From a virus, in the IMG/VR virus record IMGVR_UViG_3300030101_002473, positions 1 through 30,340 of that record: 30,340 nucleotides of DNA; one strand, given 5' to 3'. The notes under the pieces are model-generated. The model did not search any database and was not told the origin of the DNA. It saw only the letters and a program-made list of their open reading frames with translations. Below, in pieces: positions 1-30,340 of the stretch. The translations under genes and the position numbers were made by a program. Position 1 is the stretch's first letter. Each line of letters opens with the position of its first letter.

Positions 1-98
1 TATTGTAATATCACTTATTTTTTATTTCTGTTCTACTTTTTTTTATTTTCTTATCTAGTGCTTGTTTTACTTTTTTGTTCATTTTGTTATACCTACTA
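1..98. repeat. 98-bp direct terminal repeat, left copy
   Basis: Bases 1-98 are identical to 30242-30339. The copies diverge at the next base (A at 99, G at 30340, the last base). This is what an assembler leaves when it cuts open a circular or terminally redundant genome; a true short terminal repeat of the virion DNA is also possible. The repeat holds the stop codon of the 96-710 gene and a 23-codon mini-ORF. Confidence 0.95.
11..82 (-). CDS. Possible 23-aa lysine-rich peptide
   Basis: A 23-codon ORF with ATG at 80-82 and TGA at 11-13 lies 13 bases downstream of the stop of the 96-710 gene. Because it is inside the terminal repeat, the same ORF appears again at 30252-30323; on the circular genome it is one locus, between the tail gene ending at 96 and the one starting at 30219. 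The peptide is very basic, with many Lys. It could be translated because it follows the upstream gene closely, but it may equally be an AT-rich spacer that happens to be open. No function can be assigned. Confidence 0.25.
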   Translation of the reverse strand: MNKKVKQALDKKIKKSRTEIKNK

Positions 99-710
99 AA
101 AATCCTCACCGTCCTGAACAACAGGAAAGCCTCCTAATTGTGATGATACTGTTGCATCGCTCATTGTTGCACCTGTAGTTATAGTGTTTACTTTGAAATT
201 ATCCCAAAAGCATACGCTATAATCATGTGCCATAGTAATAGAAAACTGCATGTTCCAACCTGATACATTGTCTGTAAATTTTTCTGTAAATGGCTCTAGT
301 GTAAACTCAGTAGATATTTCATTAGTATAGTCATAGAAAGCGTTAGTATTTGTAAAATTTCTAGGTGTGTTTGCTTGACCTGAAAACTGTTCATTAAGAC
401 CTCCTCTTTTGAAATAGCTTATTATATCTAGTAATGCTGAGCACGTTTGGCTTAATACTCGTTTTTCCTGTACACCCTCTCCTGGCTCTACTAGGTCCAT
501 ACACATCACGTTAAAGTTATATTGTACTTGTTTATCTAGTGCTTGTACGCTTGTAGGCACTACCATTGCTAGAGGATAAACTACATTGCCTGCAGGTGAT
601 ATCTCCCATGCATCTCCATGAGTTGCTGTATTAATCCAAGGATGTTGCTGACAAACTGATACTAGTGTATCTAGTACGTTGTTAAATGTTTTGATTTGAT
701 TAATTGCCAT
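96..710 (-). CDS. Probable tail completion/terminator-like protein (204 aa)
   Basis: The 204-aa protein starts one base after the frameshifted chaperone ORF ends (TAA 712-714, ATG 708-710), so the two are probably translationally coupled. The N-terminal half (a helix, then HP-W, GDAWEI, GNVVYPLA) and a late GWNMQF segment resemble proteins of Bacteroidota siphophages that sit beside neck and tail-completion genes. This comparison is from memory, not from a search. Its position between the chaperone-like gene and, across the ends, the gp10-like gene at 29204 supports a tail terminator or completion role acting during virion assembly. No catalytic motif or membrane segment is visible. A minor structural protein of another kind is the main alternative. 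Confidence 0.55.
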   Translation of the reverse strand: MAINQIKTFNNVLDTLVSVCQQHPWINTATHGDAWEISPAGNVVYPLAMVVPTSVQALDKQVQYNFNVMCMDLVEPGEGVQEKRVLSQTCSALLDIISYFKRGGLNEQFSGQANTPRNFTNTNAFYDYTNEISTEFTLEPFTEKFTDNVSGWNMQFSITMAHDYSVCFWDNFKVNTITTGATMSDATVSSQLGGFPVVQDGEDF

Positions 711-711
711 A

Positions 712-993
712 TTAATTACCTTTATATTTCTCTATTCGTTCCTGTTCCTTTCTAACCTCAGAAGATAGCGAAAGCCAATTGAACACTTCATTAACAGGCC
801 TCTTAGTAACTGCATCTAGTTTTAATATATCTTCATTACATAAATTATACATAACTAGAAACCAACCATATTTGCCTGCTAAGGTGCTTTTGCTGTTTTG
901 CTCTTCTCTCTCTGTTCCGTAGAGCTCCTCTTCTTTTTCTGCATCTCCAAAGAGTATAGCGTAGTCTCTATGTGTTTGCTTGCGATAGTGTAA
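712..993 (-). CDS. -1 frame extension of the tail-chaperone-like protein
   Basis: This open stretch has no start of its own. It runs in the -1 frame from the T9 slip site to a TAA at 712-714, adding 93 residues to residues 1-179 of the 879-1529 frame for a 272-aa product. The -1 frame reads like a conserved protein: FFLHYRKQTHRDYAILFGD, then an acidic stretch, then KYGWFLVMYNL and DILKLDAVT, a pattern familiar from Bacteroidota phage tail genes. The zero frame after the slip gives only a low-complexity basic tail. The extension fills the whole apparent gap to the next gene, leaving one base. It is either a programmed frameshift product, as with lambda G/GT, or the normal gene 3' end displaced by a homopolymer length error. 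Confidence 0.8.
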   Translation of the reverse strand, partial: LHYRKQTHRDYAILFGDAEKEEELYGTEREEQNSKSTLAGKYGWFLVMYNLCNEDILKLDAVTKRPVNEVFNWLSLSSEVRKEQERIEKYKGN

Positions 994-1529
994 AAAAAAA
1001 CCATAGCACCGTAAACACTATCAACGCTCATACTCCTACTAAACACCTTTGCTCTCTCTACTCTACTACTAGCCTCATACTCAGCTATATTATACCTCTC
1101 TCCTTTGCGCTTTAATACAGGTCTATACAGGACCGTTAATATGTCAATCAAATTAGCGTATCCTGATTGTAGCCATGTATCAATATCTACAAACTCACCA
1201 AACGTTAAATCATTCATATCAGGTATAAAACCATACTCAACACCCTCTATCTCTATAACCCTCCTAAAGGTCTTGCTAGGTAGTTTAGCTGTTAGTTGTC
1301 CTAGCTTCTTATACACCTTATTAAGATTGGCTACAGATGCTTTACTAAGTAGGCTTAATTCGCAGCCTGTTAGTATTGATATTGTTCTAATCTTTGTATC
1401 AAGCTCATTCTTTTCATTATCTATTAGCATCATTAATTCTTGATATTGCTTAATAGAAACTTCACTCCACGATAAAGGCAAGTGATATGATTGTTTCTTT
1501 CCTCCTTGATTGATTTCTAGCTTAGTCAT
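879..1529 (-). CDS. Tail assembly chaperone-like protein, zero-frame product (216 aa)
   Basis: This is the first gene after the large terminase. The N-terminal about 175 residues are a mostly helical domain (IKQYQELMML, KIRTISILTGC, LTFGEFVDIDTW) like proteins found upstream of tail genes in Bacteroidota phages. At residues 177-179 (Val-Phe-Phe) the mRNA carries nine U. Staying in frame adds a 37-residue basic tail; slipping -1 gives a 272-aa product. A short form and a frameshifted long form is the hallmark of siphophage tail assembly chaperones, which load the tape measure. Unusually, the tape measure here lies about 7 kb downstream across the genome ends rather than next door. The ATG follows an A-rich leader without a Shine-Dalgarno sequence. 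Confidence 0.7.
   Translation of the reverse strand: MTKLEINQGGKKQSYHLPLSWSEVSIKQYQELMMLIDNEKNELDTKIRTISILTGCELSLLSKASVANLNKVYKKLGQLTAKLPSKTFRRVIEIEGVEYGFIPDMNDLTFGEFVDIDTWLQSGYANLIDILTVLYRPVLKRKGERYNIAEYEASSRVERAKVFSRSMSVDSVYGAMVFFYTIASKHIETTLYSLEMQKKKRSSTEQREKSKTAKAP
992..1000 (-). other. T9 slippery site for -1 frameshift
   Basis: Nine consecutive A on the plus strand give GTT TTT TTT TAC in the gene frame. The heptamer T TTT TTT allows both tRNAs to re-pair after a -1 shift. Just after it the two frames diverge, with the -1 frame giving the conserved-looking protein. Transcriptional slippage on U9 is an equally good mechanism. Confidence 0.65.
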
Positions 1530-1534
1530 TTATT

Positions 1535-1543
1535 GTAAATATA
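1535..1543 (-). promoter_or_regulatory. TATATTTAC motif upstream of chaperone gene
   Basis: The minus strand reads TATATTTAC five bases before the ATG at 1529. The same nine bases occur in the leaders of the SSB-like gene (6159-6167) and the scaffold gene (21842-21850). It resembles the host -7 box TAnnTTTG with the last G changed. No convincing -33 element is present at this copy. Confidence 0.25.
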
Positions 1544-1547
1544 AAAA

Positions 1548-1577
1548 TTTGTCATTTAGTTTTTTTTTGTATCTTTG
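1548..1577 (+). promoter_or_regulatory. Bacteroidota-type promoter on the plus strand
   Basis: TTTG (1548-1551), an 18-base spacer and TATCTTTG (1570-1577) match the Bacteroidota consensus TTTG...TAnnTTTG, with a perfect -7 box. It points opposite to every gene and would start a transcript near 1582-1585, just ahead of a stable hairpin followed by a T-run. Confidence 0.5.
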
Positions 1578-1582
1578 TGCAT

Positions 1583-1666
1583 GTGTTATTCATGAAAGGC
1601 GAGTACGGTCCGATTATATTCTGATTTTGTCGTCGTTATGCACGAGGACCTGCTCGACCTTTTTTT
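1583..1666 (+). ncRNA. Candidate plus-strand structured small RNA (~85 nt)
   Basis: A GC-richer island in an AT-rich intergenic gap, immediately downstream of a plus-strand promoter. AGG (1597-1599), CGAG (1600-1603), T-A, and GGTCC (1607-1611) pair with GGACC (1646-1650), TG, CTCG (1653-1656) and CCT (1658-1660), giving about 14 base pairs with two single-base bulges, directly followed by seven T (1660-1666) as in a Rho-independent terminator. GAAAGGC (1594-1600) can alternatively pair with GCCTTTC (1669-1675), and GTGCAT (1577-1582) with ATGCAC (1638-1643). No ORF or tRNA fits. The T-run works only for plus-strand transcription. A bare terminator or antisense leader regulator is the alternative. 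Confidence 0.45.
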
Positions 1667-1674
1667 AGGCCTTT

Positions 1675-1771
1675 CAATACTAGCAAAAATAACTTCGTAA
1701 CATTTTAATGTTGTCATATAGCAGACATACAAAAGTTGCTTAAAACGTACGAAAATACGTTTAAATCGTAT
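1675..1771 (+). repeat. 97-bp intergenic repeat, copy A
   Basis: Aligned without gaps to 12964-13060, 71 of 97 bases match by my hand count. Shared blocks include CAATACTAG, TAACTTCG, TAGCAGA, GCTTAAAACG and TTAAATCGTAT. Inside, AAACGTA (1743-1749) and TACGTTT (1756-1762) form a 7-bp hairpin; copy B has a hairpin at the same place with different bases. It lies between the large terminase stop and the chaperone gene. Confidence 0.75.
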
Positions 1772-1784
1772 ATGTGCATTTTGG

Positions 1785-3098
1785 TCAATATACATAGTAT
1801 TTGCCTGTATTAGCATTAATCTCATAGTACATGCGCATCATCATAGCATCTGCATAATCAGGTGAACGGCCTATCAAGTCCTTTACCTTATCTTTACCTA
1901 GTATTGATAACTTGCTATCTTTGTCTATGTTAATACGTCTTACTTGCTCTAGCTCTTGTATTAGATGTTCCTTGAATTTAATATCATTAGTACTAACACC
2001 TATCTGTCCTTTATTAATCATGTCTGCTAGCTTATAGTAGCATTGTGTTTTTAAGTTCTGATAGTTTTCGTTATACAGGGCCTTACTATTATTAACAAAG
2101 CCTTTACATCTAAGTATATCTTTACAACCACCTCCTACGCCATCCTCATCTACTATTATATTACTAAGAGGCACAGCCTCTCTGTTCTGTATCTCTCTAA
2201 TCCTATCAGCTACCTCAACCATACTACTAGTTTCTAGTACAACAATCTGTGATGCCTGCAAGCCGTTCCAATACATGATACATGTCTTATCTTTACCGTA
2301 TCTAGCAATATCTGCTGTGATGTATTTATCCCCTGTAGGTACTACTGAGCTGAACATGTTAATGATACTATCATACATAATGAGTTGGTCTTGGCTATCG
2401 TCATATTCCCAATCACCTCTAAGCAATCTAGCCTTACTAATCTCATCTAAATTACCTAGCTGTTCCTTGTAATGCTTACTGATATGTATATTATCGTCTA
2501 CTAATGCCTGTATAAATTTTCTATACACAGGTAATGTATTATCTCTACTAGGCTTGTAGTAATTGTGATATACCCACCCTTTACTAGGGTTACATGTCAT
2601 TACTAGTTTAGGTATTAGTCCGAATGTATCTAACTTATATCTAAGCCTACTAGATACAATCTGTTTCGCTTTCTCTGTAATCTGATTACACTCATCTATG
2701 CAGGCAAATGTTAATTCAAGTGAACCTAAGCTATCAAAATTAGCATCACTAGGATACATGAATAAATCTTTTAGTATTATCTCAGAGTTGTTGTAGAATG
2801 TGATTACGTTGCTTTGTGCATTGTACTTGAAGTGCTGATTAGCTTTAATATTCCACTGTGAACAGATGTCAAAGAATGTATTTAAAGTAGTTTTTTTGAG
2901 CGTATCGAGCTTACTCCTACCTATCATGCCTCTTACACCTGGATAGCGCAAACAGGTTATTATTGCATAGCTACAGAGCAAAAAGCTCTTACCTCCTCCT
3001 GCTGCACCTCCGTATAACAGCTCAGTAGTAGTGTTATCTAGCAAGTAACGCATAGCTTGCTTTTGCTTTGCTATTAGCTCAGGAGATATAAGTATCAT
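1785..3098 (-). CDS. terL: Terminase large subunit
   Basis: Packaging motor ATPase and headful or site-specific nuclease, 437 aa, full length. Walker A GGAAGGGKS lies at residues 30-38 and Walker B FACIDE at 131-136 with catalytic Glu136. A coupling-type TCNPS motif lies near 168-172. The C-terminal RNase H-like nuclease has its acidic residues at Asp263 (TADIARYG), Asp317 (IVDEDG) and Asp414/Asp417 (SPDYAD). The start overlaps the small subunit stop as TAATG, so the pair is translationally coupled. The enzyme docks on the portal encoded at 15580-17664, which is unusually distant. Downstream lie repeat A and the plus-strand RNA candidate rather than the portal gene. Confidence 0.97.
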   Translation of the reverse strand: MILISPELIAKQKQAMRYLLDNTTTELLYGGAAGGGKSFLLCSYAIITCLRYPGVRGMIGRSKLDTLKKTTLNTFFDICSQWNIKANQHFKYNAQSNVITFYNNSEIILKDLFMYPSDANFDSLGSLELTFACIDECNQITEKAKQIVSSRLRYKLDTFGLIPKLVMTCNPSKGWVYHNYYKPSRDNTLPVYRKFIQALVDDNIHISKHYKEQLGNLDEISKARLLRGDWEYDDSQDQLIMYDSIINMFSSVVPTGDKYITADIARYGKDKTCIMYWNGLQASQIVVLETSSMVEVADRIREIQNREAVPLSNIIVDEDGVGGGCKDILRCKGFVNNSKALYNENYQNLKTQCYYKLADMINKGQIGVSTNDIKFKEHLIQELEQVRRINIDKDSKLSILGKDKVKDLIGRSPDYADAMMMRMYYEINANTGKYYVY

Positions 3099-3451
3099 TA
3101 CATGTCTTTACTATCTAAATCTATATTAATTCTAATAGGCTCACCGTCGCTAGTATGGTCGAGCTCTTGCCTTTCAACAAAGCCTCTGCTCTTGCCTTTA
3201 GTCTTTAGATAGAATATAGTAGCGCTTGTATTACCGTCTTTTATCTGTGAAAATAGTTGGCTTTCTGCAAAATCTAAAGCAACATCTGCTATATCTTTCA
3301 CCTTACTAGCAAACTCTTCATCTTCCTTTAGCCAATAGTAGAATTGTGTTCTGCCTACATTCGCTATCTTACATGCAGTAGTAACTACGCCTAGTGATTT
3401 CTCTAATGCTTCTAATACTCTCTTTTTACTATGTTCGGTTTTGTTCGTCAT
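3098..3451 (-). CDS. terS: Terminase small subunit
   Basis: The 117-aa protein has an N-terminal helix-turn-helix (residues about 10-42, with VTTACKIANVGRTQFYYWLKEDEEF) followed by a helical oligomerisation region and ATIFYLKTKGKSRGF, the usual organisation of phBC6A51-type small terminases. It recognises the packaging site and recruits the large subunit, with which it shares a TAATG junction. It begins one base after the dioxygenase gene ends. The hydrophilic C-terminal tail probably contacts the large subunit. Its identity is strongly supported by sequence pattern and by position. Confidence 0.92.
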   Translation of the reverse strand: MTNKTEHSKKRVLEALEKSLGVVTTACKIANVGRTQFYYWLKEDEEFASKVKDIADVALDFAESQLFSQIKDGNTSATIFYLKTKGKSRGFVERQELDHTSDGEPIRINIDLDSKDM

Positions 3452-3452
3452 G

Positions 3453-4205
3453 TTAATGAAATTTCTTAAATGATGCTAGAGGATAAAATACTAAGCTATT
3501 CCTGTAACCATTTGCCTTTAGAGGCGTTATAGGTGTAACTCCGTGTACATTACGCCAAGCAGGATATACTAGCATACTATTATCAGTTCCATCCATAGTA
3601 GCGTTATAATCAGGCACATGTAAATCACCTCCTTTAGCTTCATATTTTTTGTTGATGATTACATTAACACATCCTGGTATATTTGCTGTATCTCTATGAA
3701 AAGGAGCAGAGATATTATAGTTATTAATGCTGCTAGTAAAGCATTTTCCAAATCTGTATTTCTTCGGTACATATTCCTCTATTAATTTTACTTGTTGTTT
3801 GTATTGTTCTGGTATTATTTGTTCTAGTAGTTTCTCAGCCTCTCTACATGATGCAAGCATGGCTTTAATAAACGTTCTAGCTGATTTCGTTCCATGTACA
3901 CTAGATATACTAGGATACGGTCTCCTTAGATGAGGTTTAGGAGGTACGCTGCCTATAATAGTAGAGTACTGTTGTACTCCTGAGGCTCTTACCATGGTAC
4001 TCTTAGGTACTCTCTTACTTCTAAACTCATTATTAGCTATCTCTATGAATTGCTTTAGCTTACCATCTATTTGCTTGATAAAAAAGCCTATTGGCTTACC
4101 CTCAAATGTAAATAAAGTATCTTCTAGTATGTTAGGCTCTTTGTATTCGCATTGGTCGCCTACTTTTACATTATGTTTTACCTGTACTAATTCTAGTTCT
4201 TTCAT
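3453..4205 (-). CDS. TET/JBP-like 2OG-Fe(II) dioxygenase, predicted DNA base oxidase
   Basis: In this 250-aa protein the C-terminal half has the double-stranded beta-helix signature of 2-oxoglutarate/Fe(II) oxygenases: His170 and Asp172 (FHRD) as metal ligands, GGDLHVPDY at 192-200, His221 (NVHGV) as third ligand and Arg235 (YRNSLVFY) to bind 2-oxoglutarate. The spacing and the GGxLxxPxY segment resemble the TET/JBP branch, which hydroxylates 5-methylcytosine or thymine in DNA. The N-terminal about 140 residues are unassigned and include a basic patch (RSKRVPKST). The start overlaps the ParB-like gene's stop by four bases. No DNA methyltransferase, glycosyltransferase or nucleotide-modifying gene was recognised, so if it acts on DNA, thymine or host-made 5mC are the candidate substrates. 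Oxidation of a protein or small molecule is the alternative. Confidence 0.72.
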   Translation of the reverse strand: MKELELVQVKHNVKVGDQCEYKEPNILEDTLFTFEGKPIGFFIKQIDGKLKQFIEIANNEFRSKRVPKSTMVRASGVQQYSTIIGSVPPKPHLRRPYPSISSVHGTKSARTFIKAMLASCREAEKLLEQIIPEQYKQQVKLIEEYVPKKYRFGKCFTSSINNYNISAPFHRDTANIPGCVNVIINKKYEAKGGDLHVPDYNATMDGTDNSMLVYPAWRNVHGVTPITPLKANGYRNSLVFYPLASFKKFH

Positions 4206-4789
4206 AATTTACTATTTTCTTTGTGTAACATATCTAGTATCATGCCTCCTACGTATATATCCTTATCTGTTAAGCTCTTGTATAAGTCCTTTGCTTTTTC
4301 ATAATCCTCAGCCTCAAAAGGTATCTGCAAAGCTCTCCTCACATCACTTTCCATATCATCTAGCTCACTAGAGAAATCTTCATCATCTAGTGCTGAGTAA
4401 TCAGGCGTATCCTCTTTACTAAAGAATTCAACTTCTTCAAATCCCCATTCTAGCAAGTCAGTTTCATCAAAGTAGTTAGCAAGCGCCTCCATATCAAACT
4501 TACCACCTGATTTATTAAGCCTTATATTGAGCTCTTTTTCTTTATCTAGTGTTAAATCTACATATACGACAGGTACTTTTTCCATTTCTAGGCTTTCTGC
4601 TACTCTTAGGCGCTGATGACCACCTACGACAATATTTTGCCTCTCAGCGTTTTTATTGACGATTATAGGCTCAACCATACCAAAGCGCTTAAAACTCGCT
4701 CTGAGGTCCTCAAATTGCTTTTTGGAGAGTGTTCTGGGGTTATATTCAGCAGGTATAAGCTCGCTGATTTTTTTCATTACAGTTTTCAT
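4202..4789 (-). CDS. ParB/Srx-superfamily N-terminal domain protein
   Basis: The 195-aa protein opens with the ParB-N fold as found ahead of phage DNA methylases: EYNPR (15-19), GMVEPIIVNK (37-46), VVGGHQRL (54-61), VPVVYVDL (72-79) and LNKSGGKFD (91-99). In those fusions the domain is followed by a methyltransferase; here the protein instead ends in an acidic linker and a short helical tail, with no methylase motif and no ParB DNA-binding helix-turn-helix. It starts as an ATGA overlap with the 4786-4944 gene and overlaps the dioxygenase start, so the three are co-translated. Known functions of such domains are nuclease or CTP/ATP binding; which applies here cannot be read from the sequence. 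Confidence 0.85.
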   Translation of the reverse strand: MKTVMKKISELIPAEYNPRTLSKKQFEDLRASFKRFGMVEPIIVNKNAERQNIVVGGHQRLRVAESLEMEKVPVVYVDLTLDKEKELNIRLNKSGGKFDMEALANYFDETDLLEWGFEEVEFFSKEDTPDYSALDDEDFSSELDDMESDVRRALQIPFEAEDYEKAKDLYKSLTDKDIYVGGMILDMLHKENSKL

Positions 4790-4944
4790 GATTTTTTATT
4801 ATTTTGATTAATATTCTTAGGTGTGCCTTTCATGTATTCTTTAATTATCTTGTTTACTAGCATCAATCGCTCCCTGTATTGTTGATAGGTTTCGTCCTTA
4901 GCTCTTTTATTACTAATGTTAATCTTGTTAAATACTGAGCTCAT
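4786..4944 (-). CDS. Small hypothetical protein (52 aa)
   Basis: ATG at 4942-4944, TGA at 4786-4788. It overlaps the stop of the preceding 73-aa gene by 17 bases and ends in an ATGA junction with the ParB-like gene, exactly the packing seen throughout this operon; that packing is the main reason to believe it. The product is hydrophilic and strongly charged, with KRAKDETYQQYRERL suggesting a helix, and an Asn/Lys-rich end. It has no recognisable domain, membrane segment or cysteine motif. Function unknown. Confidence 0.7.
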   Translation of the reverse strand: MSSVFNKINISNKRAKDETYQQYRERLMLVNKIIKEYMKGTPKNINQNNKKS

Positions 4945-5149
4945 AAAGTAATTTTATTTTCTTATGTACAGTAGCTAAGCATTTTCTGCATGATGTATTT
5001 TCTTTGTATCCTGTTTTGTACAGCTTGTTATATAGTGCAATCATTCTAGCAGTAGTAGCAACGCTATCAGCTACGCCTGTTTTTGTTCTATCATAAACAT
5101 ATTCAAGCTCAATCTTATCTTCTTCACTAAGTTTTACACTAGGCAACAT
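4928..5149 (-). CDS. Small hypothetical protein (73 aa)
   Basis: The 73-aa product is helical and ends in a CRKC pair within SCRKCLATVHKKIKLLYEL. The N-terminal half (KLSEEDKIELEYVYDRTKTG and ATTARMIALYNKLY) reads as two helices. It overlaps the zinc-ribbon gene upstream by 11 bases and the 52-aa gene downstream, so it is an interior gene of the operon from sigma-like factor to dioxygenase. I do not recognise the family. The two cysteines are too few for an obvious zinc site. Confidence 0.7.
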   Translation of the reverse strand: MLPSVKLSEEDKIELEYVYDRTKTGVADSVATTARMIALYNKLYKTGYKENTSCRKCLATVHKKIKLLYELSI

Positions 5150-5384
5150 ACCATTTATTTCTAGGACATCTTTCTGACTTCCATGAGGCCTTTTCTCTTA
5201 CAGGACATCCACATTCATTACAATGCTCAAAAGGCGTTGGCGTATCATCTAAGCTATCACAGGTTAAACACTCATGTATCCTCATCTCGTACTGTATTCC
5301 GTATAGTTTTCTAAAGCCATCTATTGTATGCCTAACTACAGCTATAGCAAACGTTATTATTTTTTTTATGCTAATTTTGTTCAT
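5139..5384 (-). CDS. Zinc-ribbon protein (81 aa)
   Basis: After a short N-terminal helical segment with a hydrophobic stretch (IITFAIAVV), the C-terminal half carries CLTC, then CNECGCP, then CP in a pattern expected to bind one or two zinc ions (Cys residues near 39, 42, 55, 58, 60 and 73). Small proteins of this type, ending in KASWKSERCP, are frequent in Bacteroidota phages and are of unknown role. A nucleic-acid-binding adaptor is plausible given its place between a sigma-like factor and a ParB-like protein, but that is inference. It overlaps both neighbours. Confidence 0.75.
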   Translation of the reverse strand: MNKISIKKIITFAIAVVRHTIDGFRKLYGIQYEMRIHECLTCDSLDDTPTPFEHCNECGCPVREKASWKSERCPRNKWYVA

Positions 5385-5910
5385 TTATCCTTTGTATTAT
5401 GTATTTTTTTACTCGTTTTATTGTGTTGAAAATACTAGTACGGCTTATGCCTGTACTCTCTGCTAATCCATGTAGTGTATTTTTGTTATAGTAGTACAGC
5501 TTGAATAGCTCTTTGTCGTACCAATACAGCTCGTCTACTATCTTATCTATTCTTTCTAGTAACTCGTATGTAGATGTAGTCGTGTAGTACATCAAGTCCA
5601 TAACATTAGTAACAGTAGCATTAGCATCTATGTACTCATAGTATTTTTTATATTTATAGTAGTATCTACTGTTTTTTGAATTCAGCATTAAGTTTAGAGC
5701 TCTGATACAGTACCATAATAAGCCTCCACCTTTGTATATCTCGTTTAGCTTATCATAGTCCTTTTCAAAGAGCCATACCATAAGCTCCTGTAAAGCATCG
5801 TCTCCATCTCTCTTATTGCCTGCAATGTTATGAGCAACCTCTCTTAGCCGTTCAATAGATGAAAGGATAGCGTCATGTACATCAGTTTCCTTTTCAGAAA
5901 GGCAAGTCAT
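5371..5910 (-). CDS. Sigma-70-like transcription factor
   Basis: The 179-aa protein resembles small sigma-like proteins of Bacteroidota phages. Residues about 20-75 look like a region 2-type helical domain (GNKRDGDDALQELMVWLFE, then LLWYCIRALNLMLNS), and the C-terminus has a region 4-type helix-turn-helix (TLHGLAESTGISRTSIFNTIKRVKKYI). The Tyr/Lys-rich middle is unusual. It would direct host RNA polymerase to phage promoters, perhaps those with the TATATTTAC variant box. The start lies inside the 3' end of the SSB-like gene (17-base overlap). A DNA-binding regulator without sigma activity is the alternative. Confidence 0.65.
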   Translation of the reverse strand: MTCLSEKETDVHDAILSSIERLREVAHNIAGNKRDGDDALQELMVWLFEKDYDKLNEIYKGGGLLWYCIRALNLMLNSKNSRYYYKYKKYYEYIDANATVTNVMDLMYYTTTSTYELLERIDKIVDELYWYDKELFKLYYYNKNTLHGLAESTGISRTSIFNTIKRVKKYIIQRINEQN

Positions 5911-6121
5911 CTTCTTGCTTGCTTTCTTGCTCAGGTGCTACATAAGGTTTCTGTATTTTAGCTGAGAAATAAGGCCTGTCATCACCTCTTACCCAAAGTG
6001 CAATCTCCTGTAGTGTTCCGTCTGCTAATTTAATCTTTCCTTTGTAATCTGGATAGTTATCAGATGTCTTGTTCTCTACCTTAAAAATAGTACCTGTTCC
6101 AGGTTTTTGCTCGTATGCCAT
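5894..6121 (-). CDS. Single-stranded DNA-binding-like protein (75 aa)
   Basis: The 75-aa protein has a short beta-rich body (GTIFKV, YKGKIKLADG, QEIALWVRG) compatible with a minimal OB-type fold, then a Gln/Glu-rich linker ending in EDDLPF. An acidic tip ending in Pro-Phe is the protein-interaction tail of bacterial SSBs, which recruits replication and repair proteins. It sits directly after the RusA resolvase, DnaB helicase and annealing protein genes, which fits a role in replication. It is much shorter than a canonical SSB (about 110 or more residues before the tail), so the fold assignment is inferred from the tail and context. Confidence 0.65.
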   Translation of the reverse strand: MAYEQKPGTGTIFKVENKTSDNYPDYKGKIKLADGTLQEIALWVRGDDRPYFSAKIQKPYVAPEQESKQEDDLPF

Positions 6122-6158
6122 AATTAAAATTTTCAGTAAACATAACTATAATCTACTA

Positions 6159-6189
6159 GTAAATATAAAAAATAGCAATATGTTTTCAA
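6159..6189 (-). promoter_or_regulatory. Candidate promoter for SSB/sigma/ParB operon
   Basis: In the 71-base gap between the RusA and SSB-like genes the minus strand has TTG (6187-6189), a 19-base spacer and TATATTTA (6160-6167), one base off TAnnTTTG. The gap is one of few in an otherwise overlapping operon. The start codon lies 37 bases further on. Confidence 0.35.
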
Positions 6190-6192
6190 CAA

Positions 6193-6564
6193 TCACCTGT
6201 AAATAAATATACTACCTTTGCCTCCTACCATCCATTTCTTAGTAGCTTTCACTGTATGTACTTTCTTATCTTCATCTAATAAACAATCTAAAAATGCCTT
6301 TAGTAAATTATCTATATCAGGTTTTTGTTGGTGTGGCTCTCCTGCATGCATAGCAACTTTTTTACTCGACCATGATTTAGGACAAGGTATATGAAATTCA
6401 ATATCTAATGTATCACCAGGCGTATAATTTTGCTCCTTTGCCTGCTGCTCTAGCATTTTTTTATACTTCCAATACCTCAGTACTACAGGTCTTTTTTTCC
6501 ATGCATCTGCTCTAGTCATACGAGGTTTTCCCATTACAGGTACACTAAAATGTATCATGCTCAT
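6193..6564 (-). CDS. rusA: RusA-family Holliday junction resolvase
   Basis: The 123-aa protein has the family layout: N-terminal beta strand with GKPRMTR, a central DIEFHIPCPKSWS strand, and the diagnostic KPDIDNLLKAFLD (81-93), whose Asp83 and Asp85, with an acid in LLDEDKKV near 99, are the metal-binding catalytic residues. It cuts four-way junctions made during recombination or replication, acting as a dimer. The start overlaps the DnaB stop as ATGA; a second in-frame ATG two codons later is possible. Length is normal for the family. Confidence 0.92.
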   Translation of the reverse strand: MSMIHFSVPVMGKPRMTRADAWKKRPVVLRYWKYKKMLEQQAKEQNYTPGDTLDIEFHIPCPKSWSSKKVAMHAGEPHQQKPDIDNLLKAFLDCLLDEDKKVHTVKATKKWMVGGKGSIFIYR

Positions 6565-7868
6565 AAGCCGAATGTTGTTACGGTTTCATCTACAAACTTA
6601 CAAAATTCTCCTTTAAATGCAATATTAATACTTCCTGTTTCTCCATGTCTGTTTTTTGCTAGTAGTACCTTACACGCCTCATCATTGCTTTGTTTACTAT
6701 AGTAGCTATCTCTATAGATGAACATTACCATATCTGCATCTTGCTCTATTGCTCCTGATTCTCTTAAATCGCTTAGCATAGGTGTTTTATCTGCTCTACT
6801 CTCTACAGCTCTACTAAGCTGAGATAAGCATATTACAGGTAATTCTAACTCCTTAGCTAGCACCTTTAATTGCCTACTAATATAGCTTATTTGCTGCTCT
6901 CTGTTTTGCTGCTTATTTTGTCTATCTTGACCTTGTATTAGCTGCAGGTAATCTACTAGTATCATATCTATTTTGTTTTCATGATTAAGCTTTCTAGCAA
7001 TCGTTCTAAGCTGATAAATATCTAAGCTAGCTGAATCATCTATAATAATGTTATTATCATTAACTAAGCTAGTAATGTCTTCATGTATTTTTTTGTGTTC
7101 ATCATTTGTTAGCTTACCTCTCTTAATCCTATCATGATTAATATTCGATTTGCTACTAATGAGCTTGTATCCTATCTCTCTAGAGCCCATCTCTAGGCTG
7201 AAGAATAAAGCACGTTTTTTTTGCTCTGCACATGTAGTCATAAAATTTAATGCTAGTGTTGTCTTGCCCATGCCTGGCCTAGCTGCTAGTATAATTAACT
7301 CACCTTGATTGAAGCCGTTAGTTAATCTATCAAGATACTTGTATCCTGTAGGTATACCTGTAATATTGCCTGTACTCTTACTAGCTTGTTCCATAGCTTT
7401 TAGGCTATCTGTAATTACCTCTGTTATACTATGATAGGACCTTATCTTAGCATGCCTTGATACTAGGTCTGTTAGATGAGCAACACTTGACAAGATATCA
7501 AAAACATCATTACTAGTGTCATGTACTTTGTCTACTATCTTGTGTACCTTTAGCAGCTCTCTTTTCATCTGATACTCCTTTAATATGTAACAGTGTTCCT
7601 GTATATTTAATGAAGTGCTACTAGTTAAATCAGTAATAGCGCTTAAATCTATTTTACCTTTAAGAGCTTCACCTACAGTAATGATATCAGGCACTTTACC
7701 TTTATTGTAGATTTCAATACATGTACTGTATATTTTAGCATGCTCCTTATCATAGAAACAATCTTTATTAACTAGGTCTGCTATTACGTGTATATCCTCC
7801 TCACTTGTTAGCATAGCGCCTAGTACTGCTTTCTCTATATCTTCTGCTTGTGGTATCTTACTAGTCAT
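6561..7868 (-). CDS. dnaB: Replicative DNA helicase, DnaB family
   Basis: Full length at 435 aa. The N-terminal domain (AEDIEKAVLGAML at 8-20) and the RecA-like ATPase domain are both present: Walker A AARPGMGKTT near 195-204, SLEMGSREI near 224-232, Walker B ILVDYLQL near 303-310, and the late SQLSRAVESR and DLRESGAIEQDADMV motifs (349-381). It unwinds the phage replication fork as a hexamer. It begins in an ATGA overlap with the winged-helix gene, whose product may load it; no separate primase was recognised, so the host primase may be used. Confidence 0.96.
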   Translation of the reverse strand: MTSKIPQAEDIEKAVLGAMLTSEEDIHVIADLVNKDCFYDKEHAKIYSTCIEIYNKGKVPDIITVGEALKGKIDLSAITDLTSSTSLNIQEHCYILKEYQMKRELLKVHKIVDKVHDTSNDVFDILSSVAHLTDLVSRHAKIRSYHSITEVITDSLKAMEQASKSTGNITGIPTGYKYLDRLTNGFNQGELIILAARPGMGKTTLALNFMTTCAEQKKRALFFSLEMGSREIGYKLISSKSNINHDRIKRGKLTNDEHKKIHEDITSLVNDNNIIIDDSASLDIYQLRTIARKLNHENKIDMILVDYLQLIQGQDRQNKQQNREQQISYISRQLKVLAKELELPVICLSQLSRAVESRADKTPMLSDLRESGAIEQDADMVMFIYRDSYYSKQSNDEACKVLLAKNRHGETGSINIAFKGEFCKFVDETVTTFGL

Positions 7869-8278
7869 GATATGAATTTTTTTAGTGGCTTTAAAGGTTT
7901 ATAATTATCATTATTGAATTGCAACCTTTTGCTAATTTTTGTTTTACTTTTATACTCATCTGCCTGATAATTTTTGTAGTTAAGTATCTGAATTACAGAG
8001 CATTTATTATAAGTTTTTTTGGTGATTTGTTTTACTTTTTCAAATTTTTTGATTATCCTATAGCATTGCATTTCAGATATACCTGTCTGTTCGCTAAGGC
8101 CTTTCATGCTACATAATATCTGTCCTGGTCTTATAGTATATTCTCTGCCTTTGAACTTCCATGTACTACCATTATGAGATGCTCTTATTAATAGATGCAG
8201 CCATAAATGTATGTATTGTGATTTCTTATAGTACTTGTTTAGCGCTATCTTTCTGTGTAACTTTATGTATCCTTTCAT
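7865..8278 (-). CDS. Winged-helix replication protein, possible helicase loader/initiator
   Basis: The 137-aa protein starts KGYIKLHRKI and continues with YIHLWLHLLIRASH, YTIRPGQILCSMKGLSEQTGISEMQCYRIIKKFEK, then a beta wing (KCSVIQILNY). This is the N-terminal winged-helix layout of phage replisome organiser or DnaD-like proteins, here without the usual C-terminal helicase-loading domain. It precedes dnaB with an ATGA junction, so a role in helicase delivery or origin binding is likely. It overlaps the DnaA-like gene by 53 bases; I keep this start because the KxxIKLHRKI beginning is typical of the family. Confidence 0.72.
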   Translation of the reverse strand: MKGYIKLHRKIALNKYYKKSQYIHLWLHLLIRASHNGSTWKFKGREYTIRPGQILCSMKGLSEQTGISEMQCYRIIKKFEKVKQITKKTYNKCSVIQILNYKNYQADEYKSKTKISKRLQFNNDNYKPLKPLKKFIS

Positions 8279-8810
8279 TCTTCTGTAGTTTTTTAATGTT
8301 AATATCTATGTTGTATCTAGCAAATGCAAAAAGTATCGTTTTTAAGCATTTTGGCGCATTTTCAATGCTTCGGTATATGTTTGCCCTAAAATTACCCAAA
8401 GTTATCGCAAATCGTACCTTTTGGCGTGCTTTCGGTATGTTTGTCTCGATTATCTTGATGTTATTTTGCTGTAAAATATGATTGAATTTAGCTGAATCAA
8501 GATGCTCAAAGCTATGATAATTCTCTCCTTGTAGTGCAGCTTTTAGGGCCTTGTAAAATACTCTATATCTATCAAAATACATCATGTTATCATCATGACA
8601 GTTATACCAATAGCAGAAAGTAGTTCTGTCTCTGCTAGTAATATATTTAGCTAGTTCTCCATAATCTATAGCGAGCTCTCGCATGATGTAATTACATGTG
8701 CATTGTCTTACAATAGTTAGTATCTGTTTTCTAGATGACCAGTGAAAAGAGCCTACAGGTATCCCTGCAAGCTCCTCACTTGTTTTAATTATATCCTCAA
8801 TTACTTGCAT
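8226..8810 (-). CDS. Protein with DnaA domain IV-like DNA-binding segment
   Basis: From the ATG at 8810 the protein has 194 aa. Residues about 12-80 match the DnaA C-terminal helix-turn-helix: a helix with SSRKQILTIVRQCTCNYIMRE, then GELAKYITSRDRTTFCYW, equivalent to the GRDHTTV DnaA-box-reading loop (here Arg60-Asp61-Arg62-Thr63-Thr64). No AAA+ ATPase domain is present. It probably recognises phage origin sequences. The 3' quarter (8226-8480) encodes a basic Lys/Asn-rich tail whose DNA holds an imperfect tandem repeat, as if an origin were embedded in the gene, like lambda O. An upstream ATG at 8873 would overlap the annealing-protein gene by 77 bases; 8810 gives a 14-base overlap and is preferred. 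Confidence 0.7.
   Translation of the reverse strand: MQVIEDIIKTSEELAGIPVGSFHWSSRKQILTIVRQCTCNYIMRELAIDYGELAKYITSRDRTTFCYWYNCHDDNMMYFDRYRVFYKALKAALQGENYHSFEHLDSAKFNHILQQNNIKIIETNIPKARQKVRFAITLGNFRANIYRSIENAPKCLKTILFAFARYNIDINIKKLQKNERIHKVTQKDSAKQVL
8328..8445. repeat. Imperfect tandem repeat, candidate origin/iterons
   Basis: Two related units, about 8328-8385 and 8398-8445, share AAAGT(T)ATCG, TTTTGGCG, TGCT(T)TCGGTAT and GTTTG in the same order; the first carries a 9-base insertion. They lie in the 3' part of the gene for the DnaA domain IV-like protein. Placement in an initiator gene suggests binding sites of the replication origin. Confidence 0.45.
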
Positions 8811-9441
8811 CCTGTGATTCTTTTTCCTTGATTGCTTTATCAAGTACATCGTATTGGTCTGCACTAACTTCATAATCTACTAGCTTTGCCTTTACTGTAG
8901 CTGCTTGACCTTGATGTATATAGTCTATCATTGATACTAGTATTTGCTTTGTCATCTTTTTCTTGAAAGCATTTCTAGGATGTGGCCTATCAAGATTTAC
9001 TTCACTATATTCCTTTTCTAGCTCTGCTACATATCTGTTATCATCATACTTACCTATAAATACATCAGCATTAAAGCCTATCTTAGAAAGGCCTTTAGTT
9101 AATGCATCTGTGCTCACTTTCTTGTAGATTTCATCATCTAGCTTACCTTTGCTATTATGAGTTGCTATACAGCTATTAATAGGATACGAGTGCTTATCCT
9201 CTCCTAGCTTGTACCAAAATGTTGCTTGATAGCCTAGTAGACCATCACATACCATAGTAAAGTTTTCATTTGATACTCCCCATCCATCGCCATAAGGGCC
9301 GAATTGTTCTGTAGCTGTTTGGATTTGATAGTATGCATTAACAGTAGTAAACTTTCTACCAAAGCCTAGCTTTCTAGTGTATTTTGGATTAGTTTTTTCA
9401 ACACTATTCCAGAGTTCCATATTTATAGTTTTGTCTTTCAT
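8797..9441 (-). CDS. Single-strand annealing protein, Rad52/Erf-like
   Basis: In this 214-aa protein, residues about 36-56 (AYYQIQTATEQFGPYGDGWG) are the signature of the DUF1071/Rad52-like phage recombinases, in which a Tyr/Ala helix is followed by FGxxGxGW. STDALTKGLSKIGFNADVFIG near 128-148 is the other conserved block. Such proteins anneal complementary single strands in phage recombination and repair, often with an SSB; an SSB-like protein and RusA are encoded just downstream. It starts in an ATGA overlap with the 9438 gene. The basic C-terminus (KKKMTKQ, then helices) is less conserved. The exact family among phage annealing proteins would need a profile search. Confidence 0.78.
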   Translation of the reverse strand: MKDKTINMELWNSVEKTNPKYTRKLGFGRKFTTVNAYYQIQTATEQFGPYGDGWGVSNENFTMVCDGLLGYQATFWYKLGEDKHSYPINSCIATHNSKGKLDDEIYKKVSTDALTKGLSKIGFNADVFIGKYDDNRYVAELEKEYSEVNLDRPHPRNAFKKKMTKQILVSMIDYIHQGQAATVKAKLVDYEVSADQYDVLDKAIKEKESQDASN

Positions 9442-9737
9442 GATTTATTATTGTTTTGATTAGTAAAATGTGGTTCGTGATATACCTCGTACAGGTATCT
9501 ATCGCCTACGTCATCATCTTCATAGATGCGCTCTACTACAGTAAGATGTACATTAAGAGTTAGCTTTCTAAGCATACTCTGTATATTCTCTGCAGGCTTT
9601 TGTAGCCAATAGCCAAATCTTAAGTAAAGGCTGCTAACAGGACCGTCGCTATGCTCAGGATATGTGCTAGTAGCGCCTACGTCAAATACGCCATACTTTT
9701 CTTCTAGTAGTATTAAGTGATTAATATGTATTCTCAT
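9438..9737 (-). CDS. Hypothetical early protein (99 aa)
   Basis: Both ends are ATGA junctions with neighbours (9734-9737 and 9438-9441), so it is firmly part of the early operon between unknown small genes and the annealing protein. The 99-aa product is mixed alpha/beta with a central SSLYLRFGYWLQKP segment and an acidic YEDDDVGDRYLYEVYHEPHF region. No domain, membrane segment or metal motif is recognised. Function unknown. Confidence 0.75.
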   Translation of the reverse strand: MRIHINHLILLEEKYGVFDVGATSTYPEHSDGPVSSLYLRFGYWLQKPAENIQSMLRKLTLNVHLTVVERIYEDDDVGDRYLYEVYHEPHFTNQNNNKS

Positions 9738-9931
9738 GTTTTCTGTATGTATTTAATTAAACAATCTTTTAGATATTCCTTATCATGTAGATGACAAGCC
9801 TCATACAAGTCCATAGTAACGTGCACCTCCTCACCATCTATAATACATGTATAATATACTTCTCCTGTATCATCGCTTGCATGCACAGTAATAACTTTCT
9901 CTACATAGACCTGTTTTATATCAGAGCTCAT
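9734..9931 (-). CDS. Hypothetical early protein (65 aa)
   Basis: From the ATG at 9929-9931, which overlaps the previous gene's TGA as ATGA, the product has 65 aa. A longer reading from 9973 would add 14 basic residues and a 46-base overlap, and is less likely. The protein is beta-rich (VYVEKVITV, EVYYTCIIDGEEVHVTM) with a helical C-terminus (EACHLHDKEYLKDCLIKYI). No known domain is visible. Its role in the early operon is unknown. Confidence 0.72.
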   Translation of the reverse strand: MSSDIKQVYVEKVITVHASDDTGEVYYTCIIDGEEVHVTMDLYEACHLHDKEYLKDCLIKYIQKT

Positions 9932-10182
9932 AAGGCGTGCTCTTTTTCTATCTCCTCTCGCTCCTTTTCCCACTCTTTAATATACCATTCATCAATAGCA
10001 TAGTTCTGATAAGCAACGCCATCAGTTACTATGTGCGAGCATGTCTCAATAAATTCATATTTATCATAGTAGAGGTCATCGGGTAATATAGTGTTATTAT
10101 CTATTGTATGTAGCCAATAGATGGTATGACCATCTGCTGTATCTAGGTAATCAAATACCATTTTTTTAATTTCGTTTTTCAT
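9928..10182 (-). CDS. Hypothetical acidic early protein (84 aa)
   Basis: The 84-aa protein is acidic and aromatic-rich (TIYWLHTIDN, PDDLYYDKYEFIETC, DEWYIKEWEKEREEIEKEHAL), ending in a charged helix. Small acidic early phage proteins sometimes mimic DNA or inhibit host enzymes, but nothing here proves that. It starts three bases after the 138-aa gene's stop and ends in an ATGA overlap with the 65-aa gene. The family is not recognised. Confidence 0.72.
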   Translation of the reverse strand: MKNEIKKMVFDYLDTADGHTIYWLHTIDNNTILPDDLYYDKYEFIETCSHIVTDGVAYQNYAIDEWYIKEWEKEREEIEKEHAL

Positions 10183-10185
10183 GTG

Positions 10186-10602
10186 TTATTTTTTTAATTT
10201 TATACTTAGTGTTGGTTGTCCGTGCTTCACTATAGGCGCTTTTAATATTTCGCCTGTTTTCTCATCTATTATTGTATGCTTTAGAGCTTGCTTGTGCCTT
10301 TCTTTAATAGCTTTGAGCTCTAATTCTTTAGTAATAACCTCAGGTATGTTGCTATAATCATACCTAGTAGCGCTATTCTTGATAGTTATATCAGCATCCA
10401 TGTAGCCAAAAGTCATCTTACCATACTTCTCAGCCTCATCAACCGATATGTCTTTTAAGCGTTTTTTAGCCGTTTTAAGCGCATCTTCTATTTTTTTGAT
10501 GGTTATATATACGTCGAGAGGGTTTATATCGCCTTGCAGCACCTTTTGTACTAAATTATCGACGTCTGTCTGTATCTTATTCGTCTTAATTATTTCGTTC
10601 AT
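10186..10602 (-). CDS. Hypothetical early protein (138 aa), common phage type
   Basis: The 138-aa protein has an N-terminal helical half (TDVDNLVQKVLQGDINPLDVYITIKKIEDALKTAKKR) and a second half with GYMDADITIKNSATRYDYSNIPE and a charged C-terminal helix. This INPLxVYxxxKxxExAL pattern is familiar from early regions of Bacteroidota phages near recombination genes, but I know of no established function. It starts one base after the 111-aa gene's stop. A structural accessory to recombination is guesswork. Confidence 0.75.
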   Translation of the reverse strand: MNEIIKTNKIQTDVDNLVQKVLQGDINPLDVYITIKKIEDALKTAKKRLKDISVDEAEKYGKMTFGYMDADITIKNSATRYDYSNIPEVITKELELKAIKERHKQALKHTIIDEKTGEILKAPIVKHGQPTLSIKLKK

Positions 10603-10603
10603 T

Positions 10604-10939
10604 TTAGTATTCCTTTAGATTGTTAGCTACTCTTTTTCTATATCTCTCAAGCCTGATGATACTAGTCATCGCCTTTCTTACCATGTCTGCACAATCCTGA
10701 TATGCTAGGCCTCTTACATTGTCTGAATGTTTTTTCATTAGCGAATGTGCAATATTTTCCATGATACTAGCTTGTAGGTTTAGCTCGTCGTACACAGTTT
10801 CTGCATCGAATTTACTAATGCCCTCTAGCCTTAATTGCTTAGTTACTCTTTTTGTTGTTAGAGTATCTTCGTTTTCTAATCTAGTAACCTCTGCCTGAAG
10901 CTCCTCGATTGTTCTAGTATTTTTTTCTTCGTTTTTCAT
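10604..10939 (-). CDS. Hypothetical coiled-coil early protein (111 aa)
   Basis: The 111-aa product begins with a heptad-rich coiled coil (TIEELQAEVTRLENEDTLTTKRVTKQL), followed by two helices (ETVYDELNLQASIMENIAHSL and QDCADMVRKAMTSIIRLERYRKRV). It is the first gene after hammerhead ribozyme 2: cleavage between 10965 and 10964 would give this mRNA a 25-nt leader with a 5'-hydroxyl. The leader is A/T-rich without Shine-Dalgarno. Function unknown. Confidence 0.72.
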   Translation of the reverse strand: MKNEEKNTRTIEELQAEVTRLENEDTLTTKRVTKQLRLEGISKFDAETVYDELNLQASIMENIAHSLMKKHSDNVRGLAYQDCADMVRKAMTSIIRLERYRKRVANNLKEY

Positions 10940-10958
10940 GATTTTTGTAATTATAGTT

Positions 10959-11043
10959 TATACTGACTAGATGAGGCTGAACACACTAGTAAAAGCACCT
11001 CACCTAGTTTCGCTAGGTTACTATCCTAGCTCATCAGAGTACA
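10959..11043 (-). ncRNA. Hammerhead ribozyme 2 (type I topology)
   Basis: On the minus strand all hammerhead elements occur in order. Stem I 5' strand UGUACU (11043-11038); core CUGAUGA (11037-11031); stem II GCUAGG / CCUAGC (11030-11025 and 11017-11012), a perfect 6 bp with a 7-nt loop; core GAAA (11011-11008); stem III CUAGGUGAGG / CCUCAUCUAG (11007-10998 and 10976-10967), 10 bp with one G-U, 21-nt loop; UC (10966-10965); stem I 3' strand AGUAUA. A15.1-U16.1 pairing is present and C17 is the cleavage base, so cleavage falls between 10965 and 10964. The open ends are in stem I. The core overlaps codons Leu-Met-Ser and the TAG stop of the 160-aa gene; the stop lies in stem II. Confidence 0.92.
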
Positions 11044-11508
11044 TTTCATTACTGAATAAGCATGTCTTATTATCTCTACTAATACGCTCTCTAGCATTTG
11101 TAGCTTGTACTTAGGCATTCTATTACTACAAGCTAGGTCCATTACTAGATTATTGAAATCTGTATCTAGTCCTGCATACTGCAAAGTAAATGATTGTTTT
11201 TCTAGATACTTATTAACAGGCACACATAGTTCTCTGTAAAATTTGCTCATTTCAGTTTCACCAAAATTTACTTCAGCTATATTACAGCCACCATTGTTAT
11301 ACAAATCATAGTAGCACCTTGATACGCCTAGTAGAGCATTCATTACATTATTTAACTGAGCATCTCTATACATGCACATACCTGATGTAGGTATTAGCTC
11401 CCACAGCTTATCATACCATATTTGTACAGGCGAGTTACCTGACCATATTGTAGTTTCATCAAAGTCCTTTGATACCTTATCATATTGTGTTGCATTTATT
11501 GTCGTCAT
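11026..11508 (-). CDS. Unknown protein (160 aa) encoded between two hammerhead ribozymes
   Basis: The 160-aa product is mostly helical with nine Cys and frequent Tyr/Met; QIWYDKLWELIP, LGVSRCYYDLYNN and a C-terminal helix (KLQMLESVLVEIIRHAYSVM) stand out. No family is recognised. Self-cleavage at ribozyme 1 (11535|11534) and ribozyme 2 (10965|10964) would release a 570-nt RNA carrying just this ORF with a 26-nt leader. Its last codons and stop are part of ribozyme 2, so terminating ribosomes would cover the catalytic core. It follows the ArdC-like gene, so a role in counter-defence is a guess from position only. Confidence 0.75.
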   Translation of the reverse strand: MTTINATQYDKVSKDFDETTIWSGNSPVQIWYDKLWELIPTSGMCMYRDAQLNNVMNALLGVSRCYYDLYNNGGCNIAEVNFGETEMSKFYRELCVPVNKYLEKQSFTLQYAGLDTDFNNLVMDLACSNRMPKYKLQMLESVLVEIIRHAYSVMKCTLMS

Positions 11509-11527
11509 TTTTTTATATTTTATTATT

Positions 11528-11585
11528 AGTAACAGACCTGGATACTACTCCAGGTTTCGCTCTATCAGAGCTCATCAGTGCTACT
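11528..11585 (-). ncRNA. Hammerhead ribozyme 1 (type I topology)
   Basis: A compact 58-nt hammerhead on the minus strand. Stem I 5' strand AGUAGCA (11585-11579); core CUGAUGA (11578-11572); stem II GCUC / GAGC (11571-11568 and 11562-11559) with loop UGAUA; core GAAA (11558-11555); stem III CCUGG / CCAGG (11554-11550 and 11541-11537) with an 8-nt loop; UC (11536-11535); stem I 3' strand UGUUACU (11534-11528), 7 bp with one G-U. Every core base matches the consensus, including the A15.1-U16.1 pair and C17; cleavage is between 11535 and 11534. Open ends are in stem I. The ArdC-like gene's TAG stop (11583-11581) lies inside stem I, and the next ATG is 26 nt past the cleavage site. Confidence 0.94.
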
Positions 11586-12516
11586 TGTTAATGATACGCT
11601 TAACAGCTTTCTCTGCTGCTCCACCTGCTTTTAGTATCCACTTAGGCTCACTACCTAGCTTGCTAATCCAACCGTTAATATAAGCCTGAGAATTATCATC
11701 ATTATCAGACGGCTTAACACCTGTGAATGCTACTAAGTACATAGAGCCCATCTCTGCTATTAGCTCCTCAAATGAGTAAGTATCACTACCAAATGCAACA
11801 CTAGCTTCACCTGATACGCCTTTTCTGTTTAATCTAGTACTGTGGCCTGTACTGTGTACTAACTCATGAAATAAAGTTTTGTAGTAGTCATCAGTAGACA
11901 AGAAAGCCTCAGGACGTGGCATCTGTACTAGGTCCTGAGATGGTCTGTAGAATGCTTTTTGGCCTCCATGCTTTAGCTCAGGAGCTTGATAGTAGTCTCT
12001 GTATACACTACCTGCTGATTCAATAGGCTGATAGATGCTAGTTGCTTTAGGCTTAGATGCCTTAGGTAATTTAAGGCCCTCACATTGTGCTACATTAAAT
12101 ACTCTAAAGTATCTAGGAGACCAATTCTCTGATACACCTTTATCACTAGGCTTATGACCTGCTTTAGCAAGAGCCTTAGCATTAGCGTACCATTTACCAT
12201 CAGCAAAATAAGATACTAGCCAATAGATAACTTCATTGCCTTTCTCACCTGTCTTTACATTGCCTCCTAGCTCCTCAGCTTGCTTATAAGTAACAAACTC
12301 AGGTCTAATCCATTCGTTAGCTCTCATGCTTGCAGATAATAAAAGTACGTTGATGCCGTTATACTCTTTCTTAGTTTTTAGATTACATGGCACGATAAAC
12401 TCGCCATCGTTGTTAGTCCACGGCTTGAACCATGATAAGCCGTCTTTCTTTAATCCGTCTATTACTTTGTTTGTAATTACTTCGTATACTGTTGTTTTTG
12501 TGTTAGTGTTATTCAT
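11581..12516 (-). CDS. ardC: ArdC-like antirestriction protein (ssDNA-binding plus zinc peptidase-like domain)
   Basis: The 311-aa protein has two domains. Residues about 5-150 are the ArdC N-terminal single-stranded DNA-binding type: LSWFKPW, PCNLKTKKEYNGINVLLL, FVTYKQAEELGGNVKTGEKG, YFRVFNVAQCEGL. The C-terminal domain is the zincin-like peptidase: MPRPEAFLSTDDYYKTLFHELVH with HELVH at 217-221, STGHSTRL, and EELIAE at 250-255 supplying the third ligand. ArdC proteins protect incoming DNA from host restriction. Early position supports that role, and the genome also lacks GATC entirely, a second sign of restriction pressure. Its stop codon lies in stem I of ribozyme 1. Confidence 0.88.
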   Translation of the reverse strand: MNNTNTKTTVYEVITNKVIDGLKKDGLSWFKPWTNNDGEFIVPCNLKTKKEYNGINVLLLSASMRANEWIRPEFVTYKQAEELGGNVKTGEKGNEVIYWLVSYFADGKWYANAKALAKAGHKPSDKGVSENWSPRYFRVFNVAQCEGLKLPKASKPKATSIYQPIESAGSVYRDYYQAPELKHGGQKAFYRPSQDLVQMPRPEAFLSTDDYYKTLFHELVHSTGHSTRLNRKGVSGEASVAFGSDTYSFEELIAEMGSMYLVAFTGVKPSDNDDNSQAYINGWISKLGSEPKWILKAGGAAEKAVKRIINK

Positions 12517-12543
12517 TTTTTTATTATTTTAAGATTATTATTA

Positions 12544-12777
12544 TTAGTATGTTGTGTCCATTGTTAGGTCGTATGTAAAGCCCTCTAGAGCCTGCTTGAT
12601 TGTATGATAGTTATGTACGAAATCTCTTGTAGGACCTGTGAATGTTAGCTCTACATCGCCTGACTTGATAGTCCATGTTAGCGCTTTACTTCTTGATGTT
12701 AAGATTACTTCTTCTGCTTGTAGTAGTGATGTTAATTGTTCTACTGTGCTTAATGTTTTTTTACTAGTGTTGTTCAT
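12544..12777 (-). CDS. Hypothetical first gene of early operon (77 aa)
   Basis: The 77-aa protein starts like the ArdC-like product (MNNT), a local similarity that may reflect shared leader sequence. It has an N-terminal helix (LSTVEQLTSLLQAEEVIL), a central beta segment (ALTWTIKSGDVELTFTG) and a final GFTYDLTMDTTY. No domain is recognised. It is the first gene downstream of the 292-base non-coding region, so it probably leads the early operon. A small DNA-binding or antirestriction accessory would fit but is speculative. Confidence 0.65.
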   Translation of the reverse strand: MNNTSKKTLSTVEQLTSLLQAEEVILTSRSKALTWTIKSGDVELTFTGPTRDFVHNYHTIKQALEGFTYDLTMDTTY

Positions 12778-12814
12778 TTGTTAAAATTTTATATTCTTAA
12801 TTTTTTTGTCATTG

Positions 12815-12846
12815 CAAAGTTGAAACATTTTTTTTAATTGGCCAAA
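12815..12846 (-). promoter_or_regulatory. Candidate early promoter
   Basis: On the minus strand TTTG (12846-12843), a 20-base spacer and CAACTTTG (12822-12815) differ from the Bacteroidota consensus TTTG...TAnnTTTG by one base. Transcription would start near 12808, about 30 bases before the ATG at 12777. Confidence 0.45.
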
Positions 12847-12868
12847 CATTTTTATAAAAAAAGTAAAA

Positions 12869-12974
12869 CCAATACTAGTAAATTGTCAAAAAAAAAATAA
12901 AAAAGTGATAAAAATTGTGTGATTTTGCGAGAATATGCAAAAAAAGTTATAAAAATTTGTCGCCAATACTAGTA
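12869..12974. repeat. Two CCAATACTAGTA direct repeats
   Basis: The 12-mer occurs at 12869-12880 and 12963-12974, followed by AAATT and AAAATT respectively. A near copy (CAATACTAGCA) begins repeat A at 1675. They lie upstream of the candidate early promoter and could be regulator-binding sites. Confidence 0.4.
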
Positions 12975-13060
12975 AAATTAACTTCGCAAAGTTTTTAAGT
13001 CAAAGTGTAGCAGATAGTGTAAAGTCGCTTAAAACGCACAAAAAGTGCCTTAAATCGTAT
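12964..13060 (+). repeat. 97-bp intergenic repeat, copy B
   Basis: Same length and orientation as copy A at 1675-1771, 71 of 97 bases identical without gaps. The internal hairpin here is GCAC / GTGC around AAAAA (13036-13048), replacing AAACGTA / TACGTTT of copy A: the structure is kept while the bases change. It lies between the small basic gene at 13070 and the early control region. Confidence 0.75.
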
Positions 13061-13069
13061 TTTGTCGTT

Positions 13070-13240
13070 TTACGCTTTTTTTGTTTTTAGCCTTGCGCAA
13101 TTTTGCTTATGCGCATTTTTTGCTTCGGCAATTTTTTGTTCATCGCCTGACTTTATGGCTTGTTGCAGTTTTTTGTATGACCTGTTACACTTACATAACA
13201 TAAGTTTTTTTATATTCGTTTTACCTTTACGCTTACTCAT
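13070..13240 (-). CDS. Small basic protein (56 aa)
   Basis: The ATG at 13238-13240 overlaps the metallophosphoesterase stop as ATGA, so this start is preferred over the ORF's upstream ATG at 13294, which would run 58 bases into that gene. The product is strongly basic (SKRKGKTNIKKL, CKCNRSYKKLQQAIKSG, KNAHKQNCARLKTKK) with three Cys, compatible with nucleic-acid binding. No family is recognised. It is the last gene before the early control region and repeat B. Confidence 0.6.
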   Translation of the reverse strand: MSKRKGKTNIKKLMLCKCNRSYKKLQQAIKSGDEQKIAEAKNAHKQNCARLKTKKA

Positions 13241-13971
13241 AGCTTCTGAGGTATTACAACAGGTATACTTCCATTGTCTAGTATTACAGCACATGATATT
13301 ATGTATTTTTTAGTGAAGTTTTTAGCATAGGCCATAGCATAGCTCTTATCGTCTACTCCTACACCTGTTTGTACGGCAAACGTTCTCCTATCTTTGTCTA
13401 CTTTCCACATGATAGTAGCTTCTGTATGTAAATGACCTTGTACTACTGACATACCCCAATTTACCATACGATTATATGCAGCTTTAAGGCCTGAGCTACC
13501 TGTACCATGAGTATAATATACATCATCGTACACAAAATGGTCGTCAAAGGTCCAACCTGGTGTGCCTAGCACCTCGTCATAATCTCTTATCCATCTATTA
13601 GATAGTCCTGAGCTTAATGCTTTTCTACATACAATAGCATCATGATTGCCTATACATACATCTGCTACAGGGAATGCTTCATACCATTTCTTAATATGCG
13701 AGATAGCTCTATCAAGCTCCTCTCCTGCTGAAAAGCCATCTGGGTTAGTTTCATGATAGCTTGAGTAGTGATTGTCTATTAAATCGCCTATAAACACTAC
13801 CTGTGTACAGTTATACTTGTTGTATACATTTACACAGTGCTCTAAATAGCCTCTTTTAATGAAAGGTGCATGCAAATCACCGATTACTAGTACATTTCTA
13901 GTAGTATTTTTTCTGTAATCTTCAATTAAGCTGTATTCTTTTGGTGATAATCTGTATTGTTTGTTAGTCAT
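13237..13971 (-). CDS. Calcineurin-like metallophosphoesterase
   Basis: The 244-aa protein has all metal-ligand motifs of the family in order: GDLH (Asp32, His34), GDLIDNH (Asp63), GNHD (Asn109, His110), YTHG (His155) and GHLH (His180, His182). It hydrolyses phosphodiester or phosphomonoester bonds; substrate is not predictable. Phage members are usually 200-260 aa and lie in non-structural regions, as here beside lysis genes. A promoter-like sequence lies just upstream. The downstream small basic gene is coupled through ATGA. Confidence 0.9.
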   Translation of the reverse strand: MTNKQYRLSPKEYSLIEDYRKNTTRNVLVIGDLHAPFIKRGYLEHCVNVYNKYNCTQVVFIGDLIDNHYSSYHETNPDGFSAGEELDRAISHIKKWYEAFPVADVCIGNHDAIVCRKALSSGLSNRWIRDYDEVLGTPGWTFDDHFVYDDVYYTHGTGSSGLKAAYNRMVNWGMSVVQGHLHTEATIMWKVDKDRRTFAVQTGVGVDDKSYAMAYAKNFTKKYIISCAVILDNGSIPVVIPQKL

Positions 13972-13975
13972 ATTA

Positions 13976-14005
13976 CAAAAATAGGAACACCTATCACTAT
14001 TGCAA
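13976..14005 (-). promoter_or_regulatory. Candidate promoter for metallophosphoesterase gene
   Basis: The minus strand has TTG (14005-14003), a 19-base spacer and TATTTTTG (13983-13976), a perfect TAnnTTTG. The G is only four bases before the ATG at 13971, so a transcript from it would be nearly leaderless. The same stretch is also open in the frame of the holin-like gene. Confidence 0.35.
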
Positions 14006-14039
14006 TAGATGCTCCGTTAAGTTTTGAACGTATTATTGT

Positions 14040-14222
14040 TTATTTCTTAGTTACATCAGCTACACCCTGTGCACCTGTTAATGCTACTAATGCCCAAAAT
14101 ATCTCTTGTACAGCATCTTCTGATACACCTAGTAGCCTAGCTACATTAGGAATGATGATTGCTGAAAGCGTGTACCATACTTTCTTTGATTTCAGTATAG
14201 TGTAAATTAAGTAATTTTTCAT
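14040..14222 (-). CDS. Holin-like small membrane protein (60 aa)
   Basis: From ATG 14220-14222, 17 bases after the endolysin stop, the product has 60 aa. (A start at 14249 would overlap that gene.) Two hydrophobic stretches, WYTLSAIIIPNVARLLG and IFWALVALTGAQGVADV, flank the polar GVSEDAVQE, with a basic end VTKK. This is the size and layout of small phage holins common next to endolysins in Bacteroidota phages. It would permeabilise the inner membrane for lysis. After its TAA the frame stays open for 23 codons (hydrophobic) to a TGA overlapping the next ATG. Confidence 0.7.
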   Translation of the reverse strand: MKNYLIYTILKSKKVWYTLSAIIIPNVARLLGVSEDAVQEIFWALVALTGAQGVADVTKK

Positions 14223-14238
14223 TGTATAAAATTTTTGA

Positions 14239-14643
14239 TTAATATTCATAAGTCCATATGATAGATTGAGCTTTTTCTGTACTACAATCTACATGTATAA
14301 ATGTTTTACCTAGACCAATTCTAGTAAAACCTGCATCTAAAAGTCCTTTTAGTATTGCATATCTTTGTGCGCTATCATTATATCTAATATCAACAGCGTT
14401 GCCTTTAGGATGCTCTGAGCCTACTCGACCACCTACATTGATATTATGCTCAAAACACCTGTAGCCTGATGTTATAAAAAAACTAGTTTTTGCAAGCTCT
14501 CTAGCCTTATCTAACTTGATTAAAAACTCAGGATTCATATAAGCTCCTGTACCTGCAATATTAGTACAGTTATCACAATTACAATCAAACTCACTCAGCT
14601 CGAAGTATTTTAGGCCAAGTTCTTTTGTGATGCTCATATCCAT
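14239..14643 (-). CDS. M15-family peptidase endolysin
   Basis: From ATG at 14643 the product has 134 aa. Zinc ligands of the D-Ala-D-Ala carboxypeptidase/M15 fold are His78 and Asp85 (SEHPKGNAVDI) and His117 (FIHVD); SGYRC near 59-63 and GFTRIGL near 105-111 are the other signatures. It cleaves peptidoglycan cross-links for lysis. The frame is open further upstream through a TTG at 14673 and hydrophobic codons (ALFIYFLYDNL), so an N-terminally extended, membrane-anchored form from a non-ATG start is conceivable; ATG 14643 fits the family length. Confidence 0.88.
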   Translation of the reverse strand: MDMSITKELGLKYFELSEFDCNCDNCTNIAGTGAYMNPEFLIKLDKARELAKTSFFITSGYRCFEHNINVGGRVGSEHPKGNAVDIRYNDSAQRYAILKGLLDAGFTRIGLGKTFIHVDCSTEKAQSIIWTYEY

Positions 14644-14690
14644 TTTAAGCCACTTTTTAAGCGATTTAAGCAACTTTTGTAGTTTTTTAA
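14644..14690 (-). repeat. GCTTAAA-rich element related to repeats A/B
   Basis: The minus strand reads AAAGTTGCTTAAATCG, then GCTTAAAAAG and GGCTTAAAA. AAAGTTGCTTAAA also occurs in repeat A. It lies just upstream of the endolysin ATG and is a partial, rearranged relative of the 97-bp repeats. Confidence 0.35.
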
Positions 14691-14731
14691 GGTTGTCATA
14701 TAGGAAGTATATAAAAAGTGCTGTGATACGC

Positions 14732-14908
14732 TTATTTTTTCTTATTTTTTCTCCTGTAGTAAAGCCATCTATCAGCAGTATACACTATAGATATCACTAG
14801 TAATACTATTTTCAACACTAGCTCTAGGTCTGTTAAACATAATGCAAATGATGTACTATTTACTGTTAGTACAGGCCCTATCTCTCCTACTACTTTGTTT
14901 GCGTTCAT
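14732..14908 (-). CDS. Small single-span membrane protein (58 aa), lysis cassette
   Basis: ATG 14906-14908, TAA 14732-14734, nested partly out of frame within the end of the 43-aa gene. The N-terminal half is polar; residues about 28-45 (LELVLKIVLLVISIVYTA) form one membrane segment followed by DRWLYYRRKNKKK, a strongly basic tail expected to stay in the cytoplasm. This layout, directly before an M15 endolysin and a holin-like gene, suggests a holin or antiholin. It fills most of an otherwise empty 315-base gap. Confidence 0.65.
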   Translation of the reverse strand: MNANKVVGEIGPVLTVNSTSFALCLTDLELVLKIVLLVISIVYTADRWLYYRRKNKKK

Positions 14909-14987
14909 TTTTACTTGTTTTACTAAGGTACTCCTTTAGAGCCTTTTCATTGTTAGTTTTTTTGTATTTTGTTATCTTTACTTTCAT
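14856..14987 (-). CDS. Small basic hypothetical protein (43 aa)
   Basis: ATG 14985-14987 lies one base after the connector gene's TAG; the ORF ends at TAG 14856-14858 and overlaps the next small gene by 53 bases in another frame. The product is very basic (KVKITKYKKTNNEKALKEYL, then KNERKQSSRRDR). Tight spacing supports translation; composition is AT-rich and no homologue is recognised. It may be a leader that couples translation of the membrane protein. Confidence 0.45.
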   Translation of the reverse strand: MKVKITKYKKTNNEKALKEYLSKTSKNERKQSSRRDRACTNSK

Positions 14988-14988
14988 A

Positions 14989-15567
14989 CTAGTATTTTAG
15001 GTCTGCTGTTAGAAAGTCATCTAATGTAATATTAGGCCTCCTCCTATCTAAGCCTTGTATCCTCTTATCTAAGTTCATTGCTGATGAATATGCTGATTTA
15101 GATGGTGATATATCATCGCCTGTATTAGTGCTGTACTCAGGAAAAGAAGCTGTATTATTAGTAATGTACTTGATTATTCTCTTGTTATACCACTCTGCTG
15201 TATCCCTAACATTACTTCTAATGTCTTGTAACTCCTCTCTAGTTATAGGCGAGGCGTTATCAGAGCTCTTTAGCATAACAGCCTTATTCATTATCTTGTA
15301 GTGCATAAACGGTAAAGCTTCATAGAAAGCAAAATGACATAATGCATCTGATACATGGTCGTTTACTAGTGTTGCATAATCTCCTGATAAAGAGCCTGCT
15401 GCAATATCAGCCTGCAACCTTTCAAAAAGTTTTGTTCCTAGTGTTGTCTCAATATATTTACGCTGTGCTATCTTTAGATAAGGTAATAAAAATTCAACAT
15501 CAACATTACTAGTAATTGCTGTAGTTTCTTTTAGCCTTTGTTCTGATACAAATAATACATAACTCAT
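14989..15567 (-). CDS. Head-tail connector protein
   Basis: The 192-aa helical protein has LLPYLKIAQRKYIETTLGTKLFERL near residues 27-51 and a C-terminal half with YNKRIIKYI and RRRPNITLDDF. This resembles Bacteroidota phage head-completion connectors (DUF6712-like) that follow the portal gene, where they extend the portal ring. Its position 12 bases after the portal stop agrees. No catalytic motif is expected. The family assignment is from pattern memory. Confidence 0.65.
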   Translation of the reverse strand: MSYVLFVSEQRLKETTAITSNVDVEFLLPYLKIAQRKYIETTLGTKLFERLQADIAAGSLSGDYATLVNDHVSDALCHFAFYEALPFMHYKIMNKAVMLKSSDNASPITREELQDIRSNVRDTAEWYNKRIIKYITNNTASFPEYSTNTGDDISPSKSAYSSAMNLDKRIQGLDRRRPNITLDDFLTADLKY

Positions 15568-15579
15568 AATCTATAATTT

Positions 15580-17664
15580 TTAATTTAGTGCTCCTCTATT
15601 CGGCATATCAATAGGTGCTACAGGTACTTGTTGCTCATTAGGCTCAGGCCTAAAGCCTTGACGTCTTGCTTCACTAGTAGATACAACCTCATCATTATTT
15701 GATGCTCTGCTACCTTTTTGTATGTATATCTTCCTAAACCATTTGTGATAACAATTAACGCCTCCTTTGTAGAGCCAGATTGAGTACGTATTTTTACCTC
15801 CAGGACCAAAACCTGGATTAACAGCCATTCTAGACATTGCCTTAATATCTTCTTTTCTGTATACTTTTCTAGCCGACATCATCTTTTGACAAAACTCTCT
15901 TTCAGGTGTCTGACTACCTGAATATACATAACGTACTCTAAACAACTGACCATCTGCATTTGTGCCGTCTTGTGATGATTTTCTGTTAGGATATCCTTTG
16001 CCTGTTCTAGCTCCTTTAGCCATATCAACCCTACCCTGATTTAACATAGCTTCATAATCATCATCTTCGTTTTCATCATCAGTATCTTCTTCTGATAGTA
16101 GCTCATAATCTTGTAGTATGTCATTTTCATCTTCTCCGTACTCCTCTATAAATTTATCTAGCATACTGTTCGCTGTAATTTGCTTGATTTGCTCGTGGTC
16201 TGAACAAGGCATGTAAACCTCTTCACCATCTAATGTATGTACATGATAGCCTGAACAGCCTAGCCTCTCTGCTTCTGCTTCTGCTTCTTCGATTGTATCA
16301 AATAAAGGTAGCTCTATATCTCCATCCTCTCCCTCTGTTACCATACTACCTACTTTAGCTAAGTTAGTACAGCTCTTTTGAGTACTGTATTTCTTTTTTT
16401 CTTTGTCCTTTAGTGATTGTTCATCTGCTACTGTATCTTCAGTTTCTTCTAATGCAGGTAAGCCGAGCTCCTCTCTAAGCTCATCTACCGTCATTACCTC
16501 TTTCAATACGTCTGCACCAAACTTATTATTCATAGGTGCTGATTTTTGTATATATACAGGTAAATTAATATCGTTTACATTTAGTATCATCTTAATGCAT
16601 TTCATCATTAAATCCTGAAAAGGTGATATAACTGTGTTATGATACAGCTCGTATGCATCTAGTAACTCTGTTCTGCCTCCTAGCTGTCCTTCTGTTTTTA
16701 CTCCTAGTAACATAGGTGATGTAACTCTATGAGCTATCATTATGTTTTGTATTACTAGCTTGTTAAGTATCTCGTATTGTTTGTCTGCATCTGATAAGCT
16801 AATAGGCTGTAGTGTAGGCTCTCTAGATTTGTCATCAGAAAAAGTTAGCACAAACTTACCTGCATTACTAGCACCTGTAAATTTTTGTTGTATTTTCTTT
16901 TCTAGCTCGTATCTTTCCTCCTCTGTAGGTATACCGTTATTGAAATTTATCCAAAAGTTCGGTGAAAAACCGTTTCTAATGTTTGATAGATGAAATTCGC
17001 TTATTAATTGGTCTGTTAAACACCAATTAGTACCTGCTTGATAATCAGGTGTATGATATATCTCCATACCTGGAGAATACATGCCTTTGTATAGTAGTTG
17101 AGATGGTGATGTTCTGTCATTAGGATTGAATGCAGGCACAGGCTTAGGTATATAACCTGTTTTTCTGTATTGTGACCAATCTGCTGAAAGCCAATACTCC
17201 TCTACTTGACCAAGCTCATTTAACTTGCCACATCTAACTCTCTCTACAGGCACATGATATATTTCTGCAATAGAGGTCCTGTCCTGTGACCATATTATAT
17301 TCATAGCAAAGCCTCCTTGTAGCTTCAAATCAAATGCTAGTTTTTTTATTACTTCATGTAATGTTTCTTTACTGTTAGCATTAGCTATAAACTTTTTCAG
17401 CTTTACATAAGCATCTAAGTTATCAGACGCCTGCTCATCTACTACTATATCATCTCCTGCTATCATTGCACTAGTAGCATTTACTACTGCTGCATGTGTT
17501 GGTGAGCTGTTATACAAATCAATAACGAATTGAGGATATAAATTTCTGTATGCTCCTGTTCCATACATTATCCAATTATCAGTAGCGCTCTCAGTAATAT
17601 GAGGTGCTGTTTGTTGGTCTAGATAGACCTGCATTAATGGTGGTATGTTTTTTTTGTCTTTCAT
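15580..17664 (-). CDS. Portal protein with extended C-terminal domains
   Basis: The 694-aa protein exceeds usual portals (about 400-550 aa). Residues 1-400 carry the portal body (TGAYRNLYPQFVIDLYNSSPTHAAVVNATSAMIAG, KLQGGFAMNIIW, then HRVTSPMLLGVKTEGQLGGRTELLDAYELY). Added parts are a small Cys/His module at about 455-490 (EAEAERLGCSGYHVHT, YMPCSDH), a very acidic linker at 510-540 (EEDTDDENEDDDYE) and a compact domain at about 571-650 (LFRVRYVYSG, EREFCQKMMSARKVYRKEDI, YSIWLYKGGVNCYHKWFRK) similar to segments of structural proteins in other Bacteroidota phages. The portal is the vertex through which terminase packages DNA. Confidence 0.88.
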   Translation of the reverse strand: MKDKKNIPPLMQVYLDQQTAPHITESATDNWIMYGTGAYRNLYPQFVIDLYNSSPTHAAVVNATSAMIAGDDIVVDEQASDNLDAYVKLKKFIANANSKETLHEVIKKLAFDLKLQGGFAMNIIWSQDRTSIAEIYHVPVERVRCGKLNELGQVEEYWLSADWSQYRKTGYIPKPVPAFNPNDRTSPSQLLYKGMYSPGMEIYHTPDYQAGTNWCLTDQLISEFHLSNIRNGFSPNFWINFNNGIPTEEERYELEKKIQQKFTGASNAGKFVLTFSDDKSREPTLQPISLSDADKQYEILNKLVIQNIMIAHRVTSPMLLGVKTEGQLGGRTELLDAYELYHNTVISPFQDLMMKCIKMILNVNDINLPVYIQKSAPMNNKFGADVLKEVMTVDELREELGLPALEETEDTVADEQSLKDKEKKKYSTQKSCTNLAKVGSMVTEGEDGDIELPLFDTIEEAEAEAERLGCSGYHVHTLDGEEVYMPCSDHEQIKQITANSMLDKFIEEYGEDENDILQDYELLSEEDTDDENEDDDYEAMLNQGRVDMAKGARTGKGYPNRKSSQDGTNADGQLFRVRYVYSGSQTPEREFCQKMMSARKVYRKEDIKAMSRMAVNPGFGPGGKNTYSIWLYKGGVNCYHKWFRKIYIQKGSRASNNDEVVSTSEARRQGFRPEPNEQQVPVAPIDMPNRGALN

Positions 17665-17666
17665 AA

Positions 17667-18395
17667 TTACATGTTTTGTATTACAAAGTTAAGCCTTTGT
17701 ACCATTGCACTAAGAACAGCATTTTCAGCACAGCTATATACAATGACCTCACCCATAGTACCTAAATAATCATTTAGTAAAGAGTTTCGCACTCCTATTG
17801 TATTAATATCTAATACCTTTGTTGCATTATTAGTAGCTGTTGAGCTTTGTAACGTACCATTAATAAATACTCTGATTACATTAAGTTTTCGTTGTATGAT
17901 TATATGATATGGCGTCTCGTCAGGTAATGTATCATCAAGAGCAATTGACCTAAGTTGATTATCTGCTTTGATATCTATTTGTTCTTGGTTAGAGATTCTT
18001 ATGAAATCTTGATTAGATGTGCTATCTGCTAATAATATACCATTACTTATACTAGGTGTTGTGCTCAATGCAAAACCTATAGTAAAGTCGTCCATAGGTG
18101 TTATTGCACTACCTGTTTGAAAGAGATGTGCATCTTCACCATCAAAATCATAACTGTTACCATTCCATTCAGGCATATTGTCTTGAGCTGTTTGTTTATA
18201 GTCTCTTTGATTAGGCGATACATCAAACCACCTGCTAATCTTTGTAGGTAAAGCTGTGTTGTTTATTAGTAGGTGTGAGCCGTGCATTAGATGCAGCTCA
18301 TAACCATCATCACAAGTACCATCAGCAGGAGGTATTTCGCTAGTACTTACTTTTATCCTGTTTAAGGATAACTTATTTGCCATACTAAGATACAT
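17667..18395 (-). CDS. LamG/concanavalin-like virion adhesin
   Basis: Residues about 90-235 of the 242-aa protein show a jelly-roll pattern typical of LamG-like lectin domains: FTIGFALSTTPSISNGILLADS, then FIRISNQEQIDIKADNQ, then YHIIIQRKLNVIRVFINGTLQSS and GTMGEVIVYS. Such domains on phage particles bind surface glycans. The ATG at 18395 overlaps the previous stop as TAATG; a second ATG four codons later (MANK) is also plausible. It lies between capsid/tail and portal genes, suggesting a head decoration or tail adhesin. Confidence 0.7.
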   Translation of the reverse strand: MYLSMANKLSLNRIKVSTSEIPPADGTCDDGYELHLMHGSHLLINNTALPTKISRWFDVSPNQRDYKQTAQDNMPEWNGNSYDFDGEDAHLFQTGSAITPMDDFTIGFALSTTPSISNGILLADSTSNQDFIRISNQEQIDIKADNQLRSIALDDTLPDETPYHIIIQRKLNVIRVFINGTLQSSTATNNATKVLDINTIGVRNSLLNDYLGTMGEVIVYSCAENAVLSAMVQRLNFVIQNM

Positions 18396-18682
18396 TAGTT
18401 ACTAGTATCTCCGTCATGCTCAGTATAACACATAGCAACGCCTGCCGTTAATGTTATAGCTGTTGTTCTACAAAAATATGTTGTGCCTCCAGGTACAGAT
18501 ATTGCTAGCTTTGTCTCTGATGTGCCGTCTATTGAGATTGCTGATACTGTACTGTTTACAGGAAAGTATACAGCATAGTAATCTTTGCTTGTTTGTGGTC
18601 CACTAGAGCTATTTATTACTTCTACTGTTCCCTTACCTAGTTGTTCTCTTAATAATCTGTTATCGCTATCTGATATACTCAT
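18395..18682 (-). CDS. Small virion-associated protein (95 aa)
   Basis: The 95-aa, Ser/Thr/Gly-rich, beta-type protein (GTVEVINSSSG, YYAVYFPVNSTVSAISIDGTS, ISVPGGTTYFCRTTAITLT) resembles short proteins in phage structural clusters that end in a small beta-sandwich. It begins five bases after the 211-aa gene and shares a TAATG junction with the LamG gene. A decoration or fibre-associated role is likely from context. Family not named with confidence. Confidence 0.6.
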   Translation of the reverse strand: MSISDSDNRLLREQLGKGTVEVINSSSGPQTSKDYYAVYFPVNSTVSAISIDGTSETKLAISVPGGTTYFCRTTAITLTAGVAMCYTEHDGDTSN

Positions 18683-18687
18683 TTTTT

Positions 18688-19323
18688 TTAGTTTACGTTA
18701 ATAAAATTGTTGTCTGCATCTATATCACTACTAGTAATTTTGTCTGTATGTTTTGTGTAAGCTACTTCTCCATCTAATAAATCACGGTCTCTTTTCAAAT
18801 ACTCTACTACAGCATTATTTACATCTCTGTTTGTTGTACCTGTCTTTATAGCATTAAATTGGTCTGTAGTAACTACAAGAGCCTTACCTCTGTCAATTTC
18901 TCTAGGCAATAGTGCAGGGTGCTCTAAATAATCTTTATGGCTTAGATATGCTGAGGCAGGTGGAAAGTTATTAATAACTGTACCCTGATAGATAACATAG
19001 GAATAATAACCTCTAGTAGGAAAAACTATCTGTCCTAGTGAACCGTCAGGTGTGCTAGATAATGATAGTGCCTTAAAAGCGCATGTGAACTTACCATCAA
19101 CGTACTTAATGACGTTAAGTGTTCCTTGATTAGTAGTTGTTGTCCTAATAAACTCACAAGCCATGCTTTCTCTAGTCATGTCATTAGTGAACACAATAGC
19201 AAAAGATACGTTACTATTTGCAGGTGCGCCTATAGGTGCTATACCTTGATTGAAATAAGGCAATTGATGCCTGTCTCCACAGAAATCAATGCTATTAGCT
19301 CCTATCTGTTTTACTAGCAACAT
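18688..19323 (-). CDS. Virion structural protein (211 aa)
   Basis: The ATG at 19321-19323 comes one base after the stop of the 56-aa gene and is preferred to the ORF's first ATG at 19371, which would overlap that gene by 47 bases. The protein has a beta-rich N-terminal half (SNVSFAIVFTND, GTLNVIKYVDGKFTCAFKAL), a GYYSYVIYQG segment followed by Pro-rich linkers, and ends in EIDRGKALVV and helices. This resembles Bacteroidota phage minor virion proteins beside adhesins. No enzyme motif. Confidence 0.6.
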   Translation of the reverse strand: MLLVKQIGANSIDFCGDRHQLPYFNQGIAPIGAPANSNVSFAIVFTNDMTRESMACEFIRTTTTNQGTLNVIKYVDGKFTCAFKALSLSSTPDGSLGQIVFPTRGYYSYVIYQGTVINNFPPASAYLSHKDYLEHPALLPREIDRGKALVVTTDQFNAIKTGTTNRDVNNAVVEYLKRDRDLLDGEVAYTKHTDKITSSDIDADNNFINVN

Positions 19324-19324
19324 G

Positions 19325-19495
19325 TTATTTTGAGCTCTTTTTAGGCTTAACCTCTTCAAAGTACTCATCATAGCCTTGCTCTACTAAAGATGCTATCTGA
19401 TTTTGTGATAATTCTGATAGTTTTACTACTATTACACTAGGTGCAATAGATGCGTCTTTGTATTTGTCTTTTAGTTTGTATGTAGTTTTACTCAT
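19325..19495 (-). CDS. Small hypothetical protein (56 aa)
   Basis: ATG 19493-19495, TAA 19325-19327, followed after one base by the next ATG. It is the first gene after the terminator that closes the capsid operon. The product starts SKTTYKLKDKYKDASIAPSV, continues with a helix-forming LSELSQNQIASLVEQGYDEYF and ends in a basic Lys/Ser tail. Similar short helical proteins occur in structural clusters of Bacteroidota phages; the function is unknown. Confidence 0.7.
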   Translation of the reverse strand: MSKTTYKLKDKYKDASIAPSVIVVKLSELSQNQIASLVEQGYDEYFEEVKPKKSSK

Positions 19496-19536
19496 GGCCT
19501 TTTAGTATAAGTATAAAATTAGTAAAAATAGTAAAC

Positions 19537-19571
19537 AAAAAGGAGGATACTAGTATTAATACCCTCCTTTT
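19537..19571 (-). terminator. Rho-independent terminator after capsid/tail-tube operon
   Basis: AAAAGGAGG (19538-19546) and CCTCCTTTT (19563-19571) form a 9-bp stem around a 16-base AT-rich loop containing ATACTAGTAT. On the minus strand the stem is followed by five T. The symmetrical A and T arms make it potentially bidirectional. It lies 26 bases beyond the stop of the tail-tube-like gene. Confidence 0.85.
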
Positions 19572-19596
19572 ATCATGAAAAACCTATATTATACTC

Positions 19597-20130
19597 CTAG
19601 TATGCAGGAGCTACTGTTAAGTTTGAAATATTATCAAATGGATTAGTAGTACCTGTTCCTGCACTTCTCATAGGTGTTGGCTCTTGACTAGTGAAAGTCA
19701 AATCATAACCGTTCATATCACCTAGAGCTGTACCTGTAGAGCCTGAGCCTGCTGTTAATTCAGCTCCGTTTGATTCTCCTATTACCCATTGATTATTATT
19801 ATTATCTAAGATGTAGATAACTAGTCTATTTTGTACTAGTAATTCTAATTCGTTTCTATCTTCATTAGTTAGCTTGTGTAATTTTATATTCACTACACCC
19901 TCATAGAAAATAGTACCATTCTCAGGAGCGCTTTGTATTGCTTCAGTAAAATTACCTGTTCCTTTAGCAAGCTCATATCTAAATACTGTATCTGCTGCAA
20001 TAGCTGTTAATACGCCTGTTCCTGAATAGGTTGGCGTATAATCTGCTACTACTTGAAACATAACAGTACGAATACCTCCGATGAAATCTTTACAATCTAG
20101 TTGTCTACCTGTTGTTAATGTACACGTCAT
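19597..20130 (-). CDS. Probable major tail tube protein
   Basis: The 177-aa protein belongs to a type common in Bacteroidota siphophages: it begins with TTGRQLDCKDFIGGIRTVMF, contains ENGTIFYEGVVNIKLHKLTNEDRNELELL and LVIYILDNNNNQWVIGE, and closes with GDMNGYDLTFTSQEP. Its place directly after the major capsid gene, with its own hairpin in front and terminator behind, suggests an abundant virion component; the beta-rich pattern fits a tail tube subunit. Head decoration is the alternative. Confidence 0.62.
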   Translation of the reverse strand: MTCTLTTGRQLDCKDFIGGIRTVMFQVVADYTPTYSGTGVLTAIAADTVFRYELAKGTGNFTEAIQSAPENGTIFYEGVVNIKLHKLTNEDRNELELLVQNRLVIYILDNNNNQWVIGESNGAELTAGSGSTGTALGDMNGYDLTFTSQEPTPMRSAGTGTTNPFDNISNLTVAPAY

Positions 20131-20146
20131 ATTATCGTTTTAAGGT

Positions 20147-20176
20147 GGTTAAGAGGCCGTTTAAGGCCTCTTTACC
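20147..20176 (-). promoter_or_regulatory. Stable hairpin between capsid and tail-tube genes
   Basis: GGTTAAGAGGCC (20147-20158) pairs with GGCCTCTTTACC (20165-20176): 11 bp with one mismatch and a 6-base loop. On the minus strand no T-run follows, so it is not a classical terminator. It could stabilise or process the capsid mRNA, or attenuate read-through. Confidence 0.6.
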
Positions 20177-20191
20177 GTTATTACTATGTTA

Positions 20192-21118
20192 TTAGTCTAA
20201 TCTTACAATATCTGCTCCTTGAGCGTGCTGAGTACCTCCTGTAAACTTAGCTACTACTCTAATGTTGTCTGAGCCATCCAATTCTGACATATCTAGTACC
20301 TTAATCTCTGTATGGTCTCCTAATAAATCTGTACCAAAAAATAGATTACTCTTTTGAGCTGCACACATCTTGTCATCTGGCATACCTGGGCATACAGCTA
20401 TTTTTACTCCGTTGTATAACGGCACAAATGCATCGTTCATGCTGTATAATTGCTGATATCCTGCATTAGCTTGGTTCTGTAAGTATAATCTGTATGAAGT
20501 AGGCGACATGTATATGTATAAGTCCTCTTTAGTATATACTGCGCTAGGAATAGCTGCTGTAATGATACTTAAATTGTCATCTATGTTACCACTAGTGAAA
20601 GATGCACCTGCTCCTGTAGCGTTATCAGCCTCTACAATTGCTGCATCATTCTCAAAATGACCGTTTCCTGCATGCATAAAGCCTGTAAACTCACCTGCAT
20701 TAGAGCTTAATCCTGTCCATATCATTGTTTCTACATGGTCTCCAATAGTTCCTGATAAATGCGACATTAAAAACGCTGTAAAGTCATCTGACATTCCATT
20801 GTTGTGAGCTCCTGCTCTCATTTGTTCGGCTTGCCACTCTAGTAACAAGTCGTTTTTACAAAGGTCAATATTAATTTGCATGTTCTTTGGCTCTAGTACT
20901 CTTTCTGTAAGAGTTACATCACCTGCGCTAGTGAAATCACAGTTAGCATCTGTAATTAATCCACTTGTTGCTACTTTTGTTATATTTCTCTTGTACTTAA
21001 CATTCTCTAAGATAGTTAAAAACTCAAGAGATTTTGCTTCTTTTAGTGCAGCAGCTATATACTGTCCTGCATGATTTCCTGAATAATTACTTGAAATCGG
21101 TGTTACAAATCCTGGCAT
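20192..21118 (-). CDS. Major capsid protein, HK97 fold
   Basis: The 308-aa protein is of the Bacteroidota phage type. The N-terminal region (FLTILENVKYKRNI) leads to the E-loop-like segment, CDFTSAGDVTLTERVLEPKNMQINIDLCKNDL follows, then LMSHLSGTIGDHVETMIWTG, and a C-terminal P-domain with IYMSPTSYRLYL, YNGVKIAVCPGMPDD and NLFFGTDLLGDH. The scaffold and protease genes directly upstream support the call. No cleaved N-terminal delta domain is evident; the separate acidic scaffold protein probably replaces it. Confidence 0.88.
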   Translation of the reverse strand: MPGFVTPISSNYSGNHAGQYIAAALKEAKSLEFLTILENVKYKRNITKVATSGLITDANCDFTSAGDVTLTERVLEPKNMQINIDLCKNDLLLEWQAEQMRAGAHNNGMSDDFTAFLMSHLSGTIGDHVETMIWTGLSSNAGEFTGFMHAGNGHFENDAAIVEADNATGAGASFTSGNIDDNLSIITAAIPSAVYTKEDLYIYMSPTSYRLYLQNQANAGYQQLYSMNDAFVPLYNGVKIAVCPGMPDDKMCAAQKSNLFFGTDLLGDHTEIKVLDMSELDGSDNIRVVAKFTGGTQHAQGADIVRLD

Positions 21119-21137
21119 TTTTTTATTATTTTAGTTA

Positions 21138-21827
21138 TTAATTTTTTATATTACTTAGGTTGTACATGTATCTCTGTTTAGCAGACATTTTTTTCAAATC
21201 TACTGCAGATACTACTGTATTTTTTGTTTTAGCAAACTTAGATACTAATTCAGGCTTAGCAGCAGGTGCTTTTTCAAGTTTAGCTACCTGTTTAGATAAC
21301 TCTTCTTTTTCTGCATTTACTGATACAACCTCCTCCTCTAGTGTAGCTGTATTACCCTCTATTATTTCTCTTAGCTCATCTATTTGTTTTTGCATTGAGC
21401 TCATCATCTCTTTAACTGCATCGCTCATTTCAGTAACAAAAGCGTCCTTATCAAACTCTATTTCTGTAGTTTCCTTGATTTTCTTTGGCTCTCTGTTTTC
21501 TGATGCTTCGTTCATCTCTTCTTTTTCATCTTCATAATCCTCCTCATCACCTGTTTCAACCTCTTCAGCGTCCTGCTCTTTGATTTCTGCAACAACTCCT
21601 TCCTCAGTAACAGTAAAGCCTATTCCTGATTCAGTTTCGTACTCGCCTACAGGTAAAGGCATTGTAGTACCATCTTCTGTTAATACTGCTACATCTACGC
21701 CTGCTGCTAAAGCATCAGCCTCTGATGTAATTATAGTTCCGTCTACTAGCTTGTCTTGATATGCTAGCTTTGTTTCCTCAGGCTTATCTATACCTAGAGC
21801 AATTCGTATTTGTTCTTTCAAGTTCAT
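21138..21827 (-). CDS. Scaffolding protein
   Basis: The 229-aa protein has an N-terminal beta part (DGTIITSEADALAAGVDVAVL and PLPVGEYE), a highly acidic linker (residues about 85-115), then a long coiled coil (about 125-190) and a basic C-terminus (KTKNTVVSAVDLKKMSAKQRYM). This is a typical phage scaffold adjoining protease and capsid genes. It would guide procapsid assembly and be removed by the XkdF-like protease. A TATATTTAC motif lies 14 bases upstream of its ATG. Confidence 0.75.
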   Translation of the reverse strand: MNLKEQIRIALGIDKPEETKLAYQDKLVDGTIITSEADALAAGVDVAVLTEDGTTMPLPVGEYETESGIGFTVTEEGVVAEIKEQDAEEVETGDEEDYEDEKEEMNEASENREPKKIKETTEIEFDKDAFVTEMSDAVKEMMSSMQKQIDELREIIEGNTATLEEEVVSVNAEKEELSKQVAKLEKAPAAKPELVSKFAKTKNTVVSAVDLKKMSAKQRYMYNLSNIKN

Positions 21828-21841
21828 AAGATTATTTTATA

Positions 21842-21850
21842 GTAAATATA
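21842..21850 (-). promoter_or_regulatory. TATATTTAC motif upstream of scaffold/capsid genes
   Basis: Third copy of the nine-base motif, 14 bases before the scaffold ATG. On the minus strand an A-rich run precedes it. Candidate variant -7 box for the highly expressed capsid genes; no clear -33 element. Confidence 0.25.
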
Positions 21851-21857
21851 TTTTTTT

Positions 21858-22772
21858 TTAATTTGTTTCATTTTCACGCTTTATCACTCTCTCAGCCCAT
21901 CTGCGCATTACATCGCCTCCCCACAAATAGTAACTAATTGTACCACAATCATCAAAATTGCCTGTATCGTACTCCTTTGCTCTGCTGAGGTAGCTATAAA
22001 CCCTCTTTACAGTATCAAAGCTCAAAGGCTTTCTTTGGCTGATTTGCTGCGCTCTTACTTTTCCTGTTTGAGTAGCACATTTATTGCCTCTCTTTTCGTT
22101 CTCTCTAATAGCTCTTTCTGCATTTGCTGATGCACCTTTAGGATAATCTGTATACGAGGCTAAATCAAGTATGTCTGCAAGTGCCTTTAGTAAATCATCT
22201 GCTTTATTAACTTTACTAGCCTTACTCATTTTGCTCATCTTATCTACAAAATAACCCTCAATACTATAACCCTTAACCTCTTGACGCTTGACCATATCCC
22301 ACACCTTATCATTATCTATTTTCATAGATACCATCCATGTGCCTTTAGGAAGATTATCAAATCCGTATAACCTTGATTTATCCATCTTTGTATCTTGTAC
22401 TATCCATGATTCAACTGTAGTAACGCCTGCAATCCTTTCTTCATGCTCGTATGTAGCTGATTTTTGATTATTATGCATTAGATACAGCTCAGAAGCTCTT
22501 TTTACTGTAGCCTCACTAAAGTAAACATAATACTCCTCATTTGTTCTTTCATCTACTCTATAGATTTGCTTGTTTGGTATCAAAGCAGGACCTACTAACA
22601 ATCTTTTCTCCTCATCTACTTTTGCTAGTATTATATTGTTTTTTTTGTGCCTATTTAATGCAACCCAATTTTCTTCTATTGCAGGTTGATTAACTAAGCT
22701 AATTGCATCTATTGCTAATTGTTGCTGCTCATCGTCAATAATGAGCTCGACTATTCTTGTACTATTAATCAT
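21858..22772 (-). CDS. Prohead protease, XkdF/S78-like
   Basis: The 304-aa protein has the XkdF start (IVELIIDDEQQQLAIDAISLVNQPAIEENWV), a proteolytic domain with His110 (YEHEE) and Ser170 (GYSIEGYF), and GPALIPNKQIYR near 61-72. The C-terminal about 100 residues form a second module (GNKCATQTGKVRAQQ, LSFDTVKRVYSYLSRA, CGTISYYLWGGDVMRRWAE) often seen in Bacteroidota phage protease proteins. It would process scaffold or capsid proteins during maturation. It lies between the tape measure and scaffold genes. Confidence 0.8.
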   Translation of the reverse strand: MINSTRIVELIIDDEQQQLAIDAISLVNQPAIEENWVALNRHKKNNIILAKVDEEKRLLVGPALIPNKQIYRVDERTNEEYYVYFSEATVKRASELYLMHNNQKSATYEHEERIAGVTTVESWIVQDTKMDKSRLYGFDNLPKGTWMVSMKIDNDKVWDMVKRQEVKGYSIEGYFVDKMSKMSKASKVNKADDLLKALADILDLASYTDYPKGASANAERAIRENEKRGNKCATQTGKVRAQQISQRKPLSFDTVKRVYSYLSRAKEYDTGNFDDCGTISYYLWGGDVMRRWAERVIKRENETN

Positions 22773-22789
22773 TTTTATTTTTTTTATTA

Positions 22790-24523
22790 TTATAAACTAG
22801 CTCTACGCCTTATTTTACTCAGCCTATCTTGGCTCTTCGTCATGTCATCAGTAACTACAAACGCCTTAACAGGTGTTGGAGACATCATATCTAGTGCATC
22901 ACCTACATCAGGTGCTGTAGCACCTCCTCTAGCAAAACCTATGCCACCTCCTGCTACATTTATACTAGACAATAAAGGTCTGAATGCTTTTGCTGATTTT
23001 GCATTGATAACTACTTCACCTCTACTAAGCCTAGCAGGTATACTATCAGATGTACCACTACCATAGCCTCTTATTATACCTCCTCTAGCTTTAGCCTCAG
23101 GTACTTGTGTTTGCATAATTGTATCGACCTGCTTCATACCTGCAGCGATTGCTAAACCTGCATTAATAGGCGCTAAAACAGGACCTACTACAGGTATACC
23201 TACAGTAGCTGTATAAGCAGCCTGTGCTCCTGTAGCTGTATTAATAATAGTTTCTGCTAGTTTAAGCGCTTTGAATGCCTCTGTGCCCTCTCCTGCTAGA
23301 GCTGCAGCATTACCTAGTGTATCTGCAACTGCTTTTGCTTTTTGTTTCTCTAGTGCTATCTCTGCATCAGCCTCAGCCTTTGCTATACCTTTTCTGATGC
23401 CTGCATACTTATCCCTAATAGCTGTTTTTAGTGCCTCTTGATTTTCCATACCCTCTACTGCTGCTAGTGCAGCCTCTTCCTCTATACCTGCTTGTACTCT
23501 AGCTTTTTCAAACTGATTATTAGCTTGCGCTATTAGCTCTTCATTTTGCAGCTTTTGTAGCATCTCGTTGCTCTTTTTCATTCTCTCTGCTTTTGCCTTT
23601 GCATCAGCCTCCTCTTGTTTCTTGATATCATCTGCTTTTTTCTTAGCATCAGCCTCTATCTTTTTTTGTTCTGCAGCCTGCTCTCTTACTAGTGCCTGTT
23701 CCTCTGATTTCATTCGCTTTCTTTCAGAGAAATTACTTCTAGTAATTCTATGCAGCTCTGCTTCAAGAGCAGCTTCTGCATCTAAATTTTCTTGTGTTGA
23801 TTTGCTATATGAATTCTCTACTTGTTGAAATCTTAGTTTTTCTTTAGCAACATGCAGGTCTTTCTCTAGCTGTTCATCTGCTAATTTATTCGCTTGCCTC
23901 ATGAACGACAATCTCTCTTCATTAGTAAACTGCTCAATGTCTCTTGCCTGTAATCTAAGCCTCATTATTTCACTTTCTGTTTTTGCTTTCTCTACACTTG
24001 CCTCTCTCTCAAATTTCTGTAAAGCAAGCCTATCTTTTTCTAGCTGTGATGCAGACTGCATTTCAGTTCTAGTTTGCTCGCCAAAATTCTTTACACCGTC
24101 TATAGCCTCAGCAATACCGTCTTTAAAAGCGTTGAAATCGCCTGTTAATAGATTGAAAAAAGCTTTTCCTAGATTAGATACTATATCTGTGATGTTACCC
24201 ACTACTACTCCTACCTGTGCTAGAATACCTTTTAATTTTGACGCTCCCTCTTCACTGTCTTTAAAGAATTGCACCATACTACCTATAACTACTACAAAAG
24301 CACCTATACCTGTTGATATTAAACCTGCTTTAATACTACCAAACAATACTTTAGCTGTAGTTTTAACTCCTACCATAGCTGCTTTAACTTTTCCAAATGC
24401 TGCGCTCAATAGCGTTGTTTCTTGCTTAGCTTCTTTTGTGCTTGCTGATACTTTGTCAATATCTTTTTTTGCTTTAACTGCATCTGTAACTAAGCTTAGT
24501 ACTATTTGCTCTCCTATTGCCAT
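22790..24523 (-). CDS. Tail tape measure protein
   Basis: The 577-aa protein has an N-terminal helical region, a strongly hydrophobic segment (GLISTGIGAFVVVIGSMVQFF), a long Ala/Glu/Lys/Gln-rich coiled coil (about 165-400), further hydrophobic Ala/Gly-rich segments (AAYTATVGIPVVGPVLAPINAG) and a C-terminal GGIIRGYGSGTSDSIPARLSRGEVVI module typical of tape measures. Lengths of this size imply a tail of roughly 80-90 nm if all is helical. It lies upstream of the capsid genes, far from its chaperone-like gene. Confidence 0.85.
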   Translation of the reverse strand: MAIGEQIVLSLVTDAVKAKKDIDKVSASTKEAKQETTLLSAAFGKVKAAMVGVKTTAKVLFGSIKAGLISTGIGAFVVVIGSMVQFFKDSEEGASKLKGILAQVGVVVGNITDIVSNLGKAFFNLLTGDFNAFKDGIAEAIDGVKNFGEQTRTEMQSASQLEKDRLALQKFEREASVEKAKTESEIMRLRLQARDIEQFTNEERLSFMRQANKLADEQLEKDLHVAKEKLRFQQVENSYSKSTQENLDAEAALEAELHRITRSNFSERKRMKSEEQALVREQAAEQKKIEADAKKKADDIKKQEEADAKAKAERMKKSNEMLQKLQNEELIAQANNQFEKARVQAGIEEEAALAAVEGMENQEALKTAIRDKYAGIRKGIAKAEADAEIALEKQKAKAVADTLGNAAALAGEGTEAFKALKLAETIINTATGAQAAYTATVGIPVVGPVLAPINAGLAIAAGMKQVDTIMQTQVPEAKARGGIIRGYGSGTSDSIPARLSRGEVVINAKSAKAFRPLLSSINVAGGGIGFARGGATAPDVGDALDMMSPTPVKAFVVTDDMTKSQDRLSKIRRRASL

Positions 24524-24524
24524 A

Positions 24525-24653
24525 CTATTTTATTTTGTATTTGCCGTTAATAAATTCATTCTCTATATCTGTTATCATAGGTAGTGTAGACTTAATACAC
24601 TCTATACCTATAAGTATATTTTTTTTGATAATGTGCAATATATCTTGGTCCAT
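24525..24653 (-). CDS. Small hypothetical protein upstream of tape measure (42 aa)
   Basis: ATG 24651-24653, TAG 24525-24527, one base before the tape measure ATG. The 42-aa product (DQDILHIIKKNILIGIECI, then LPMITDIENEFINGKYKIK) is amphipathic and helical. The tight junction with the tape measure gene, and the lack of any other reading for this gap, support it. The function is unknown; small genes at this place in other phages are often tail assembly factors. Confidence 0.6.
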   Translation of the reverse strand: MDQDILHIIKKNILIGIECIKSTLPMITDIENEFINGKYKIK

Positions 24654-24658
24654 AATTT

Positions 24659-24696
24659 ACGTTTTTTGTACGTTTTTGTACGTTTTAAGCGACTTT
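24659..24696 (-). repeat. Partial copy of the A/B repeat (element C)
   Basis: The minus strand reads AGTCGCTTAAAACGTAC, five A, CGTAC and six A. This matches the GCTTAAAACG and hairpin half of repeats A and B, but in opposite orientation on the genome. It lies in the 81-base gap between the 290-aa fibre gene and the 42-aa gene. Confidence 0.5.
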
Positions 24697-24734
24697 CTCA
24701 TATTTTCTAACCTCATACCTACCGTATATAATTT

Positions 24735-25607
24735 TTAGCCTGCTGCGAGGCTTGTTGCGTTTCTAAATTCTGTGAAATCAACCGTTGCCGTCCACTCTAC
24801 TGTTCTATCAGCATCACCTCTAACTGTTATCTTGAAATCAGTACCTGCAATAGCTGCTGTAGGCCTCCAATTAGTAACAGTACCTACTCTAGACATAGTT
24901 TTTCTAGTACGGCTAATTGATAATGTACCGTTTCTGTTAATAACTACTCCTCTCTCTAGCCATGAACAGAAATCACCTGTACTAAACTCTTCATTCTCAG
25001 CACCTGTAGCTACAGCTACTACTGCTGCATTAAAATACATAATACTGTTAGTAGGAATAGGGTAAAAATTCGTACCATCGTTATTTATATGCGCATTAAC
25101 TGTGCCTCCTGTAGTAGTTGTTCTGCCAAATATAACTCTAGTATACTGTCTTTCTCCTAGTATATCACCTACACTAGAGCCTCCGTGTACATAATGATTA
25201 TGTATAGTAGCATTACCTGAATAACCTGTTACGCTACAATTAACTAAGGGTACTTCTAGATTATCTGTTAATTCTTGTATTATATTGTACTCTCCTGTAA
25301 TACTGTTATTACTACCCGTAAGTATCTGATTGTGACGGCCTGCTACTATGTTATTATTAGCGTTTTTACCTACAATATTACTAGTAGCTGTAATTCTTTT
25401 GCCTGTTCTAACAGGCTGAGCCATTCTTCTCTGATTAGGCCTCAATTGACATGTATTGTTTACAAAAACATAACCGTATGCCTCGCACTCTTCTTTTGTA
25501 GGCGTTGCCTCTACTAAGCCATCACCTACAAACTCTTCAAATGTAACTACATGTGTTGTTGCATCTATGCTCTTTGGCCTCTTTGTTTGCCCTATCTTGA
25601 AATCCAT
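24735..25607 (-). CDS. Tail fibre/adhesin with YadA-like repeats
   Basis: In this 290-aa protein residues about 75-110 contain a short beta-roll of the YadA-head type with repeating N-I-G/N spacing (SNIVGKNANNNIVAG, HNQILTGSNNSITG). The C-terminal part is beta-rich (YTRVIFGRTTTTGG, IMYFNAAVVAVATG, GTLSISRTRKTMSRVG). This architecture is typical of trimeric receptor-binding fibres. It begins right after the 714-aa gene's stop, within the tail cluster, supporting a host-recognition role. Confidence 0.65.
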   Translation of the reverse strand: MDFKIGQTKRPKSIDATTHVVTFEEFVGDGLVEATPTKEECEAYGYVFVNNTCQLRPNQRRMAQPVRTGKRITATSNIVGKNANNNIVAGRHNQILTGSNNSITGEYNIIQELTDNLEVPLVNCSVTGYSGNATIHNHYVHGGSSVGDILGERQYTRVIFGRTTTTGGTVNAHINNDGTNFYPIPTNSIMYFNAAVVAVATGAENEEFSTGDFCSWLERGVVINRNGTLSISRTRKTMSRVGTVTNWRPTAAIAGTDFKITVRGDADRTVEWTATVDFTEFRNATSLAAG

Positions 25608-25608
25608 A

Positions 25609-27753
25609 TTATAAATCTCTAATTAATACCATTGTTACCTTACTAAAATCTCCAGGCTTGTACTCTATCTTTAGTATCCTATACTTTCTACTTCTAATGA
25701 TGTACACATCGTTAAAATTATGCGCATTAATATCGATACTAGTTAGTAACATCTTACACTCAACAATCCTAGTTTCACTATCATAGAGCTCATCTATATA
25801 TCTTGACCAATACTTATTATACAAGCTATCTAGTACAACACCCCCTCCTTGATAATTATAATTCACTGAGTTGAAATCTACACTTTCAGATGTACTAGTC
25901 ATAGGATGTTCTGATGCAGGTGTTAGTAGTGTATAGTTATTAACAGTAGTGCCTGGCTTGAATTCTACAGATGACGTTGCTAGTGTTTGTTTACCATGAT
26001 TGTAAAGCACTCTCATTACATTATCAAAACTATAACTATCTTCAATGTCTTTAATCATAGGTGCTATATGCTCTGTAGAGCCCTCATAATCCTGTACTAA
26101 GGTGTTAGAGAATACAGGTATTGTAACCTCGTCTACATCATTGTCTACTATTTCAATTCCTGTTTCAAAATTTACTGCATAAAAATTTACTACAGGATTA
26201 CCCATAGATGCATATATCAAGTCATCTTCATCGACCTGATGCCTAAATAGTATTGACCTTGATAAGCCGTCAATAGGCGTTATCTTGTACTCATCCATTT
26301 CGAACTTATGCGACCAATTTCTAGTAGTGCCTGATACTACCCAATCCTTATATGGCTCTATTAATAGATTAGTAGTATCGTTTACATCTTCCATAATTAC
26401 TAGGTTGTACATGTCAATAAATGATTTGAAAAACTCCCACTGTGATATTTCTCCTTTGCCTCTAATCATTGAGCTAGTTATATTAACACCTGTAGTTAGT
26501 ACAGCCATCCTTATCTTAGTATCGTTATCTGTACCTGCTGTATAACTTACATTAGCTGATGAGCCTCCACTAGCTGAGGCCTCATGATATATCTGTATCT
26601 CTACAGTTGAGCCTGCAAAAAACCTCATTAATCCTAGAAAGCCACCAATATTTTGTGTGCTGTACGTTATCTGTTGTCCTGATACTACATTCTTTTTTTG
26701 ATATACTATAGTGTTAGTGAAAACAGGACTAGTAACACCTGTGCTAACAAATCTTATCTTGAAATCCTTAGTACCTCCTCCTGACCATTGTGGCTTTAAA
26801 TGTACGCTAAGAGCTAAATCTGTATCTCCTGATACATCAAACCTGTCTGCAGTAATATCGTAGAATTGTGCGCCTAAAATTGAGCCTATGTTGTTAAAAG
26901 CTGTGAAATCTATGTTGTGATATGTATTAACAGCAAAACTAGCTGCAGTAGGTGTAATTACCTCAGAAATCCCTTGACCAAATGTACCTGCTGCAGGCTC
27001 GTATTGACCATGATTTAGGTCTACGTACAGTTTTTGGAATGTAGCGCTATCTAAGAATGTAGATGTATACCTGTATCCTGCATCTTCAAATATCCTGTTT
27101 AGTATGTACCATGCTTTTATCCACGGCCTGAAATGGTCTGTTTGTGTGCCTGGACTTTTTACTTCACCTGTACCTGTATCATAATAACCACTACTATTAT
27201 AATCTACTAAAGGATATGCTACTACATCTGTTGTGTTCGTTCCTGCTGTTCCTGCAAAACTACCTGTAGCAAAATTTGCATCACATACTACAGCTCCGTT
27301 TGTAGCTGCGTTATAGTGTGTAGTAGTGCTAAACTCATGTGATAGCTCATTAAAATCTATATCTAGTAATTTTTTTTCTCCTAGTATATCTTTGAAATTT
27401 GTGCTTTCTGAGAATACTGTTACCTCGTATTGGTGTGTATCGTCTTTGTATACGATTTCGTTAAGCTGTAAATAGCCTGAGAATATCTCTATTGTACCTT
27501 GCTTAATAATACATGCTGTTCTTACATGTGGATTAAATGTGCTAGATACATTAATACTAAAAACATGTGCAAAAGCTTTTACGTTGTTTTTTGTTCCAGG
27601 TAGGCTAAATGTATTACTGTGATTAGATGATTTCTCAGCTATGTTTACAAAGTCATCTGCATTGTACACTAAAGGTATAGGCTCATTACTGAACAAATCG
27701 AGCTGGAATACTGATGCATTGTCTTGCTTGAATATTAGTAGTCTTGTTTGCAT
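25609..27753 (-). CDS. Large tail hub/baseplate protein
   Basis: The 714-aa protein resembles tail-associated proteins of Bacteroidota phages. It opens with a beta region (TRLLIFKQDNASVFQLDLFSN, SNTFSLPGTKNN, GTIEIFSGYLQLNEI), then WYILNRIFEDAGYRYTS near 215-231, a beta-sandwich middle, and FFKSFIDMYNLVIMEDV near 450-466 with YSFDNVMRVLYNHG later. The pattern suggests a Tal-like hub at the tail tip. It shares a TAATG-type junction with the 482-aa gene. No enzymatic domain was recognised. Confidence 0.6.
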   Translation of the reverse strand: MQTRLLIFKQDNASVFQLDLFSNEPIPLVYNADDFVNIAEKSSNHSNTFSLPGTKNNVKAFAHVFSINVSSTFNPHVRTACIIKQGTIEIFSGYLQLNEIVYKDDTHQYEVTVFSESTNFKDILGEKKLLDIDFNELSHEFSTTTHYNAATNGAVVCDANFATGSFAGTAGTNTTDVVAYPLVDYNSSGYYDTGTGEVKSPGTQTDHFRPWIKAWYILNRIFEDAGYRYTSTFLDSATFQKLYVDLNHGQYEPAAGTFGQGISEVITPTAASFAVNTYHNIDFTAFNNIGSILGAQFYDITADRFDVSGDTDLALSVHLKPQWSGGGTKDFKIRFVSTGVTSPVFTNTIVYQKKNVVSGQQITYSTQNIGGFLGLMRFFAGSTVEIQIYHEASASGGSSANVSYTAGTDNDTKIRMAVLTTGVNITSSMIRGKGEISQWEFFKSFIDMYNLVIMEDVNDTTNLLIEPYKDWVVSGTTRNWSHKFEMDEYKITPIDGLSRSILFRHQVDEDDLIYASMGNPVVNFYAVNFETGIEIVDNDVDEVTIPVFSNTLVQDYEGSTEHIAPMIKDIEDSYSFDNVMRVLYNHGKQTLATSSVEFKPGTTVNNYTLLTPASEHPMTSTSESVDFNSVNYNYQGGGVVLDSLYNKYWSRYIDELYDSETRIVECKMLLTSIDINAHNFNDVYIIRSRKYRILKIEYKPGDFSKVTMVLIRDL

Positions 27754-29201
27754 TAGAAGCTTAGATTAAAATTTTGATTTTTTTGTACATTAATAGTGCT
27801 ATCTACTTCTAGCTCTACCTCATATTGTGCTACCTTGTCATTAGCTTTAGTATATCGCTCATATTTTGTAGAGGATAATATTACAGGTGTCAAGTAACCG
27901 AACTCCTGCTCATCTAAGTTATTACCTGCATCAAATGGATTTTCTTTACCTACTATATATACTTCAGGCGATGTAAACAGCTCTTCTAGCCATATAGCCT
28001 CATCATCAACAACCCAATCTGAATTACATGTAATACTCTCTTTAGCTCTAGTTTGATATACTCTATTATTTCTGTTCCAATTAAACCTAGTTAAGCCAAT
28101 CTGATACTGCACGTCATCTCTAGTAGTAGTATCTCTTTCTATATCAACCTCTCTAAATGATTTTTTTGTGAAATTATAGTAATCCCAAGCACCGTGCCTA
28201 TTAAGCCAACATAGCCGTATAGTTTCGTAGCCTTTACAGTCGTCTGTTTGCTTAATAAAGGTATATTCTCTTGATGTTCTTGTAGTATTATCATATAATG
28301 CTACTGTGTAGCTTGTAGATGCATTATAAGCGTTAATCCATGATGAATATATCGAGTTATTAGCAGGGCCTATGCCTATGTATTGCAGCATAAATCTAGC
28401 GTGTACTATATCTGTATCACTAGAACAATCTCTACCTCCATTAGCATTACTTGCTACTCTATCAACACTAGTACCGTTAGAAAATGTGAATTTTACTCTA
28501 TCCCACTTAGCAGCAACACCATTAATAAATCCTGCTAGTATTCCAAATGTACCATAGTCTCCATCTCTTATGTACTGTGTAGTAGGGCCATTAGTTAAAA
28601 ATTTTGATGTGCCTGTGTTCGTTGCTACATAAGGCCCTCCGTATATGCTTTGATTGAATGAGTTTGCATCATTTACATGAGCTCCAAAATGACCTAGTGT
28701 TCTATCTACAGATTGTCCTCCGTTAGGTACAACGCCATTAAATACGCTATTGTCTGCAAATATTTTCAAATCAGGATATACAGCAGATGGTGTTGTTAAG
28801 CTACTAGCATACTCTTCACCTACTCTGACATTAAAATGTATTAGTGAAGCAAAATTTGTTGCAAATTTGTCAATGAAATGTATGCTAAAAATGTTCAGCA
28901 TTAGGCCTGATGGCGAATTGCCTTTAAACGTAGGAAAAGGCGATTGTAAATGTGTGTGATTATCTACAGAAACATGTTGCTCTAATATTTCTCTAATATT
29001 AACATTACCGATATTCACTGCTCCAGGAGACACTCTTAATCTTACATCTAAAGGTCCTGGTACGGTGCTGATATGAAACCTAATATCAAAAATAAACTTG
29101 AATTTAGGTTGTGTTACGTTACTACTAGTTACTGAATATAACCAATCTTGTCCTGCAGGGCCAAAATTATACTTAGGTTGTCTTAATACTGTTATCGCCA
29201 T
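27753..29201 (-). CDS. Tail tip protein (482 aa), common marine phage type
   Basis: The 482-aa protein begins AITVLRQPKYNFGPAGQDWLYSV, then FKFIFDIRF and GPLDVRLRVSPG, and has a diagnostic ETIRLCWLNRHGAWDYYNF near 323-341 with a C-terminal YLTPVILSSTKYERY. This type is frequent in uncultured tailed phages next to hub proteins; a distal-tail or baseplate role is likely. Rich in aromatic residues and beta strands. Function inferred from position and pattern only. Confidence 0.6.
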   Translation of the reverse strand: MAITVLRQPKYNFGPAGQDWLYSVTSSNVTQPKFKFIFDIRFHISTVPGPLDVRLRVSPGAVNIGNVNIREILEQHVSVDNHTHLQSPFPTFKGNSPSGLMLNIFSIHFIDKFATNFASLIHFNVRVGEEYASSLTTPSAVYPDLKIFADNSVFNGVVPNGGQSVDRTLGHFGAHVNDANSFNQSIYGGPYVATNTGTSKFLTNGPTTQYIRDGDYGTFGILAGFINGVAAKWDRVKFTFSNGTSVDRVASNANGGRDCSSDTDIVHARFMLQYIGIGPANNSIYSSWINAYNASTSYTVALYDNTTRTSREYTFIKQTDDCKGYETIRLCWLNRHGAWDYYNFTKKSFREVDIERDTTTRDDVQYQIGLTRFNWNRNNRVYQTRAKESITCNSDWVVDDEAIWLEELFTSPEVYIVGKENPFDAGNNLDEQEFGYLTPVILSSTKYERYTKANDKVAQYEVELEVDSTINVQKNQNFNLSF

Positions 29202-29203
29202 AA

Positions 29204-29752
29204 TTATTTCATTGTATCCATAGTAGCTCTCATAAATGAAGCAACATCCTTTGCATACATGTTTATTATCTCCTGTGGTATCCTCTTGAAATGCATGTTA
29301 AAAGCATCTCTAAAAAAATATCTAGGAGGTATACCCTGTTCAGATATTGCTCTACCTATTAAATAAGCTACACTATTAATATTTTTACTGTTTTTTTCTA
29401 TGAATTTACCTGTTTGTAAATCTCTTAGCCTTAGTGGCTTAATTTTTATCCAATTACGAATAGCGCTCGGAGGTGGCTGCTTTGCGCCTGCTCTCCTACC
29501 ATACTCTACGTACTTCCAATGCTCCTCAGCTCCGAACTGCAGCTCTACTGTTCCACTAGGATATACTATTAGATAGTAATTTAAGCTATCAGATAATTTT
29601 TTTTCACTAGTATCTGATTTGCCTCTCTTGAACTTCTTACCAGGCTTGCCTACTCTATTAGCTAAATTCCACTTAGCCCTAGCCACTACCTTTTTAGCAA
29701 ACTTATGTAGAGCTTTTTCTGTTTGTTTAAGCTGTATTGCTCCAAAGGTCAT
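29204..29752 (-). CDS. HK97 gp10-like neck/tail completion protein
   Basis: The 182-aa protein has a basic N-terminal helical region, then YVEYGRRAGAKQPPPSAIRNWIK, AYLIGRAISEQGIPPRYFFRDAF and a C-terminal helix. The Y-E-G-R, Pro-P and PxYFFRxAF motifs are those of the HK97 gp10 family, which connects tail to head. It shares its ATG with the preceding stop region (155-aa gene ends at 29752). Good fit in length and context. Confidence 0.75.
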   Translation of the reverse strand: MTFGAIQLKQTEKALHKFAKKVVARAKWNLANRVGKPGKKFKRGKSDTSEKKLSDSLNYYLIVYPSGTVELQFGAEEHWKYVEYGRRAGAKQPPPSAIRNWIKIKPLRLRDLQTGKFIEKNSKNINSVAYLIGRAISEQGIPPRYFFRDAFNMHFKRIPQEIINMYAKDVASFMRATMDTMK

Positions 29753-30219
29753 TATACAGATGCAATAAATACCTCTACTCTAACTGCAGCACCCTCTGCT
29801 ATAGGTCTTACTATAATCTTTGATAAATCACCCATTGTACCAAAACTAGGCGAGCCGTCTGCCTCTATTAAGGCAAGCTGTGATGCTCTATCATATACAT
29901 GTGATGAGCCTGGTCCTAGTGTTGCTTGAAATAATGAGGCTTCTTCACCTAGAGTGCCTAGTGTATAAGCTACCTCTACAGAATTAGTAGAATCGAGATT
30001 AGTTAGCCTGATATACCTAGTATCTGCTACACTTAATGCACCGTTTGCTGTATGCTCTGATTCAGCAAATGTTACTAGCGTTGTAGATTGAGCACTAGCA
30101 CATGATACTGTACGCTTGTACACATCATTAATACCTGTAATAACATGAGTTATAGTGCCTCCTGCTTGAGCTGAATTAATTGTTAAATCTTCTTGTATTG
30201 TTACTGTTAAATTTGCCAT
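29752..30219 (-). CDS. Small virion structural protein (155 aa)
   Basis: The 155-aa protein is beta-rich, with Thr, Ser, Ala and Gly dominant: ANLTVTIQEDLTINSAQAGGTITHVI, RYIRLTNLDSTNSVEVAYTLG, then LGPGSSHVYDRASQ and KIIVRPIAEGAAVRVEVFIAS. This small beta-sandwich style suits a virion component, perhaps of the tail. It lies across the circle from the 96-710 gene and before the gp10-like gene, so a tail or neck part is likely. No family is named with confidence. Confidence 0.55.
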   Translation of the reverse strand: MANLTVTIQEDLTINSAQAGGTITHVITGINDVYKRTVSCASAQSTTLVTFAESEHTANGALSVADTRYIRLTNLDSTNSVEVAYTLGTLGEEASLFQATLGPGSSHVYDRASQLALIEADGSPSFGTMGDLSKIIVRPIAEGAAVRVEVFIASV

Positions 30220-30241
30220 ATTGTTATTATTATTATATCAT

Positions 30242-30339
30242 TATTGTAATATCACTTATTTTTTATTTCTGTTCTACTTTTTTTTATTTTCTTATCTAGT
30301 GCTTGTTTTACTTTTTTGTTCATTTTGTTATACCTACTA
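30242..30339. repeat. 98-bp direct terminal repeat, right copy
   Basis: Identical to 1-98. With the copies merged, the unique genome is about 30,242 bases and the gap between the 204-aa and 155-aa tail genes is about 120 bases, holding only the 23-codon mini-ORF. Confidence 0.95.
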
Positions 30340-30340
30340 G

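Follow-up and report, generated by a model that had tools for sequence, protein, structure and literature searches.

Two type I hammerhead ribozymes that probably punctuate the messages of a one-strand phage operon

What do two self-cleaving ribozymes do when they stand on either side of a single gene in a phage genome? The locus raising this question lies in a 30,340-nt stretch of viral DNA, positions 1 to 30,340 of IMG/VR record IMGVR_UViG_3300030101_002473 (the window). An earlier note on this DNA had located two cleavage sites enclosing one 160-aa ORF, and our analysis bears this out: both sites belong to complete type I hammerheads on the minus strand (HHR-A and HHR-B), and the coordinates, the 570-nt length of the enclosed RNA and the leaders of 26 nt (160-aa ORF) and 25 nt (111-aa gene) past the cuts are exact. 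Its statement that no such phage system had been described is wrong, since one was reported in 2011 by Perreault et al. (PMC3088659), who found prophages in which clusters of hammerheads flank single genes, in one case ardA. Three of their tandem arrays cleaved in vitro and the ardA array of A. tumefaciens cleaved in E. coli; the single-gene and circle ideas were already raised in that study, which sought circles from the arrays and found none. Clustered phage hammerheads of this kind are marked by two or more ribozymes on the same strand that flank one gene or a short block; the window has two around one gene and is a further case of a kind known since 2011. Later work has found self-cleaving ribozymes clustered near one another and near phage genes, without known reason, and the role of prokaryotic hammerheads is still called an open question (PMC6155905, PMC10085705).

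Both ribozymes contain the full conserved core (CUGANGA and GAAA, with GUC as the UH-type triplet) and three helices, of which II and III are closed by loops and I is open, as in type I. The lengths of stems I/II/III are 7/5/6 in HHR-A and 6/6/11 in HHR-B. The sequence of HHR-A is AGUAGCA-CUGAUGA-GCUCUGAUAGAGC-GAAA-CCUGGAGUAGUAUCCAGG-UC^UGUUACU and that of HHR-B is UGUACU-CUGAUGA-GCUAGG(AUAGUAA)CCUAGC-GAAA-long stem III-UC^AGUAUA, the caret marking the cut. Folded alone, each has the hammerhead as its minimum-energy structure (z -2.6 for HHR-A, -3.2 and -3.5 for HHR-B). Rfam matches HHR-A only (Hammerhead_HH9, E 1.1e-4, under the gathering score of the family). A covariance model made from 35 phage hammerheads, HHR-A itself included, gives E 2.4e-12 for HHR-A and E 0.007 for HHR-B, the latter being weak because its stem III exceeds that of the model; the same model finds no third copy in the window genome. 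The core pattern occurs three times in the window against 0.25 expected, and the third match, at 17887-17923, was rejected as it is without stems. A three-stem descriptor matches both HHR-A and HHR-B and nothing in 1.6 Mb of shuffled sequence. Type II hammerheads are found neither in the window nor in the loci of the 160-aa family. Comparison of HHR-B with its orthologue in a close genome (L128) reveals two stem II pairs altered on both sides; HHR-A has no close orthologue for such a comparison, and covariation is that of HHR-B alone. A chance origin of both hammerheads is excluded. Judged by their sequences, HHR-A and HHR-B are genuine type I hammerheads for which self-cleavage is predicted, and some of the ribozymes predicted in this study could be inactive.

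Table 1. Positions of the ribozymes, their parts and the neighbouring features in the window
Feature	Position	Strand	Remarks
HHR-A, type I hammerhead	11528..11585	-	cut between 11535 and 11534
HHR-A stem I	11585-11579 / 11534-11528	-	
HHR-A core CUGAUGA	11578-11572	-	
HHR-A stem II	11571-11559	-	
HHR-A GAAA	11558-11555	-	
HHR-A stem III	11554-11537	-	
HHR-B, type I hammerhead, long stem III	10959..11043	-	cut between 10965 and 10964
HHR-B stem I	11043-11038 / 10964-10959	-	
HHR-B core CUGAUGA	11037-11031	-	
HHR-B stem II	11030-11012	-	
HHR-B GAAA	11011-11008	-	
Predicted excised RNA, 570 nt	10965..11534	-	5'-OH and 2',3'-cyclic phosphate ends, predicted from sequence and hammerhead chemistry
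160-aa ORF (P0001)	11026..11508	-	uncharacterised phage family with YDxYNNGxxN motif (protein search)
ArdC-like anti-restriction protein, 311 aa	11581..12516	-	Pfam ArdcN 3.7e-24, MPTase-PolyVal 3.3e-32
111-aa ORF	10604..10939	-	25-nt leader past HHR-B cut; equal length in L128 and L129
Strong terminator-like hairpin	13984..14015	-	upstream of the metallophosphoesterase gene

The first 98 bases of the window are repeated at its end, and with this terminal repeat it looks like a complete phage genome. All described genes (portal, tape measure, terminase, DnaB helicase, ArdC and its neighbours) are carried on the minus strand. The nearest named phages of the portal protein are the Nonlabens phages P12024S/L (~36% identity), and the only two relatives of ArdC recovered from cellular genomes come from a Flavobacteriales MAG and a Balneolaceae MAG; therefore, a Bacteroidota-like host is likely. 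DNA and protein searches found no match in named phages to the DNA of positions 9000-13000 or to the 160-aa protein. The operon order is metallophosphoesterase, ArdC, the 160-aa gene and the 111-aa gene, onward to the DnaB helicase gene, and the terminator-like hairpin ahead of these genes is the probable start boundary of the ribozyme-bearing operon. A terminator scan saw no terminator-like site at HHR-A or HHR-B, and promoter scans gave results near chance. Rfam matches to IS009, DUF805b and STnc390 were discarded as chance or terminator; the sub-threshold STnc390 match at 19538-19571 on the minus strand is best read as an intrinsic terminator. The metallophosphoesterase gene (13237-13971), which heads the operon, is kept in both close genomes. 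Some enzymes of the metallophosphoesterase superfamily open 2',3'-cyclic phosphates, and a connection of this gene with the ribozyme-made RNA ends is therefore possible.

The ArdC stop codon (11583-11581) sits in stem I of HHR-A, and the stop codon of the 160-aa ORF, the only ORF within the excised RNA, lies in stem II of HHR-B; the last codons of this gene (LMS*) are at the same time the HHR-B core and stem II. Both cuts are located between ORFs, with stops upstream and starts downstream, and cleavage would spare both ORFs. As the earlier note proposed for a polycistronic RNA, the arrangement looks built for cutting between genes, and HHR-A and HHR-B probably divide a long phage transcript into separate messages. 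We hold, with a probability of about 0.7, that the two hammerheads punctuate the mRNA of a one-strand phage operon during transcription, because full cores occur beyond chance, the cuts fall between ORFs and leader lengths are narrow; because HHR-B is kept in three genomes at the same distance before the 111-aa gene, with compensatory changes in stem II; and because tandem arrays of like kind were cut in vitro, and one of them in E. coli (PMC3088659).

In such punctuation the transcript would be cut while being made, each ribozyme forming in a stop-to-start gap and cutting once, with the ORFs left whole. The message on the ArdC side would have the stem II/III hairpins at its 3' end and would carry a 2',3'-cyclic phosphate there. 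The 570-nt piece would be a linear monocistronic mRNA for the 160-aa protein, with a 5'-OH and a short A-rich leader, and the third message, again with a 5'-OH and an A-rich leader of ~25 nt, would carry the 111-aa gene and the following replication genes. The likely gain is that neighbouring genes could be stabilised and translated independently without separate promoters or terminators. A 5'-OH end should resist decay stimulated by a 5'-phosphate and a 3' hairpin should resist exonucleases; we infer these effects on stability and translation from what is generally known of mRNA decay in bacteria, and we likewise infer cleavage during infection. A terminating ribosome would cover the 5' half of the ribozyme, and cutting may await it.

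The wider sample consists of 551 loci, most of them fetched by ribozyme motif, and therefore describes hammerhead-bearing phages and not phages at large. Motif scans of viral contigs each gave at least the matches listed, and type I hammerheads are therefore common in viral contigs. Among the matches listed, the 551 loci contain 329 distinct type I hammerheads, of which 243 have a stop codon no more than 60 nt from the core together with an ATG no more than 60 nt from the cut, and only 6 lie inside an ORF spanning the cut. The distance from cut to ATG, again among the matches listed, peaks at 24-30 nt, with A-rich leaders, and falls in the range of 20-35 nt in 62% of 305 cases against 16% of control junctions (KS p ~1e-41), the controls being virtual cuts set in ribozyme-free gaps of the same loci. 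Leaders of 20-35 nt are thus usual for phage hammerheads, and the near-equal spacing in the window lends no support to a designed pair. Genes neighbouring the ribozymes are mostly unrelated (381 clusters among 515 proteins), and those within the 52 single-gene brackets found among the matches listed in the 551 loci (fragments of 179-949 nt) are mostly uncharacterised. In record IMGVR_UViG_3300006924_000032, nine same-strand type I hammerheads stand within 4.3 kb (~4445-8713), and this array apparently cuts one operon into many short messages.

The position of the stop codons admits a regulated switch, in which the ribosome finishing the upstream gene controls cutting and so couples the cutting of the message to translation. 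Besides the overlaps in stem I of HHR-A and stem II of HHR-B, the upstream stop and the ribozyme overlap at 181 of the 329 hammerheads among the matches listed, and the hammerhead often supplies this stop itself (115 end in stem I and 36 in the core, whose CUGANGA includes a UGA). However, the overlap may merely save space, the stop comes before stem I in 106 of the same 329, and no extra conserved domain was seen beside the ribozymes. We regard such a switch as unlikely, and plain mRNA punctuation as the better account of these junctions.

Conservation was compared in two close genomes, a small sample. L129/L062 (29,707 bp) has a portal protein 69% and an ArdC 58% identical to those of the window. 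Its ArdC gene is followed by a 63-aa ORF; two hammerheads then bracket a 67-aa ORF, and the homologue of the 111-aa gene comes last. L128 (29,355 bp) is complete as judged by its terminal repeat of 123 nt. In the corresponding region it has only one hammerhead, which immediately precedes the 111-aa homologue, and neither ArdC nor the 160-aa gene is found there. The leader between the cut and the 111-aa gene is exactly 25 nt long in all three genomes, while the upstream gene differs. The ribozyme of L128 is recognisable as an orthologue of HHR-B, with ^AGUAUAAA past the cut and a 6-bp stem II. A possible pseudoknot between loop II and the leader has changed on both sides (AUAGU:ACUAU in the window, UGAU:AUCA in L128), for which the chance of the same register is ~0.003 in this post hoc comparison; across all phage hammerheads surveyed, loop II/leader pseudoknots are not in excess (13% vs 16% shuffled). 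As the junction before the 111-aa gene is kept in three genomes and the enclosed gene differs or is absent, it is the junction that is conserved and not the enclosed gene. The ribozymes mark gene junctions and are not tied to the 160-aa gene. Conservation of the HHR-B junction could be owed to a role other than mRNA processing.

A rival account treats the hammerheads as recombination linkers or selfish motifs between gene cassettes, whose cutting is tolerated and of little use. Stem I is alike among the ribozymes of one array, and the genes adjoining hammerheads are very diverse. The two copies in L129 (13972-14310), the second of which stands at the place of HHR-B, are near-identical before as well as after the cut, a likeness that suggests gene conversion or a recent duplication. 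However, the narrow leader length and the retention of HHR-B in L128 with compensatory changes both point to selection for a working ribozyme at a set distance. Mere linkers therefore seem to us rather improbable, and mRNA punctuation remains our preferred reading.

The enclosed gene belongs to a family spread widely among phages (loci L002-L061), in which the YDxYNNGxxN motif is invariant. Neither the protein nor its family has a match in Pfam or PHROG models. The AlphaFold model of the 160-aa protein is all-helical (mean pLDDT 79.5), and searches of PDB and BFVD gave no fold match with an E value of 0.1 or below. Among the family loci recovered by protein search, which are distant relatives, 59 of 60 show no hammerhead of type I or III in the flanking DNA covered (at most 3 kb); the remaining locus, L019, has two hammerheads ~2.2 kb upstream. 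Because family members exist without nearby hammerheads, the reading of the ribozymes as specific to this gene fails by the standard of the earlier note itself, which had named relatives having the gene without the ribozymes as refuting it. The comparison of relatives for a ribozyme pair around the same ORF, which the note had suggested as a check, comes out in part: among the close kin, the pair of L129 encloses another ORF and L128 has one ribozyme, and in the distant L317 a pair encloses a member of the family. L317 was found by an independent ribozyme-motif scan and not by the protein search. Its minus strand (6950-9201) carries ArdC and a 99-aa ORF, after which two hammerheads enclose a distant 145-aa member of the 160-aa family (E 1.5e-8); a 141-aa ORF follows, and the leaders are 29 nt long. 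This unrelated or distant phage nearly repeats the layout of the window. Genes of the family occupy 2 of the 52 brackets, which is suggestive of preferential bracketing and too few for a claim of enrichment.

The fate of the excised RNA was also considered. The earlier note had thought a circular coding RNA conceivable, with the 570-nt piece ligated by an RtcB-type ligase; reversal of the hammerhead reaction would be a second route. The predicted ends suit RtcB, and action of a host RtcB on them is conceivable; a search for RtcB genes, in which 9 of 14 control genomes scored, found none in 10 phage records with ribozymes, the window included. Formation of a circle by the hammerheads requires base pairing between the 5' half of stem I in HHR-B and the 3' half of stem I in HHR-A. 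In the window this cross-pairing amounts to 0 bp, short of what a circle-forming hammerhead needs, and ribozyme self-ligation is therefore strongly disfavoured. Elsewhere, 6 bp are possible in the sense needed for a circle in 19 of the 52 consecutive pairs, and in the sense that would join the outer pieces in 28; among random pairs the share is 4.5%. The asymmetry of stem I (17 pairs favour outer joining, 9 the circle) is not significant, and the loci are related; likeness of stem I within arrays is most simply explained by common descent or conversion. The hammerhead pair around the 160-aa gene is moreover not conserved, and the search for circles from such arrays by Perreault et al. was negative (PMC3088659). 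Circularisation of the 570-nt RNA is without support here and we consider it highly improbable; a linear message is what the punctuation reading predicts.

Among known systems, the closest are the clustered hammerheads of Perreault et al. (PMC3088659), such as the triple array of Agrobacterium tumefaciens, which likewise place several ribozymes on one phage transcript, flank single genes, adjoin an anti-restriction gene and have the same proposed outcome of single-gene mRNAs. The window differs in having ardC and not ardA, in its phage lineage and enclosed gene, and in having two type I ribozymes; its pair is known from sequence alone whereas the earlier arrays were cleaved in wet-lab assays. 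In haloviruses HF1/HF2, the HHphage hammerhead (Perreault et al. 2011) is also located shortly before a start codon (13 nt there) and makes the 5' end of an early message, but it is a single variant ribozyme of archaeal viruses, whereas the two of the window are canonical. Retrozymes and viroid-like RNAs (PMC4918200, PMC7761336) are likewise released between two hammerheads. These are repeats with like ribozymes that form circles, and retrozyme RNA is non-coding, whereas in the window the ribozymes differ, the excised piece is protein-coding and the stem I halves do not cross-pair. Theta ribozymes of gut phages (PMC10879173) are self-cleaving in Caudoviricetes too, with RNA maturation as proposed use, but have an HDV-like fold and are tied to tRNA 3' ends, while the hammerheads of the window are at mRNA junctions.

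The leader-length rule, the stop-codon overlap and the comparison of junction with gene are contributed by the present analysis, and were not found in the openly readable literature. It is a tentative possibility, which we hold to be less probable than not, that hammerhead arrays form a general punctuation code of many dsDNA phages, with up to nine ribozymes dividing an operon into mRNAs of one gene each, standard leaders of ~25 nt, cuts timed by the ribosome terminating within the ribozyme and exchangeable genes between the ribozymes. The layout of stop codon, ribozyme, ~25 nt and start codon, found over hundreds of phage junctions, is a precise and testable rule, and this fixed layout sharpens the mRNA-processing suggestion of 2011 into such a rule. 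The window, a small and seemingly complete phage genome with two ribozymes only, is suited to testing it.
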